Source: Pseudomonadota bacterium (GTDB lineage Bacteria > Pseudomonadota > Alphaproteobacteria > Geminicoccales > Geminicoccaceae). Taken from it: a stretch of DNA of 64,000 nt. Below the pieces are notes generated by a model. The model worked only from the letters and a program-made list of their open reading frames with translations, had not been told where the DNA came from and did no database searches. The position numbers and the translations under genes are program-made. Positions within the stretch are counted from its first letter, which is position 1. Each line of letters starts with the position of its first letter. Where the stretch lies: NCBI GenBank assembly GCA_030549795.1, contig JAUQQO010000006.1:1-64000 (forward strand), read 5' to 3'. Shown here in pieces: positions 1 to 64,000 of the stretch.

Positions 1-1
1 C

Positions 2-211
2 TGCGCCCCAAGACGAACCCGAACCGCTGCGCGCCAGCCGCAACCCCCACACCCCCACACCCCCACCGCCCGCAAAGCCCACCCCACCGACCACCCCCAC
101 CGCCACCGCATCCTGGACGCCCTCACGGTTGGGAGCTTTGGCACCCGCGTGGCGGCGGGGCAACGCGCGCTCCGGACCGTGAGCATCGCCGTCCCGCCCC
201 AGTGTCCCTGA
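2..211 (+). CDS. 3' end of an unidentified gene cut by the window edge
   Basis: A reading frame is open from the left edge to a TGA at 209-211, about 69 codons. The first half is rich in Pro, His and Thr and runs through a C-rich repeat. The second half reads like ordinary protein, with segments such as RHRILDALTVGSF and TRVAAGQRALRTV, and favours G or C in third codon positions. I do not recognise the family. It converges on the end of glcF. The start lies outside the window, so this could also be chance open frame in GC-rich DNA. Confidence 0.3.
   Translation, partial: CAPRRTRTAARQPQPPHPHTPTARKAHPTDHPHRHRILDALTVGSFGTRVAAGQRALRTVSIAVPPQCP
43..66. repeat. Short tandem repeat, three copies of ACCCCCAC
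   Basis: Three perfect head-to-tail copies of the 8-base unit ACCCCCAC. In the frame of the partial gene at the left edge it encodes Pro/His/Thr residues, so it may be a length-variable linker. It is far too short and lacks spacers to be a CRISPR array. Confidence 0.7.
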
Positions 212-328
212 TAAGGCTCGCATTTCGACCTTCGGCCGAGATCTGCGGGGCCGGTCGCCGGCGCGCGCCGCTCGTTTGCGCTTTGCGGCTTGCTTGCGGC
301 TCGCGCTTGAGGGCTTGGCCGGTCGCGC

Positions 329-1672
329 TCAATGGCGAACGGCCGCTGCGGCGGATGCGATCCCCGTCTTGACGAGTGCCGGCGGCACGGGTCCACCGGT
401 CGCCCAATCGAGGAGCTGGACCGTGTGCACGACGGGAAGCTCGGATCCGCCGCGCAGCTGAGCGATGCAGCCGATGTTGCCGGTGGCGATCACCGCCGCC
501 CCGCTGCGCGCGAGATGGCGCAGCTTGCGCTCTTTCAGGCGGGCGGCGAGCGCGGGTTGGAGGATGTTGTAGGTGCCGGCCGAACCGCAGCAGAGGTGCG
601 CCTCGCGCGGTTCTTTCACGGTGAATCCGGCGCGGGTGAGAAGGCGCTTGGGAAGATCGGTGATCTTTTGCCCGTGCTGCATCGAGCAGGCGGCGTGGTA
701 GACCACGGTGAGATCGACATCCCGCACCGCGGGTGGAAGTCCGAGCTGCTCGAGCACTTCGCTCACATCGCGCGCAAGGCCCGCAATCCGCGCCGCCTTT
801 TCCGCCCTTTGGGGGTCGTGGCGGAACATCCAGCCATAGTCTTTGAGTGTGGTCCCGCAACCCGAGGCGTCGACCACCACCGCGTCCAACCCGCCGTGTT
901 CGGCTTCTCGAAGCCACGCCTCGATGTTGGCGCCGGCCTGGCGCAGGGCCTTGTGCTCCTTGCCCATGTGGTGGACGAGGGCGCCACAGCAGCCCGCGCC
1001 GCGCGCCACCACCACTTCCGCCCCGGCACGGCGCAAGAGCCTTATGGTGGCCTCGCCGATCTCGGGTGCCAGCACCGGCTGGGCGCAGCCGACGAGATAG
1101 GCGACGCGGGCGCGCCGGGTGCCTTCTGCGGGGAAGACTTGCGGCCGTTCGAGCGGGGAGGGTGCGGCCGGGCCTGCGGGCGGCGCGAGCTCCAGCATCG
1201 CGCGCAGTCGCCCGAGCGTACCGCTTCGGGGCAACACCGAGCGCAGCGGGCGGGCGAGCGCAGCGGCGAGCAAGGCCCAGCGAAAGCGGGTGGGGTGGGG
1301 AAGCACGCCGGCGAGCACCGCGCGCAGCAGTCGATCGGCGAGGGGGCGTTTGTAGGTCTTTTCGATCCACGCGCGGGCGTGATCGATAAGGTGCATGTAG
1401 TGCACGCCCGAGGGGCAGGTCGTCATGCAGGAAAGGCAGGAAAGGCAGCGGTCGATGTGGCGAACGGTGCGCTCATCGGCCGGCCGTCCCTCTTCCAGCA
1501 TTTTCTTGATGAGATAGATGCGGCCGCGCGGACTGTCGAGCTCATCGCCCAACAGCACGTAAGTCGGGCAAGTAGCGGTACAGAAGCCGCAATGGACACA
1601 GGTGCGGACGATGCGCTCGCTGTCGCGGATCTCGGGATCGGCCAAGAGTTCGGGGCGGAAGTTGGTCTGCAC
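329..1672 (-). CDS. glcF: Glycolate oxidase iron-sulfur subunit GlcF
   Basis: Electron-transfer subunit of the membrane-associated glycolate oxidase, which passes electrons from the FAD subunits toward quinone. Two CxxCxxCxxxCP ferredoxin motifs lie at Cys25-28-31-35 and Cys76-79-82-86. They are followed by two cysteine-rich CCG-type domains, with GCCGAL near residue 225 and CCGSAG near 360. At 447 residues it is slightly longer than the E. coli protein (about 407), the excess including an Ala-rich tail. The start is GTG; the N-terminus (MQTNFRPE) and the spacing to the first cluster match GlcF. It lies 6 bases downstream of glcE and is the last gene of glcDEF. Confidence 0.95.
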   Translation of the reverse strand: MQTNFRPELLADPEIRDSERIVRTCVHCGFCTATCPTYVLLGDELDSPRGRIYLIKKMLEEGRPADERTVRHIDRCLSCLSCMTTCPSGVHYMHLIDHARAWIEKTYKRPLADRLLRAVLAGVLPHPTRFRWALLAAALARPLRSVLPRSGTLGRLRAMLELAPPAGPAAPSPLERPQVFPAEGTRRARVAYLVGCAQPVLAPEIGEATIRLLRRAGAEVVVARGAGCCGALVHHMGKEHKALRQAGANIEAWLREAEHGGLDAVVVDASGCGTTLKDYGWMFRHDPQRAEKAARIAGLARDVSEVLEQLGLPPAVRDVDLTVVYHAACSMQHGQKITDLPKRLLTRAGFTVKEPREAHLCCGSAGTYNILQPALAARLKERKLRHLARSGAAVIATGNIGCIAQLRGGSELPVVHTVQLLDWATGGPVPPALVKTGIASAAAAVRH

Positions 1673-1678
1673 CGCGGG

Positions 1679-2863
1679 TCAGAGTCCTGCTTCGCGCAAT
1701 CCGGGGTTGAACAGGCCAAAGGGATCGAAAGCCTTCTTGAGCCCCTCCTCGAGCTGCCGCACGCGCGCCGCTCGCGGCGGAAAGGGCGGGACGCGGGCGC
1801 GCAGCTCGGGTGCGGCGCGCATAAGCCAAGCATGGCCCGCGCGCGCTTCGACAGCGGCGCGGACGATCGCCGCACCGCCGTCGCCCTCCTCCGAGGTCGC
1901 GAGCCACACGAGGCCGCCGGACCAGTCGTAAAAGACGGTGCAGGGCCGCGCTTCGCGGATGCGCGCCACCGCCTCCGCCCCGCGCCGCGGCGGCAGCGAG
2001 AGGCGCCAGATCACGCGATCGCGCGGCTCGGCGAGGAAGGTGACGTCGCGCACCGCCCGCCACAGCGCGGCGCTTTCGGCCCCTTCGATCGGCTCGGCGC
2101 GGCCGTGTTCGGCGAGCAGCTGGGCGAGCCGCTCGGCGCGGTAGCGGATGGCGTCGCGAAAGCCTTCGAGGCGCAAAAGCGTACGTGGTTCCGGGCTGCC
2201 GACCCCGGCGGGAAGATGCGCGGCGGCACTCGGGGCGAAGGGGGTGCCCATCGCCGCGCACATCGCCGCCACCGCCTCGGCGTCCGAAAGGCCGCGCAGA
2301 CAGAGCGTAAGGGCGTCTTCCGGCCGCGGCAGGACCTTGAAGGTCGCCTCGGTGATCAAGGCGAGCGTGCCCCAAGAACCGCACAGGAGCTTTACGAGAT
2401 CGAGGCCGGTGACGTTCTTCATCACCCGCCCGCCGGCGCGCAGGATCTCGCCTGTGCCGTTGATCAAGCGCAGGCCGATGAGGCTGTCCCGGCACGCCCC
2501 CGCCGCAACGCGCCGGGGGCCGGAAAGATTGCCGGCGACGATCCCGCCCACCGTCGGCTCGCCCGAACTGTCGAGCAGCACACGGTAGTCGGGCGGCTCG
2601 AAGGGGAGCATTTGTCCGTGCCCAGCCAGCAGGTCTTCGAGTGCAGCGAGCGGTGTGCCCGCGCGCACCGAGACGACCATCTCGGCCGGCTCGTAGAGCG
2701 TGACCCCGCTCAGCTTGCGGCTCGAGAGCACACCGGCAGTCGCGATCGGCCGCCCGATGGCGCTGCGCGTGCCGCCACCTTCCAGGCGCAAGGACAGTCG
2801 CTTCTCCGCGCAGGCGCTGACGACCTCCGCCGCCTGCGCCTCGCTTTCCGGTTCGAACCTCAC
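1679..2863 (-). CDS. glcE: Glycolate oxidase FAD-binding subunit GlcE
   Basis: Accessory FAD-binding subunit of glycolate oxidase. The N-terminal half carries a PCMH-type FAD fold, with LEGGGTRSAIGRP near residues 28-40 and PTVGGIVAGNLSGPRRV near 104-120. The length of 394 residues compares with about 350 in E. coli. The GTG start overlaps the glcD stop in a GTGA junction, indicating translational coupling of D and E. Its place between GlcD and GlcF distinguishes it from other small FAD-linked oxidase paralogues. Confidence 0.93.
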   Translation of the reverse strand: MRFEPESEAQAAEVVSACAEKRLSLRLEGGGTRSAIGRPIATAGVLSSRKLSGVTLYEPAEMVVSVRAGTPLAALEDLLAGHGQMLPFEPPDYRVLLDSSGEPTVGGIVAGNLSGPRRVAAGACRDSLIGLRLINGTGEILRAGGRVMKNVTGLDLVKLLCGSWGTLALITEATFKVLPRPEDALTLCLRGLSDAEAVAAMCAAMGTPFAPSAAAHLPAGVGSPEPRTLLRLEGFRDAIRYRAERLAQLLAEHGRAEPIEGAESAALWRAVRDVTFLAEPRDRVIWRLSLPPRRGAEAVARIREARPCTVFYDWSGGLVWLATSEEGDGGAAIVRAAVEARAGHAWLMRAAPELRARVPPFPPRAARVRQLEEGLKKAFDPFGLFNPGLREAGL

Positions 2864-4314
2864 GCCGCCGCCTTCACCGTAAGATCGAGCGGGAACACTT
2901 TGCCCGGGTTCAACAGTTCGAGCGGGTCGAAGACGCGCCGCACCGCCGCCTGCTGGGCGAGCTCGGCCTCGGTGAACTGATGGCGCATGAGATCGCGTTT
3001 CTCGAGGCCAACCCCATGTTCACCGGTAAGGCAACCGCCCACTTCGACGCACAGCTTGAGGATGTCGGCGCCGGCGGCCTCGGCCCGCGCTGCCTGATCC
3101 GGATCGTTGACATCGTAGAGCACGAGCGGGTGCAGATTGCCGTCGCCAGCGTGGAAGACGTTGGCGACCCTGAGCCCGTAGCCGCGCACGATCTCGTCGA
3201 TTCGGCGCAGGACTTCGGGAAGCCGGCTCGTGGGGATCGTCCCGTCCATGCAGATGTAATCGGCGATGCGACCGGTCGCCCCGAAGGCGGACTTGCGGCC
3301 TTTCCAGATCTGTGCGGTCTCGGTCGCCGAGCGGCTCTCCTTGATCGCGATCACCCCGTGCTTGCGGGCAATCGCGACGATGCGGGCGAGCTCGGCGTCG
3401 ATCTCGGCATCCGATCCTTCGACCTCGACGATCAACATCGCCGCCGCCTCGGTCGGATAGCCGGCCTTGGCGAAGGCCTCGCAGATGCGAATGGCCGGGT
3501 TGTCCATGAACTCGATCGCCACCGGCACGATCCCGGCCCCGATGATATCGGCGACACAGGCACCGGCCGCTTCCGAGCTCGCGAAGGCGAGCAAAACCGG
3601 GCGCGCACCTTCGGGTTTGGGCAGGATGCGCACCACCGCCTCGGTGACGATGCCGAGCTGCCCTTCGCTGCCACACACAAGACCGACGAGATCGTAGCCG
3701 GCTTGATCGAGGGCTTCGCCGCCGAGCTCGACCACGCTGCCGTCGGGAAGGACGAGCGTAACGCCCAGAAGATTGTTGGTCGTCACCCCGTATTTGAGAC
3801 AATGTGCGCCCCCGGAGTTCATGGCGATGTTGCCGGCAAGGGTGCAGGCGAGCTGAGAAGACGGGTCGGGAGCATAGAAGAAGCCGTATTCGGCTACGGC
3901 TTCCGAGATGGCGAGGTTGGTAATGCCGGTCTGCACGCGCGCGGTGCGGTTGGCGGTGTCGATCGCGAGCACCCGGTTCATGCGTGCCACGCCCACCACC
4001 ACCGCATCGGCAAGCGGGATGGCGCCGCCCGAGAGCGAAGTGCCCGCCCCGCGCGGGACCACCCTGACCCCCTCGCGGGTGAGGTAGGCGAGGATCCGGC
4101 TCACTTCCTCGGTCGAGGCGGGCAGCACCACCGCAAGCGGCAGGCAGCGGTAGGCGGTAAAGCCGTCGGTCTCATAGGGAGCGAGCTCGACCGGATCGTC
4201 GATCACGGCGGAAGGATCCGCCACGAGCCGGCGCAGAGCCGCGACGATCTCGGCTTTGCGGGCGAGGATACGGGGATCGGGAGCGGGAAAGGCGATGCCG
4301 GTCATGGCACTCAT
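2860..4314 (-). CDS. glcD: Glycolate oxidase catalytic subunit GlcD
   Basis: FAD-linked catalytic subunit that oxidises glycolate (and often D-lactate) to the 2-oxoacid. The FAD-binding motif VPRGAGTSLSGG is near residue 78. The C-terminal substrate/FAD domain has HAGDGNLHP and the GEHGVGLEK motif typical of the GlcD/D-lactate dehydrogenase family. At 484 residues it matches the usual size (about 499 in E. coli). Two ATGs are possible, 4314 and 4305; an AAGGG just upstream suits the second at better spacing. It opens the glcDEF unit, about 100 bases after the glycerate kinase gene. Confidence 0.95.
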   Translation of the reverse strand: MSAMTGIAFPAPDPRILARKAEIVAALRRLVADPSAVIDDPVELAPYETDGFTAYRCLPLAVVLPASTEEVSRILAYLTREGVRVVPRGAGTSLSGGAIPLADAVVVGVARMNRVLAIDTANRTARVQTGITNLAISEAVAEYGFFYAPDPSSQLACTLAGNIAMNSGGAHCLKYGVTTNNLLGVTLVLPDGSVVELGGEALDQAGYDLVGLVCGSEGQLGIVTEAVVRILPKPEGARPVLLAFASSEAAGACVADIIGAGIVPVAIEFMDNPAIRICEAFAKAGYPTEAAAMLIVEVEGSDAEIDAELARIVAIARKHGVIAIKESRSATETAQIWKGRKSAFGATGRIADYICMDGTIPTSRLPEVLRRIDEIVRGYGLRVANVFHAGDGNLHPLVLYDVNDPDQAARAEAAGADILKLCVEVGGCLTGEHGVGLEKRDLMRHQFTEAELAQQAAVRRVFDPLELLNPGKVFPLDLTVKAAA

Positions 4315-4416
4315 CCCTTAGCGAGCCCGGAACTGAGCAGCGCGCGGTTTCCTCGACCGGCAAGATGGGGTGGTCCAAGGCGCGCGGCCAGCGGGAACCC
4401 CCGCGCCCCGGGCAGC

Positions 4417-5700
4417 TCAGAGGACCAGGATGGCGCGAAAATCGTTGACATTGGTGCGGGTGGGGCCGGTGATGAGCTGAGCGCCGAGCGCCGCGAAGAA
4501 GCTGTGGGCGTCGTTGTTGGCGAGCGCGCGCTTGGCATCGAGACCCAGAGCCTGCGCCCGAGCGAGCGTATCCGGGCTCACGATCGCCCCGGCGATCGGC
4601 TCGGCACCGTCGATGCCATCGGTATCGGCGGCCAAGGCCCAGATGTCCCGCTCGCCCTTAAGAGCGAGGGCGAGTGCTAAGAGGAACTCGACGTTGCGAC
4701 CGCCCTTGCCGTCGCCGCGCACCGTGACCGTCGTTTCCCCACCCGACAAGAGCACGCAGGGTGGGGCGATGGGCTGCCCAAAGCGCCGCACTTCACGTGC
4801 GATTGCACCCAACACGCGCGCGACTTCGCGCGCTTCACCTTCGATCGAATCGCTCAAAATCATCGGGGTGATCTGCGCTTTTCGGGCCTCGGCGGCAGCC
4901 GCCTCGAGCGCCTTTTGCGGCGTAGCGATGAGCGCAAACGCACAGCGCGCCAGGCGGGGATCGCCGGGTTTGGGCGTTTCCTCCTCGGCGCGGGCGAGAT
5001 GAGCCCGAACGGCGGCCGGTGCTTCGATGCCGTATTTGTCCAAGATCGCCCGCGCCTCGGCGAAGGTGGTGGGATCCGGCACGGTGGGACCCGAAGCGAT
5101 CACGGCCGGATCGTCGCCCGGCACATCGGAGATCGCGAGGGTGAGCACGCGCGCGGGATAGGCGGCGGCGGCGAGCCGCCCGCCCTTGATGGCGGAGAGG
5201 TGTTTGCGCACGCAGTTCATCTCCGCGATGTCGGCTCCGCAGCGCAACAAGGCCCGGTTGACCGCTTGCTTGTCGGCGAGGGTCAGACCCGGGGCGGGAA
5301 GCGCCATCAGCGCCGACCCGCCGCCCGAGATCAGGGCGATGACCAGATCCTCGGGCGAAAGAGAGGACACCGCATCGAGGATGGCGCGCGCGGCGGCTTC
5401 GCTGCGGGCATCCGGTACCGGGTGAGCGGCCTCGAGGATGCGGATGCGCGCGCACGCAACCGCACAGCCTTCGGCCGTCACCACCACACCCGAAAGCGGG
5501 CCCGGCCAATGGGCTTCGAGCGCTTGGGCCATGGCGGCCGAGGCCTTGCCGGCGCCAACTACGACCGTGCGCCCGGCCGGAGGCTCGGGGAGGAAGGCGG
5601 GGACGACCTTGGCGGGATCGGCGGCTGCGACTGCGGCTTGGAACATCCGCCGCAACAGCTCTTCCGCCTGTTCCGGTGCCACCAGCAATTCCCCGCTCAT
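4417..5700 (-). CDS. ttuD: Glycerate 2-kinase / hydroxypyruvate reductase-type protein (MOFRL family)
   Basis: Probably phosphorylates D-glycerate to 2-phosphoglycerate, sending the product of the glyoxylate pathway into glycolysis. The N-terminal domain carries AHPVPDARS and LISGGGSALM. The C-terminal MOFRL domain carries LLSGGETTVTVRGDGKGGRN and AADTDGIDG. ATG at 5700 gives 427 residues, normal for the family; a GTG 11 codons earlier only adds basic residues. Members have been called both glycerate kinase (GckA) and hydroxypyruvate reductase (TtuD). The kinase role is better supported biochemically for the family and fits the neighbouring gcl gene. Confidence 0.88.
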   Translation of the reverse strand: MSGELLVAPEQAEELLRRMFQAAVAAADPAKVVPAFLPEPPAGRTVVVGAGKASAAMAQALEAHWPGPLSGVVVTAEGCAVACARIRILEAAHPVPDARSEAAARAILDAVSSLSPEDLVIALISGGGSALMALPAPGLTLADKQAVNRALLRCGADIAEMNCVRKHLSAIKGGRLAAAAYPARVLTLAISDVPGDDPAVIASGPTVPDPTTFAEARAILDKYGIEAPAAVRAHLARAEEETPKPGDPRLARCAFALIATPQKALEAAAAEARKAQITPMILSDSIEGEAREVARVLGAIAREVRRFGQPIAPPCVLLSGGETTVTVRGDGKGGRNVEFLLALALALKGERDIWALAADTDGIDGAEPIAGAIVSPDTLARAQALGLDAKRALANNDAHSFFAALGAQLITGPTRTNVNDFRAILVL

Positions 5701-5757
5701 CTCAACGCCGCGCGATCGTCGCACGCTGCGCACAGCGGTGCAACCGTTGCCCGAAGC

Positions 5758-7548
5758 TCATGCGCAGACGAGTTCGGGTTGCGCAGTGGAAGGTGTGAGG
5801 TCGAGGATCTCTTCGAACTCGACGATGCGGTCGATCTCGGGGCCCATCGCGATATTGGTCACCCGCTCGACGATGAACTCGAGTACCACCGGGACCTGGT
5901 ACTGGGCCATGAGTCGCTCGGCTTCGGCGAAGGCTTCCTTGAACTGATTGGGGGAGGTGACGCGGATACCCTTACAGCCGAGCGCTTCTGCCGCCGCCAC
6001 ATGGTCGACGCCGTAACCAGCGACACTGTCGTTCCCGAGTTTTTCTGCGTTGATATTGTCAAAGGCCAGTGAAACCTCATAGTCCATCTCGAAGGCACGT
6101 TGGGCCTGACGGATGAGGCCGAGGTAAGAATTGTTGATAATGACTTGCAGAATTGGCAATTTGTATTGAGCGCCGACAGCGAGCTCTTCCATCAGGAACT
6201 GGAAATCATAGTCGCCGGCAAGAGCGACGATCTTGCGCTGCGGGTCGGCTGCGCGCACGCCGAGCGCCGCCGGCAGCGTCCAGCCGAGTGGGCCCGCCTG
6301 CCCGCAGTTGATCCAGTGCCGCGGCTTGAAGACGTGCAGGAACTGAGCACCTGCGATCTGCGAGAGACCGATGGTGGTGACATAGGTGACGTCGCGGCCG
6401 AAGGCCTCGTTCATTTCCTGATAGACACGCTGGGGCTTCAACGGCACTTGGTCGAAATGCGTTCGCCGCAACATCCGATGCTTGCGCTCGCGGCACTCGG
6501 CTGCCCATCCACTCCAGTCCTTGAGCACACCGGCTGCGCGCATCTCCTCGGCTACCGCGCAGAAGAGTTCGAGCGCCGCCTTGGCATCCGAAACGATGCC
6601 GAAGTCGGGGGTGAAGACACGACCGATCTGAGTGGGTTCGATGTCCACGTGCACGAAGCGCCGGCCGCGGGTGTAGACCTCAAGCGAACCGGTGTGGCGA
6701 TTGGCCCAGCGGTTGCCGATGCCGAGCACGAAGTCGGCGCGCAGGAAATTCGCGTTGCCATAGCGGTGGCTCGTTTGCAGCCCCACCATCCCGGCCATGA
6801 GCGGGTGGTCGTCGGGGATCGACCCCCAGCCCATGAGGGTCGGGATGACCGGAACGCCAGTGAGCTCGGCAAAGCGTACCAAGAGCGCGCTCGCATCGGC
6901 GTTGATGATCCCACCTCCGGCGACGATCAGCGGCCGCTCGGCTTCGTTGAGCATCCTCATCGCTTTTTCGATCTGCCGCCGCGTCGCCTTGGGCTTAAAG
7001 ACGGGCAAGGGCTCGTAAGTGTCGTCGTCGAACTCGATCTCGGCGGTCTGCACATCGACCGGGAGGTCGATCAGCACCGGACCGGGTCGACCCGAGCGCA
7101 TGAGGTGGAAGGCCTGCTGGAACACATAGGGAACAAGGCCCGGCTCTTTGACCGTCACGGCCCATTTGGTGACCGGTTTGGCGATCGATTCGATGTCGAC
7201 GGCCTGGAAATCCTCTTTGTGCAGCCGCGCCCGTGGCGCTTGGCCGGTAATGCACAGGATCGGGATCGAATCGGCCTGCGCCGTATAGAGCCCCGTGATC
7301 ATATCGGTGCCGGCGGGACCAGAGGTACCGATGCACACGCCGATGTTGCCGGCGCGCGCGCGGCTGTAGCCATCGGCCATGTGCGAGGCCGCTTCGACGT
7401 GACGGGCGAGGATGTGGCGGATGGTGCCCCGCCGCTTAAGGGCCGCATAGAGCGGATTGATCGCTGCGCCGGGTACGCCGAAGGCGGTTGTGATTCCCTC
7501 GCGCTCGAGAACCCGCACCGCCGCTTCCGCTGCCGTCATCCGCGCCAT
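5758..7548 (-). CDS. gcl: Glyoxylate carboligase (tartronate-semialdehyde synthase)
   Basis: TPP- and FAD-dependent enzyme that joins two glyoxylates into tartronate semialdehyde with release of CO2. The family's diagnostic feature is visible: in [14 protein letters not shown], Val51 occupies the place of the catalytic Glu of other TPP enzymes, with the same numbering as E. coli Gcl. The C-terminal TPP/Mg motif is GDYDFQFL followed by VIINN. The ATG at 7548 is preceded by a strong GGGAGG ribosome site and gives 596 residues (E. coli 593). No hydroxypyruvate isomerase or tartronate semialdehyde reductase gene follows; a glycerate kinase and glcDEF do. Confidence 0.96.
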
Positions 7549-7694
7549 GACCGCTCCTCCCTTCCGCGCCAACACGAAAGATGTTCGGCTCGCGGCGAGC
7601 GCGCAACGGAGCGCGGAAAAGTTTTCCACGATCCGGAACTACTGGGCTAGGCGATTGGCCGCGCTGGGTTTTTCACCTTCCACAAAATGCGCTT

Positions 7695-8444
7695 TCAGCT
7701 TCTGGGCGTTTCGCGGCCGCCGATCGCACGGGTAAGCTCGAGCGCGGTGCGCTGCACCGCCGCGGCGAGTTCGGGCAGACGCGCATCCGGGATGCGCACG
7801 CTCGGACCCGAAACCGACACCGCCCCCATGGGTCGGTCGAACTCGTCGCGGATCGCCGCCGCCACGCAGCGCAAGCCGAGCGCATGCTCCTCGTCATCGA
7901 GCGCCCAGCCGCGCGCGCGGATCTCTTGGAGCGCGGATTCGAGCCGGCGCGGCGTGTCGATCGTGCGTTCAGTGAGTTTGGGCAAGCCGTCGCGGCGCAG
8001 CACCGCATGCACCTCCTCAAGCGGCAGACAGGCGAGGATGGCTTTGCCTACCCCCGAGGCGTGCAGCGCCACCCGCCCGCCGGGGCGCGCGATCGCCCGC
8101 ATCATCTGGCGGCACTCGACCTGGGCCATGCACACCGCTTCCCCGTCGACGAACAGGTAGAGGTTGGCCGTCTCGCCCGTCTCCTCCATGAGGCGCCGCA
8201 GATAGGGGCGAGCCGTCGCCACGAGGTCGCGGCTACGGACAAAGGCGTTGCCGACGCGAAACGCTTCCACGCCGATCTGCCAGGTCGCAAGAGCCGGATC
8301 GAAGCGGACGAAGCGCTCGCCTTCGAGGGTGGTGAGCAGACGGTGTGTGGTGGAGGCGGGAAGGCCGACGACGAGTGCGAGCTCGGAGAGGGTCATACCG
8401 TCGGTTGCGCCCGCGAGCGCCTTTAGAAGCCGCATCGCGCGCAC
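7695..8444 (-). CDS. IclR-family transcriptional regulator
   Basis: Winged-helix regulator with a C-terminal effector-binding domain, probably controlling the gcl/glycolate genes downstream on the same strand. The HTH spans roughly residues 16-45 (MTLSELALVVGLPASTTHRL). The C-terminal part carries the IclR ligand fold (GRVALHASGVGKAILACL; ASVRIPDARLPELAAAV-type ending). It is 249 residues from a GTG. The expected IclR N-terminus continues in frame upstream as QVQSVVRAM without any ATG, GTG or TTG, so the true start may be unusual. The ligand could be glyoxylate or allantoin-like as for AllR, but that is inference. Confidence 0.88.
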   Translation of the reverse strand: MRAMRLLKALAGATDGMTLSELALVVGLPASTTHRLLTTLEGERFVRFDPALATWQIGVEAFRVGNAFVRSRDLVATARPYLRRLMEETGETANLYLFVDGEAVCMAQVECRQMMRAIARPGGRVALHASGVGKAILACLPLEEVHAVLRRDGLPKLTERTIDTPRRLESALQEIRARGWALDDEEHALGLRCVAAAIRDEFDRPMGAVSVSGPSVRIPDARLPELAAAVQRTALELTRAIGGRETPRS

Positions 8445-8535
8445 AACCGACTGGACTTGTTCGTTGCGCCGCTCGCTTCGACTGGCGTGTGCGCGCGCAG
8501 CGCCCTGGCCGGATGCGGGGCCGGTTCTCAGACCC

Positions 8536-8661
8536 TCAGCCCTGGCGCGCCTTGTAGCGCGGGTTGGTCTTGTTGATCACATAGACGCGACCGCGCCGGC
8601 GCACGATCCGGCAATCCTTGTGCCGCTTCTTCACGGTTTTGAGCGAATTGACCACCTTCAT
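8536..8661 (-). CDS. rpmJ: 50S ribosomal protein L36, zinc-independent form
   Basis: A 41-codon gene, ATG at 8659-8661, TGA at 8536-8538. The protein begins [17 protein letters not shown] and ends [12 protein letters not shown]. This matches the longer L36 paralogue that lacks the zinc-binding Cys/His set: only one Cys (residue 17) is present. It lies 33 bases downstream of rpmE and is probably co-transcribed with it. Confidence 0.95.
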
Positions 8662-8694
8662 GGCACGGCCCTTGAGCGCGTGATGTTGCCGCCT

Positions 8695-8919
8695 TTACTT
8701 CTTGCGGCGGAAATTCTGGAAGCGACGGTTGAACTTCTCCACCTGACCGCGCTCGATCACCTGCATCTGACCGCCGGTCCATGCCGGATGCGACTTTGGA
8801 TCGACGTCCAAGTGCAGCGTGTCGCCCGGCTTGCCCCAGGTCGAGCGCGTCTTGAAGGTGGTGCCGTCGGTCATCACCACCGTGATCTCGTGGTAGTCGG
8901 GATGAATGTCCGGCTTCAC
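8695..8919 (-). CDS. rpmE: 50S ribosomal protein L31, zinc-independent form
   Basis: L31 of the large ribosomal subunit, 74 residues. It begins with the hallmark [11 protein letters not shown] and contains HPAWTGGQ and VEKFNRRF. There is no cysteine, so it is the zinc-ligand-free type. The start is GTG at 8919, preceded by GGAGGAAA at ideal spacing. Translation upstream of this GTG does not resemble L31. It is divergent from the ABC exporter at 9030 across 110 bases that must hold both promoters. Confidence 0.96.
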
Positions 8920-9029
8920 GGGCTTTCCTCCGCGCGCAGCGCTGCTAGATAGGCGCCCGCCGCACCTGTTGCAAGCAGGTGTGAAAGCGTGTTTGTGCGT
9001 GCCGCGCACCCACTCCCGCGGAGACCGGA

Positions 9030-10832
9030 ATGAATCACGCAGGCCGCCGGCTCGCCGAGCTCGCCTACGGCCGGAAGCCGAGCCGCGATCTCGCGCGCTT
9101 GCGGTTGCTGTGGCACTATCTCGCACCCTATCGAGCGACGATCGCGTTGACCCTCGCAGCGCTGTTGATCGCCGCTGCAAGCGTGCTCTCGCTTGGGATC
9201 GGGGTGCGCTTTTTGATCGACGGCGGCTTCGCGGGCGGCAAGCCGGAAGCCCTCGACCACGCCGCGGAGGCGGTGCTCATTTTGGTCGCGGTCCTCGCGC
9301 TCGCCACCTTCTTCCGCGCCTGGCTCGTCACCCGCTTGGGCGAGCGGGTGGTGGCGGATCTCAGGCGCGATCTCTTCGCCAAGGTGGTGCAGCTCTCTCC
9401 CGGCTTCTTCGAGACCACCCGCACGGGCGAGGTCCTTTCGCGGCTCACCACCGACACCGCCGTCATCCAAAGCGTCATCGGCGCCACGGCGACCCAGGCC
9501 TTGCGCAACCTTCTTCTGGTCGTAGGCGGGATCCTGCTCCTGCTCGTCACCAACCCGAAGCTCACCGGCCTTGTCCTCCTCGTCGTTCCGCTCGTGGTGT
9601 TGCCGATCGTGGTCATCGGCCGGCGCGTGCGTCGGCTCTCGCGCGCCGCCCAGGACCGCGTCGCCGATTTGGGGGCGACGATTGAGGAGAATTTGAACGC
9701 CATCCGCACCGTGCAGGCCTTCGCCCAGGAGGCCCATGTCGCGCGGCGGGTGGGTGAGCTGGCCGAACATGCGTTCGCCGCCGCCTCGCGCTACGCCTTC
9801 GCCCGCGCTTTGATGGGTGCGGTCGTCATCGCCCTCGTCTTCAGCGCCATCGTCCTGGTCTTGTGGGTGGGCGGCCAAGACGTGCTCGCCGGTCGCGTCA
9901 GCGGCGGTGAGCTCGCTTCGTTCGTGTTCTACGCCATCGTGGTCGCAAGCGCGGTCGGCGGACTGTCGGAGGTCGCAGGCGATCTGCAGCGCGCCGCTGG
10001 GGCCGCCGAGCGCTTGGTGGAATTGCTCGAGACCCGCCCCTCGATCACCGCACCGCCCACGCCGGTTCGCTTACCTGCCCGCGGGGCGGGGCTGTTGCGC
10101 TTCGAGGGCGTCACCTTTGCCTACCCGGCGCGGCCCGAGCGACCCGTGCTCCGCGACTTCGATCTCGAAGTGCGGCCGGGCGAGACGGTGGCCCTCGTCG
10201 GTCCATCCGGTGCCGGCAAAACGAGCGTGTTGCACCTCGCGCTGCGCTTTTATGACCCGCAAGAGGGACGGATCACCTTCGATGGGGTGGACGTGCGCGA
10301 GCTCGATCCGCGCGAGCTGCGCCAACGGATCGCCCTCGTTCCCCAAGACCCGGTGATCTTCTCGGCGGACGCGCGCACCAACATCGCCTTCGGGCGGCCG
10401 GACGCGCGCGAGGAGGAGATCCGCGCCGCCGCCCAGGCGGCCGCTGCCCTCTCCTTCATCGAGGCCTTGCCGCAAGGCTTTTCCACCTATCTCGGCGAGA
10501 AGGGGGTGCGCCTTTCCGGCGGCCAAAAGCAGCGTATCGCGATCGCCCGGGCTCTTTTGTGCGACCCGGAACTGTTGCTCTTGGACGAAGCGACGAGCGC
10601 GCTCGATGCCGAGAGCGAGCGGTTGATCCAAGAAGCTCTCGAGCGCCTGCGGCGCGGCCGCTCCTGTCTTGTGGTGGCGCACCGCCTCGCCACCGTCCGC
10701 AAGGCCGACCGCATCGTCGTACTCGATGAGGGCCGGGTGGTCGACCAGGGCCGCCACGAAGAGCTCGTCGCCCGAGGCGGCCTCTATGCACGCTTGGCCA
10801 CGCTGCAATTCGGCCTCGAGCGGGCGGCGTAA
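9030..10832 (+). CDS. ABC exporter, fused permease and ATPase (MsbA/multidrug type)
   Basis: Half-transporter expected to form a homodimer in the inner membrane and export a lipid or drug-like substrate. The first 320 or so residues hold about six hydrophobic segments. The ATPase follows with Walker [10 protein letters not shown] near residue 390, the signature LSGGQKQR, Walker [12 protein letters not shown] and the switch His in [15 protein letters not shown]. It is 600 residues with a GGAG site before the ATG. Alphaproteobacteria often carry such a gene beside rpmE, but the substrate cannot be read from sequence. It converges on the coiled-coil gene with a 7-base gap. Confidence 0.9.
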
Positions 10833-10839
10833 GCAGCAG

Positions 10840-13383
10840 CTAGCGCGCGATCAAGCGCACGGCGACCTCGCGTCCCTCGCCCGCAAGAGAACCCACCCGC
10901 TCGCCTGCGCGCACGAGCAGGCGCATCTGGGCGCGTGGCAGACCGGACGCGGCGAGCCGCTCGGCCACCGTTCGCGCCCGCGCGGCAGCGAGGGCTTCGT
11001 TGGATTGGAAGCCTGCGCGCACCACCGGACGCGCGTCGGTGCGGCCCTCCACTTCGAGCATCCAGTCCTGAGCGCCGAGCCCGTCGATCCGCTCCCGCAA
11101 AGAGGCAACGAGCCGGCTCAGCGCCCGCTCGCCGCCGCTCCCGAGCTCCGCCCGCCCGACCGCAAAAGGCACCAACGCTTCAAAGAGGACCGTCTCGAAC
11201 GGCGCCCCGGTCGATCCCGCGTCGCGATCGCTGGTCTCGCCGCCACTTTCGAGCTTGAGGGCCTCGAGCAACGGCTGAAGGCGCGTCCGCATCTCGTCGC
11301 GCTCGCGCTCTAAGCGCGCCCGCTCGCCCTCAAGCCACTCCCGCTCGGCTTGGGCCGCTGCGAGCAGAGCCTCGAGCTCGCCAATGCGCGCCTGCGCTGC
11401 ACGCCAGCGACCGTCGAGGGCGGCGATCTGCCCATCAACCTCGGAACGCATGAGCTCGCGCTCGCGTTCGAGCTGGGCTGCGGCGCGCTGTGCCTCCCCG
11501 AGCGCCGCCTCGCGTTCCGCGCGCTCAGCTGAAAGCTGCGCTTGCGCTTCGGCCAGGCGAGCCTCGAGCTCGGCGAGCCGCGCCTCGCGCTCGGCCTGCT
11601 CGCGGGCGCCTGCTCGCCGGGCCTCGGCGAGGGCGCCTTCGCTGCGCCGTGCCGCCTCGGCCGTCTCCTGGAGCCGCAGGCGCAGCGCCTCGGTCTCGGC
11701 AGAGGCACGCGCGAGCGCTCCTTCCACCTCTTCGAGACGTCGGGCGAGCGCGCTCGCGCGCGAAGCTGCCACCTCTCCTTCGGCTCGGGCGGTTTCGTGC
11801 AGCGTTTGGACCCGCGCGAGCTCGGCCTGCGTGCGCGAGAGTACGTCTTCGCGCTCCTGCACCCGCGCCGCCAAGGCGGCGACCTCGGCGCGTCTTTGCG
11901 CGAGCTCGGCTTCAAGCGCGCGCCGGTCCGCTTCGAGCCTGGCGAGCTCTTCGGGTAACGGCCGAAGGGCTTCGGCTTCGCGCGCGCGCTCCTCAGCCTC
12001 CCGCTCGGCGCGGATGCGCACACGCCGTTCCTCTTCGAGCGCGCGCGAAAGCTCACCGATTTCGATCCGGTGCGCGTCCCGTTCGCGCTCGACCTCGGCC
12101 AAGCGTTGGGCGAGCTTATCGCGTTCGCTCGCGATCGAATCGAGCGCACGTGCCCGCTCGCGTTCTGTGCCCTCGAGCAAAACGCGCAGTTCCTGGGCTT
12201 GGGTTTGGGCGCGGGCGAGCGCCTGTTGCAGCGCATCGCGCTCGCTGGCCAAATGCTCGGCGCGGGCCTCTGCGGCCCTTTGCGCCTGTGCTGCCGCTTC
12301 AAGCGCGCGACGCAGCTCGGCATTCTCGGCGCGCTCCTGTGCCTCGCGCGCTTCTTGTTGGGCGAGAAGAGATTGCAGGGTCTCGCTGCGCGCGCGACTC
12401 GCCTGGAGCTCGGCGCTCAACTGTTCGATCCGCGCCTGGGCGGCGCGCTCGGCCGCGCGCTGTGCGCGCTCCGCTTCGCTGCGCGCTTCCGCAAGCGCCC
12501 GCTCGAGCTCGCTGAGCCCGCCCCGAGCAGCTTCGAGCTCGCGGCGAAGCTCTTCGCGGTCGGCTTCGAGCGCGCGCAGGAGCGTGCGACCGGTTTCGCG
12601 CTCGACCCGCAGCTCCTCCACCGCGCGGGCGAAGGCTTGTGTTTCCTCTTCCCGCACCCGCCGCTCGGCGCGCAGCGCCGCGAGCTCGTCCCGCACCCGC
12701 TCGAGAGCCTGCGCAAGGCCGCGGAGCTCGGCGAGCGCCGCTTCGGCGGGGAAGGCCGATTGGGCGCTCTCCTGCCGCGCGTGGGGTGAGCGATCGCGCG
12801 CGCCATCCGGTGCGGCCGTTTCCTTGAGCTGTAACCGCAGTTCCTCTGCCGCTCTCGTCGCCTCGAGGGCAGCCGCCTCGCTCTGCGCCAAACGGGCGCG
12901 GAGCTGGTCGCGCTCGGCGATCAGTTCGGCGATCGTTTGCTCGCGCTCAGCGAGCGTGCGGGAGAAGCCCTGTTCGGCTTGGGCGAGCATCTCGCGCAGC
13001 GCGCTCACTTCACTTTCGCGCTCGCGCAAGCGCGCACTCGCGGCGGCGAGCTCACTGCGCGCGCCCTCGAGGCGCAAGGCCAACTCGCGCCGCGCTGCCT
13101 CGAGCTCGGCGAGTTCACCGGGAAGCGGCCGCAACGCCTCGAGTTCGCGCACGAGCGCTTCCATGCGGGCCTCAGGACTGCCCTCGTGCGCCGCCGAGCC
13201 GAGGCGGTCGAGGAGGGCTGCGAGCTCGCGCTCGCCGCTTGCCATCTGCCCCTGCACCCAAAGGCCCAAGCCGGCCGCGACGGCGAGGGGAACGAGGAGA
13301 GTGAGCGCGGACCTCGTGGTCCGCCGCCGCTCCCAATGCGCGAGCTGCTCTTCGAGCTCGGCGAGGCGGGGATCGAGAGCCAT
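10840..13383 (-). CDS. Membrane-anchored long coiled-coil protein with C-terminal OmpA-like domain
   Basis: An 847-residue inner-membrane protein. There is a short cytoplasmic N-terminus, one TM helix (about residues 25-46), then heptad-rich Glu/Arg/Ala/Leu coiled coil from about 52 to 712, broken by a Pro-rich linker at 190-213. A degenerate OmpA/MotB-type domain follows (about 728-847, with VEGRTDARP, N795 and a following AARARTVAERL). ALRPLPxELAxLEA occurs at 83-96 and 472-485, and LRLxLxETA at 182 and 567, showing an internal duplication. It starts 4 bases after the small membrane gene and is the last gene of the MotA/MotB-like cluster. Probable role: a periplasmic rod or peptidoglycan anchor, by inference. 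Confidence 0.8.
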   Translation of the reverse strand: MALDPRLAELEEQLAHWERRRTTRSALTLLVPLAVAAGLGLWVQGQMASGERELAALLDRLGSAAHEGSPEARMEALVRELEALRPLPGELAELEAARRELALRLEGARSELAAASARLRERESEVSALREMLAQAEQGFSRTLAEREQTIAELIAERDQLRARLAQSEAAALEATRAAEELRLQLKETAAPDGARDRSPHARQESAQSAFPAEAALAELRGLAQALERVRDELAALRAERRVREEETQAFARAVEELRVERETGRTLLRALEADREELRRELEAARGGLSELERALAEARSEAERAQRAAERAAQARIEQLSAELQASRARSETLQSLLAQQEAREAQERAENAELRRALEAAAQAQRAAEARAEHLASERDALQQALARAQTQAQELRVLLEGTERERARALDSIASERDKLAQRLAEVERERDAHRIEIGELSRALEEERRVRIRAEREAEERAREAEALRPLPEELARLEADRRALEAELAQRRAEVAALAARVQEREDVLSRTQAELARVQTLHETARAEGEVAASRASALARRLEEVEGALARASAETEALRLRLQETAEAARRSEGALAEARRAGAREQAEREARLAELEARLAEAQAQLSAERAEREAALGEAQRAAAQLERERELMRSEVDGQIAALDGRWRAAQARIGELEALLAAAQAEREWLEGERARLERERDEMRTRLQPLLEALKLESGGETSDRDAGSTGAPFETVLFEALVPFAVGRAELGSGGERALSRLVASLRERIDGLGAQDWMLEVEGRTDARPVVRAGFQSNEALAAARARTVAERLAASGLPRAQMRLLVRAGERVGSLAGEGREVAVRLIAR

Positions 13384-13387
13384 GGCG

Positions 13388-13774
13388 TCAACCCCTGGAT
13401 CGCGGCGGATAGAGCCGCTCGATCAGATCGAGGATCCCGCTTCGGCGCTGCGCGAGGACTTCGGGCGGACCCGGCTCCGACCAGTCCTCGGCCAACACGC
13501 GCAATCCTTCCGCGCGCTCGGCGAACTCCACCGCCTCCACCCAAAGCCAAGGAACCCAAGCCATGCTCATGGCACCGAAAGCAAAAAGCGCCACCCACCC
13601 AGACCACATGCCGCCGAGGAGCGCGGCTACGCCCAAAAGCAGGAGCGCGGCGGCGATGACCCGACGCACGCGCGCGCCATGGAACAGTGCTGCGGCCATG
13701 CGCTCGAAGACGATGCGACCCGGTGGTGCCGCTACGACCGAGCGCAGCGCACCCTGTGCTGTCTCCTCGACCAT
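13388..13774 (-). CDS. Small two-helix membrane protein of the MotA/MotB-like cluster
   Basis: A 128-residue protein of no family I recognise. A hydrophilic N-terminus is followed by two closely spaced hydrophobic stretches (about residues 35-75: AAALLLLGVAALLGG and ALFAFGAMSMAW), then a charged C-terminal tail ending in RLYPPRSRG. The ATG at 13774 is preferred over a TTG 20 codons earlier, which adds only an Arg-rich extension. It lies between the MotB-like gene and the long coiled-coil gene, 4 bases before the latter, so it is likely a subunit or assembly factor of the same complex (inference). Confidence 0.7.
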   Translation of the reverse strand: MVEETAQGALRSVVAAPPGRIVFERMAAALFHGARVRRVIAAALLLLGVAALLGGMWSGWVALFAFGAMSMAWVPWLWVEAVEFAERAEGLRVLAEDWSEPGPPEVLAQRRSGILDLIERLYPPRSRG

Positions 13775-13876
13775 CGCCGCTCTCGTGCGTTTCCTCTTTA
13801 GTCGCGAGAGTGCACGACGCTGCGCGGATTGCAATGTCGCGCGCGCCGCAGCGTGCGGCGCCGATGCGCGCGGGCG

Positions 13877-15112
13877 CTAGCGTGTGGTGAGTTTGAGCTC
13901 GATCCGGCGGTTGCGCCGATAGGCTTCTTCGTTGTCGCGCGGATCGAGCGGCTGATATTCGCCGAAGCCGCGCGCCGCCAAGCGCTGCGGGGGGATACCC
14001 TGGGCCATGAGGAAGCGAACGACGGAAAGCGCGCGCGCTGTTGAGAGCTCCCAGTTGGAGGGAAAGCGCGCGGTGGCGATGGGACGCTTGTCGGTGTGTC
14101 CGTCCACCTGCAGCACCCAGGGCAGCTCTTCTGGGATCTCGGCAGCGATCTGGCGTAGCGTCTGGGCGAGCTTTAAGAGCTCGGCCTGTCCTTCCGGGCC
14201 GAGTTCGGCTTCGCCGACGCCGAAAAGGACCTCGGCTTGGAAGACGAAGCGGTCGCCCACGATGCGCACGTCCTCGCGCTCGCCGAGCACCCGCCGCAAC
14301 CGCCCGAAGAAGTCGGAGCGGTACTGCGCGAGCTCCTCGACCTGGGCGGCGAGCGCCTCGTTCAAGCGCTGGCCGAGCTCGGCGATGCGGGCGCTCTGCC
14401 GATCGATCTCGCTGCGCTTTTCGAGCAGCGCGGCATCCAAGATCTGCAGCTGACGACCGAGCTGTTCGAGGCGCGCGATCAATTGCGCCACCTGCTCTTC
14501 AGCTGCGACGCGTCCTTTGGCTTCGGCGGCCTTTTCCGCGAGGAGGGCATCGCGCGCGAGGCGCAGCGCTTCGACTTGGCGACGCAGCTCGGCGAGCTCG
14601 GCGAGCTGAACCTCGACTTTTTCCCGCTCGATCGCGACCGTGCGTCGGCTCTCCTCGAGCGCGCGGGACAGCGCCACGTTCTCGCGCTCGAGCTCTTCGC
14701 GCGCGCGGCGGTTTTCCTCAATTACGCGCTCAAGCCCCGACCGTTCGACCAAAAGGCGGCGCAAGCGCACCTCCTGATCGGCCCGCTCGGCTTCCGCCCG
14801 CACAAGACGATCCTCGAGCTCGCGGCGGCCGGCTTCGGCGGCGAGCAAGCGTTGATCGAGATCGCTTAAGCGGGCGCGCAGGGCGCGCGCCGCCGCCCGC
14901 TCGGCTTCGAGCTCTTCGCTGGCGGTCTTAAGGCGTGCCTCGAGGCGCGCCATGGTCTCGGTGCGGCCCTCGAGCATCTGGCTCAAGAAGAACTGGCCGA
15001 GCACGAAGACGACGAGAAGGAAGATGATGCCGAGCAAGAGCGTGGAGAGCGCATCGACGAAACCCGGCCAGATCTCGGCCTGGTGGCGTTGCCCCCGACG
15101 CGCGCGCAACAC
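13877..15112 (-). CDS. MotB/OmpA-like stator or peptidoglycan-binding protein
   Basis: Partner of the proton channel encoded just upstream. One TM helix (about 19-47) is preceded by WPGFVDALSTLL, where Asp20 sits at the position of the proton-carrying Asp of MotB/TolR/ExbD proteins. A coiled coil covers about 50-270. A canonical OmpA-like domain follows (about 290-411), with VDGHTDKRPI, PSNWELSTARAL and a final RNRRIELKL. It is 411 residues from a GTG with an AAGGAG ribosome site, 3 bases after the channel gene. It is not the flagellar MotB, because no flagellar gene is near. Confidence 0.85.
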   Translation of the reverse strand: MLRARRGQRHQAEIWPGFVDALSTLLLGIIFLLVVFVLGQFFLSQMLEGRTETMARLEARLKTASEELEAERAAARALRARLSDLDQRLLAAEAGRRELEDRLVRAEAERADQEVRLRRLLVERSGLERVIEENRRAREELERENVALSRALEESRRTVAIEREKVEVQLAELAELRRQVEALRLARDALLAEKAAEAKGRVAAEEQVAQLIARLEQLGRQLQILDAALLEKRSEIDRQSARIAELGQRLNEALAAQVEELAQYRSDFFGRLRRVLGEREDVRIVGDRFVFQAEVLFGVGEAELGPEGQAELLKLAQTLRQIAAEIPEELPWVLQVDGHTDKRPIATARFPSNWELSTARALSVVRFLMAQGIPPQRLAARGFGEYQPLDPRDNEEAYRRNRRIELKLTTR

Positions 15113-15115
15113 GGC

Positions 15116-16249
15116 TCACTCCTTAAGAAGCGCAGGCGTGCCCGCAGCGGCTGCGACCGTGCGCGCGAGCACGCGAAGCTCGTTGCGCACCTCGCGCACG
15201 AGTTCCCCGCGGCCGCGGGCGATCTCCTCGGCGAGCCGGCCGAGCTGCACATCGAGGTTGCGGATGTGAGCTTTGACCGTCTCATCAAGCAGCGGTGCCG
15301 GCCGCGCGAGTTCGCGCGCGAGTTGCTCTTGGAACTGGGCGAGGCGGGAGAGGAGCTCGTGCTCGCGCATCAAACCGTCACCCAGCACCGCAAGGCGCTC
15401 ACCGAGCTGGTGCAACACCGCGTGCAGCTGCGCGCGCCCGTCTTCGGCGCGTGCGAGAAGCGCCTGCAGGCGATCGAGGTTTTCTGCCGTCTGCTGCAAC
15501 AAAGCGGAAATATAGGCCGGTAGCGCGGGACCGGTGGCTTCTCCGGGCAAAGCTTCGACGCCGCCGTAGCGGGTCATCCCGGAGAGCCATTCTTCGAGCT
15601 CGTTGGTGAACCGGTTCTGCGCTTGGGTAGCCTGGAGATCCAAAAAGCCGACCACGAGCGAACCGGCGAGGCCGAAGAGCGAGGCGCCAAAGGCGGTGCC
15701 CATCCCCGAGATGGGCATCCGCAGGCCTTCTTTGAGCTCGTCAAAGAGGGCCACGAAATCACCCGTACCCAGGCTCAAGCCCGAGATCACCGTCCCGATC
15801 GCCCCCAACGCCTCGATGAGGCCCCAAAAGGTACCGAGCAGGCCAAGAAAAATGAGCAAGCTCGTCTGATAGCGGGCGATCTCGCGGCTCTCGTCCAGCC
15901 GGGCGGCAGTGCTATCCAGCAAATAGCGCGCGAGCGCGGGAGAGAGTTGCGTACGCCCCTTGCGTTCGCCGATCACGGAAAGAATGGGAGCGAGCACGGC
16001 CGGCTGCGGCAGACGGCTCAGCGCTGCGCCCATTCGGTGCGCCTCGATCCATTCGATCGCCGGCTTAAGCGCCAAGATCCGCCGCAGGTTGAATGCGATC
16101 CCGACGATCAGCACGCCCAGGATCAACCCATTGAGCCAGGGATTGAAGCGGAAGGCACGCCAGATGACGGGAAAAAGGACTGCTGCGACCGCCGCCGCAA
16201 TGGCGAGGAAAAGGAGTGAGCGGAAAAGGAAACGCTGTGGGCTCGACAT
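15116..16249 (-). CDS. MotA/TolQ/ExbB-family proton-channel protein
   Basis: Predicted inner-membrane channel subunit with four hydrophobic segments: residues about 8-30, 37-58, 126-155 (SLLIFLGLLGTFWGLIEALG) and 183-208 (GMGTAFGASLFGLAGSLVVG). The last two carry the conserved MotA/ExbB pore motifs. A long helical C-terminal tail of about 150 residues follows, unlike compact TolQ/ExbB. The ATG at 16249 gives 377 residues; earlier in-frame ATGs add a Cys/Arg-rich leader without membrane character. It is first in a four-gene minus-strand unit and would drive the MotB-like partner with proton motive force. Confidence 0.85.
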   Translation of the reverse strand: MSSPQRFLFRSLLFLAIAAAVAAVLFPVIWRAFRFNPWLNGLILGVLIVGIAFNLRRILALKPAIEWIEAHRMGAALSRLPQPAVLAPILSVIGERKGRTQLSPALARYLLDSTAARLDESREIARYQTSLLIFLGLLGTFWGLIEALGAIGTVISGLSLGTGDFVALFDELKEGLRMPISGMGTAFGASLFGLAGSLVVGFLDLQATQAQNRFTNELEEWLSGMTRYGGVEALPGEATGPALPAYISALLQQTAENLDRLQALLARAEDGRAQLHAVLHQLGERLAVLGDGLMREHELLSRLAQFQEQLARELARPAPLLDETVKAHIRNLDVQLGRLAEEIARGRGELVREVRNELRVLARTVAAAAGTPALLKE

Positions 16250-16301
16250 CGCAGGTCCGCCGTGAATCGAACACATTCGCACTCTAGCGCAGCGCGGGCG
16301 C

Positions 16302-16371
16302 CTTGCCACGCGCCGCGATGTCCGGACGCCGCATGCAGAAGCGGTGGTCGCCCTCCGCGCGGCGTGGCAAG
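16302..16371. repeat. Inverted repeat in a divergent control region
   Basis: Arms at 16302-16317 and 16356-16371 are inverted copies, 14 of 16 bases matching, with a perfect 10-base core (CTTGCCACGC / GCGTGGCAAG). The pair lies in the 152-base gap between the divergently transcribed channel gene and the DUF3775 gene. It could be a paired operator site or a transcript hairpin. No T-run follows, so it is not a typical terminator. Confidence 0.55.
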
Positions 16372-16401
16372 ATGGGCTCCAGCTTCAGGAAGGAAGGGAC
16401 C

Positions 16402-16788
16402 ATGCCGACGATCGACCGTGACAAGGTCTGCTGGATCATCCTCAAGGCCCGCGAATTCGACGCCAAGACCGCCCCGGTCGAAGAGGATTATGGATCGAAC
16501 CCGATCGATGAAGACATGCGCGAAGTGCTCGAGGATCTGCCGGACGACCCGGTCGAAGAAGAGCTCAAAGAGTTCATCAACGCGCTCAACGAGGACGAGC
16601 AAGTCGAACTCGTCGCCCTCGCGTGGGTCGGTCGCGGCAGCTACGCTCCCGAGGAATGGGCGGAAGCAGTAGCGGAAGCGCGGCGTGTCCACAACGATCG
16701 CACCGCTGAATATCTCTTGGGCATGCCGCTTTTGAGCGATTATTTACTCGAGGGACTCGCCGCATTCGGCTTGAGCTGCGAAGAGTGA
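16402..16788 (+). CDS. DUF3775 domain protein
   Basis: A 128-residue acidic soluble protein of a conserved, uncharacterised family found mainly in alphaproteobacteria. Family-like segments are KAREFDAKTAP near the N-terminus, LNEDEQVELVALAWVGRGSY in the middle, and YLLGMPLLSDYLLEGL near the end. The ATG at 16402 follows a strong AGGAAGG; an open frame upstream of it is an Arg-rich extension over the control region. It converges on folC with a 7-base gap. No function is known. Confidence 0.85.
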   Translation: MPTIDRDKVCWIILKAREFDAKTAPVEEDYGSNPIDEDMREVLEDLPDDPVEEELKEFINALNEDEQVELVALAWVGRGSYAPEEWAEAVAEARRVHNDRTAEYLLGMPLLSDYLLEGLAAFGLSCEE

Positions 16789-16795
16789 GCGCTCG

Positions 16796-18085
16796 TTAAC
16801 TGTGCTCGCGCAGAACAGAGCCGGCAAGGTAGAGCGAACCGCAGATCAAGACGAAGCCGGGCGAGGGAGCCGAAGCGGCGATCGCCTGCACCGCGGCGTG
16901 CGGCGCAGCCGCGGGTTCGGCTCGAAAGCCGAGCTTCCGGGCGATTTCCGCCTGTTCTTCAGCGCTGCGCGAGGCCGGCTCGTCGGGGATGGCGACCGTG
17001 TACACCCGCGCGACCAGGCTTTTAAGCGGGCGCAAGAAAGAAGCGAGGTCCTTGCTCTGCAGCATGCCGACGACGAGGTAGACGGGGCGGCCGCGGGCGA
17101 GCGCCGGCAGGCTCGCTGCGAGCACTTCTCCAGCGCCCGGATTGTGCCCGCCATCGAGCCAGAGCTCGAAGCCCTCCTGGAGGAGCTCGACCATGGGCCC
17201 GCGCACCAGGCGCTGCAGCCGCGCCGGCCATCGGGCCTGCACAAGACCTCGGGCGATCGCAGCCTCATCGGGAGCGAGCGCCCCCAGCCTGCGAGCGGCG
17301 ATCACCGCGAGTCCGGCATTGGCGATCTGGTGAACGCCATGAAGAGCGGGTAGCGGCAAGTCGAGCCACCTCTCGCCGTCGCGCACGACGAACCTTCCGC
17401 CTTCTTGCCAGGCGTTCCAATCGCGCCCGTGGACAAAGGTTGTACATTCGAGCTCGCGTGCCCGCGCTTGCAGCACCGCGAGCGCTTCCGGCTTCTGGGG
17501 ACCGAAGAGGGCCGGCACACCGGATTTGAGAATGCCCGCTTTCTCGCGCGCGATCGCCGCGAGCGTCGCGCCCAAGAAGGCCTCGTGGTCCATCGAGATC
17601 GGAGTGATGAGGGTGAGCAGGGGCCGCGCGATGACATTCGTGGCATCGAGCCTGCCGCCCATGCCGGTCTCGAGCAGCAGGATCTCGGCTTCAGTGTCGG
17701 CGAAAATGGTGAAGGCGGCGGCGGTGGTGATCTCGAAGAAAGTGATGGGCGCGTCGCCATTGGCCCGCTCGCAGGCTTCAAGGGCGGCGATCAGCCGCGC
17801 ATCGTCGACCGGTTCGCCGTCGATGAGAATGCGCTCGTTGAAGCGCACGAGATGGGGCGAGACATAGCGCGCCGTCCGCCGTCCGGCGGCACGGAGCATG
17901 GCGTCCAAAAACGCGAGCGTGCTGCCCTTGCCGTTGGTGCCCGCGATGTGGACCACGGGCGGCAGCCGGCGCTCGGGATGACCCAGGCGCGCGAGCAAGC
18001 GCTCGATCCGCGCGAGCGAGAGATCGATCTTTTTGGGATGAAGGGCCGCCAGCCGGCGCAGGATGGGATCAGGCGGGCTCGCCAT
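16796..18085 (-). CDS. folC: Dihydrofolate synthase / folylpolyglutamate synthase
   Basis: Mur-ligase-family enzyme that adds Glu to dihydropteroate and extends the folate polyglutamate tail using ATP. The P-loop [14 protein letters not shown] is near residue 45, and the family motif [13 protein letters not shown] near 130. The C-terminal domain has [15 protein letters not shown]. The ATG at 18085 gives 429 residues, as usual, and overlaps the accD end by 17 bases. This accD-folC adjacency is standard in many bacteria. Confidence 0.95.
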
Positions 18086-19019
18086 GGGCTGCGGCTTCGC
18101 TTCCTGCGCTCGTTGCCGGCAACGCTTCACCGGGCGGCGCGACCGTGGCCGGCAACGGAACCGGCCGCAGCAAGAGGCTCAAGATGCGGGCGAGCGTGGC
18201 GCGCAGCTCGAAGCGGTGGACGACCATGTCGACCATGCCGTGCGCCAAGAGATACTCGGCTTTTTGAAAGCCCGGCGGCAGTTTCTCGCGGATCGTCTGC
18301 TCGATCACCCGCGCACCGGCAAAGCCGATGATCGCGCCCGGCTCGGCGATGTGGATGTCGCCCAGCATGGCGAAGGAAGCGGTGACGCCCCCCGTGGTCG
18401 GGTCGGCGAGCACCACCAAATAGGGCAGACCCGCTTCTTTGACCCGCGCGACCGCGACCGTGGTGCGCGCCATCTGCATGAGCGAAAGAGTGCCTTCTTG
18501 CATCCGGGCACCGCCTGAGGACGTGACGACGATAAACGCAGCGCGCCGTTCAATCGCGCGCTCTGCCGCGGCGATGAACGCTTCGCCCACCGCGGTGCCC
18601 ATGGAGCCGCCGAGGAACTCGAAGTTCATCACCGCGAGCACCACCGGCAGACCGCCGATCGTGCCCTCGGCCGCTTCGAGCGCATCATAGGACTTGGTCT
18701 TGCTCTGCGCTTCTTTGAGCCGATCGACGTAGCGCTTGCTGTCGCGAAAGCGCAGCGGATCGGGGCTCACGCGCGGCGGCTCGAGCTTCTGCCAACTGCC
18801 CTCGTCGAGGAGCGTCTTGAAGCGGAACTCGGGGCCCACGCGCATATGGTGCCCGCAGTGCGGGCACACGCGCTGATTGGCCTCGAGGTCGCGGTGGAAG
18901 ATCATCCGCTCGCAGGAGGGGCATTGACGCCAGAGGTTGTCCGGCACCTCCGTGCGGGTCTGGGTGCGCTCGACGAGCGCGCGAATGCGCGGGCGGACGT
19001 AGGAAGTGAGCCAGTTCAC
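18069..19019 (-). CDS. accD: Acetyl-CoA carboxylase carboxyltransferase beta subunit
   Basis: Carboxyltransferase subunit for malonyl-CoA synthesis, working with AccA (not in the window). The N-terminal zinc ribbon is intact: Cys33, Cys36, Cys52, Cys55 in QCPSCERM and VCPHCGHHM. The crotonase-fold core follows, with [12 protein letters not shown]-type residues ([15 protein letters not shown]) and [20 protein letters not shown]. It is 316 residues with a GTG start that shares GTGA with the trpA stop, so translation is probably coupled to the trp genes. Confidence 0.97.
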
Positions 19020-19843
19020 CTGCGTGCCTCGCGCACTGCACGGGCGAGCGCCGCGACCTTGGCGTGCACGGCCGGCACGAGTTCGCGTCGCGCTTCCCCG
19101 CGCTCATCCAGATGCGCCGCCACTTCGCCGACAAGGGCCGAGCCCACCACCACCGCATCGGCGATGCGGGCGATCGCCGCCGCCTGCTCGTTCGTTTTGA
19201 TGCCAAAACCCACGGCGATGGGGAGATTGGTGTGGCGGCGGATGCGGTCGAGCTGCGGTGCCACCGCTTCGGCGATCGCGTCTTTCACACCGGTAACTCC
19301 GGTAAGACTGACATAGTAGAGAAAACCGCGGACGTTTTTTAGGACTTGCGGCAGCCGACGGTCGTCGGTGGTCGGCGTGGCTAGACGAATGAAGTCGAGA
19401 CCGCGCTCGAGCGCCGGAAGACAAAGTTCTTCGTCTTCTTCGGGCGGAAGGTCGACGACGATGAGCCCGTCCACTCCAGCATCGATGGCATCGTCGAGAA
19501 AGCGCAGCCGTCCATAGGCCCAAATCGGATTATAATAACCCATGAGCACGATCGGGGTGGCCGCGTCACGCTCGCGGAAGCGGCGCACGATCTCGAGCGT
19601 GCGGGCAAGAGTGATCCCGGCCTGCAGGGCGCGCAAATTCGCCGCCTGGATCACAGGACCATCAGCCATCGGATCGGAAAAGGGCATGCCGACCTCGATG
19701 AGATCGGCTCCAGCTGCCGGCAGACCCTCGAGCAGCTGCTCGAAGACCGGAATGTCGGGATCGCCAGCGACCAGAAAGGTGATGAGACCGGCGCGATTTT
19801 GCGCGCGCAGTTCCGCGAAACGGCGCTCGATGCGCGTGGTCAC
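19016..19843 (-). CDS. trpA: Tryptophan synthase alpha subunit
   Basis: Cleaves indole-3-glycerol phosphate to indole and glyceraldehyde 3-phosphate, passing indole to TrpB. Catalytic Glu50 ([12 protein letters not shown]) and Asp61 (MADGPVIQ) correspond to Glu49 and Asp60 of the enteric enzyme. The GTG at 19843 overlaps the trpB stop by 4 bases and gives 275 residues. The open frame continues upstream inside trpB but does not resemble TrpA. Confidence 0.97.
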
Positions 19844-21048
19844 AGCCGCACTCCGAGATGGCGCGCGACGGTGTAGATGTCCTTGTCGCCACGACCGCAA
19901 AGATTGACGACCATGAGCGCATCCTTGGGAAGTGTCGGGGCCAGGCGTATCGCCGCTGCAAGCGCATGGGCGGGCTCGAGCGCCGGCAGGATACCTTCAA
20001 GGCGGGCAAGCAGTTGGAAGGCCTCGAGCGCCTCGCGGTCGGTGGCGGCGGTGACTTCCATCCGCCCGATGTCTTTAAGCCAAGCGTGTTCGGGACCGAT
20101 CCCGGGATAATCGAGCCCGGCCGAGATCGAATGCGGCTCGATCACCTGACCGTCTTCGTCTTGCAAAAGGTAGGAGCGCGCACCGTGCAGGATGCCCGGT
20201 CGTCCGCGCAACAGGGCAGCGGCGTGCAAACCCGTATCGAGCCCCTCTCCGGCCGCCTCGACGGCAATCAGCCGCACCGAGGAATCGTCGAGAAAGGGAT
20301 GGAAGAGGCCCATGGCGTTCGAACCACCGCCCACGGCGGCGATCAGAACGTCGGGCAGCCGGCCCTCCTTCTCGAGGATCTGGGCCTTGGTCTCGCGACC
20401 GATGACCGATTGGAAATCGCGCACCATGGCCGGATAGGGATGGGGGCCGGCCACCGAGCCGATGAGATAGTAGGTAGTGGCGACGTTGGTGACCCAATCC
20501 CGAAGCGCCTCGTTCATGGCATCTTTAAGCGTGCGCGAGCCGGAGCACACGGACCGCACTTCGGCGCCCAATAGACGCATACGGAAAACATTGGGTTGCT
20601 GGCGCTCGATGTCGCGTTCACCCATATAAACAACACATTCCATATTGAAACGCGCACACACGGTTGCGGTCGCTACACCGTGTTGACCAGCGCCGGTTTC
20701 AGCAATAATGCGCTTTTTCCCCATCCGGCGCGCGAGCAGAATCTGGCCGATGCAGTTGTTGATCTTGTGCGCACCGGTATGGTTGAGCTCGTCACGCTTG
20801 AGATAGATCTTGGCACCACCCAGCTCGGCCGTGAGCCGCTCGGCGAAATAGAGCGGGGAGGGGCGGCCGACGTAGTCGGAAAACCAGGATTCGAGCTCGG
20901 CTTGAAAGGCGGGATCGCGCTTGGCTTCCTCGTAAGCCGCTTCGAGCTCGAGGATGCAGGGCATCAAGGTCTCGGCTACGAACCGGCCGCCGTAAAGACC
21001 GAAGCGACCGCGTTCATCGGGGCCGGTTCTGAGGCTGTTGGTCAGCAT
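19840..21048 (-). CDS. trpB: Tryptophan synthase beta subunit
   Basis: PLP enzyme that condenses indole with serine to tryptophan. Lys95 in [10 protein letters not shown] is the PLP-binding lysine, followed by [13 protein letters not shown] and the phosphate-binding GGGSNAMG. It is 402 residues from an ATG at 21048, normal length. It overlaps trpF by 7 bases and trpA by 4, so trpFBA is one translationally linked unit. Confidence 0.98.
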
Positions 21049-21767
21049 GCCGAGACCTCCTTGGGCGAAAGCGCGCCCAAGCGGCGCGCTTCGGCCATGA
21101 ACGCCGCGAGCTTGTGCGGGTCCTTGACCCCCGGTGCCGTCTCGATGCGGCTCGAGACATCGACGATCGGCGGCGCCAACAGCTCGACGGCGGCGGCGAG
21201 ATTGCCGGCATCCAGCCCCCCCGCCAAGGCCCAGGGCAAAGGTAGCCTACGGCCGGCGAGCAGCCGCCAGTCGAAGGGCAGGCCGTGGCCACCCGGCCAG
21301 GCGGCCCCGCGCGGCGGTCGGGCATCGAACAGCAGCATGTCGGCGACCTCGAAATAGGCCTCGAGGCCATCGAGATCCTCTTGCGCGCCCACCCGGATCG
21401 CTTTCATCACCCGGCAACCGGTGCGCAGCGCGATCGCGCGCACCCGCTCGGGCGTCTCGCTGCCGTGCAGCTGGAGAATATCGACCGGCGCATAAGAGAG
21501 CAGATGGTCGAGAAAGGCATCGGTGGCATCGACGATCACGCCCACGGTGCGCACCTCCGCGGGAACGCAGGCGAGCAGCTCGGCGAGCCGCTCGGGCGGC
21601 ACGAAGCGCGGTGATGGCGGGTAGAGCACGAATCCCAAGAAGCTCGCGCCGAGCGCGTGTGCGCGCGCGATCGTCTCGGCATCGGTGATACCGCACACCT
21701 TGACCCGAAAGGGTCGACGTAGCTGCGCTTCGCTCGCACCGGGAATGTCGTGGTCGGCAGGGAACAT
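21042..21767 (-). CDS. trpF: Phosphoribosylanthranilate isomerase
   Basis: Third dedicated step of tryptophan synthesis, on a (beta/alpha)8 barrel. The first strand [14 protein letters not shown] contains the catalytic Cys. [12 protein letters not shown], the acidic residue in LLFDARPP, and the phosphate-binding ending LAGGLDAGN with [16 protein letters not shown] are all present. At 241 residues it is slightly long, because about 20 residues precede the barrel. It is first in trpFBA-accD-folC. Confidence 0.96.
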
Positions 21768-21838
21768 CGCTCGCCAGAGTCCATGAAGGACGGGGCGCTC
21801 CTAGCAGATCGCCCCCGCATACCCAAGGCCGCGCGTGG

Positions 21839-22915
21839 TCACCGCCGCGCGGCGATTGCGCGCTGGCGCAAGAGATGATCGGCGAGCACGCAGGCGAGCA
21901 TGGCCTCGCCCACCGGAACCGCGCGGATGCCGACGCAGGGGTCGTGACGGCCCTTGGTGACGATCTCGGTTTCGCGCCCGTCTTTGGTGATGGTGCGGCG
22001 TGGGATGAGAATGGAGGAGGTGGGTTTGACGGCGAAGCGGACGACGATGTCCTGACCGGTCGAGATCCCGCCCAGGATGCCCCCCGCATTGTTGGAAAGG
22101 AAGACGGGACCGTGCGGTCCGGCGCGGATCTCATCGGCGTTCTCTTCGCCCCGCAGTTCCGCAGCAGCGAAGCCGGCGCCGATCTCGACACCCTTGACGG
22201 CGTTGATGCTCATCATCGCCTTGGCGATGTCGGCGTCCAACTTGTCGTAGACGGGCTCGCCGAGCCCGGGGGGGACGCCTTTCGCCACGATTTCGATCAC
22301 CGCACCAATCGACGAGCCGGCTTTGCGAATGGCGGCGAGCTGTTCTTCCCAGCGCGCAGCGGCGCGCGCATCCGGGCAGAAGAACGGGTTGCGGTCGATC
22401 TCGGCGGGATCGAAACGGTCGCGGTCGATGCGGTCGCTGCCGAGCTGCACCATATAGCCGCGGATCTCGACCTCGGGCCCGAGGATCTTGCGCGCGATCG
22501 CACCCGCCGCCACCCGGCAGGCGGTCTCGCGCGCCGAGGCCCGCCCTCCGCCACGATAATCGCGGATCCCGTATTTCAAATCATAAGTGATATCGGCATG
22601 CCCTGGACGATAGACTTCTGCGATTTCCTCATAGTCTTTGGAGCGTTGATCGACATTGCGGATCAATAGACTTATGGGCGCACCCGTAGTCCGCCCGGCG
22701 AACACGCCGGAAAGAATCTCCACCCGATCGGGTTCGCGCCTCTGGGTAGTGAATTTCGATTGACCCGGGCGTCGACGATCGAGCCAGTATTGAATGTCCT
22801 CTTCGCACAGCGGAATGAGCGAGGGCACACCGTCCACCACCACCCCGATCGCCGGTCCGTGGCTCTCACCCCAGCTCGTGAAGCGAAAGAGCGTACCGAA
22901 GGAAGACCCGGCCAT
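21839..22915 (-). CDS. aroC: Chorismate synthase
   Basis: FMNH2-dependent enzyme forming chorismate from EPSP, the last shared step before tryptophan, tyrosine, phenylalanine and folate branches. It begins [20 protein letters not shown], which includes the conserved active-site His. The family signatures [19 protein letters not shown] and [18 protein letters not shown] are present. It is 358 residues from the ATG at 22915. It is separated from trpF by 71 bases, so it may be a separate unit although chorismate feeds the trp pathway. Confidence 0.97.
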
Positions 22916-23304
22916 GGTTCGCTCGCTGCCCGCTAGCCGCGTGCCGGAAACGCGCGCCTTACCCGGGGTGCGGTCGCCTTACCGCCCCGGCGGTATCGAT
23001 GCAGCGGCTTGAGCCGGCTCGCGACGCCACACCCGCGCACGAGTTCGCACCCGCACCGACCGCGCGCGCGGGGCTGCGCGGACGCCGACTGTTCCGCACC
23101 ACCTGACTTGTCGTGCGCGCGCGATGTGGCCGTGGGCCTATCGCGCCTGTCCGCGCCACCGGCGAACTCGGCGGTCGCATGGCAGCTGCCGGCGCGCGGA
23201 TGCGGGAGAGACCGCGCGCGCAACCTCGGGTGTGTGTCAGCCGATGGTCTCGTCATCGTAAGCGCGCGCGATGCGCGACGGGTTCGCTCCATGAGCTTTG
23301 CGAC
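22916..23304. other. 389-base gene-free stretch between fabI and aroC
   Basis: Upstream region of aroC and downstream of fabI on the minus strand. It is GC-rich with purine/pyrimidine runs of CGCG. Open frames in it are Arg-rich and overlap one another, with no recognisable protein. I see no tRNA, convincing hairpin terminator or riboswitch. It presumably holds the aroC promoter. Confidence 0.5.
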
Positions 23305-24117
23305 CTAGACGGTGGCGATGTCGGGTGCATCGACCGCCTTCATGCCGACCACATGATATCCGCAGTCGACGTGGACGATCTCGCCCGTCACGCCGGCGCC
23401 CAGCTCCGAGAGCAAGAACACGGCGGCACCGCCGACGTCCTCGATCGTCACGTTGCGCTTTAAGGGGGCGTTATACTCGTTCCATTTGAGGATGTAGCGG
23501 AAATCACCGATGCCCGAGGCGGCGAGGGTGCGCACGGGTCCGGCCGAGATGGCGTTGACGCGGATCCCCTTGCCGCCGAGATCGGCGGCGAGATAGCGCA
23601 CCGATGCCTCGAGCGCTGCCTTGGCCACCCCCATCACGTTGTAGTGCGGGGTGACGCGCTCGGAGCCGATATAGGTGAGGGTCAACAGACTGGCTCCGCG
23701 TTCCATGAGCGGCTCGGCGCGGCGGGCGAGATCGGTGAACGACCAACACGAGATCATCAGGGTCTTTTGGAAGTTGTCGAATGTGGTATCGATATAGCGA
23801 CCCTTGAGCTGTTCTTTGTCCGACCACGCTATGGCGTGCACGAGAAAGTCGAGCCTGCCCCAGGCGGCCGCGATGGCGTCGAACACCGCATCCAGACTCG
23901 CAGGATCGGTGACATCGGCCGGCATCAAAAGCGGAGCCTGGAGTTCTTCGGCGAGCGGCTTGACGCGTTTGAAGAGCGCCTCGCCCTGATAGGTGACGGC
24001 CAGTTCGGCGCCTTGGCGACGGACCGCCTTGGCGATCCCCCAGGCGAGCGAACGTTCGTTGGCGATACCCATGACGAGGCCTCTTTTCCCGGCCATGAGC
24101 AGGGTCGGGGCGGTCAT
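23305..24117 (-). CDS. fabI: Enoyl-[acyl-carrier-protein] reductase (NADH), FabI
   Basis: Last reductive step of fatty-acid elongation; the target of triclosan in other bacteria. It has the SDR-like NADH fold with GKRGLVMGIANERSLAWGIA at the N-terminus. The catalytic Tyr/Lys arrangement lies in TYIGSERVTPHYNVMGVAKAALE (the Tyr before NVMG, then the Lys). This is the FabI spacing rather than classical SDR. SAGPVRTLAASGI and YHVVGM near the end are typical. It is 270 residues from the ATG at 24117. Confidence 0.96.
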   Translation of the reverse strand: MTAPTLLMAGKRGLVMGIANERSLAWGIAKAVRRQGAELAVTYQGEALFKRVKPLAEELQAPLLMPADVTDPASLDAVFDAIAAAWGRLDFLVHAIAWSDKEQLKGRYIDTTFDNFQKTLMISCWSFTDLARRAEPLMERGASLLTLTYIGSERVTPHYNVMGVAKAALEASVRYLAADLGGKGIRVNAISAGPVRTLAASGIGDFRYILKWNEYNAPLKRNVTIEDVGGAAVFLLSELGAGVTGEIVHVDCGYHVVGMKAVDAPDIATV

Positions 24118-24189
24118 GCGACGATGGCTCCGCAGCTTAAATGGAGGCGGTGGCGATCCTACCGGTGGCGCCTCGGCGTGTAAAAGGGC

Positions 24190-27100
24190 TTAAGGCGGCT
24201 GCGCTTGGCTCACTGCGGCAGCGATCCGGGCGCGACCGCCCTCAACGATGAGCTCGCCGCGCCAAGACAAGCGTTTGATCCGCAATGTCCCCCGCGGCCG
24301 GGCTGGATCGCGCGTGAGCATGAGCGCGCCTTTGCGGAGCTCAAGACCCAAGAGTGCATAGGCAGCACTCAACATGCGCGCAGCCGAACCCGTGTACCAA
24401 GCCCAGCCGCCCCGTTCCTCATAGCCGGGCCCGAAGCTCACGTCCGCCGGCTGCTGGTGCGGCGGCAAACCATAGCGAGCCAGTTTCGCGGGCTCGCTCT
24501 CCCCGATCGGGGAAATCTTGTACCAGACCTCGACCGCGCGGGCTTCGAGCCGCTCCGCCTCGAGTTCTCGACCGGCAGCGCGGGCGCGCTCGGCCAAGCG
24601 CAACAGGGCATCGACCAGCCAGGACACACCGTGGCTGTACTGCCCGCCATTCTCGCGCACCCCCGGCGGATAAGCAGCGATGCGCCCGGGGTAGGGTTCG
24701 CTTCGCTCATCGAACGGCGGATGCAAGAGCAACACCATGCCGTCCCGCTCGAGCACCGCGAGCGCCGCCTCGACGAGCCGAATACCCTCCTCGAGCGCGA
24801 CCACATCGGCGAGCACCGGCCAGGCGGCGGACAGCGCATCGACGATGAGGAGCTCGCGGCCGCGGTCGTCGATGGCGCGCACGAAGCGATCGCCGCGGGC
24901 CATGCGGCGCAGAGCGGTGCGCAGGCGGCTTGCTGCCTGCCCCCAAGCGGTTGCGAGCGCCTCTTCACCGCGCGCCGCGGCGAGCCCCCGCATGCCCTGC
25001 AAGACCTCGAGCAGAAAACATCCAAGCCACACGCTCTCGCCACGGCCGCGGCGCCCGAGCCGATCCAGCCCATCGTTCCAGTCGCCCGTGCCGATGAGCG
25101 GCAACCCGTTGGGACCCAAACGCGCGAGGGTGAAGGCGATCGCCCGCCGGCAGTGTTCGAACAGACTTTCGACTTCGCGCGAGGGTCGTGGCGCGAACAC
25201 GATCCCATCGGCACCCGGCGGGATCTGCCGCCCCTCGAGGAAGGGAACCGGTTCGTCGAGGATGGCGTCGTCGCCGGTCGCAAGGACGTAGCGCACCACG
25301 ACATAGGGTAGCCACAAATGCGGGTCGCTCGCCCGATTGCGCGCCGCGAGCCCGGTTCTGCCCTCCCACGAGAGATGCCACCATTGCAGCACGTCGCCCT
25401 CGAGGAACTGTTGGGCGGCATGCAGCAAGATTTGGGCACGGGCCAGTTCGGGATCGAGGAAGAAAAGCGGCAACACATCTTGGAGCTGGTCGCGGAAGCC
25501 GAAGGCCCCGCCGCGCTGCTGCGGCCCGCAGCGGGCCCAAAGCCGCGCCACCAGCACTTGGTAGGGCAGCCAGTCGTTGACCAGCCGATCGAAGGCGGGG
25601 TCCTCGGTCTCCACGCGTAAGATCGCGAGCCGTTCGCGCCAGCGTGCGCGCACCTCTTCTTTGGCCCTGCGCACCACCTCGAGTTCGCGAAAGCGGCGGG
25701 CGAGGGCACGCGCTTCGGCAAACGCCCCCGCTTGACCCAAGGCCAAGCAGACCTCCACCTCCGCGCCCGGGGGGAGCTCGAGATCACCGGCAAAGGCGAC
25801 AAGGCGCTCCCCGTCGTCGCGGCAGCGCGGGTCGGGTGCCCCGGCGGTGAGCAGGATCGGGCGTTGCGCCCAGTTCTCCGGCATACCCATCACCCGCGCG
25901 CGCCAGCTCTCGAGCGCGTCGACATGGAGGCTGGTGGCGGCGAACAGCCAGCCCTTGGCGAAGTCGTTGCGGTGATGCCGCACGTAGACCGCGAAAGGCC
26001 CGGTTTCTTCTGTCCGTGTCTCGAGGTGACCGCGACTGTCGCGAGGGAGTTCGGCAAGCGCGACGTGGACAGCGGGAACGACGCGTAGCCGGCGCAGCCG
26101 ATCGCCGCGATTGCTCAACCGCAGCAAATCGAGCTGCACCGGTGCGTCATCAACGACGAAGACCTCGCATTGAAGCTCGAGCCCATCCTGGGCGAGGTCT
26201 TGGGGGTGTTTGTGGAAGCGCACAAGACCCGGCTCGAAGACCACCTCGTAGCGGGCATCGGGACGCCGTGCAGGGACGAAGCTCGCACTCTCGAGCACAC
26301 CCGTCTCACGGTCGATCACGAAGATCCCGCGCGTCGGCCAATCGACGGGAACGCTCTCGAGCTGGAACCGGTTCCACGCGTTCTGCTGGGCGTTGGCGCC
26401 GAAGCTGAAGACCTCGCCGTCGGAGCCGACGACCGCGCCGTGGCCGAGCGGACTTGCGAGGACATGGTGCCAGGGACGCACAAGATTGCCCGGAGCGGAG
26501 ACGATCGTCCCCTCCGATCCGAAGCCCGGCTGCGCACCCGCCGGCAGCGGCGGATCGAGAAGCTCGCGCACCGCCTCGAACTCCGCCGCAAGGCGCGCGG
26601 CATCGGGTGCGGGGCGCCCACCATAGCGGGTGATCAGCGCGACAGCGCGATCGCGATCGCGGGCGTAGCCATCGATGAAGCGGAATCGGATGTGACCGCG
26701 CGGCGGCAAATCGACATCGAGGGCAAGGCTCGCGGCGGGATCGAAGGTGTAAAGACACCCCGCATCCGTGATCGGCCGCGGAGCGTCGAGTGCGAGCCCG
26801 GCAGGACGCGCGATGCCGCCCGTGCCCAAAAAACGCGCGCGGCTGTCCTCGTAGCCGACGAGCCGCACCGAACCCTTTGCGTCGAGAGCGACCGCATGGA
26901 AAGCGACTTCCGGCGACGGGCGCTCGTCTTCCGGTCGGCGGGCAGCGTTGGGGAGCATGCGGTTGCGGGCCACGATCGCGCCGAGCGAGGGGACGAACCA
27001 GGTGGCGACGTGCAGCGCCGCGAAAGCGGGCGCGCGTTCATAGGCATCGCGGGGAGCGAGCGCGAGTTCCTGGAAACTCGTGAGCCGCAACCGCCGCGGC

Positions 27101-29751
27101 CGTTCTTCCAAGTTCTCGATCTCGACGTCCCACAGCTCGACCGGATCCTTCTCGGCCACGGAGACGGTCGCGGTAAAGCAAAGCCCCGCGCAGCGACGGC
27201 GCAGCCGCGCTTGCCAGGGCTTTAAGCGGGTGATTTCGGGAAACGAAGGATCGAGAGTTCCGGGCAGGGCCTGCAGGCCGATCGGCGGCTTGTGCGGGGC
27301 GTCGCGATCGACGAGCCAGAAGAGCTTGCCGCGCCGGCGCAAGGGATCGTCGGGGCGGCGCGTGAGATCGAGCTCGAACTCGCGATGGAGCGCGCTCAAC
27401 ACGCGCGAGAAGCCGCGGCCATCAGCGGCCAATTCGACCGTGTAGCGACCGTTGGAGAGAAGCCACGGACGATCGGGCGCCCAGCCCACCCCGGGCTGCG
27501 TGCGCGGGCGCGGATGGCGCAGTCGACGCGCCCGGGCGAGCTCGTTGTAGAGGATGGCAAGGACGAGAAAACACAGACCCGCTGCGAAGGCATAACCCAT
27601 AAGCGCCGAGCCGACGGCCGGCAAAAGCGGGCCGCCGGCGGCGCGCACGGCTTCGGCGCCACCCCACACGAAGTCCCACTCCGCGCCGCGTGGCAAATAA
27701 AAGGGGATGATCAAGGGGAACCAGGTGGCGAAGCGCCGGATCCCTTCCGGGATGCAACGGGTGCGCGCCGAATGACCGATGAACCGTGCCGCTTTCTCGT
27801 CTACGACGTCTCCGCCGACGAAGGACAAGTTGACGAGCGTAGCGACCCGTAGGCCCATGTGATCGAACCAGATGAGAATGCGCAACCAATCGTAGGCCAA
27901 CAGACCCAAAAACAGCTCGAGGCTCCAGCTTCTGAAATCTGCCGCATCGAGGCGGAAGAACTGGATCGTCGCGACGATCGTGCGCACGAGCCCGTCTTGG
28001 TTGTACCACGTCGGATCCGGAGAAAGCCGCAAGAAGGAGTAGATGATCGGGGCCATCCACAAGCCCCAGCGCAGTACCCGGATCGCCTGTTCAACCAGCG
28101 CGATGACCCCGCGCGAGGAGAAGAGCTCTTCGAGCGGCCGCAAGCGGCGCTCGACGATGGCGGTCAAGACGAGGAGATTGATCGAGAACAGCGGCGCCGC
28201 GAGCGACCAGTTGATGACGCCAGAAAGCGATTCGGCATAGAACAGAGCAACACCTCCTGGCGTCGGTCCGAGGTCCTGAGCTCCCCATTTGCTGAACAAT
28301 GGATAGACGACGTAGGGTTCGATCGATCGACCGTCGAACGGGTAATAGACGCTCGCGTAGCGGGCCCACTTGTCGACGAGCGTCGCCAGCTGTGCCGCAT
28401 CGATGTACCAAGCGAGCGCACCACCCGCTGCACCACCCAAAACAGCCGCGAGCGCATAGAGCCGCCAGCTCTGCAGCCGTCGGCGATGACCGCGCGCGAT
28501 GGCGAACGCATCGCGCGCCATATCGACCCCAGCGTAGGCAGCGATACCGGCGAATACGCCCAGAAAAAAGCGCGCGATGCCATCGGCGCGCGGCAGATCG
28601 GCGAGCAGGCCGAGTGCGAGGGCCACACCGATGGTCGCACCACGCAGATAACCCCAGGGATCGCGGGCGGCGAGCGCGAGCCGGCGCCAAAACGCCGGAC
28701 TGCCGTCGAAGGTCTCGACAATCGTGCGCACCATGGGAAAGACGAGCGCCCCCAAGCCGGCGGCAAGAAGAAGGGGAGCGTGCGCGAGCGCAGTTCGAAA
28801 CGGCGCCTGCGGGAGCAGCAGGGTTGGCAGGTGTACGATGAGCAGAAAGACGAAACCGAAGACAGCGCCTTTGATGAGACCGTCGCGCCAATGCCAAAGC
28901 GCGGCAACTCGGGTCGGTCGACGGTAGATCAGGGCATCGAGCAAGATGCCGGTGATCAAAAAGACTTCGCCCCAGAGCCCGGCTTGCGCGAGCGTGCCAG
29001 TCACCAGCACGGTCAACAGCCGCAAAAGCGCGGGAAGCTCGGCGACCGCGGCGCTCGAGCCGAGCTCGGCGATCGCAGGTGTCGCCACGGCCAGGCTCGC
29101 CGCAACGATCAGCACCAACACTAAGAGGGGATCGCGCGTCCAGCGCCGGTCCATCACCAACCCGACGGTCGTGGTGAGGAGGAGGTTGAAGCCGGCGAGG
29201 ATCAAAAAGCGCGCGAGCGCGAGCGCAGCATCCTTCGCAGCCGGCACAACGAGGCCGGCGAGCTCGAGGAGAAGAGGCCGCGCCCCGAGCAAGAGAAGGA
29301 GGTTGAACGAAAAGGGCGCGAGCACCCACGCGCAAGCGGTAAGCGGCCGCGGCAGCCGTAGTTCGCGCACGAGCGTCCAAAAACCGGCGGCGAGATAGAG
29401 CGCCACGGCGAGAGCGGCACCGAGTGGGGTCAAGGTGAGCAGATCGGCCCAGCGCCTTGGCGTTCCCCAGGGCGCCGCCTGCGCGTCGGCGGCGAGCGCG
29501 AGAAGCGCGAGCAAAAAGGCGTCGAGCAAAAGGCGCGGGATAGGTGTCGTGGCGCTCACCGCCGAGCCCGCGGCGATGAGCGCGAGCACACCCGCCGCCG
29601 CGGTCGCCACAGCCGAGGCCATGCCCTGCGCCTTCAAGGCGGCAAAGGCGGCCGCCAGCATGAGCAGTGTGGCCGCCGCGGAGAAGACGATCTGCACACC
29701 GAAGCGTCGGCGGTTCGGAGGCTCACACTCTGCGCGCGGCACTCTCTGCAT
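24190..29751 (-). CDS. Giant membrane protein with C-terminal GH94-type phosphorylase domain
   Basis: An 1853-residue protein. Residues 1 to about 735 contain many hydrophobic helices (I count roughly 15-20) and no glycosyltransferase DxD or QxxRW motif that I can find. The GH94 (former GT36) part begins near 765 with LSNGRYTVELAADGRGF. FGFRDQLQD follows at about 1417-1425, GTGDWNDGLD with the family's general-acid Asp near 1557-1560, and a downstream YPPGVRENGGQYSHG. Such domains phosphorolyse beta-glucosidic bonds or trim cyclic beta-glucans. NdvB cyclic glucan synthases combine a GT84 domain with GH94, but are near 2800 residues. The substrate is unknown. The ATG at 29751 is the first in frame. 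Confidence 0.8.
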   Translation of the reverse strand: MQRVPRAECEPPNRRRFGVQIVFSAAATLLMLAAAFAALKAQGMASAVATAAAGVLALIAAGSAVSATTPIPRLLLDAFLLALLALAADAQAAPWGTPRRWADLLTLTPLGAALAVALYLAAGFWTLVRELRLPRPLTACAWVLAPFSFNLLLLLGARPLLLELAGLVVPAAKDAALALARFLILAGFNLLLTTTVGLVMDRRWTRDPLLVLVLIVAASLAVATPAIAELGSSAAVAELPALLRLLTVLVTGTLAQAGLWGEVFLITGILLDALIYRRPTRVAALWHWRDGLIKGAVFGFVFLLIVHLPTLLLPQAPFRTALAHAPLLLAAGLGALVFPMVRTIVETFDGSPAFWRRLALAARDPWGYLRGATIGVALALGLLADLPRADGIARFFLGVFAGIAAYAGVDMARDAFAIARGHRRRLQSWRLYALAAVLGGAAGGALAWYIDAAQLATLVDKWARYASVYYPFDGRSIEPYVVYPLFSKWGAQDLGPTPGGVALFYAESLSGVINWSLAAPLFSINLLVLTAIVERRLRPLEELFSSRGVIALVEQAIRVLRWGLWMAPIIYSFLRLSPDPTWYNQDGLVRTIVATIQFFRLDAADFRSWSLELFLGLLAYDWLRILIWFDHMGLRVATLVNLSFVGGDVVDEKAARFIGHSARTRCIPEGIRRFATWFPLIIPFYLPRGAEWDFVWGGAEAVRAAGGPLLPAVGSALMGYAFAAGLCFLVLAILYNELARARRLRHPRPRTQPGVGWAPDRPWLLSNGRYTVELAADGRGFSRVLSALHREFELDLTRRPDDPLRRRGKLFWLVDRDAPHKPPIGLQALPGTLDPSFPEITRLKPWQARLRRRCAGLCFTATVSVAEKDPVELWDVEIENLEERPRRLRLTSFQELALAPRDAYERAPAFAALHVATWFVPSLGAIVARNRMLPNAARRPEDERPSPEVAFHAVALDAKGSVRLVGYEDSRARFLGTGGIARPAGLALDAPRPITDAGCLYTFDPAASLALDVDLPPRGHIRFRFIDGYARDRDRAVALITRYGGRPAPDAARLAAEFEAVRELLDPPLPAGAQPGFGSEGTIVSAPGNLVRPWHHVLASPLGHGAVVGSDGEVFSFGANAQQNAWNRFQLESVPVDWPTRGIFVIDRETGVLESASFVPARRPDARYEVVFEPGLVRFHKHPQDLAQDGLELQCEVFVVDDAPVQLDLLRLSNRGDRLRRLRVVPAVHVALAELPRDSRGHLETRTEETGPFAVYVRHHRNDFAKGWLFAATSLHVDALESWRARVMGMPENWAQRPILLTAGAPDPRCRDDGERLVAFAGDLELPPGAEVEVCLALGQAGAFAEARALARRFRELEVVRRAKEEVRARWRERLAILRVETEDPAFDRLVNDWLPYQVLVARLWARCGPQQRGGAFGFRDQLQDVLPLFFLDPELARAQILLHAAQQFLEGDVLQWWHLSWEGRTGLAARNRASDPHLWLPYVVVRYVLATGDDAILDEPVPFLEGRQIPPGADGIVFAPRPSREVESLFEHCRRAIAFTLARLGPNGLPLIGTGDWNDGLDRLGRRGRGESVWLGCFLLEVLQGMRGLAAARGEEALATAWGQAASRLRTALRRMARGDRFVRAIDDRGRELLIVDALSAAWPVLADVVALEEGIRLVEAALAVLERDGMVLLLHPPFDERSEPYPGRIAAYPPGVRENGGQYSHGVSWLVDALLRLAERARAAGRELEAERLEARAVEVWYKISPIGESEPAKLARYGLPPHQQPADVSFGPGYEERGGWAWYTGSAARMLSAAYALLGLELRKGALMLTRDPARPRGTLRIKRLSWRGELIVEGGRARIAAAVSQAQPP

Positions 29752-29922
29752 GCCGGTTTCTCGTCTCCAGCTCGGGTGTTAGCGCGCGCCCGCGCGGCCC
29801 TTTTTGCGCAACCGGTCCGCCGAGTCGCCTAGCTCGCCACCCGCCCACTGGCGAGCGGTTAGCTCGCTATGATGGACAGGTCCGCGACAGGATCAATCAG
29901 AAAAGGAGAGCGCTGACGGGTT

Positions 29923-30591
29923 TTACAACTCTTGCGTGCGTGGCACGCTCGGCCCCGCGCTCGCTTCGGCGAGCAAGCGGATCACCTCTTCGTCTGCCGT
30001 TTGGGTGAAATCGCGGTAGAACTGGCCGACCGCACCCATCCACTCGGGCTGCTCGAGCGCGACGATCTCCTCGGCCTCGACAGAAAGAGCGGCGACGGTA
30101 TCGGGGGGTGCGACGGGTACCGCGAGCACGCGCCGCGCCGGAGCCAGTCTGGCAAGGGCGCGCAGCCCAGCGCGCACGGTGGTGCCGGTAGCGATGCCGT
30201 CGTCGACGAGGATCACGGTGCGCCCGCGTACTTCGATCGGCGGGCGATCACCACAATAGAGCCTGCGCCGTCGCTCGATCTCGCGCAGCTCGCGCTTCAT
30301 TTCCGCTTGGATCCATGCCTCGTCGATACCATAGGCGCGGATCACCTCCTCGTTGCGCACGAGCACGGGCTCCGCGCCATCGACCACCGCCGCGGCGGCG
30401 AGTTCGGGTTGGAAGGGAGCGCCGATCTTGCGCACGAGCAGGATGTCGAGCGGCGCGTTCAGCGCTTTGGCGATCTCGTAACCGACCGGGACGCCGCCGC
30501 GCGGCAGCGCGAGGACGACCGGGTTCTCACGGGCGAGATGGGTGAGGGCGGCCGCGAGGCGGCGGCCGGCATCCTGGCGATCGGCGAACAT
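29923..30591 (-). CDS. Phosphoribosyltransferase-family protein
   Basis: A 222-residue type I PRTase fold protein. The PRPP-binding loop is VILVDDGIATGTT near residues 126-138. An N-terminal PRGGVPVGYEIAKAL and a central LVRKIGAPFQPELA match the subgroup often annotated 'putative phosphoribosyl transferase' and sometimes fused to an alpha/beta hydrolase. The base or acceptor is unknown. The ATG overlaps the upstream hydrolase stop by one base (TGATG). It is last in the oxidase-PRPP synthetase-hydrolase unit. Confidence 0.85.
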   Translation of the reverse strand: MFADRQDAGRRLAAALTHLARENPVVLALPRGGVPVGYEIAKALNAPLDILLVRKIGAPFQPELAAAAVVDGAEPVLVRNEEVIRAYGIDEAWIQAEMKRELREIERRRRLYCGDRPPIEVRGRTVILVDDGIATGTTVRAGLRALARLAPARRVLAVPVAPPDTVAALSVEAEEIVALEQPEWMGAVGQFYRDFTQTADEEVIRLLAEASAGPSVPRTQEL

Positions 30592-31259
30592 CAGCCTGTC
30601 CTTTCGCTGCGGGCGCCGCTCGGCTGGGTGCGCAGGAGATGGTCGAGGAACCAGTCGCGGGCGAGGGCGGCGACCTGTTCGAGCGCTCCCGGCTCTTCGA
30701 AAAGGTGCGTGGCGTTGGGAACGATGACGAGACGATGGGGGCCGGCGAGCCGGCGCGCAGCTGCTTGGTTGAGCTCGAGCACCGGTTCGTCGCGTTCGCC
30801 GACGATCAAGAGCACCGGAGCGTGCACGCGCGTGAGCGCCTCGCCCGCGAGATCGGGCCGCCCACCACGTGAGACGATCGCCGCTACCGCTGGTTCTTCG
30901 GCGGCGGCGACGAGGGCGGCGGCTGCACCGGTGGAGGCGCCGAAGCAGCCGAGGGGAAGGGCTTTGAGTTCCGGCCTTTTAAGCGCCCAGCCGATGGCCT
31001 CCAGCAAGCGGCGGCCCAAAAGCGCGATATCGAAAACGTTCACGCGGTCGAGCGCTTCAAGCGGGGTCAAGAGATCGAATAGGAGGGTAGCAAAGCCCGC
31101 TTGTTGGAGCACGCGGGCGACCATGCGGTTGCGCGGGCTCCTGCGGGTCGAGCCGCTGCCGTGCGCGAAGACGACGAGCCCGCGCGCACCTTCTGGAAGG
31201 GCGAGGTCGCCAGGCAGTGCCTTGGCACCGATCTCGACTTCGAGTTCCTCAACGCGCAC
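30591..31259 (-). CDS. Alpha/beta hydrolase, dienelactone-hydrolase-like
   Basis: A 222-residue alpha/beta hydrolase. The nucleophile Ser lies in GASTGAAAA, the acid is probably the Asp in VGERDEPV and the base His is in VPNATHLFEEPG; the oxyanion strand is VVFAHGSGSTRRSPRN. The GTG at 31259 has GGAGA upstream at good spacing and overlaps the PRPP synthetase end by 11 bases. Translation further upstream is out of character. The family is often found beside or fused to the PRTase encoded next. The substrate is unknown. Confidence 0.85.
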   Translation of the reverse strand: MRVEELEVEIGAKALPGDLALPEGARGLVVFAHGSGSTRRSPRNRMVARVLQQAGFATLLFDLLTPLEALDRVNVFDIALLGRRLLEAIGWALKRPELKALPLGCFGASTGAAAALVAAAEEPAVAAIVSRGGRPDLAGEALTRVHAPVLLIVGERDEPVLELNQAAARRLAGPHRLVIVPNATHLFEEPGALEQVAALARDWFLDHLLRTQPSGARSERTG

Positions 31260-32259
31260 GGCTCGAGTTCTCCACGCTGAAAACCGCAGCCTCTGCGAGC
31301 TCCTCCACCGGTTCGTCATGGTGCAGCCGACGGATGGCTTCGGCAAGCAAAGGCGCGATCGCAAGCAGCTCGAGCCGCGCGCGTGCCTCGGGAGGAAGCC
31401 GAAACGGCGGCACCGTGTCGGTTACGAGCCATGCCGCGATAAGGGGATCCTGGACGACCTGGGTGGCATCGCCGGTAAAGAGACCGTGGGTCGCGATCGC
31501 CCGCACTTCCGCTGCTCCGCGCGCAAGACAGGCGCGGGCGCAGCGCAGCATGGTACCGCCCGTGCTCACGAGATCGTCGACGAGAAAGGCTAATCGGCCC
31601 TCGACCTCGCCTGCGAAGGCTTCCCCGCTCACCACCCCGGCGCTGCGGTGTTTTTCCATCAGCGCAAGCGGCACCGGCCGGCCCGAGGCCTCCTCGAGCG
31701 CGCGGCGCAGGGCTTCGGCCCGCTTGAGCCCGCCGGCGTCGGGGGAGACGACGACCGCCGGGCGCGCGGCCACAAGCGGCAGGCAGCGGTGCACGAACAG
31801 CGGTCGCGCTTCGAGATGCACGGTCTCGATGCGAAAGGCGTTCTCGAAGGCAGCCGGATTGTGCACATCGAGGGCGACGACGCGCGCGATCCCGACCGCT
31901 TCCACGAGCTGGGCGAGATAGCGGATCGAGACCGGATCGCGCAGCTTGGTGCGGCGGTCTTTGCGCGCGTAGGCGAGATAGGGGGCAACAAGCGTCACCC
32001 GCGCCGCCCCGTGATCGCGCAGGGCGGCAGCCAGAAAGAGCGTGCGCAAGAGCTTCTCGTCGGCCGAGAGGCCGGGCTCTCCGTACAGGCTCTGGAGCAG
32101 AAAGACATCGGCGCCGCGCACGCAGGCAAGGGGCCGGATCTTGTGCTCGCCGTCCTCAAAACCGCGCTCTTCGACCGGAAGCGGCAGCACACCCAAAAGA
32201 TCGGCCACCGCGCGGGTCAGCTCGGCACCGCAGGCGAGCGAGAGAAGAGCGAGCGTCAC
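31249..32259 (-). CDS. Divergent ribose-phosphate pyrophosphokinase (PRPP synthetase)
   Basis: Likely makes PRPP from ribose 5-phosphate and ATP for the PRTase downstream. Motifs in order: YLAYARKDRRTKLRDPVS (ATP/ribose region), VALDVHNPAAFENAF (where housekeeping Prs has DLHxxQIQGFF), VVSPDAGGLKRA, and the PRPP loop LVDDLVSTGGTML. The divergent second motif marks it as a paralogue, not the housekeeping enzyme. The GTG at 32259 shares GTGA with the oxidase stop and has GGAGG 7 bases before; it gives 336 residues. A further 5' open frame only shadows the oxidase gene. Confidence 0.85.
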   Translation of the reverse strand: MTLALLSLACGAELTRAVADLLGVLPLPVEERGFEDGEHKIRPLACVRGADVFLLQSLYGEPGLSADEKLLRTLFLAAALRDHGAARVTLVAPYLAYARKDRRTKLRDPVSIRYLAQLVEAVGIARVVALDVHNPAAFENAFRIETVHLEARPLFVHRCLPLVAARPAVVVSPDAGGLKRAEALRRALEEASGRPVPLALMEKHRSAGVVSGEAFAGEVEGRLAFLVDDLVSTGGTMLRCARACLARGAAEVRAIATHGLFTGDATQVVQDPLIAAWLVTDTVPPFRLPPEARARLELLAIAPLLAEAIRRLHHDEPVEELAEAAVFSVENSSRAR

Positions 32260-35168
32260 GGCAGCGCCTCCGCGAGCCATTGAGCTAAGTGTAGCGCGGT
32301 CCGCCCGCTTCCATCGCGGATCTGTTGGCGACAGCTGGTGCCATCGGCAATCAGGCGCGCCGTCGGGGCGGCGCGAACAGCGGGCAGAAGGGAAAGCTCG
32401 GCCATCGCGCGCGCGATCTCCACATGCTCGGTCTCGAGGCCGAAAGCCCCGGCCATCCCGCAACAGCTCGATTCGATCGCCTCGATGCGCGCTTCCGGCA
32501 CAAGCCGCGCTGCCTCGAGCACAGCGGAAAAAAGACCGAAGGCTTTTTCGTGGCAATGCCCGTGGACGAGGACCGGACCGGGAAGCGGCCGAAAAGCGAG
32601 CGGGCGTTCGCCCGTGCGGCGTCGCTCGAGCAGGAACTCGGCGAGATGCAACACCGCTCCCATCGACGTCGTGGCAGCTTCGCCGCCGAGCAGGGCTTCG
32701 GCTTCGTCGCGGAAGGTGAACAGACAAGAAGGCTCGAGCGCGATCACCGGCACGCCCGCCTCCCACCACGGACGCAGGGCATCAAGCGTGCGCGCGAGTT
32801 CCGCGCGCGCTTCCTCGATCATCCCCACGCTCAGATAGCTGCGGCCGCAGCAGAGCGCGCGCGCCCCGGGCGGGGTGGCATCCAAGAGCCGGTAGCCGGC
32901 CGCTTCCAGCACCCGCTCGGCAGCGCGCGCGTTCTCGGGCTCGAACCAGCGGGTGAAGCAGTCGGCGAAGAGGACCACGCTGCGCGCATTCGCTTCGGCG
33001 GGTGGCACCCGGTTTCCCTGCCAGGGCCGCGCAGCGAAGCGGGGCAGGGGACGCACCTGGGTAAAGCCCGTCAGCGCTTCGCTCGCGCGAGCGAGCAGCG
33101 GGCTTTTGTTGCGCAGAGCGATGAGCGGGTCGAGGAACCGGCCGAAGGGCGCCCAACGCGGCAGATGCGCGATGAGCCGGTCGCGCAGGGTGAGCCCGCG
33201 TCGGCGCCGACGCTGATGGCGCACCTCGATCTTCATGCGGGCGACATCGACACCGGTCGGACACTCGCGCCGACAGGCCTTGCACGAGACGCACAAGTCC
33301 AACGCTTCTTCGAGCGCCTCGAGATTGTCGGCGAAGTCCCCGAGCCGCGCCAAGAGAATGTCGCGCAAGAGATTGGCGCGGCCGCGGGTGAGCTGGGCCT
33401 CTTCATGCGTTACGCGAAAAGAGGGGCACATCACCCCTCCAGAAAGCGCCCTACAGGCGCCGTTGTTGTTGCACATCTCAACAGCGCCGAGCAGCCCGCC
33501 CCAAGCCGACCAATCGAGACCGGTTACGAGTTCGATCGGCCGATCCGAGGGCCGCCAACGCAAGAGATCGAGCGCGTCGATTTTGGGCGCGCGCACGATC
33601 TTGGAGGGCGCGGTATTCAAAAGGCCTTGGGGGTCGAAGAGATCTTTGACCTGCTCGAAGGCGCGCACGAGCACCGGTCCGAAGACGCGAAGGTGCCATT
33701 CGCTGCGCACGATGCCGTCACCGTGCTCGCCGGAATGCGTACCCTTAAAGCGCCGCACGAGCTCGACCGCTTCTTCGGCAATTGCGCGTAAGGCTTTGCG
33801 GTCTTTCTCAAGACGCAGGTTGAGGATCGGCCGCACATGCAAACAGCCGGCGCCGGCATGCGCGTACCAGGTGCCCTTAGTGCCGTGGCGAGCGAAGATC
33901 TCTTCAAGTGCAGCAGTGTATTCCGCGAGATGCTCTACCGGAACCGTACAGTCCTCGATGAAGGATACAGGCTTGGCCTGATCCCGCATCGCCATGACGA
34001 TATTGAGACCGGCGGTGCGCAAGTGATTGATCTCAGCCTGCAACGCCGGGCTCGTGGCGAACAACACCGAATCGGGAAAGCCGCACTCGGCCATGGCCTC
34101 ATCGAGCTGACCCAGCGCGCGCTCGAGCGGTGCGCGCTCCTCGCCTGCGAACTCGACGAGCAACAGACAATCAGGGGTGCCGCGCACGAACTTGGGCAGG
34201 CTCTCGGCAAAGGCCGGTATGGTGCGCGCGAGCTCGAGAATGGTGCGGTCGACCAGTTCGACGCAGGTCGGCCGCAAGGCCACGAGCTGCGGCACACAGC
34301 GCATGGCGGAGGCGAAGTCGGGGAAGTGACAGACGCCCAGAACGCGATGCGCAGGAAGGGGATGCAGCTTGAGCTTGATCTTGCGGAAGAGCGCGAGCGT
34401 GCCCTCGGAGCCAACCAGAATTGAGGCTGGGTTCCACGAGCGGTGATCGAGGATACGGTCGAGGGCATAGCCGCCCACCTGCCGTGCGGTTCTCGGCCAA
34501 CGCGCTGCGATCTCTTCCCGCACACTCTCAGCGATAGCGCGCAACCCCTTGATGATGGCCGAATAACGAGAGCTGCTTGAGCCCTCCTTCGGGTCCATCG
34601 GAGCGAAGGTGCACACGCTGCCATCGGCTAAGAGGGCTTCGATCGCGAGCACATTGTCGATCGAGGCGCCATAGGCGAGCGAGCGCGCGCCGCAGGCGTT
34701 GTTCGCCGTCATGCCGCCGATCGTGGCGCGCGAGGCGGTGGAGACGTCGACCGGATAGAAAAGCCCGTGGGGCTTTAAGAAACGATTGAGCTCGTCCAGC
34801 ACCACCCCCGGTTCGACCCACACCGTTCGCTCCGTGGGGTCGAAGGCGTCGATTCGGTTCAGCCAGCGCGAACAGTCGAGGATCAAGGAGCGGCCGATCG
34901 CCTGACCGGCCTGCGAGGTGCCGCCGCCGCGCGCGAGCACACTGATCCCCTCTTCGCGTGCGATCGCAAGCGCAGCTGAGAGATCGTCCAAATTCTTGGG
35001 GCAGACGATGCCGATCGGCTCGATGTGGTAGATCGAGGCGTCGGTGGCGTAGCGGGCGCGATCGGCGGGCGTGAAGAGGACTTCGCCTTCAAGGTGCCGG
35101 CGCAGCTTGGCGGCAAGCGCCGGGTCGCCGATCCGCGATGCCGCCGGGTAGAGCGTGACGGTGCTCAC
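32256..35168 (-). CDS. FAD- and [4Fe-4S]-dependent 2-hydroxyacid oxidoreductase (YdiJ-like)
   Basis: A 970-residue fusion of a GlcD-like FAD domain and a GlcF-like iron-sulfur domain, the same architecture as E. coli YdiJ (1018 residues, D-2-hydroxyglutarate oxidation). FAD motifs are VLARGGGTSQAGQAIG and TIGGMTANNACGARSL, with THSGEHGDGIVRSEW closing the oxidase part. The ferredoxin motif is CVSCKACRRECP. CCG motifs CCGRSYLS and SSCCGMAGAFG lie near the C-terminus. The GTG at 35168 follows GAGGAAG. The substrate is uncertain between D-lactate, D-2-hydroxyglutarate and other D-2-hydroxyacids. It is divergent from serine-glyoxylate aminotransferase. Confidence 0.88.
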   Translation of the reverse strand: MSTVTLYPAASRIGDPALAAKLRRHLEGEVLFTPADRARYATDASIYHIEPIGIVCPKNLDDLSAALAIAREEGISVLARGGGTSQAGQAIGRSLILDCSRWLNRIDAFDPTERTVWVEPGVVLDELNRFLKPHGLFYPVDVSTASRATIGGMTANNACGARSLAYGASIDNVLAIEALLADGSVCTFAPMDPKEGSSSSRYSAIIKGLRAIAESVREEIAARWPRTARQVGGYALDRILDHRSWNPASILVGSEGTLALFRKIKLKLHPLPAHRVLGVCHFPDFASAMRCVPQLVALRPTCVELVDRTILELARTIPAFAESLPKFVRGTPDCLLLVEFAGEERAPLERALGQLDEAMAECGFPDSVLFATSPALQAEINHLRTAGLNIVMAMRDQAKPVSFIEDCTVPVEHLAEYTAALEEIFARHGTKGTWYAHAGAGCLHVRPILNLRLEKDRKALRAIAEEAVELVRRFKGTHSGEHGDGIVRSEWHLRVFGPVLVRAFEQVKDLFDPQGLLNTAPSKIVRAPKIDALDLLRWRPSDRPIELVTGLDWSAWGGLLGAVEMCNNNGACRALSGGVMCPSFRVTHEEAQLTRGRANLLRDILLARLGDFADNLEALEEALDLCVSCKACRRECPTGVDVARMKIEVRHQRRRRRGLTLRDRLIAHLPRWAPFGRFLDPLIALRNKSPLLARASEALTGFTQVRPLPRFAARPWQGNRVPPAEANARSVVLFADCFTRWFEPENARAAERVLEAAGYRLLDATPPGARALCCGRSYLSVGMIEEARAELARTLDALRPWWEAGVPVIALEPSCLFTFRDEAEALLGGEAATTSMGAVLHLAEFLLERRRTGERPLAFRPLPGPVLVHGHCHEKAFGLFSAVLEAARLVPEARIEAIESSCCGMAGAFGLETEHVEIARAMAELSLLPAVRAAPTARLIADGTSCRQQIRDGSGRTALHLAQWLAEALP

Positions 35169-35320
35169 GCGCGCATCTTCCTCGCGTTTCCTCGAAAACC
35201 GAAGAGAGCCTGGCACGATGCCCTGCGCTCCGGCAACCATGGTGCGCGTACGCATGCCTTGACGCCGGCAAAGAGCAGGCGGAAGCCTCGCCAGCGCTTG
35301 GTTTGAGCGGAACTGTCGCG

Positions 35321-36499
35321 ATGCCCGAGACCCGTCGAGCCGGACGGCACTTTCTCCAGATCCCGGGGCCCACGAACGTTCCCGACCGCATCCTGCGGGC
35401 CATCGATCGCCCGACCATCGATCACCGTGGGCCCGAATTCCAAAGACTCGCCCAAAGGGTGCTCGAAGGGCTCAAGCGGATCTTCAAAACGCGCGAACCT
35501 GTGATCGTCTTTCCGTCTTCGGGCACGGGGGCGTGGGAGGCAGCGCTTGTGAACACGCTCTCGCCGGGCGATCGGGTGCTCATGGTGGAAACCGGTCACT
35601 TCGCCACGCTGTGGAAGGCGATGGCCGAGCGGCTGGGCCTCGATGTGCTGTTTCTTCCCGGCGATTGGCGATCGCCGGTCGATCCCGAGCAGATCGAAAC
35701 CGTGCTCGCCGAGGACCGCGCGCATCGCATCAAGGCGGTGTGCATCGTCCACAACGAGACCTCAACCGGCGTGCGCAGTGACGTTGCGGCCGTCCGTCGG
35801 GCGATCGACCGGGCCGGTCATCCCGCCCTCTTCATGGTCGATACCATCAGCTCGCTCGCGTCTATGGACTATCGCCACGACGAATGGGGGGTGGATGTCA
35901 CCGTGGGCGCCTCGCAGAAAGGGCTCATGCTCCCCCCGGGCCTCGGCTTCAACGCGATCTCGCCAAAAGCGCTCGCCGCGCATCGCACCGCGCGCATGCC
36001 GCGCAGCTATTGGGACTGGAGCGCCATGCTCGCGGCCAACGCCAGCGGATTCTTCCCCTACACCCCGGCCACCAATCTCCTCTTCGGCTTGGCCGAGGCG
36101 ATCGCGATGCTCGAGGAAGAAGGGCTTGCGCACGTCTTCGCCCGCCACGATCGCCTCGCGGCGATGACGCGTGCTGCCGTCTCGGCCTGGGGGCTTACGA
36201 TCGTTGCCCGCGATCCCTCGTGCTATTCGAGCTCGCTCACCGGTGTGTTTTTGCCCGCGGGCATCGATGCGGATCGGGTCCGCGCGCTCATCCTTGAGCG
36301 CTTCGACGTCTCCTTGGGCGCTGGGCTCGGCAAGCTCGCCGGCCGCGCCTTCCGCATCGGGCACTTGGGTGATGTCAACGACACTTGGCTTTTGGGCGTG
36401 CTCGCGGCGGTGGAAGTGGGGCTCGAGCTCGCCGGCGTGCCGCTTAGGGCAAGCGGTCTAAAAGCGGCCAAGCAGGTTCTTCTGCGCGCCGAGGCTTGA
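35321..36499 (+). CDS. sgaA: Serine--glyoxylate aminotransferase
   Basis: PLP enzyme that transfers the amino group of serine to glyoxylate, giving hydroxypyruvate and glycine; a key step in the serine cycle and in photorespiration-like glycolate use. It opens GRHFLQIPGPTNVPDRIL, has FPSSGTGAWEAAL, and carries the PLP Lys200 in GASQKGLMLPPGLGF. The ATG at 35321 gives 392 residues; a TTG six codons earlier is less likely. It provides a second outlet for glyoxylate from the glc genes at the left of the window. It could also accept alanine or phosphoserine-like donors. Confidence 0.92.
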   Translation: MPETRRAGRHFLQIPGPTNVPDRILRAIDRPTIDHRGPEFQRLAQRVLEGLKRIFKTREPVIVFPSSGTGAWEAALVNTLSPGDRVLMVETGHFATLWKAMAERLGLDVLFLPGDWRSPVDPEQIETVLAEDRAHRIKAVCIVHNETSTGVRSDVAAVRRAIDRAGHPALFMVDTISSLASMDYRHDEWGVDVTVGASQKGLMLPPGLGFNAISPKALAAHRTARMPRSYWDWSAMLAANASGFFPYTPATNLLFGLAEAIAMLEEEGLAHVFARHDRLAAMTRAAVSAWGLTIVARDPSCYSSSLTGVFLPAGIDADRVRALILERFDVSLGAGLGKLAGRAFRIGHLGDVNDTWLLGVLAAVEVGLELAGVPLRASGLKAAKQVLLRAEA

Positions 36500-37009
36500 G
36501 CGCAGCGCCGCGCGCGGCGGCGGCCAGGCAAGATCGCTTCGCCCCGCAGCGCGATTAGGGCACGAAGCGGTAGCCCTCGTGGAGGCGCAACGGTTCGGGA
36601 ATGGGCGGCAGATCGGCGGGCGCTGGCGCTACGCCAGGACCAACCGGCCAAATTTAAGCCAGGTGCAGCCGATCGCGCTCGTGCCGATGACGATCACTTG
36701 CGTGTGGGAGGACCCGGCCAGCGAGGAACAGCGCACAACCGCAGCTGGTGATGGCGACGATCGTCTCGGCCGTGTCGAGCGCCCATTACAAGCTGAGACG
36801 AATATGAAGCCCGATCGCGATGTTAGGGATCGCTCGCGGTACCATTGTCGTAGGCAACGTCGTACGGCTCGCAGCCGAAGAGTACGCACGGTCTTTGCTT
36901 ACCTAGTGCCGCTGCGTTCTCCATTCGCGGCACGCTGGGTTAAGAGGCGCGACGCAGGCAAAGGGAAAGACACGCGATCGCCTGCGGAAGCCGGTCGCGG
37001 CGCTCAAGC
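36500..37009. other. 510-base stretch with no intact gene
   Basis: Lies between the aminotransferase and the pheT stop. G+C is lower than in flanking genes in the middle (around 36640-36930). Open frames are short, Arg/Ser-rich and mutually overlapping. One piece on the minus strand looks like the tail of a lost gene and is listed separately. No RNA gene is apparent. Confidence 0.5.
36555..36650 (-). pseudogene. Possible C-terminal remnant of a decayed gene
   Basis: On the minus strand a frame ending in TAA at 36555-36557 reads protein-like (WPVGPGVAPAPADLP, then PEPLRLHEGYRFVP). An in-frame TAA lies just upstream, and the preceding sequence continues only in another frame (GCTWLKFG). This is what a frameshifted remnant would look like. 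No start or family could be found, and chance is possible. Confidence 0.25.
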
Positions 37010-39409
37010 TCATCGCCGGAGCTGGGCGCCGCAACGCTTTTCGGCCATCTCCACGATGCGTTGTGCGACCGCCTCGATCTCGGCTTCCGAGAGCGTGTGG
37101 TCGGAGGCCTGCAAGCGCACCGCCACTCCCAGCGACTTCTTGCCCGCCGGCACGCCGGGACCTTCGTAGAGATCGAACAGCCGCACCTCGCGCAACAGCT
37201 TCTTCTCCGCCGCGCGCACCGCCTCGAGCAGATCTTGGGCAGGCAGATCGCGATCGACGAGGAAGGCGAAATCGCGATCGACGGGCGGAAAGGGCAAGGG
37301 CTCGAGCGGCGGCCGCGCCTTGCCCGCGCGCGGCTTGGGCTTGGGCAGACCGTCTAAATCGACTTCGAAGGCCACAACCGTCGTGTCGAGGTCGAAGGCG
37401 GAGAGCACCGCGGGGTGGAGCTCACCGAACACGGCGAGCGTCCGCGGGCCCAAGAGAAGGCGGCCGGCGCGCCCGGGATGGTACCACGGCGGCGGATCGG
37501 TGGTGGTGATAAGCGGCTCGGTGCGCACACCCGCCGCTTCGAGTGCGGCGAGCGCATCCGCCTTGGCGTCGAGGGCGTCGACCGAGCGCTCGGGAGCGGC
37601 CCAATGGCGCGGCTGTGCCCGCCCCCAGCGGATCCCCGCCACCGCCCACACCTGTTCGCCCGGTTGGTCACCGACGAAGCGCGGGCCGAGCTCGAAGATC
37701 GCGCCGTCTTCCTGCTTGCGCGCCCGGTTGCGGGCGGCAGCCGCCAACAGACCGGGCAGAAGCGAGGAACGCAGCGCCGAGAGTTCAGAGCTCAGCGGGT
37801 TCTCGATCCGCACCGGAATGCCACCGAAGAGCTCCATCGTCTCAGGCGGCGCGAACGACCAGGTCACCGCTTCCAAAAGCCCCTGGGCCGCCATAGCCCG
37901 CCGTACCGCGATACGCCGCCGTTGTTCAGCGCTCAACAGCACGGGGTTGACCGCAGCGGTGCGGGTCACCGAGACCGGCGGGATGCGCTCGTAACCGTGC
38001 AGCCGCGCGAGTTCTTCAACGACGCAGGCTTCGGTGGTGACATCGGGCCGCCAGGAGGGGACGGTGAGGCTCCAGGTCTCCGGACCGCCCTCCACGCCGA
38101 AGCCCAAAGCCTCGAGGATGCGGCGGATCTCCTCGGGCGGAAGGGTGATGCCGGCCAAGCGCGCGAGCTGGCTCGCGCGGAAGACGAGCGGGGGGCGGCG
38201 CTGCGGCACCGCACCCGCTATCACCACCGGTCCCGCCTCGCCGCCGCACAGATCGAGGATCATCCGGGTGGCCAGTTCGGTGGCGGGCAAGACGAGCTCG
38301 GGATCGACACCGCGCTCGAAGCGGGTGCGGGCATCGCTCTCGATTCCGAGCCGACGGCCGGTCGTGGCGGTGCGCACCGGATCGAAGAGCGCCACCTCGA
38401 GCAACACGTCGCGGGTTTCCTCGCTCACCCCGGTCGTTTCGCCGCCGATCACGCCGGCGAGGCTCACGGGGCCCGTGGCATCGGCGATCACCGTCATGCC
38501 CTCGTCGAGCTCGTACACGCGTCCGTCGAGTGCGAGCAGCCGCTCACCGGAGCGCGCAAAGCGCACGACCAGCTCGCCTGAGAGCTTTTCGGCGTCGAAG
38601 ACGTGCAGCGGCCGCGCGAGGTCGAAGGTGATGTAGTTGGTGATATCGACCAGCGCCGAAATCGGCCTCAAGCCCACCGCTTCCAACCGATGGCGCAGCC
38701 AGGCGGGGGAGGGGCGGTTGCGCACGCCACGGATGATGCGGCCGACGAAGAGCGGGCAGGCGTCCTCATGGCCCTTTGGAAAGTCGAGGCGGATCCTCGG
38801 CCGCGCTTCTATTGTTGCCGGTACGGGGCTGAAGTCACGGCTTTTTCGCTGCCCCAAGCCGGCTGCGGCGAGATCGCGGGCAATGCCGGCGACACCGAAA
38901 CAGTCGGCGCGATTGGGGGTGAGCTTGAGCACGAAGATCGGGCCCTCGAGGCCAAGCGCACGCGAAGCCGGCATGCCGACCTCGAGGCCTTGCGGGTCGA
39001 GTTCGATGATGCCGCTGTGATCCTCGCCCAAGCCGAGCTCGCGCGCCGAACAGAGCATTCCTTGGCTCTCGACGCCGCGGATCACGGCGCGGCGGAGGAC
39101 TTCGCCAGTGGCCGGAATGACCAGCCCCTCGGTGGCGAGCACGCTCCAAAGGCCGGGCCGCGCATTGGGCGCACCGCACACGATCGCGCGGATCCCGTCC
39201 TTGGTCGCGACCTTGCAAACCTTGAGCCGATCGGCGTTGGGGTGCTGGTGCACCTCCAGCACATGGGCGACAGTAAAGCCCTCGAGTGCGCGGGTGGGAT
39301 CGACGATCTCCTCGACCTCGAGACCCAGGGCGGTGAGCTTCGTGGCGATCTCATCTGCGGTCGCCGTGGTCTCGAGATGTTCCTTGAGCCAGGGGAGGGT
39401 GAACTTCAT
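37010..39409 (-). CDS. pheT: Phenylalanyl-tRNA synthetase beta subunit
   Basis: Large subunit of the heterotetrameric class II synthetase charging tRNA-Phe. At 799 residues it has the full layout: an N-terminal tRNA-binding EMAP-like domain (about 40-150, [21 protein letters not shown]), the B3/B4 editing region, the B5 domain near 400-475, a core-like module, and the C-terminal anticodon-binding FDX-ACB domain ending in [16 protein letters not shown]. The ATG overlaps the pheS stop (ATGA). It is the last gene of rpmI-rplT-pheST. Confidence 0.97.
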
Positions 39410-40482
39410 CGCGACAAACCTCCCCAGCTCGTCGGCACTTCAAGCGGCAAAAAGCCATAATGCTTGAGCCAGCGCAGATCAGCTTCGAAAAAGGTGCGCA
39501 GATCCGGAATGCCATATTTGAGCATCGCGACGCGGTCGATGCCCATACCGAAGGCGAAGCCCTGCCAGACCTCGGGGTCGAGACCGACCGCCGCCAGGAC
39601 TTTGGGGTGGACCATGCCGCAACCCAAGATCTCGAGCCAGTCCGAGCCTTCACCGACCACGAGTTCGTCTTTGCTGCGTTTGCAGCCGATGTCCATCTCC
39701 GCCGACGGCTCGGTGAAGGGGAAGTAGGAGGGCCGAAACCGCACCGGAATGTCGTCGCGCTCGAAGAAGGCGCGCACGAAATCCTGAAGACATCCCTTGA
39801 GGTGACCCATGTGCGTGCGCCGGTCGACCACCAGCCCCTCGACCTGGTGGAACATGGGGGTGTGGGTCATGTCGTAGTCGCGGCGGTAGACGCGGCCGAG
39901 CGCGATGATGCGAAAGGGCGGCTTACCCGCCCGCATGGTGCGGATCTGCACCGGGCTCGTGTGGGTGCGCAACAGCAACGGCTGCCCACGCGCATCGCGC
40001 GAGGACAGATAGAAGGTGTCCTGCATTTGCCGCGCGGGGTGTTCGGGCGGGATGTTGAGCGCCTCGAAATTGTGCCAGTCGTCTTCGACATCCGGGCCTT
40101 CGGCGACCGAAAAGCCCATGTCAGCGAAGATGGCGATGATCTCTTCACTCACCTGCGAGACGGGGTGCAGCCGCCCCTGCGGGCGCTCGCGCGCTGGAAG
40201 CGTCACATCGAGGCGCTCGCGCACCAGCCGCTCTGCGAGCGCCTTCGCCTCCAGTTCCTTGCGGCGCTCGGCAATGCGGCGCTCGAGGCTGTCTTTGAGT
40301 TCGTTGTAGAGCCGACCGAACCGAGGCCGCTCTTCGACCGGCAGCTGACCCAGGCTCTTGACGAGTTCGGTGATCGTGCCCTTGCGCCCGAGCGCGGCGA
40401 CCCGCACCGCCTCGAGCGCATCGAGGCTCGCCGCCGCCTCGATTCGAGCTTCGATCTCGCGTTTGAGCGCCTCGAGATCCAT
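39406..40482 (-). CDS. pheS: Phenylalanyl-tRNA synthetase alpha subunit
   Basis: Catalytic subunit of PheRS. An N-terminal coiled coil (about 1-90) binds tRNA. The class II core follows, with [45 protein letters not shown] and the motif-3 region [18 protein letters not shown]. The ATG at 40482, preceded by GAGGT, gives 358 residues; a GTG four codons earlier is less likely. A strong terminator hairpin sits about 30 bases upstream of the start. Confidence 0.97.
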
Positions 40483-40510
40483 CCTCGACCTCACCGGAGC
40501 CGCTGCGCAA

Positions 40511-40537
40511 CGAAAAAGGGGCCTTGCGGCCCCTTTG
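40511..40537 (-). terminator. Rho-independent terminator between rplT and pheS
   Basis: On the minus strand the sequence forms a perfect 9-base-pair stem, AAAGGGGCC with GGCCCCTTT, closed by a 4-base loop and ending in a run of five T. It lies about 18 bases after the rplT stop and about 30 bases before the pheS start. It may end rpmI-rplT transcription, or act as an attenuator of pheST as in enteric bacteria. Confidence 0.9.
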
Positions 40538-40555
40538 GGTGTGCCCGCCTTGCGC

Positions 40556-40915
40556 TCAGGCGTGAAGAGCCGCTTGGGCGCGCGCGACGATCTGATCGAA
40601 CGCCGGCCGATCGCGCACCGCGAGGTCGGCTAGGACCTTGCGGTCGATCTCGATGCCGGCGCGCTTGATCCCGCACATGAAGCGGGCATAGGTGAGCCCG
40701 GCCTCGCGCACCGCGGCATTGATCCTTTGGATCCACAGAGCGCGGAAGTCGCGCTTGCGCTGCCGACGGTCGCGATAGGCATATTGCAGCGCTTTTTCGA
40801 GCGACTGCAGAGCGGTCTTATAACAGGTCGAGCGGCGTCCCCGATGGCCCTTGACCTGAGCCAGAACCTTCTTGTGCCGGGCGTGGGAGGTGACGCCGCG
40901 CTTGACACGAGCCAT
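40556..40915 (-). CDS. rplT: 50S ribosomal protein L20
   Basis: Early-assembling 23S rRNA-binding protein of 119 residues. The start [18 protein letters not shown] is typical, followed by [21 protein letters not shown] and [24 protein letters not shown]. The ATG is at 40915; codons upstream of it in frame do not belong. It follows rpmI by 34 bases. In other bacteria L20 represses its own operon; no such mRNA site can be confirmed here. Confidence 0.98.
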
Positions 40916-40949
40916 GAGCGTTCGATCCCGTCGTTGATGCGCTCGCGCC

Positions 40950-41150
40950 TTAGCTGCCGTAAGGGAGCATCGCGCGCACGAGCGCCGCATCGCCGCGCTC
41001 GAGATAGCCGGCCTTGCGATGCCGCCGTTTGGCGTCCTTGGGCTTACCGGTGAAATTGTGGCGATGGTAGGCGTGGGCGTGTTTGACCTTGCCCGTCGCC
41101 GTGAACGAGAAGCGCTTAGCGGCGCTCCGCTTGGTCTTGACCTTCGGCAT
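40950..41150 (-). CDS. rpmI: 50S ribosomal protein L35
   Basis: A 66-residue basic protein beginning [20 protein letters not shown] and containing [16 protein letters not shown]; full length. GGAG lies upstream of the ATG. In many bacteria infC precedes rpmI, but here the next gene upstream is the unrelated tctA, pointing the same way, with a 104-base gap that should hold the rpmI promoter. Confidence 0.97.
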
Positions 41151-41254
41151 CGAAGGGGAACTCCGAGAACGGCACCCGCGAGCCGTTCGGCCCTGCGAGC
41201 CCGGCGCTCATAGCAGACTGCGCCCGGCCCGGCAACTGCTTCGCGCGCCGCCCC

Positions 41255-42742
41255 TCAGCTCAAGACGCCGCGCCGGCGCAGAACCAGCGGCAATACCACC
41301 ACCACAGCTGCGAGGAGCCAGAGCACGATGGCGATCGGGCTGGAAAAGAAGATACCGAGTTCGCCGCCGCTGATCGCGAGCGCATTGCGCAGATTGGTTT
41401 CGGCGACCTTGCCCAACACGAAACCGAGGATCAAAGGAGCGAGATCGAAGCCGAGCTTGCGCAAGACATAACCGAACACGCCGATCGAGAGCGTGATCAC
41501 GATCGAAAGCGTGCTCGCATAGGCGCTGTATACAGCCAAAAAAGCAAGCGCAAGGACACCCGGCAGAAGGATCCAGTTGGGGAGCAAAATCATCCGCACG
41601 AACAACTGGACCAAAGGAAGATTGAGTATGAGAAGCAGCAGATTGCCGATGTACATCGAGGCGATCAGGCCACCTGCGATCTCCGGGCGCTCGCTGAACA
41701 GCTGCGGGCCGGGTTGGATGTTGTAGAGGAGGAGCGCGCCCAGCATCACCGCGGTCGTGCCGCTTCCCGGCACGCCGAGCGTGAGCATCGGCACAAAAGC
41801 GCCCCCGGCTGCCGCATTGTTCGCTGCTTCCGGTGCCGCGAGCCCGCGCGGGTCTCCCTTGCCGAAGGTCCCGTTGCGATCGGAAATCCGCTTTTCGGTG
41901 GTATAGGAGACCGCACTCGCCACCGAAGCGCCGGTCCCCGGCAGCACGCCGATGACAAAGCCGATGCCGGCACCGCGCAGCATGGCACCGATACAGCTGC
42001 GCACGGTTGCCAGGCTCGGAAGACCGCGGCCCACCGAGAGAAGTGTCAGCCTGCCTGCATATTGGCGCTCGAGGAGCATGAGCACTTCGCTCACCGAGAA
42101 CAGACCAATCACCAGGATGATGAACTCGATCCCGTCGTGTAATTCGGGTTCGCCAAAGGTGAAGCGATAGGCTCCACTTGTGGGATCGAGCCCGACCGTG
42201 GCCAGCACCAAGCCCAAGGTTGCGGCGATCAAGGTCTTGATCGGCTGATCGCCCACCATGGACGTCAAGGTCGCGAAGGCGAAGACCATCAAGACGAAAT
42301 ATTCGGCTGGGCCGAAACCGACCGCGAGCTGCCCGAAAAGGGGACCGAAAAAGGTAAGGGCAACGACGCTCACAAGGCCGCCGATGAACGAAGCGATACC
42401 GGAAAGTGCCAACGCTTCCGCCGCCCGGCCCTCGCGCGCCATGGGATAGCCATCGAGCGCGGTCATCACCGCCCCGGCATCACCGGGGACGTTGAGCAGA
42501 ATCGACGAGATACGCCCTCCGTACTCGGCGCCGTAATAGATGCCAGCCAAGACGATCATGGTGCTTTCGGGCGGCACGCCCAGCGTATAGAGGAGCGGCA
42601 GCAAGAGCGCGATGCCGTTGATGGGGCCGATCGCCGGCAGTGCGCCCACCACCGTGCCGAGAAAACAGCCGAAGAGGCCAAAGAGCAAATTGTGCCACTG
42701 CAGGGCAACGGCAAAACCAGTCCACAGGTAATCGAGACTCAC
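41255..42742 (-). CDS. tctA: Tripartite tricarboxylate transporter large permease TctA
   Basis: Large membrane subunit of a solute-binding-protein-dependent TTT carrier, driven by ion gradients. It is 495 residues with about ten to twelve hydrophobic helices. It carries the TctA signatures GALPAIGPINGIALLLPL, GIYYGAEYGGRISSILLNVPG and LTLGVPGSGTTAVMLGAL. The GTG start is 4 bases after tctB. The imported compound (citrate or another carboxylate) cannot be told. Confidence 0.95.
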   Translation of the reverse strand: MSLDYLWTGFAVALQWHNLLFGLFGCFLGTVVGALPAIGPINGIALLLPLLYTLGVPPESTMIVLAGIYYGAEYGGRISSILLNVPGDAGAVMTALDGYPMAREGRAAEALALSGIASFIGGLVSVVALTFFGPLFGQLAVGFGPAEYFVLMVFAFATLTSMVGDQPIKTLIAATLGLVLATVGLDPTSGAYRFTFGEPELHDGIEFIILVIGLFSVSEVLMLLERQYAGRLTLLSVGRGLPSLATVRSCIGAMLRGAGIGFVIGVLPGTGASVASAVSYTTEKRISDRNGTFGKGDPRGLAAPEAANNAAAGGAFVPMLTLGVPGSGTTAVMLGALLLYNIQPGPQLFSERPEIAGGLIASMYIGNLLLLILNLPLVQLFVRMILLPNWILLPGVLALAFLAVYSAYASTLSIVITLSIGVFGYVLRKLGFDLAPLILGFVLGKVAETNLRNALAISGGELGIFFSSPIAIVLWLLAAVVVVLPLVLRRRGVLS

Positions 42743-42746
42743 CCGC

Positions 42747-43208
42747 TTACGATCCCAAGAACCAACGGCCTACGGGCAAAGGAATGCGCAAGCCGTAGAC
42801 AAACAGGAGCCACCACAAGAGCGCTTGACCGATACCGCTCAATAGAGCCTGCACGAGGGTGGCGCGGAAGATGAGCGCGACGCCCGTGCACAACAAGCCC
42901 ATCGCGATCAAAAAGCCGGCGCGATCGAACAGCCAGGCGGCAAGGTAGGCGAGCGCAAGCAGACCCACGCTCTGCAACAGCAAGCCGCCGCGCGGCCAAG
43001 GCTCGGCGCGACCGGGCCAGACGAACCAGGCAACGGCCAGTCCACCCAACAGGACCGCGAGCCCGAAGGGAAAGGCGCGCGGTCCTAAAGGATCGGAGCT
43101 GAACGCATATTCGATGCGCGCTGCCTCAACGGCGAGGGCGACGGCGAACAGGAACAAGACGAGGGCCGGAACGCGCGCGGAGAAGGGTACCCGCAGGTCT
43201 TTGCCCAT
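42747..43208 (-). CDS. tctB: Tripartite tricarboxylate transporter small permease TctB
   Basis: A 153-residue membrane protein with four hydrophobic segments, the normal TctB size. The second segment region includes DPLGPRAFPFGLAVLLGG, a common TctB pattern. It is placed between the binding-protein gene and tctA, as usual for tctCBA. Family similarity is weak in general, so position carries much of the call. Confidence 0.88.
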   Translation of the reverse strand: MGKDLRVPFSARVPALVLFLFAVALAVEAARIEYAFSSDPLGPRAFPFGLAVLLGGLAVAWFVWPGRAEPWPRGGLLLQSVGLLALAYLAAWLFDRAGFLIAMGLLCTGVALIFRATLVQALLSGIGQALLWWLLFVYGLRIPLPVGRWFLGS

Positions 43209-43242
43209 GCGGCCCTCCTCCGCGCCCTAGCCCCCTTCACCT

Positions 43243-44202
43243 TCAGAGCAGACCGGCCTCCTTGGCGAGTTCGCGAAAGCGGGCGACATCGGCTTTGACC
43301 TGGCGGTCGAACTCCGCCCCGATCTTGGTGTAGGGAAAGAGACCGCGGGCCTTGCGCTCGGCTTCGAACTCGGGGGTGGCGACGAGTTTGGTCAAAAGCT
43401 CCACCCACCATTGATAATCAGCCTCGGAAACCTTGGGTCCCATATAAAAACCGCGCCAGATCGTCCAAACCAGATCGAGACCTTGTTCGCGCGCGGTCGG
43501 CACTTCTGCGAGATCGCCCGGCAGACGTTGTTCACTCATGACTGCAAGGACGCGGATCTTCCCGGCCTTGTGGAGGGCGCCCATTTCCGCAGCGTCGCCG
43601 GAGCCGATCTTGATGTGCCCCCCTTGCAAGGCGGTGAGCACCGCTCCGCCGCCTTCAAGCGCCGCATAGCGCAAGGTCTTGGGGTCGACGCCTAAGGACT
43701 TGGCGAAGATGGCCGCTTTCATCCAGTCCTGCGAGCCGACCGCGCCGCCACCGCCGATCGGAAACGCGGCGGGATTTTCCTTGAATGCGGCCCCGAGCTC
43801 TTTGAGCGACTTAAAGGGCGAATCGCCGCTTACCGCGAGCACGCCGAAATCGGCGCCGAGCGCCGCGAGCCAGCGCACGGCATTCTCGTCGTGCACTCCG
43901 AACTTTTTCTGGGCGAGGAGCAGCGCCGAGCCGGAGGAAGCAGCGACCACGAGCCCGGGATCAGCCGGGCGAGAACCGATGACGTGGTTGTAGGCCACGG
44001 CTCCCACCCCGCCCTCCATGTAGGTGACCGCGACCGGCTGCGGGACGAGCTTGGCGTTCTGCAAGGACAATCGCAGGAGTTGGCAGGTCAGATCGAAACC
44101 GCCTCCCGGCTTGGCCGGAGCGAGACACTCGAGTTTATCGGGAGCGGCCTGAGCCGAGGCGGCGAACAGCGCTACGGCGACAGCGGTGAGCAGTCGACGC
44201 AT
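43243..44202 (-). CDS. tctC: TctC/Bug-type periplasmic solute-binding protein
   Basis: Periplasmic binding protein of the TTT carrier. The ATG at 44202 has GGGAGG before it and begins a Sec signal peptide (RRLLTAVAVALFAASAQA) with cleavage after AQA; 319 residues. The mature part shows the Bug-fold pattern: PAKPGGGFDLTCQLL, YNHVIGSRPADPG, SPFKSLKELGAAF and IGGGGAVGSQDW. An earlier start would bury the signal peptide. It is first of tctCBA. Confidence 0.93.
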   Translation of the reverse strand: MRRLLTAVAVALFAASAQAAPDKLECLAPAKPGGGFDLTCQLLRLSLQNAKLVPQPVAVTYMEGGVGAVAYNHVIGSRPADPGLVVAASSGSALLLAQKKFGVHDENAVRWLAALGADFGVLAVSGDSPFKSLKELGAAFKENPAAFPIGGGGAVGSQDWMKAAIFAKSLGVDPKTLRYAALEGGGAVLTALQGGHIKIGSGDAAEMGALHKAGKIRVLAVMSEQRLPGDLAEVPTAREQGLDLVWTIWRGFYMGPKVSEADYQWWVELLTKLVATPEFEAERKARGLFPYTKIGAEFDRQVKADVARFRELAKEAGLL

Positions 44203-44277
44203 GGAAAGCCTCCCGTCTTCCTCGTACGTCGGCGCATAGCACCCGCGCCCGATCGACACCAGAGCAGCCAACCGCAC

Positions 44278-45207
44278 TCAAGCGGCAAACGCGAAGCTTC
44301 GTCGGCGGCCCAAGATGAGAGCGCTCCACGGGCGCGCCCAAAGGCGCGCCAAGGGACGCAGCCCGCAAGCGCGATAGGCCTGCTCGACCGCGGGCAGCTG
44401 GCGGTCGAGAAAGCCCGAGAGCACGAGCCGGCCGCCCGGGGCGGTCACGCGTGCGAGCTCGTGCGCGAGCTCGATCAGGGGATCGGCCAAGATGTTGGCG
44501 AGCAGGAGATCGAAGGGCGCGGCGCGGCGCGCAGCCGGGCGCTTGAGCCCTTCGCAAAGGAGCACGCGCACGCGATCGGCAACGCCATTGCGGACGACAT
44601 TCTCGCGCGCCACCCGCACCGCGATCGGGTCGTTGTCGATCGCCCACACCCGGCAGGGCCGCGCCTTGGCAGCGGCGATCGCGAGGATCCCAGAACCGCA
44701 GCCGAGATCGAGCACGCGCGCGAAGCGGTGGGTGCGGGCGAGGCGGTCGATCGCCTCAAGACACAGCTGGGTCGTGGCGTGCTCACCGGAACCGAAGGCG
44801 AGCCCGGCTTCCATAAGGATCGGAACGACACCGGGCGGAATGGGCGTGTCGGGATCGGAATGGATGAAGAAACGCCCGATGCGGATCGGCGGAAAGCGGG
44901 TCTGGGCCGCCTCGAGCCAGGTCTCGGGCGGCTGCTCTTCGATGGGCAAGGGATCGGGGACGATGAGCCCGAGCTCCTCGCCGAGGCGCTCGAGTTCGCC
45001 GCGCAGAGCCGTGGGATCGGGTGCGCGCGCGAGCCACAGATCGATCGCAAAGGAGCGGGGCTCTGCCGCCTCGTCCACTTCGTGCTCGAAAATCGAGACG
45101 GCATCGGCCAAAGGTTCGAGGCGCTCGAGAAGGGTCGGCATCGCCTGCGCCTGCGCATAAAGACGCACGCGAAACAAGCGCGGTGCGGTTTGCGCGTCTT
45201 CGCTCAT
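44278..45207 (-). CDS. prmA: Ribosomal protein L11 methyltransferase
   Basis: SAM-dependent trimethylation of ribosomal protein L11. The N-terminal L11-recognition part contains IFEHEVDEAAEPRSF and FGSGEHATTQLCLEAI. The SAM site is VLDLGCGSGILAIAAAK with NILADPLIELA as motif IV. It is 309 residues, as usual. The ATG overlaps the uvrD stop (ATGA), suggesting coupling with the helicase gene. Confidence 0.94.
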   Translation of the reverse strand: MSEDAQTAPRLFRVRLYAQAQAMPTLLERLEPLADAVSIFEHEVDEAAEPRSFAIDLWLARAPDPTALRGELERLGEELGLIVPDPLPIEEQPPETWLEAAQTRFPPIRIGRFFIHSDPDTPIPPGVVPILMEAGLAFGSGEHATTQLCLEAIDRLARTHRFARVLDLGCGSGILAIAAAKARPCRVWAIDNDPIAVRVARENVVRNGVADRVRVLLCEGLKRPAARRAAPFDLLLANILADPLIELAHELARVTAPGGRLVLSGFLDRQLPAVEQAYRACGLRPLARLWARPWSALILGRRRSFAFAA

Positions 45208-47459
45208 GCCGGCTCGACGAAGCTGTCCACCACCTTCTTGCGCCCCGCCTTCTCGAACGTGATCTCGAGCTTGTCGCCGTCGATCGCCTCGATGCGACCA
45301 TAGCCGAACTTCTCATGGAAGATGCGCTCGCCCACCGAGAACTTGCGGCTGCCCGGAGCAGGCCGCGTGATCAAGATCTGCGCTTTGCCCTCGATGAGCT
45401 TGCCGAGCGCCGCGCGGCGCGAGCGAAAGCGCGAGGCGAGGAGCGCGAAATCGCCGTCTTCGAAGAAATCGCGATCGGGTCGGGTGGCCGGGTTGCGATG
45501 CAAGTGGACGACGTGTTCGTCGGGCAACTCGCCCACAAACCGCGAGGGCAGCGTACTCGACCACTGACCGAAGAGCCGGCGGTTGACGGCGAAGGTAATG
45601 GTGCAGCGCCGCCGCGCCCGGGTGATGCCGACATAGGCGAGCCGCCGCTCCTCTTCGAGCGCCCGCTCACCCCCTTCTTCGAGGGCGCGGGCGTTGGGAA
45701 ACAGCCCCTCCTCCCACCCGGCCAGGAACACGGTGTCGAACTCGAGCCCTTTGGCGCCGTGCAGGGTCATGACGCTCACCATCTCGGCCTCGGGGTCGGT
45801 CACCGCCTCGGTCACGAGCGCGACATGTTCGAGAAAAGCCGGTAATGTTTCGAATTCTTCGAGGCTCTTGACCAGCTCCTTGAGGTTGTCGAGGCGACCT
45901 TGGGCGTCTGCCGAGCGCTCGTTCTGCCACATCTCGACGTAGCCCGATTCCTCGAGCACGAGTTCGGCGAGCTCGCGCGGTCGGCGTTGGCCGAGCAGGC
46001 TCCGCCAATGATCGAGCTGATCGAGGAAGCGGGAGAGGGCGCTGCGCGTGCGCGCGGGGAGCTCGTCGGTGAGCACGAGTTCCCGTGCGCTGCGCAAAAG
46101 ACTGAGTTTGCGCTCGCGGGCGAGAGTGCGCAACCTGCGCAAGCTGGTCTCGCCGATCCCGCGCCGGGGCAGATTGACGATGCGCTCGAAGGCGAGGTCG
46201 TCGTCGGGCGAGACGATGAGCCGAAGGTAGGCGATCGCATCGCGCACTTCCTGGCGCTCGTAGAAGCGCGGCCCGCCGATCACCCGATAGGGCAGGCCCA
46301 TCTGGATGAAGCGCTCCTCAAACGCCCGGGTCTGAAAACCGGCGCGCACGAGCACGGCGATCGAGGAGAGCTTCTCGCCCGCGCGCATAAGCGCCTCGAT
46401 CTCGTCTCCGATCCACCGCGCTTCCTCTTCATCGTCCCAAAGCCCGGCGATGCGCACCGGCTCGCCCATCGCCCCTTCCGTCCACAGGGTCTTGCCATGG
46501 CGTGCCCGGTTGTGGGCGATCAAGCCAGTGGCCGCACCCAAGATGTGCCCAGTCGAGCGGTAGTTGCGCTCGAGGCGCACGATCACCGCTCCCGGGAAAT
46601 CTTGTTCGAAGCGCAGAATGTTGCCGATCTCCGCGCCGCGCCAGGAATAGATGGATTGGTCGTCGTCGCCGACGCACGTGATGTTGCTGCGTTTGCTGGC
46701 CAGGGCTTTGAGCCAGAGATATTGGGCGACATTGGTGTCTTGATATTCGTCGACGAGAATGGCACGGAAGCCTTCTTGGTAGCGGCTCAAGATCTCGGGG
46801 TAACGCTCGAAGAGCGTAAGCCCGTGCAGCAACAGATCGCCGAAGTCACAAGCGTTCAAGGTACGCAGCCGCTCTTGATATTCGGCATAGAGCGCGCGCG
46901 CCTTGCCCATCGCGAAGTCGGTAAGCTCGCATTCCGGCACCGCCTCCGGCGTCCAGCCCTTGTCTTTCCAGCGCTGGATGAGAGCAAGCAGGGCGCGCGC
47001 CGGCCAGCGTCGTTCGTCTAGAGCCGCCGCCTCGATGATCTGTTTGAGCAGGCGCAACTGATCATCCGTGTCGAGGATGGTGAAGGAAGGCGTGAGCCCG
47101 ATCAGCTCGGCATGCGCGCGCACCAAGCGCAGGCCCATGGCGTGGAAGGTGCCGAGCCACATTCCTTCCACCGAGCAACCGATCATCTGCTCGACCCGCT
47201 CGGCCATTTCCCGCGCCGCCTTGTTGGTGAAGGTGACGGCGAGGATCTCACCCACCCGCGCCCGCCCGGTGAGGAGGAAATGGGCGAGCCGCGCGGTGAG
47301 TACCCGCGTCTTGCCGGTGCCCGCGCCGGCGAGCACGAGAAGGGGACCGTCGGGTGCGGTCACAGCGGCCCGCTGCTCGGGATTAAGCCCGGCCAGATGC
47401 GGGGGCTCGCCTCCGGCGGAGACGAGGACATGGCGACGCGGGAGGCCCATCGCGCTCAT
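45204..47459 (-). CDS. uvrD: UvrD/PcrA-family DNA helicase
   Basis: Superfamily I 3'-5' helicase for nucleotide excision and mismatch repair. Motif Q/I is LNPEQRAAV followed by Walker A LAGAGTGKTRV (about 43-53). Motif II is LVDEYQDTN, motif III is CVGDDDQSIYSWRGAE, and motif V/VI lie in MTLHGAKGLEFDTVFLAG and RRLAYVGITRARR. The tail ends in the Tudor-like GERIFHEKFGYGRIEAIDGD module. It is 751 residues, full length. It is divergent from the SDR gene across a 143-base gap. Confidence 0.95.
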   Translation of the reverse strand: MSAMGLPRRHVLVSAGGEPPHLAGLNPEQRAAVTAPDGPLLVLAGAGTGKTRVLTARLAHFLLTGRARVGEILAVTFTNKAAREMAERVEQMIGCSVEGMWLGTFHAMGLRLVRAHAELIGLTPSFTILDTDDQLRLLKQIIEAAALDERRWPARALLALIQRWKDKGWTPEAVPECELTDFAMGKARALYAEYQERLRTLNACDFGDLLLHGLTLFERYPEILSRYQEGFRAILVDEYQDTNVAQYLWLKALASKRSNITCVGDDDQSIYSWRGAEIGNILRFEQDFPGAVIVRLERNYRSTGHILGAATGLIAHNRARHGKTLWTEGAMGEPVRIAGLWDDEEEARWIGDEIEALMRAGEKLSSIAVLVRAGFQTRAFEERFIQMGLPYRVIGGPRFYERQEVRDAIAYLRLIVSPDDDLAFERIVNLPRRGIGETSLRRLRTLARERKLSLLRSARELVLTDELPARTRSALSRFLDQLDHWRSLLGQRRPRELAELVLEESGYVEMWQNERSADAQGRLDNLKELVKSLEEFETLPAFLEHVALVTEAVTDPEAEMVSVMTLHGAKGLEFDTVFLAGWEEGLFPNARALEEGGERALEEERRLAYVGITRARRRCTITFAVNRRLFGQWSSTLPSRFVGELPDEHVVHLHRNPATRPDRDFFEDGDFALLASRFRSRRAALGKLIEGKAQILITRPAPGSRKFSVGERIFHEKFGYGRIEAIDGDKLEITFEKAGRKKVVDSFVEPA

Positions 47460-47602
47460 CGCTATCCCAGGGTATCGGCATCTCCTAGGCTAATCGCGCA
47501 CCGCTGCGCCGACCACCCCAACCGCGTGCGACTTGACAGGCCGCGTGCGCGACCCTGAGGGTGCAACCGCGAAGGCAGCATGGCCGCGCGGATGGGGTCG
47601 TC

Positions 47603-48337
47603 ATGGGATACAATGGCGCGCTGTTCGTCGTCACCGGCGCCGCGGGCGGGATCGGCCGGGAGACGGTCAAGCTCCTGCTCGCCAAGGACGCTCGGCTGTT
47701 GTTGATCGATCGCGATGAGGCTCGCTTGCGCGCGCTTGAAAGCGAGCTCGGAGCCGGCAAGCGGATCACCGCCGTCACCTCCGACCTCGCCACTCCGGCC
47801 GCGTGTGAGCAGGCGCTCGATGCGGTCGACGGTCCGGTCTATGCCTTTGTGCACCTGGCGGGGTTGTTCGAGCCCGAAGACTTTTCGCAAGATGCGCGCG
47901 CGGTGTGGGACCGGGTCCAAGCCGCCAACCTGACCAATGCTTTCGATATGGCGGTGGCGGTCAGTCGGCGCTTCGACGAAGAGCGCGTTTGCCGGATCGT
48001 GCTCGTAAGCTCCTTGGCCTTTCGCCGCGGTTCCTTCGACCATGTGAGCTACAGCGCCGCCAAGGCCGGGATCGTGGGGCTCGTGCGCGCGCTCTCCCGT
48101 CGCCTGGCACCCCATGTGCTCGTCAACGGCATCGCCCCCGGGCACATCGAGACCGGCATGCCGGCGCACATCTGGGCCGATCGGACGCGCAGCGAGCGCA
48201 TGCTGGCCGAGATCCCGTTGCGCCGCCGGGGTCACCCGCGCGAGGTGGCAACCGTCATCGATTTCTTGTGCGGAGACGGCGCGACCTACATCACGGGCCA
48301 GGTGATCAACGTCGACGGTGGCGTCGTCAACAGCTGA
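47603..48337 (+). CDS. Short-chain dehydrogenase/reductase
   Basis: NAD(P)-dependent oxidoreductase of the classical SDR type, 244 residues. The cofactor motif is VTGAAGGIG near residues 10-18. The catalytic Ser is in IVLVSSLAF and the Tyr/Lys pair is in SYSAAKAG. The ending YITGQVINVDGG is typical of 3-oxoacyl reductase-like SDRs. The substrate is not predictable. The ATG at 47603 is chosen because translation before it is basic and non-SDR. It is monocistronic. Confidence 0.88.
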   Translation: MGYNGALFVVTGAAGGIGRETVKLLLAKDARLLLIDRDEARLRALESELGAGKRITAVTSDLATPAACEQALDAVDGPVYAFVHLAGLFEPEDFSQDARAVWDRVQAANLTNAFDMAVAVSRRFDEERVCRIVLVSSLAFRRGSFDHVSYSAAKAGIVGLVRALSRRLAPHVLVNGIAPGHIETGMPAHIWADRTRSERMLAEIPLRRRGHPREVATVIDFLCGDGATYITGQVINVDGGVVNS

Positions 48338-48859
48338 CGCCGCACCACCGCGAGGCGGCGCACCGTGGCCATAAACCAAATCCACACGATAAACGCAACA
48401 AAACGACGCGAGCTTCGATACGGTCTGCAACAAACCGAGCCAAAACGAAAAGGCGACAGCTTAGATCTCTGGCCTTCGCCTCATCACCACGGGCGCGAGG
48501 CTGCCCCGCGCGCGCAGCTCAAAGCCCCTCAAGTAGCTGTGCGCTCCTTGGCACCGCAGCAGCACGTATGCGGCCCGAACCCGATCGCGTGCGCCAGAAG
48601 CGCGAACGGTTGCGCATCGTCCGTGCGCCGGGGTGGCTCGCAGCACCCGTGCAGCGGGGCGCGAAAAGGCTAAACGAGCATCGCACGGCCCGCCGAGCCA
48701 GTGCGGGGTGGCAGGGTAGGGGAGGCGCGCGCCCTTTTGCGTACGCGCAAGGCTACCGGCTGCTTTCGCCACTGACGGCTCGCGAAGGTACAGGCGCGCA
48801 CGATCGCCTTGCCCGCTGCCGCGGCGTCTGCGCTGATTACCGGCTCGAGCACGGATCGC
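48338..48859. other. 522-base convergent gap with an AT-richer patch
   Basis: Lies between the 3' ends of the SDR and secA genes. The patch at about 48370-48475 is A-rich (runs of AAAC) compared with the surrounding DNA. The rest is GC-rich with only Arg-rich overlapping open frames. I see no tRNA, tmRNA or recognisable terminator. It could hold a small RNA, but nothing in the sequence proves it. Confidence 0.45.
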
Positions 48860-51514
48860 TCATACGAGCCGGCCGTGGCACTGCTTGTACTTCTTGCCCG
48901 AACCGCAGGGGCAGGGGGCGTTGCGCGGCACCTTGCCCCAGGTGCGCGGATCGCCGGGATCGATGCCGTCGCCGCCATCAGCCATGGCCATGGCACGCGC
49001 GCGCACCGGTGGGGGCACCGCAGCCGGCTCCGGTTCGGGCGGCGCCAGGCGGATTTCGAGATGCGAGAGCACCTGGGTGGTGGTCAGGCGGAGCTGGTGG
49101 AGCATGCTCTCGAAGAGCATGAAGGCTTCGCGCTTGTACTCGTTTAGGGGATCGCGCTGACCATAGCCGCGCAAATGGATCCCCTGCCGCAAATGATCGA
49201 GATGGAGAAGATGCTCTTTCCAGAGATGGTCCAGGATCTGGAGGAGCAAACTCTTCTCCGCCATGCGCATCACCTGTTCGCCATAAGTGACCACTTTTTG
49301 CGCCATCTTGGCATCGGAGGCGTCCTGGATGCGGCGGCGGATCTCCTCCTCAGCAATACCCTCTTCCTTGGCCCATTCCTCGATCGGCAGATCGAGCGCG
49401 AGATAGCGCTGGACATCAGCCTTGAGGCCGGCGATGTTCCATTCTTCGGGATAGGCCTTTTCGGGAATGTGCTTGGCGACGAGCTCCTCGATCACCTGCT
49501 CGCGCATGTCCTTGACCATATCGGACACGTCGTTGGCGGCGAGGATCTCGTAGCGTTGCTCGTAGATCACCTTGCGCTGATCGTTCATCACATCGTCGAA
49601 GCGCAAGAGGTTCTTGCGGATTTCGAAGTTGCGCGCCTCGACTTTCTGCTGGGCTTTCTCGAGCGCTTTGTTGATCCATTTGTGGACGATCGCTTCGCCT
49701 TCTCGCAGCCCCAGCTTCTGGAGCATGCTGTCCATCCGATCGGATCCGAAGATCCGCATCAGATCGTCCTCGAGGCTCAAGAAGAACTTGGAGCGGCCCG
49801 GATCACCCTGGCGCCCCGCGCGCCCCCGCAGCTGATTGTCGATGCGGCGGCTCTCATGGCGCTCGGTGCCGATCACATAGAGCCCGCCCAACGCCTTGAC
49901 CTTCTCGCGCTCGGCTAAGACCTCTTCGATGATCTTTTGCGCGCGCGGATCGTCTTTGGGCACATCCGGACCCAGCTCTTGGCGGATGCGCATCTCGGCG
50001 TTGCCGCCGAGCTGGATGTCCGTACCGCGGCCGGCCATGTTGGTGGCGATCGTCACCGCCCCCAGCCGGCCCGCCTGGGCGATGATCATCGCCTCCTGCT
50101 CATGGTAGCGGGCATTGAGCACCTGATGCGGAATGCCGCGCTTTTTGAGCATTTCCGAAAGCAGTTCCGATTTTTCGATCGACACGGTGCCGACCAGCAC
50201 CGGCTGGCCGCGCTTGTGCGCCTCTTCGATCTCGCGGCAGATCGCCTCGTATTTCTCGCGCGCGGTGCGGTAGACCTCGTCGTCCTCGTCCTTGCGGATC
50301 ATCGGCAGGTGGGTCGGGATTTCGACCACCTCGAGCTTGTAGATCTCGGCGAACTCGGCCGCTTCGGTCGCCGCCGTACCGGTCATGCCGGCGAGCTTCT
50401 CGTAGAGGCGGAAGTAGTTCTGGAAGGTGATCGAGGCGAGCGTTTGGTTTTCGGCCTGGATCGGTACCCCCTCCTTGGCCTCGAGCGCTTGATGCAGACC
50501 GTCCGAGTAGCGCCGGCCGTGCATCATGCGGCCCGTGAACTCGTCGATGATGATGACTTGATTATCCTTGACGATGTAGTCGACGTCGCGGCGGAAGAGA
50601 TGATGCGCGCGCAGTGCCTGCTGCACATGGTGGACGATGGTCACGTTTTCGATATCATAAAGATCCGGTGCTTTGAGAAGGCCGAGCTCGGCCAGCTTTT
50701 GCTGCACGCGCTCTTGGCCCTTTTCGGTCAACGTCACCGTGCGCTGCTTTTCGTCCTTTTCCCAGTCGTCGGGCTCGAGCGTGGGAATGATGGAGTCGAT
50801 GATCCGGTAAAGGTGGGAACTGTCCTCGCTCGGTCCGCTGATGATCAGCGGCGTGCGCGCCTCGTCGATGAGGATGCTGTCGACCTCGTCGACGATCGCA
50901 TAGTGATGCCCACGCTGGACCATCGCCTCTAGGCTGTGGCGCATATTGTCACGCAAATAATCGAAGCCGAGCTCGTTATTAGTGGCATAAGTGATGTCGC
51001 AGGCATAGGCTTTGCGCCGCTCGTTATCGTCCATAAGCGGCACGATCACCCCCACCGAGAGCCCCAAGAACTCGTAGATCGGGCCCATCCAGGCGGCGTC
51101 GCGGCGAGCGAGATAGTCGTTGACGGTGACGATGTGCACGCCTTTGCCGGTGAGCGCGTTGAGGTAAGCCGGCAGCGTGGCGACCAGGGTCTTGCCCTCC
51201 CCGGTCTTCATCTCGGCAATGCCACGGCGATGCAGCACGATGCCGCCGATCAATTGCACATCGAAATGGCGCTGACCGAGTGTGCGCTTGGCCGCCTCGC
51301 GCACGGTGGCAAAGGCGTCGACCAAGAGATCGTCGAGCGTCTCGCCTTTCGCGAGCCGCTCTTTGAACCAATCGGTGCGGGCGCGAAGCTCGGCATCGCT
51401 CAGCCGCTCGAGCTCCGGTTCTTTTGCGTTGATGAGCGCGACCGTCTTGCGGTGCGCCTTGATAATGCGGTCGTTCGCCGAGCCGAACAGCCGCCGGACG
51501 AGTGATGCGAACAT
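48860..51514 (-). CDS. secA: Preprotein translocase ATPase SecA
   Basis: Motor of Sec-dependent protein export, 884 residues. The helicase-like motifs are [45 protein letters not shown] and [14 protein letters not shown]. It ends with the SecB/zinc-binding tail [18 protein letters not shown], whose Cys-Cys-Cys-His ligands are all present. The ATG is at 51514. It stands alone, with 89 bases between it and the upstream aldehyde dehydrogenase stop. Confidence 0.98.
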
Positions 51515-51603
51515 GACGCGACGCGACCTCGCTCGAAAGCGGTCTCTTCCGGAATTAATCGGAGTTAGGCAGGGGGGCGCACGCTGTCAACGCGACCCGC
51601 GGC

Positions 51604-52992
51604 TCACCCGGCATGGCGCAAATGGAAGCTCTTGGGCCGCGTGAGGTGTTCGAAGGCGAGCTTGGAGAGCGCTACCCCCCGGCCGCTGTCCTTTATCCCC
51701 ACCCAGGCGAGCTCCGGGTCGAGATAGTCGCACCGGTTCATGAACACGGTTCCGGTCTCCAGCCGCTCGCCGATGCGGATCGCCGCTTCGAGATCGCGGG
51801 TGAAGACAGCCGCGGTCAAACCATAATTGCTGTCGTTCATGAGCGCGATCGCCTCTTCATCCGAGCGCACCTTCATGATCCCGACGATGGGGGCGAAGCT
51901 CTCCTCGCGCATCACCCGCATCGAATGGTCGACGTTGATGAGGCACTGCGGCGCCATATAGGCGGAACCCGGCGCCTCGCGCGGGAAGCGCTTGGGATCG
52001 ATGAGTGCCCGCGCGCCCGCTCGCACCGCTTCCGCCACCTGCGCACGCGCGAAGTCGGCGGCCTCGGGGCGCACCATCGGCCCGAGCGTGGTGGTGGGCA
52101 GAAGCGGATCGTCGAGCACATAGCGAGAGGCGAGCGCGACATAACCCTGCACGAAATCCTCGAACAATTTCTCGTGCACATAGATGCGCTCGATGCCGCA
52201 GCAGGATTGACCGGCGTTGAAGCACGCGCCGTCCACGAGTGTAGCCACCGCATGCTCGAGATCGGCATCCGCGCGCACATACGCCGGATCCTTGCCGCCG
52301 AGCTCGAGCGCGAGCCCGCAGAAGGATTCCCCGGCCGCCCGCTGCATGGCGTGCCCGCCGCGCACCGAGCCCGTAAAGACGCAATGGTCGACGAGCCCTT
52401 CGGCCAACAGCGCCGCTGTCAGCTCATGGTCGAGATGAAGATATTGGAACACGCCTTCCGGTAGGCCAGCGGCGTCCATCGCCTCCTGGAAGCGCTCCGC
52501 GCATAAAGGAGTCTGATGCGAGTGTTTGAGGAGCACGCAGTTGCCAGCAGCAAGGGCTGGGACGATCGCATTGACAGCGGTAAGATAGGGGTAGTTCCAG
52601 GGTGCGACGACGAGCACGAGTCCCAAGGGCTCGCGCCGCATGAAGCGGGTAAAGCCGGGCTTTTCGGGCACGCGCACCGTCTCGAGTGCTTCCGGTGCGA
52701 GCGCGAGCATCGTGCGCGCCCGTTCTTCGAGCCCACGCACTTCCCCCGGGCTGTGGGCGATGGGGCGGCCCATCTGGATCGTGATCTCGCGCGCGATCTC
52801 CTCGCGCCGCGCCACCAGATGATCGACCGCGCGGTGCAACAGCTCCACCCGTTCCTCAACCGGCCGCGCCCGCCAGGCGGGCAGGGCCCGGCGAGCTCGG
52901 TGCACTGCGGCTTCGACCGCGGCCCGATCGGCCAACGGGCGTTCGACCACAACGCGACCGTCGATCGGCGAGACGGTGCGCAACATGCTCAT
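51604..52992 (-). CDS. NAD(P)-dependent aldehyde dehydrogenase
   Basis: A 462-residue aldehyde dehydrogenase oxidising an unknown aldehyde. The NAD fold has VVAPWNYPYLTAVNAIVPALA and FTGSVRGGHAMQ. The catalytic Glu is in LALELGGKDPAYV and the catalytic Cys in FNAGQSCCGIERIYV. The double Cys with GIERIYV marks a succinate-semialdehyde-like subgroup of uncertain substrate. Two ATGs (52992 and 52986) are possible. It is divergent from the TehA-like gene. Confidence 0.9.
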   Translation of the reverse strand: MSMLRTVSPIDGRVVVERPLADRAAVEAAVHRARRALPAWRARPVEERVELLHRAVDHLVARREEIAREITIQMGRPIAHSPGEVRGLEERARTMLALAPEALETVRVPEKPGFTRFMRREPLGLVLVVAPWNYPYLTAVNAIVPALAAGNCVLLKHSHQTPLCAERFQEAMDAAGLPEGVFQYLHLDHELTAALLAEGLVDHCVFTGSVRGGHAMQRAAGESFCGLALELGGKDPAYVRADADLEHAVATLVDGACFNAGQSCCGIERIYVHEKLFEDFVQGYVALASRYVLDDPLLPTTTLGPMVRPEAADFARAQVAEAVRAGARALIDPKRFPREAPGSAYMAPQCLINVDHSMRVMREESFAPIVGIMKVRSDEEAIALMNDSNYGLTAAVFTRDLEAAIRIGERLETGTVFMNRCDYLDPELAWVGIKDSGRGVALSKLAFEHLTRPKSFHLRHAG

Positions 52993-53129
52993 GACCGCTT
53001 CTCCGAGGTTGTGGCTTCGCGTCTACTGCGCTCGGGAGCCGACCGGGAGATCCCAAAGGGGCCTGGCCGGAATATTAGTTTTAGCTTATATGGCGTTGGG
53101 CAGCGGGTAACAGGGGCGAGGAACGGACC
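52993..53129. promoter_or_regulatory. Divergent control region with an AT-rich core
   Basis: The 137-base gap between the aldehyde dehydrogenase (minus) and TehA-like (plus) genes contains an AT-rich patch at about 53070-53092 (GGAATATTAGTTTTAGCTTA, then TATGG), striking in this GC-rich DNA. It is the likeliest place for the -10 region of one or both genes. A strong GCGAGGAAC ribosome site precedes the plus-strand ATG. Confidence 0.35.
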
Positions 53130-54116
53130 ATGCAAGCGGCCGAGCAGACGGCACGGAGCGAATTGAGCGAGGGGCTCGCGCATCTGCCCGTGGGCGTGTT
53201 CGCGACCGTGATGGGGGCAGCCGGCCTTACCCTCGCGACCGAGCGGATGGCGCACGACCTCGCCCTGCTCGCACCGATTGCGGTCTCGTTGCTCGTGCTC
53301 ACCGCGCTTCTCTATGCTGCTCTGCTGGGCATTTATGCTGTGAAGTTCGTGCGCCATCGCGATGCCGTGCGCGCCGAATGGCATCATCCCGTGCGCATAT
53401 CCTTTTTTCCCACCATCACCATCGGTCTGCTCTTGGTGGCAACCGCGCTTGCCCCGCACGCACCGGCCTTAGCCGAGCCGCTGTGGCTTTTAGGCGCCAT
53501 CGCCCATCTTGTGCTTCTCCTCGCGGTGATCGCGAGCTGGATCGAGATGCAGCACTTCGAGCCGGTCCATCTCAACCCCGCCTGGTTCATCCCAGCGGTT
53601 GGGAACGTGCTCGTCCCGATTGCCGGAGTGCCGTTGGGCTGGATCGAACTCTCCTGGTTCTTCTTCGGGATCGGGATGTTGTTCTGGCTGGTGTTGTTGA
53701 CCCTGGTGTTCAACCGATTGGTCTTCCACCAGCCGCTGCCGGCGCGGCTTTTGCCCACCCTGTGCATCCTGATCGCGCCGCCGGCGGTGGCGTTCATCGC
53801 TTGGTTTAGGCTCACCGGTGATATCGGCGCCTTCGGACGGATGCTGTTCGCCGCCGCTGTCTTGTTCTTCCTGCTCTTGCTCGTGCAAGCGCGCAAGCTC
53901 TTGCGGCTTCCCTGGGCCTTGAGCTTTTGGGCCTATTCCTTTCCACTCGCGGCCTTGACGATCGCGACCTCGCTTGCGGGTGAGCGGCTCGCCCAGCCGG
54001 TTCTTTCTGCTGCCGGCTGGCTTCTCTATTTCGGACTTGTAGCGCTGATCGCAGCACTTGCCGTGCGCACCGTCAAGGGCGTGTTCTCCGGCGAGCTTTT
54101 GCGACCCGAGGGGTGA
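53130..54116 (+). CDS. TehA/SLAC1-family transporter
   Basis: A 328-residue membrane protein with about ten hydrophobic helices, the fold of TehA and plant SLAC1 anion channels. Family-like segments are LAHLPVGVFATVMGAAGL at the first helix, NPAWFIPAVGNVLVPIAG in the middle, and WALSFWAYSFPLAALTIA near the end. Members have been linked to tellurite or C4-dicarboxylate export, but most act as anion channels. The actual substrate is unknown. Confidence 0.85.
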   Translation: MQAAEQTARSELSEGLAHLPVGVFATVMGAAGLTLATERMAHDLALLAPIAVSLLVLTALLYAALLGIYAVKFVRHRDAVRAEWHHPVRISFFPTITIGLLLVATALAPHAPALAEPLWLLGAIAHLVLLLAVIASWIEMQHFEPVHLNPAWFIPAVGNVLVPIAGVPLGWIELSWFFFGIGMLFWLVLLTLVFNRLVFHQPLPARLLPTLCILIAPPAVAFIAWFRLTGDIGAFGRMLFAAAVLFFLLLLVQARKLLRLPWALSFWAYSFPLAALTIATSLAGERLAQPVLSAAGWLLYFGLVALIAALAVRTVKGVFSGELLRPEG

Positions 54117-54133
54117 GCAAACCGCCCTTGGTC

Positions 54134-55474
54134 CTATCTCAACCATCCGAACGACGCCAAGCACCTTTGCGTTCCTACTTCGAAGAGCGGTATATGATTT
54201 TTCGCGAGGCGCACCTTAATTCGGGGATGAGGATGGTGGGGATCGTCCTCGTTGCACGTCGCAAACATGCAGAGCGTGCGCGGCGGTATTCGCCTCGGAA
54301 AATTGACCTTCGCCCCGTGGTGCGGGGCCTGGAAAAACAACGGCAAGCGAATTCGGTGCCCGAACAATGTCGCCCAATCCCCATCGCGACCGAGCACCGC
54401 ATCGCCAGTCATTATCCATCCGGAGACGAGCTCAAGTTGGCAGCATAGATTGAGTGCTAACCAAGGCGTTTCAAATAGCCCCATGTACCTCCACAAATAT
54501 GGACAATCAAACGTACAAAAACTGGGCGCAAAACGATCTTTGCCAATGTAACAGACGATTGACGTCTCGTTCAAATTTCGAGCCGCTTTTGGCACATACT
54601 TTTGGTACACCCGCCTGAGGCTCTCGACTACCCGCTTGCCCTCTTTCGAAGTGGTGAAGCGCAACGATTCGCCTTGCCGATATGGACTCAGGATTTCTTT
54701 CACAGCATGTCTTAATTGCTCTCTCTGCAGGCGGGGGAACCTACACGGGTCTATCTGCTTACAATATGGGATAATCACAAATACCTCATTAATGTAACTG
54801 TACGGGTCAAAGGTTGCCCGCAATGTCACGCTCCGGAGGACTTTGACGAATATTGCCCGCGATTCACGCGCCTCACGGTCCTCCTCCGCGACGTAAGCCT
54901 CGATGGACGGCCGTCCCGTTTCAACTCGCCGATCGGGACCTCGAAGCAAAACGAACCCGGCAGGAGGTCCCTCGGCCGGGAGCGGAGGGATTGCCCGTAC
55001 GGGCGGATCTGCCTCTGGATCGCGCGGGACGAGTGCGATGATTTGGCGAACGCCGCGCTCCCCGAACCAACGCGCCGGGTTCGAAAGAGCCTCGTTCAAA
55101 TTCGCCAACTCCTGGTAATTCGCCCCTTGATAAGCAGCCATCGCCAAAATAATGAGAATTTGATCATCGTCGTAGTACGGCATTATAAGGCGATCAATTG
55201 TCGGTCTCATCTCCTCTACAAGCGTTTCGAAACCATTTACGTGATCTGCATGCAGATGTGAAAGAACCAAGACATCGATGATGGGTCGATCAGCCTTGCT
55301 GTAACGTGAGGCAATCAGCCCGCTCATTAATCTCAGAGGCTCTCTGAGTGCGCACGCCCCATTTTTAGAGCCACAATCATACACGATATTTATTGGGCGC
55401 TGCGCGCGACTTCTGAGTTGCGTGAGATGAAGGCCGCCCTGGCCTACCGGGAATTGTATTTGCAAAATGAACAT
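54134..55474 (-). CDS. Metallo-beta-lactamase-fold hydrolase in an AT-rich pocket
   Basis: A 446-residue protein from the ATG at 55474; ATG 55492 and the first in-frame start at 55585 are alternatives with no clear ribosome site. The N-terminus ILQIQFPVGQGGLHL and IVYDCGSKNG match MBL proteins of the ComEC-like type. The metal site HLHADH is at residues 73-78, with the further ligands probably Asp in MTGDAVLG and His in FQAPHHGAKVN. A long insertion separates the halves. Base composition differs from its neighbours (line 54481-54540 counts 42% G+C against 70% in the dehydrogenase downstream), pointing to transfer. Related MBL proteins occur in conflict systems, but no partner gene is here. 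Confidence 0.75.
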   Translation of the reverse strand: MFILQIQFPVGQGGLHLTQLRSRAQRPINIVYDCGSKNGACALREPLRLMSGLIASRYSKADRPIIDVLVLSHLHADHVNGFETLVEEMRPTIDRLIMPYYDDDQILIILAMAAYQGANYQELANLNEALSNPARWFGERGVRQIIALVPRDPEADPPVRAIPPLPAEGPPAGFVLLRGPDRRVETGRPSIEAYVAEEDREARESRAIFVKVLRSVTLRATFDPYSYINEVFVIIPYCKQIDPCRFPRLQREQLRHAVKEILSPYRQGESLRFTTSKEGKRVVESLRRVYQKYVPKAARNLNETSIVCYIGKDRFAPSFCTFDCPYLWRYMGLFETPWLALNLCCQLELVSGWIMTGDAVLGRDGDWATLFGHRIRLPLFFQAPHHGAKVNFPRRIPPRTLCMFATCNEDDPHHPHPRIKVRLAKNHIPLFEVGTQRCLASFGWLR

Positions 55475-55742
55475 GAATGTCTTTAACCACATAAGGCTGC
55501 GATGCGACAAGAATAGGTGCGATGTTCTTGATTGTAAAGCTTGGAAGCATTTCCGTCTGAAAGCTTGGCTGCAAGGCAGGAGCACGAGAGCGTTCGGCCC
55601 ATGTTTGTCCGGCCGTGATTTTTCAGCGGACGATAGGAACCGCCTGTTTCACGGACGACGCGCCGACGGTTGTGGTGAGAAGGATATCTTGCCGGCTTGC
55701 GCTTGCTCGCTATCGTCATCGCCGTCCGCGGGAGGGCAGGGG
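55475..55742. other. Border of the AT-rich pocket, upstream of both flanking genes
   Basis: Divergent intergenic DNA between the MBL gene and the aldehyde dehydrogenase. G+C rises from the left to the right side, so the border of the acquired DNA is probably near 55600-55700. Two direct copies of AAAGCTTGG lie at 55536-55544 and 55560-55568. GGGAGGGCAGGG just before 55743 is the ribosome site of the dehydrogenase. Confidence 0.45.
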
Positions 55743-57176
55743 ATGCTCTACAAAAACCTGATCGGCGGCGAATGGGTCGAGGGCGTGGGGGTCACGAAGA
55801 ACATCAACCCCTCCAACACCGACGACGTGGTCGGCGAGTACGCCCAAGCCGACGCCGCGCAAGTGGAAGCGGCGATCGCAGAAGCGCGCGCCGCCTTCGC
55901 CTCCTGGTCGGCGACTCCGATCGAAGCGCGCGCCGACATGTTGGATGCGGTCGGCAACGAGATCTTGGCGCGCAAAGAGGAACTCGGCCGCCTCTTGTCG
56001 CGCGAAGAGGGCAAGCCTCTTGCCGATGGCATCGGCGAGGTCGTGCGCGCCGGCCGCATCTTCAAGTTCTTCGCCGCCGAGTGCCTGCGGCTCGCTGGCG
56101 AGACTCTGCCCTCCACCCGCCCCGGCATCCAGGTCGAGATCACCCGCGAGCCCATAGGCGTGGTCGGCCTCATCACGCCCTGGAACTTCCCGGCTGCGAT
56201 CCCGGCGTGGAAGATGGCCCCGGCGCTCGCCTTTGGGAACACGGTCGTCTTGAAGCCGGCCGAACTCTGCCCCGGCTCGGCCTGGGCGATGGTCGAGATC
56301 CTCGCCCGCAATCTGCCCAAAGGTGTCGTCAATCTGGTCATGGGCAGAGGATCGGTGGTGGGCGAAGCGCTCATCGCCTCCCCGCACGTCGATGCCATCA
56401 GCTTTACGGGCTCGGTGGCGGTCGGCCGCCACGTCGCCGAGTTTTGCGCGAAGACGATGAAGAAGTGCCAGCTCGAGATGGGCGGCAAGAACCCGCTCGT
56501 CGTGCTGGATGACGCCGATCTCGAGGTGGCGGTCAACTGCGCCATCCAAGGTGCCTTCTATCAGACCGGCCAGCGCTGCACCGCCTCTTCGCGCCTTATC
56601 GTCACCGAGGACATGCACGACCGGTTCGTCAAGGCGATGGTCGAGGCGATGGCCAAGCTCGTGGTCGACGACGCCTTAAAGCCCGGCACCCAGATCGGCC
56701 CCGTCGTCGATCAGCGCCAGCTCGACCAGGACCTCATGTATCTCGAGATCGGCAAACAAGAGGGGGCCGCGCTCGCCTTCGGCGGCGAGCTCCTCACCCG
56801 CGCTACGCCCGGCTTCTACCTTCAGCCCGCGCTGTTCACCGACACGACACCGCAGATGCGCATCAACCGCGAAGAGATCTTCGGCCCCATCGCTTCGGTG
56901 ATCAAAGTCAAGGACTATGAGGAAGCGCTCGCGGTCGCCAACGACACGCCCTACGGATTGTCGGCCGGCATCTGCACGCGCTCGCTCAAATACGCCCAGC
57001 ACTTCAAGCGCCACGCCCAGGCCGGGCTCGTGATGGTCAATCTGCCCACCGCCGGGGTCGACTACCACGTGCCGTTCGGCGGACGCAAAGCGAGTTCGTA
57101 CGGACCGCGCGAACAAGGCCGCTATGCGGTCGAATTCTACACCACCGTGAAAACGGCCTACGTGCTGCCGGTGTGA
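55743..57176 (+). CDS. Aldehyde dehydrogenase, 2-oxoglutarate-semialdehyde type
   Basis: A 477-residue NAD(P)-dependent dehydrogenase. It has TPWNFPAAIPAWKMAPAL, SFTGSVAVGRHVAEF, the catalytic Glu in QLEMGGKNPLVV and the Cys in FYQTGQRCTASSRLIV. The pattern resembles alpha-ketoglutarate semialdehyde dehydrogenases of sugar-acid and hydroxyproline breakdown. The ATG at 55743 has a strong ribosome site; the open frame continues upstream through intergenic DNA. Its stop overlaps the dctQ start (GTGA), tying it to TRAP uptake. The exact substrate is inferred from family and context. Confidence 0.88.
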   Translation: MLYKNLIGGEWVEGVGVTKNINPSNTDDVVGEYAQADAAQVEAAIAEARAAFASWSATPIEARADMLDAVGNEILARKEELGRLLSREEGKPLADGIGEVVRAGRIFKFFAAECLRLAGETLPSTRPGIQVEITREPIGVVGLITPWNFPAAIPAWKMAPALAFGNTVVLKPAELCPGSAWAMVEILARNLPKGVVNLVMGRGSVVGEALIASPHVDAISFTGSVAVGRHVAEFCAKTMKKCQLEMGGKNPLVVLDDADLEVAVNCAIQGAFYQTGQRCTASSRLIVTEDMHDRFVKAMVEAMAKLVVDDALKPGTQIGPVVDQRQLDQDLMYLEIGKQEGAALAFGGELLTRATPGFYLQPALFTDTTPQMRINREEIFGPIASVIKVKDYEEALAVANDTPYGLSAGICTRSLKYAQHFKRHAQAGLVMVNLPTAGVDYHVPFGGRKASSYGPREQGRYAVEFYTTVKTAYVLPV

Positions 57177-57742
57177 CCGGCCGGCTGGTGATCTCGAAGC
57201 CGCGCGCGCGACCGGTGCCCCCCGTCCTCGTCCGCTACGTGCGCTTCGTTGACGCGCTCAACCAAACGGTCGGGCGCGTCATGATCTGGGTGATCTTCGT
57301 CTTCCTCGTGCTTCTCCTCTACGCCTCCTTCTCGCGCACCGTCTTAAACGTACCGCTCATCTGGTCGGTCGAGATGGCGCAGTTCCTCTTAGCCGCCTAT
57401 TTCCTGTTGGGCGGCGGCTGGTCGCTCTTGGCCGACGCGCATGTGCGCATGGATCTTCTCTACGCGCGCTGGGCGCCCAAGACGCGTGCTTTTGCCGATT
57501 CCCTCACCGCCTTTTGTCTTTTCTTCTATCTCGCGGTCATGCTCTTGGGCGGGATCTCGAGCACGCACTACGCGATCGTCTATGATCAGCGCAACTATTC
57601 CGCCTGGGCACCGCCTTTGGCCCCCATCAAGATCGTCATGGTGGTGGGGCTGATCCTCATCTTTCTGCAAGCCACGGCACTCTTCATCCGCGACCTCGCG
57701 CGTTGGCGCGGCACGCCCTTGCCCGAGGACAAGGCTCCGTGA
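57173..57742 (+). CDS. dctQ: TRAP transporter small permease DctQ
   Basis: Four-helix membrane subunit of a TRAP transporter, 189 residues. Helices lie at about 35-55, 65-88, 105-128 and 148-168, with SVEMAQFLLAAYFLLGGGWSL and ADAHVRMDLLYARW matching the DctQ loop signature. The GTG start overlaps the dehydrogenase stop by 4 bases, and its own stop overlaps the dctM start likewise. Confidence 0.92.
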   Translation: MTGRLVISKPRARPVPPVLVRYVRFVDALNQTVGRVMIWVIFVFLVLLLYASFSRTVLNVPLIWSVEMAQFLLAAYFLLGGGWSLLADAHVRMDLLYARWAPKTRAFADSLTAFCLFFYLAVMLLGGISSTHYAIVYDQRNYSAWAPPLAPIKIVMVVGLILIFLQATALFIRDLARWRGTPLPEDKAP

Positions 57743-59064
57743 GCTACGAACTCATCGCGCTGCTCATGTTCTCGGGCATGATGCTCATGCTCTTGACCGG
57801 GCAGCGCGTCTTCGCGGCGATCGGCTTCGTCGCCTCGGTAGCCACGCTCGCCCTTTGGGGCACAGGCGGCTTCGAGATCCCGTTTAATGCGGCGATCCAG
57901 GTGATGAACTGGTACGCCCTCGTCACGCTGCCGCTCTTCGTCTTCATGGGCTATGTGCTCGCCGGCTCCGGGCTCGCGGATGATCTCTACCGCATGGTGC
58001 ACGTCTGGTCGGGGGGCGTGCGCGGCGGGCTGGCGATCGGCACCATCGTGCTCATGGTGCTGATCTCGGCCATTAACGGGCTTTCGGTTGCGGGCCTTGC
58101 GATCGGGGCCACGATCGCGCTGCCCGCTATGCTCTCTCGCGGCTACGACAAGCTCATGGTTACGGGCGTGATCCAGGCCGGCAGCACGCTCGGCATCCTC
58201 ATCCCGCCTTCCGTCGTGCTCGTGCTCTACGGGATGATCGCCCGCCAGCCGGTCGGCCATCTGTGGCTTGCGGGGATCCTTCCCGGCCTTTTGATGGCCG
58301 CGCTCTTCATCCTCTACATCCTGATCCGCTGCCGCTTGCAGCCGCATTTGGGCCCCGCCCTGCCGGCTGCTGAGCGGGCGGCGATCTCGCGCCGCGAAAA
58401 GCTTCTCTTGCTGCGCGCCGGCCTCGCTCCGCTTGCCATCTTCGCGCTCATGATCGGCTTGTTCGTCAAGGGCGTGACGAGCCTGGTCGAGAGTGCGGCT
58501 GTGGGTGCGCTCTCCGCCCTCGTCGTAGCGGCCTGGAAGGGCAGGGTGAGCTTCGCGTTCCTAGAAGACTGCGCCAAGAAGACCCTCGCCGTCTCCTGCA
58601 TGTTCCTGTGGATCATCACCGCAGCGCTCGCCTTCGGTGCGGTCTTCGACGGGCTCGGTGCGGTGAAGGCCGTAGAGCGGCTCGTCATCGGGCAAATGCA
58701 CCTCGAGCCCTGGCAGGTGCTCGTCTTGATGCAGCTGTCGTTTTTGATCCTCGGCACCTTCCTCGACGACACCGCGATGCTGGTGATCGTCGCTCCTTTG
58801 TACATTCCGCTCGTGCGCAAGCTCGGCTTCGACCCGATCTGGTACGGTGTGCTGTACACCATCACCTGCCAGATCGCTTATTTGACCCCGCCCTTTGGCT
58901 ACAACCTCTTCTTGATGCGGGCGATGGCGCCACCCGAGATCAAACTCGTCGACATCTACCGCTCGGCTGCGCCTTTCGTCGTCATCATGCTCATCACGCT
59001 CGTGATCGTCGGCCTCTTTCCCCAGATCGCGCTCTGGCTTCCCAAGCTCGTCTACGGCCGCTGA
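57739..59064 (+). CDS. dctM: TRAP transporter large permease DctM
   Basis: Twelve-helix-type subunit that moves the solute with Na+ or H+, 441 residues. Family signatures: LPLFVFMGYVLAGSGLADDL, VLMVLISAINGLSVAGLAIG, GSTLGILIPPSVVLVLYG and ILGTFLDDTAMLVIVAPLY. The GTG at 57739 is part of a GTGA overlap with dctQ. A 130-base gap with GC-rich inverted stretches separates it from dctP. Confidence 0.95.
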   Translation: MSYELIALLMFSGMMLMLLTGQRVFAAIGFVASVATLALWGTGGFEIPFNAAIQVMNWYALVTLPLFVFMGYVLAGSGLADDLYRMVHVWSGGVRGGLAIGTIVLMVLISAINGLSVAGLAIGATIALPAMLSRGYDKLMVTGVIQAGSTLGILIPPSVVLVLYGMIARQPVGHLWLAGILPGLLMAALFILYILIRCRLQPHLGPALPAAERAAISRREKLLLLRAGLAPLAIFALMIGLFVKGVTSLVESAAVGALSALVVAAWKGRVSFAFLEDCAKKTLAVSCMFLWIITAALAFGAVFDGLGAVKAVERLVIGQMHLEPWQVLVLMQLSFLILGTFLDDTAMLVIVAPLYIPLVRKLGFDPIWYGVLYTITCQIAYLTPPFGYNLFLMRAMAPPEIKLVDIYRSAAPFVVIMLITLVIVGLFPQIALWLPKLVYGR

Positions 59065-59194
59065 ACCGCCCCTTAATGCCGGTGTGCGCCCGTCTTGGGG
59101 CACGGGTGCGGAGATCATCGGAAACGGTTGGCGGGGATTGCGGCCCGTGCCACCTTCCGGCAGGGGCGCGGCCCCGGCTTGATGGGAGAGTGGA

Positions 59195-60244
59195 ATGACC
59201 ACAAAGCGCGATCTCTTAAAAGGTGTGGGTGCCGCTGCGGTGGGCGGTGCCGCGACGCTTGCCGCTCCTGCGGTGTTGCGCGCGCAGACGCCGATAAAAT
59301 GGCGGCTTCAGACCTACGCCGGACCGGCTTTGGCCGAGCACGTGATCAAGCCCTCGATCGACGCCTTCAACAAGGCGGCCAAGGGCGAGATGGTGATCGA
59401 GCTCTACACCGCCGATCAGCTCGTGCCGCAAAGCGAGCTGTTCCGCGCGGTGCAGCGCGGCACCATCGACGCGGCGCAGTCGGACGAGGACTCGATGGCG
59501 GCGCCGGTCGACGTATCCGTGTTCTCGGCCTACTTTCCCTTCGCCTGCCGCTATTCCTTGGATGTGCCCACGCTGTGGCACTGGTACGGGCTCAAGGAGA
59601 TCTGGGAAGAGGCCTACCGAGAAGTTCCGGGCGTGACCTGGTTGTCGACGGGCTCGTGGGATCCCTGCAACATCGCCTCGACCAAGCCCATTCGTTCGAT
59701 TAAAGACCTGCGGGGCTTGCGCCTGTACATGTTCCCGACCGGGGGCAAATTCCTGCAGCGCTTTGGCGTCGTTCCTGTCTCCTTGCCCTATGAGGACGTC
59801 CAGGTCGCCATCCAGACCGGCGAGCTCGACGGCGTGTGCTGGTCGGGCATCACAGAAGTGTACACCGTCGGTTGGGCCGACGTGACCAAATACTATCTTA
59901 CGAACAACATCTCGGGTGCATGGGCAGGATCGTATATCGTCAACACCGAGAGGTGGAACAAACTGCCAGAGCACCTCAAGGAGCTGTTCAAGCTCTGCAT
60001 CGACAGCTCGCACTATTATAGGCTGCACTGGTACTGGTGGGGTGAAGCACACTACCGTACCAAGGGCGGCAAGCTTGAACTCACCTCGATTCCCGAATCG
60101 GAGTGGTCCATCGTCGAGAAAGAAGCCCTCAAGTTCTGGGACGAAATCGCCAAACAAAGCCCTCGCTCGGCGAAGATCGTCCAGATCCTCAAAGATTACC
60201 TCGCGACGATGGAGAAAGCGGGTCCCCCCTATCGCTATACCTGA
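59195..60244 (+). CDS. dctP: TRAP transporter substrate-binding protein DctP
   Basis: Periplasmic binding protein, 349 residues, with GGGAGAG before the ATG. The N-terminal signal KRDLLKGVGAAAVGGAATLA and cleavage near VLRAQT resembles a Tat signal, with KR in place of RR. The mature part has DQLVPQSELFRAVQRGTID, LRGLRLYMFPTGGKFLQRFG and GELDGVCWSGITE. The Arg in the GLRLY segment is where DctP proteins clamp the carboxylate. The ligand is probably a 2-oxo or hydroxy acid; this is inference from the neighbouring dehydrogenase and Kor genes. Confidence 0.93.
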   Translation: MTTKRDLLKGVGAAAVGGAATLAAPAVLRAQTPIKWRLQTYAGPALAEHVIKPSIDAFNKAAKGEMVIELYTADQLVPQSELFRAVQRGTIDAAQSDEDSMAAPVDVSVFSAYFPFACRYSLDVPTLWHWYGLKEIWEEAYREVPGVTWLSTGSWDPCNIASTKPIRSIKDLRGLRLYMFPTGGKFLQRFGVVPVSLPYEDVQVAIQTGELDGVCWSGITEVYTVGWADVTKYYLTNNISGAWAGSYIVNTERWNKLPEHLKELFKLCIDSSHYYRLHWYWWGEAHYRTKGGKLELTSIPESEWSIVEKEALKFWDEIAKQSPRSAKIVQILKDYLATMEKAGPPYRYT

Positions 60245-60260
60245 TCGGGCCAAGCGGGTA

Positions 60261-60455
60261 CTGCTGAAGCGATTGGCCGTAGGCGGCGGGCTCCTGCTCG
60301 CCGCCTGCACAGCAAGTCCAAAACCGCCGGATGGAGGCGCAACGGCCGCGTTCGCGACACCGTTTTTCCTCGCCTTTCAAGCTGCCGGTCGTACCGCGGC
60401 CATGGCCATGGCCGCAGCGGGAGCCGTGCTCCGCGCTTGTTCCGCGCGCGGATAA
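60261..60455 (+). CDS. Possible small lipoprotein downstream of dctP
   Basis: A 64-codon frame reading LKRLAVGGGLLLAAC then TASPKPPDGG, an ideal lipoprotein signal with lipobox LAAC, followed by a second hydrophobic stretch (ATPFFLAFQAAGRTAAMAMA). No ATG, GTG or TTG suits: the best start is CTG at 60261, and only a short TTG-start version exists otherwise. It lies 16 bases after the dctP stop. Small proteins of this pattern occur in other proteobacteria, but a chance or decayed frame cannot be excluded. Confidence 0.35.
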   Translation: MLKRLAVGGGLLLAACTASPKPPDGGATAAFATPFFLAFQAAGRTAAMAMAAAGAVLRACSARG

Positions 60456-60609
60456 AGACCTCTCGATCTGCGATTGCGCGGAGCGCATCGCCCACAATTG
60501 CCGCGGCCGCCGCTCGCTTTTCGCGCCTTAAGCCCGCTTGCGCCTTCCTGCCGCAAGCAAACCGCCTTGCTCACTGTGGCCCGGACCTCGATTTAGGGCA
60601 TTGGAGCGA

Positions 60610-62499
60610 ATGGTGGTCGAGGTCGCCATGGGCGAGGGTGAGCGGGAGTCTGGTATTCGCGGAGCGCGCACGCGCGAACGCCTCTCGAGTGTCGTCGTGC
60701 GGCTGTCGGGTGACAGTGGCGACGGCATCCAGGTAGTGGGAAGCCAGCTCACCCTCGCAACCGCGATCTCGGGTGCGGAACTCGAGACTTTTCCGGATTT
60801 TCCGGCCGAAATCCGCGCCCCTGCCGGCACGACCTTCGGCGTTTCCTCGTTCCAGATCCATTTCGCCGATCACCCGATCCACACGGTAGGCGACCGCCCC
60901 GACGTTTTGGTCGCCTTCAACCCGGCCGCGCTCAAGGTCAACCTTCCCGATCTGCGCGAAGGTGCGCTTATCATCCTCGATCCCGACAGTTTCAGCGCCC
61001 GCGCCCTCGAACGCGCCCGCCTTCGCAGCGATCCGCGCACCGATGGAACACTCGCGCGCTTTCGCGTCATCGAGATCCCAATCGAGGCGCGTGCCCGTCA
61101 GGCGGCTGCAGCGAGCGGGGTGTCCGCCCGGCAGGCCGGCCGGACCAAGAATTTCTGGGCCTTGGGCCTCATCTTGTGGATGTTCGACCGCGATCTCGAG
61201 CCGGTGCGCGCGTGGATCGCGCGACGCTTCGCAAGCGAACCGCAGCTCGCCGAGGCCAACCGCGCCGCGTTGGATGCCGGCTATGCCTTCGGCGAAACAG
61301 CCGAGATCCCACTTCCCGCCTATGCGGTTCCTCGCGCCCCCAAACCACCCGGCACCTATCGCACCGTGACCGGTCTGGAAGCGCTCGCCTTTGGCCTTTT
61401 GGACGGAGCGCGCAATGCCGAGCTCAAGCTCGTCTTCTGCTCCTATCCGATCACGCCGGCTTCAGGCCTGTTTCACCTTCTTGCCGGCATGCGCGGCCTT
61501 GGGGTCACGACCTTTCAGGCCGAAGACGAGATCGCCGCGGTGTGCGCGGCGATCGGCGCTTCCTACGCCGGCGCGCTCGGCGTCACGGCCACTTCCGGGC
61601 CGGGCATGGCGCTTAAGACCGAAGCCTTGACCCTTGCGGTGGCGACCGAACTACCGCTCGTCGTGATCGACGTCCAACGCGCCGGCCCCGCGACGGGCAT
61701 GCCGACCAAGACCGAGCAGTCCGATCTCTTCCACGCCCTTTGGGGTCGTCCGGGAGAGGCGCCGCTCGTCGTGCTCGCCGCTGCGAGCCCGGCCGATTGT
61801 TTTGCCATGGCGCGCGAGGCGGTCCGCCTCGCGGTCCACCATATGACTCCAGTGATCCTGTTGGCCGACGGCTTTCTCGCCAACGCCGCCGAACCCTGGC
61901 GTGTGCCCGAGTTGTCCCGCAAGCCCGAGTTCCCCGTGCGCTTTGCACGAGCCGGCGAACCCGTGAGCCCCTGGCGCCGGGACGATCGCGGCGTTCGTCC
62001 CTGGGTGGTGCCGGGAACAGCCCATCGCGCCTACCGCATCACCGGCCTCGAGAAAGATTTCGAGACCGGCACCATCTCCTACGATCCCGCCAACCACGCC
62101 CGCATGACCGAGGCCCGCCGGCTCAAGGTGCTCAAGGTGGCCGAGGACATCCCCGAGCAGGGCTGCGAGCTGGGTGAGCCGGGGGCGCGTCTTGCGGTCG
62201 TCGGTTGGGGCTCGACTTATGGTCCGATCGCCGATGCGGTGGCGGCGATGCGCGCCCGCGGCTGCGACGTCGCGCACGTGCACTTGCGCTATCTTTGGCC
62301 CTTGCCAGCCAATCTCGGCAGCTTGCTCGCGAGCTTTGGACGCCTGCTCGTCCCGGAGATGAACACGGGCCAGCTCGCGACCTTGTTGCGTGCTCATTAT
62401 CTTCTGCCCGCGGAGCCGCTTTTTAACGTCACCGGTCGTCCCTTCCAGGTACGCGAGCTGATTGGCGCCATCGAGCGCGCGCTTGGAGACCGTCCATGA
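60610..62499 (+). CDS. korA: 2-oxoacid:ferredoxin oxidoreductase, fused gamma/alpha subunit KorA
   Basis: Subunit of the oxygen-sensitive or tolerant enzyme that interconverts 2-oxoglutarate (or a similar 2-oxoacid) and its acyl-CoA with ferredoxin. The N-terminal gamma domain (to about 185) has VVRLSGDSGDGIQVVGSQL. The alpha domain starts near 255 with SYPITPASGLFHLL, FQAEDEIAAVCAAIGASYAG and TATSGPGMALKTEAL. The ATG at 60610 (GGAG upstream) gives 629 residues; ATG 60628 is an alternative. Gamma-alpha fusion is usual in aerobic proteobacterial Kor. Confidence 0.93.
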   Translation: MVVEVAMGEGERESGIRGARTRERLSSVVVRLSGDSGDGIQVVGSQLTLATAISGAELETFPDFPAEIRAPAGTTFGVSSFQIHFADHPIHTVGDRPDVLVAFNPAALKVNLPDLREGALIILDPDSFSARALERARLRSDPRTDGTLARFRVIEIPIEARARQAAAASGVSARQAGRTKNFWALGLILWMFDRDLEPVRAWIARRFASEPQLAEANRAALDAGYAFGETAEIPLPAYAVPRAPKPPGTYRTVTGLEALAFGLLDGARNAELKLVFCSYPITPASGLFHLLAGMRGLGVTTFQAEDEIAAVCAAIGASYAGALGVTATSGPGMALKTEALTLAVATELPLVVIDVQRAGPATGMPTKTEQSDLFHALWGRPGEAPLVVLAAASPADCFAMAREAVRLAVHHMTPVILLADGFLANAAEPWRVPELSRKPEFPVRFARAGEPVSPWRRDDRGVRPWVVPGTAHRAYRITGLEKDFETGTISYDPANHARMTEARRLKVLKVAEDIPEQGCELGEPGARLAVVGWGSTYGPIADAVAAMRARGCDVAHVHLRYLWPLPANLGSLLASFGRLLVPEMNTGQLATLLRAHYLLPAEPLFNVTGRPFQVRELIGAIERALGDRP

Positions 62500-63515
62500 C
62501 CGCAGCCGCCGTCCTGCGCGAGCCCAAGGACTTTGCAAGCGAGCAGGAGATCCGCTGGTGTCCGGGCTGCGGCGATTACGCCGTGTTGCGCGCGGTCGAG
62601 AAGGCACTCGCCGAGCTCGGCGCCGATCCGGACCGCACCGTCTTCGTCTCCGGCATCGGCTGCGCCGCCCGCTTTCCCCACTATCTCGCCACCTACGGGT
62701 TCCACGGCATCCACGGGCGGGCGCCGGCGCTCGCAACCGGCATCAAGCTCGCCAACCCCGAGCTCGACGTCTGGGTAGTGGGCGGCGACGGCGACATGCT
62801 GGCGATCGGCACCAACCATCTCGTGCACGCCCTGCGCCGCGACGTCGACCTCGTCATCATGGTGCTCAACAACGCGGTCTACGGGCTTACCAAAGGCCAG
62901 GCCTCGCCCACCACGCCCATCGGCACGCGCACGCCGACCACGCCCTTGGGCGTTGTCGAGCACCCGCTTTCCGCCTGCGCTCTCGCGCTCGCCGCGGGCG
63001 GCCGCTTCGTGGCGCGCGCGCTCGATGTGCACCAAAAGCTCTTACCCGAGATCCTGGTGCGCGCGCGCAACCACCCCGGTGCCGCGATGGTGGAAGTCTT
63101 ACAGAACTGCGTGATCTACGCCGATGGTGCCTGGTCGCATCTGTCTGATAAAGCGCACGCCGCCGACGCGCAGCTCATCCTACGCCACGGCGAGCCGCTC
63201 CTGTTCGCAAACGGCCGCAAGGGCCTTCGGTTGAGCCAAGAGCGGGTGGGCTTGGATGTGGTCGAGGTGGGGCCAGAAGGCCCCGATGCCGCGGGGGTAC
63301 TGCGTCACGATGAGCGCGATCCGGCCCTCGCCCGTATGCTCGCCGAACTTTCCCCGCCCATGCCGGTCGCGATGGGCGTACTCTATGCCGATCCGGCGCC
63401 CAGGACCTTCGAGCGCGCGCTGCGCGAGCAGGAAGAGGACGCGCGTGCCCGCGACCCGGGCCTCGACCTGGCCACCCTCGTGCGGCGGGCGCCCACCTGG
63501 GAGGTAAGCGGCTGA
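62496..63515 (+). CDS. korB: 2-oxoacid:ferredoxin oxidoreductase beta subunit KorB
   Basis: TPP-binding beta subunit, 339 residues. It has WCPGCGDYAVLRAVEKAL (CxxC), SGIGCAARFPHYLATYGFHG with HGRAPALATGIKLANP, and the TPP/Mg motif VVGGDGDMLAIGTNHLVHAL followed by VLNNAVYGLTKGQASPTT. The ATG overlaps the korA stop. Its stop codon lies inside a short duplicated segment that it shares with the end of the facing rhodanese gene. Confidence 0.95.
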   Translation: MTAAAVLREPKDFASEQEIRWCPGCGDYAVLRAVEKALAELGADPDRTVFVSGIGCAARFPHYLATYGFHGIHGRAPALATGIKLANPELDVWVVGGDGDMLAIGTNHLVHALRRDVDLVIMVLNNAVYGLTKGQASPTTPIGTRTPTTPLGVVEHPLSACALALAAGGRFVARALDVHQKLLPEILVRARNHPGAAMVEVLQNCVIYADGAWSHLSDKAHAADAQLILRHGEPLLFANGRKGLRLSQERVGLDVVEVGPEGPDAAGVLRHDERDPALARMLAELSPPMPVAMGVLYADPAPRTFERALREQEEDARARDPGLDLATLVRRAPTWEVSG

Positions 63516-63622
63516 TCAGCTGGCCGCATGCCCGCCCGTTGCGATAGGCGGCCGCCCGGCACCTGCGCTTCGGGGCGGGATCGTCTGATCAGCTGGCCGC
63601 TTGCCCGCCCGTTGCGATTGGC
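63512..63622. repeat. Partial duplication at the korB/rhodanese junction
   Basis: Copies at 63512-63549 and 63585-63622 match at 36 of 38 bases and begin with the palindrome TGATCA. The similarity goes on past a 3-base indel. The right copy encodes the rhodanese C-terminus IATGGQAAS; the left one encodes IATGGHAAS plus stop and provides the korB stop. The offset is 73 bases. Confidence 0.85.
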
Positions 63623-63954
63623 AGGCCGGCACGGCGCCAGGCGAACATACCGCCTTTGAGCTCACAGGCATCGAACCCACGCGCCCGCAACAACCGCACC
63701 GCCGGCTTGGAGCGATGCCCGCTCGCGCACACCGCGACGACCGCGCTTCCCGGCGCGAGATCCAGTTCGTGAAGGCGCTGCGCGAGCTCGTGCAAGGGCA
63801 CATGGCGCGCACCGGGGATCATGCCAGAGGCGACCTCCCCCGCGGTGCGGACATCGAGGATCACCGGAGGGTTGGGGCCTTCGAGCAGGCGCGCGAGCGC
63901 AGGTGCGGACAAACTGGGCACCCGCCCGAAGGGCAGCCATTGCCAAAAGCGCAT
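63589..63954 (-). CDS. Single-domain rhodanese-like protein
   Basis: A 121-residue rhodanese domain for sulfane-sulfur transfer. It opens with an FWQWLPFGRVPSLSA leader, has VILDVRTAGEVASGMIPGARHVPL, and the active-site Cys in VVAVCASGHRSKPAVRLL. It ends AGLPIATGG. The loop CASGHR is close to the catalytic CRxGxR of active sulfurtransferases. No ribosome site stands out before the ATG at 63954. It converges on korB. Confidence 0.9.
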   Translation of the reverse strand: MRFWQWLPFGRVPSLSAPALARLLEGPNPPVILDVRTAGEVASGMIPGARHVPLHELAQRLHELDLAPGSAVVAVCASGHRSKPAVRLLRARGFDACELKGGMFAWRRAGLPIATGGQAAS

Positions 63955-64000
63955 CCCAGGACCGAGAGAAGGAGAAATGGTCGGAGCGGCGTGATTTGAA

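Follow-up and report, generated by a model that had tools for sequence, protein, structure and literature searches.

The locus described here raises the question of whether four adjacent genes in a member of the Geminicoccaceae encode a single machine and, if they do, which of its parts are new. The genes lie at positions 10840-16249 of the 64,000-nucleotide stretch of DNA that was analysed (the window), all on the minus strand, with intergenic gaps of 3, 102 and 4 bases (Table 1). The coordinates, gaps and domains that an earlier note on this DNA had assigned to them were confirmed. That note had called the system a possible undescribed machine. The description holds for a two-helix membrane protein (the hairpin protein) and a long coiled-coil protein (the rod), but not for the MotA/MotB-like pair encoded in front of them (the A and B subunits), which belongs to a family that is already known. 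The system may be a motor acting on the cell envelope, and we give about an even chance to the reading in which the pair is a 5:2-type complex that is driven by protons and works on peptidoglycan, the rod and the hairpin protein being its lineage-specific accessories.

Table 1. The four-gene locus and its flanking genes, in positions of the window.
Feature	Position	Strand	Remarks
A subunit, putative proton channel of the MotA/TolQ/ZorA fold	15116..16249	-	377 aa
B subunit, MotB-like, NCBIfam NF006543 (PRK09039.1-2)	13877..15112	-	411 aa, GTG start
Gap, B subunit to two-helix gene	13775..13876	-	102 bases
Two-helix membrane hairpin protein	13388..13774	-	128 aa
Rod, coiled coil and C-terminal OmpA domain	10840..13383	-	847 aa
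ABC exporter, flanking context gene	9030..10832	+	ancestral-locus marker; outside the system
DUF3775 gene, flanking	16303..16788	+	conserved neighbour of the pair in many Geminicoccales

The arrangement is not due to chance, because each of the four genes is conserved in many genomes. On one side it is bordered by the DUF3775 gene and then folC-accD-trpA, and on the other by the ABC exporter and rpmE. The longest of the gaps was considered as an RNA hairpin and rejected, its folding being no better than that of shuffled sequence (z 0.15). A sequence search of the region of this gap found no promoter-like site, and a phage search gave no match.

The A subunit had been described as a MotA/ExbB-like channel with a long helical tail, a view borne out by its predicted fold and by an invariant residue at the presumed pore. 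It has four hydrophobic helices and a helical cytoplasmic tail at approximately residues 245-368. It scores 22.3 bits against PF01618 (MotA_ExbB), for which the cut-off is 22.9, or 23.3 bits with neighbouring stretches included, and 17.6 bits against the NCBIfam ZorA model, for which the curated cut-off is 100. An AF2 model built from 59 sequences (pLDDT 84.6) has ZorA, TolQ, ExbB and MotA as its best structural matches in Foldseek and VIA, with a Foldseek probability of 1.00 to ZorA 8vvn_D and TolQ 9ddm_B, and with a VIA Z of 11.9 to TolQ 9avi over 185 residues at an rmsd of 3.6. These matches have modest E-values (2.6e-3), and even a designed bundle of three helices scores a Z of 10.1, so that the sequence match also carries weight. 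T140, in the GLLGTFWGL helix, is invariant in the 59 aligned sequences, and we equate it with the pore Thr of ExbB and TolQ by the motif GLLGT, not by superposition. Membership of the MotA/TolQ/ExbB channel superfamily is, by this modelled fold, well supported.

The B subunit was confirmed as a MotB-like protein with a transmembrane Asp and a canonical OmpA domain. The Asp is residue 20 of the protein, within the membrane helix IWPGFVDALSTLLL. Among 88 relatives, 86 carry the motif WPG(F/Y/W)(V/I)DxLxxLL or a close variant of it, and the two exceptions are ORFs called with a wrong start or frame. A coiled coil at approximately residues 48-285 leads to the OmpA domain (E 2.7e-17), and the protein exceeds the cut-off of its NCBIfam family (399.8 versus 305 bits). 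A single scan of genome contigs with the B subunit gave only five loci, and the near relatives in the collection scan were Geminicoccaceae MAGs. The fold of the A subunit, its invariant pore Thr, the invariant Asp of the B subunit and the OmpA domain uphold the proposal that the pair belongs to the 5:2 motor superfamily. From homology, one would expect proton flux through Asp20, an A5:B2 assembly and the binding of peptidoglycan. In such a complex the proton path would run through Asp20 of the B-subunit helix, within the A-subunit ring with its T140; the OmpA domains of the B dimer would hold peptidoglycan, so that the ring, together with the long tail on its cytoplasmic side, would move relative to the wall.

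To which of the known motors might the pair belong? No flagellar, Tol or Zorya gene is present within the window, as the earlier note stated, but other parts of the genome encode all three: a Tol-Pal locus at C1, proteins of a type I Zorya system at C46 and, for the flagellum, FliG at C56 and a canonical MotA/MotB pair at C50. The genome also encodes a small ExbB-like protein (C53). Tol-Pal membership was rejected, TolA, TolB and Pal not being in the four-gene locus. With the MotA-MotB flagellar stator the pair shares its A/B organisation, the transmembrane Asp and the OmpA anchor, but it differs in having long coiled coils, a helical tail on the A subunit and no flagellar neighbours. Although the presence of FliG and a MotAB-like order of domains would suit an auxiliary flagellar stator, we give that role next to no credence: the flagellum has its own MotA/MotB, the genes around the pair are not flagellar, and a probable orthologue of the pair is found in the non-flagellated species Komagataeibacter hansenii (PMC6570709).

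An anti-phage machine of the Zorya kind would account for the appearance of ZorA among the best profile and fold matches of the A subunit and for its ZorA-like cytoplasmic tail. ZorA-ZorB resembles the pair in the fold of an A subunit with a long cytoplasmic tail and in a B subunit with a transmembrane Asp and an OmpA-type domain. The locus described here, however, has no ZorC, ZorD or ZorE beside the pair, whose neighbours are the ABC exporter, DUF3775 and folC; Zorya membership was rejected on these grounds. It is not part of a defence locus, its A subunit falls far below the ZorA cut-offs, it adds a rod and a hairpin protein, and the genome has its type I Zorya proteins in another place. 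The distribution of the pair is vertical and class-wide, with conserved neighbours, and a Zorya-like function is in our judgement extremely unlikely.

That distribution agrees with the earlier statement that a MotA/MotB-like pair is known in alphaproteobacteria. The A subunit is present in 199 of 289 sampled alphaproteobacterial genomes, and in 30 of 31 Geminicoccales genomes, where the B subunit adjoins it every time. Of 60 neighbourhoods outside the Geminicoccales, 57 have the B subunit clearly next to the A subunit and 30 have the ABC exporter close to the pair. Sinorhizobium meliloti has the pair (LZK74_31000/LZK74_30995) together with the exporter and rpmE, at 43% identity for the A subunit and 40% for the B subunit. 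The pair is old, widespread and ancestral in the alphaproteobacteria, not new, and its position beside the exporter and rpmE is a widely shared locus. It is best explained as a separate alphaproteobacterial lineage within the 5:2 motor type to which MotA-MotB, TolQ-TolR and ZorA-ZorB belong. The same A and B proteins, in the same order and in the same ABC-rpmE neighbourhood, are found in S. meliloti and probably also as motA/motB in K. hansenii, but the S. meliloti pair has no hairpin protein or rod behind it.

A motor pair found in about two thirds of the sampled alphaproteobacteria, S. meliloti included, has no established function, and the only literature on its function that we found is the work on Komagataeibacter. 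In non-flagellated K. hansenii the over-expression of motA/motB gives elongated cells or chains and faster colony spreading, and GFP fusions are polar; the two proteins have 348 and 321 aa, with four transmembrane segments and 46-48% identity to alphaproteobacterial OmpA/MotB proteins (PMC6570709, PMC6315621). Their lengths and the reported BLAST matches make them a probable orthologue of the pair, and the claim that the pair has no described function needs this over-expression phenotype as a caveat. The same phenotype points to envelope work in growth or division as the likeliest use of the motor.

A lineage that has equipped the pair with two dedicated partners offers a handle on it, and the partners hint at where its force might go. 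The hairpin protein is present in 20 of the 31 Geminicoccales genomes and has a conserved C-terminal tail, ER-x-x-GL-x-x-L-x-x-x-W ... LY; elsewhere in the class sample the search gave nothing beyond two marginal scores, and no Pfam or NCBIfam family matched. Two candidate families were rejected as reflecting shared two-helix hydrophobicity: DUF3040, which 12 of 20 members match weakly (E 5e-5 at best), and SCO2097, at 17.6 of 110 bits. The rod is present in 23 of the 31 genomes (in G003, G017 and G025 the score for the rod N-terminus is weak, but the gene directly after the pair encodes an OmpA protein of the rod type). Matches to the rod N-terminus outside the Geminicoccales reach at most 24 bits, and the five that were inspected were rejected, all being without rod architecture. 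By inspection these look like two sensor kinases, a GGDEF/EAL protein, an RND-like exporter and another protein with one transmembrane segment.

The rod begins with a conserved N-terminal helix (ELE..L..W), followed by a transmembrane segment, the coil and the OmpA domain. Its single transmembrane segment, at residues 25-43, contains no acidic residue and no His, and the same is true of 19 aligned relatives, in which a Pro is nearly invariant. The coil, of approximately 675 residues, has a significant 3.5-residue heptad signal and would measure about 100 nm as a single straight helix; among relatives the rod ORF varies from 623 to 1698 aa. By profile the OmpA domain of the rod scores 23.0 bits on the protein (cut-off 27.2) and 28.5 bits in a genome search, which is weak, but structure prediction gives it an OmpA fold (OprF in Foldseek at E 6e-7, VIA Z 13.6). 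Most rod relatives have a canonical domain, whose end (GF...NRRIEL) has decayed in this genus, so that the description of a second, degenerate OmpA domain suits this rod but not its family. D86 and R105 of the domain, which we take to be the Asp and Arg whose contact in known OmpA structures is with the diaminopimelate of peptidoglycan, do not vary among rods or B subunits, those of this genus included.

All 18 rod OmpA domains that were tested are closest to the PRK09039 type, with 54-146 bits against the best PRK09039-type domain and at most 52 bits against Pal, other OmpA, flagellar MotB and ZorB domains. Since this is the type of the B subunit, the rod appears to have arisen from the B subunit by duplication, and on its sequence it is most likely a B-subunit paralogue without the proton-carrying Asp. 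Two trees of OmpA domains were too poorly resolved to date the duplication; the first took in mis-framed rows from the genome itself, and long-branch rows are unreliable in both. This descent, and the retained order of transmembrane segment, coil and OmpA domain, would be expected if the rod were a further B-type subunit, entering the channel instead of, or together with, the MotB-like protein. The transmembrane segments of the 19 aligned rods lack an acidic residue, however, while the Asp of the B subunit is invariant, and we consider a second B-type subunit very improbable.

Is the rod tied to the motor at all? Every one of the 20 genomes with the hairpin protein also has the rod, and all 23 rod genomes also have the pair. 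The earlier note had said that its reading would fail if the rod and the small protein occurred mostly without the channel pair; this is not the case. Because 30 of the 31 Geminicoccales genomes have the pair anyway, this co-occurrence says little alone, and it is adjacency that counts. The rod lies directly behind the pair in 21 of the 23 genomes, and this position is what ties the rod and the hairpin protein to the pair. The two form a module that was added to the motor locus within the Geminicoccales, and they are the new part of the system. Because most relatives of the pair lack them, the core motor cannot depend on them.

It is possible, though rather unlikely in our estimation, that the rod and hairpin protein form a separate, passive peptidoglycan tether that merely shares the operon, the motor working without both. 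This would explain why the pair is found without a rod in 7 of 30 pair-bearing genomes of the order and at all 60 loci outside it, why G010 (8 contigs) and G015 (a draft) have hairpin and rod genes together but away from the pair, and why the length of the coil is so variable. The genome also encodes stand-alone secreted coiled-coil OmpA proteins, without a channel, at C12 and C13, which argue against a tie between rod and motor by showing that such rods can work alone. A mere tether is harder to reconcile with a rod gene that adjoins the pair so regularly, on the same strand and with short gaps, with the lack of a rod in any genome without the pair, and with an OmpA domain of the same type as that of the pair's own B subunit.

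In the preferred reading the rod and hairpin protein are accessories of the motor that would bind it and pass on or brace its force. In the Geminicoccales a copy of the B subunit would have lost the proton Asp, acquired a much longer coil and become the rod, and the two-helix protein would have joined it. The N-terminal helix and transmembrane segment of the rod, aided by the hairpin protein, would hold it next to the motor, and its far end would grip peptidoglycan at a distance from the motor, so that movement could be transmitted to a second site on the wall or braced against that site. The most specific form of this proposal, that a duplicated B subunit without its proton site became a side-bound rod which, with the hairpin protein as adapter, carries the movement of the motor to a distant wall site, is tentative and on balance unlikely.

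A precedent for it is TolQ-TolR-TolA, where a proton motor is likewise accompanied by a nearby-encoded protein with an N-terminal transmembrane segment, a long helix and a periplasmic C-terminal domain. The TolA/TonB-type layout of N-terminal transmembrane segment, long periplasmic stretch and C-terminal globular domain is present in the rod. Unlike the Tol system, the B subunit described here has an OmpA domain, the rod ends in OmpA and not in a TolA domain, and neither TolB nor Pal is encoded at the locus. TolA and TonB bind their motors through a transmembrane His/SHLS motif (PMC12204202); the rod lacks this motif, which counts against it as a transducer. A simple push-rod of fixed length is also unlikely, because the coil is variable in length and, at about 100 nm, too long to stand upright in the periplasm. 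If the proposal is true, it would represent a new form of force transmission across the envelope, with a B-subunit paralogue in the role of TolA, pulling on the cell wall and not on the outer membrane. The rod may in this respect exemplify the conversion of a duplicated B subunit into a transducer. According to a recent survey, B subunits outside the flagellar motor have no OmpA homology (PMC12505986); in contrast, the pair studied here represents a widespread family in which an A subunit that is TolQ/ZorA-like by its fold is combined with a B subunit that bears an OmpA domain.

The genome that carries the four-gene locus encodes other coiled-coil proteins with OmpA domains. The protein of about 788 residues on its contig C13 is another giant rod: it looks secreted, it ends in a C-terminal OmpA domain that is related to the PRK09039 type (the family of the B subunit), and no channel gene lies nearby (stretch L189). 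The coiled-coil OmpA protein on contig C12 is itself of the PRK09039 type, scoring over the NCBIfam cut-off, and it appears to have a signal peptide at the N-terminus where the Asp helix would stand. Type I Zorya proteins are also encoded in this genome, with PADLOC E-values of 1e-75 for ZorB, 1e-81 for ZorC and 1e-277 for ZorD.

Coordinates of features in the window and elsewhere in its genome
Feature	Location	Strand	Basis
1853-aa protein, GH94 domains at C-terminal end	window 24190-29751	-	domain search
~788-aa coiled-coil OmpA protein	C13 (L189 2-2383)		
PRK09039-type coiled-coil OmpA protein	C12 (L188 1257-2543)		
ZorB, ZorC, ZorD	C46 ~10265-15599 (L191 1265-6599)		PADLOC

The first 1090 residues of the GH94 protein gave no match over threshold in the domain search; the protein is possibly a short relative of the cyclic beta-glucan synthases.

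Very long coils arise within the B subunit too, since in one genome outside Geminicoccales (G090, stretch L177) the B subunit, encoded after the A subunit, is 911 residues long. In genome G030 the hairpin and rod genes are present in two slightly different copies on two contig ends (L073 and L095), which may reflect a strain mixture or may be the product of a duplication. Record CP090106.1 (L222) is titled as S. meliloti plasmid pSymB; it is 3.7 Mb long and contains rpmE, so it is probably the S. meliloti chromosome under a wrong label.
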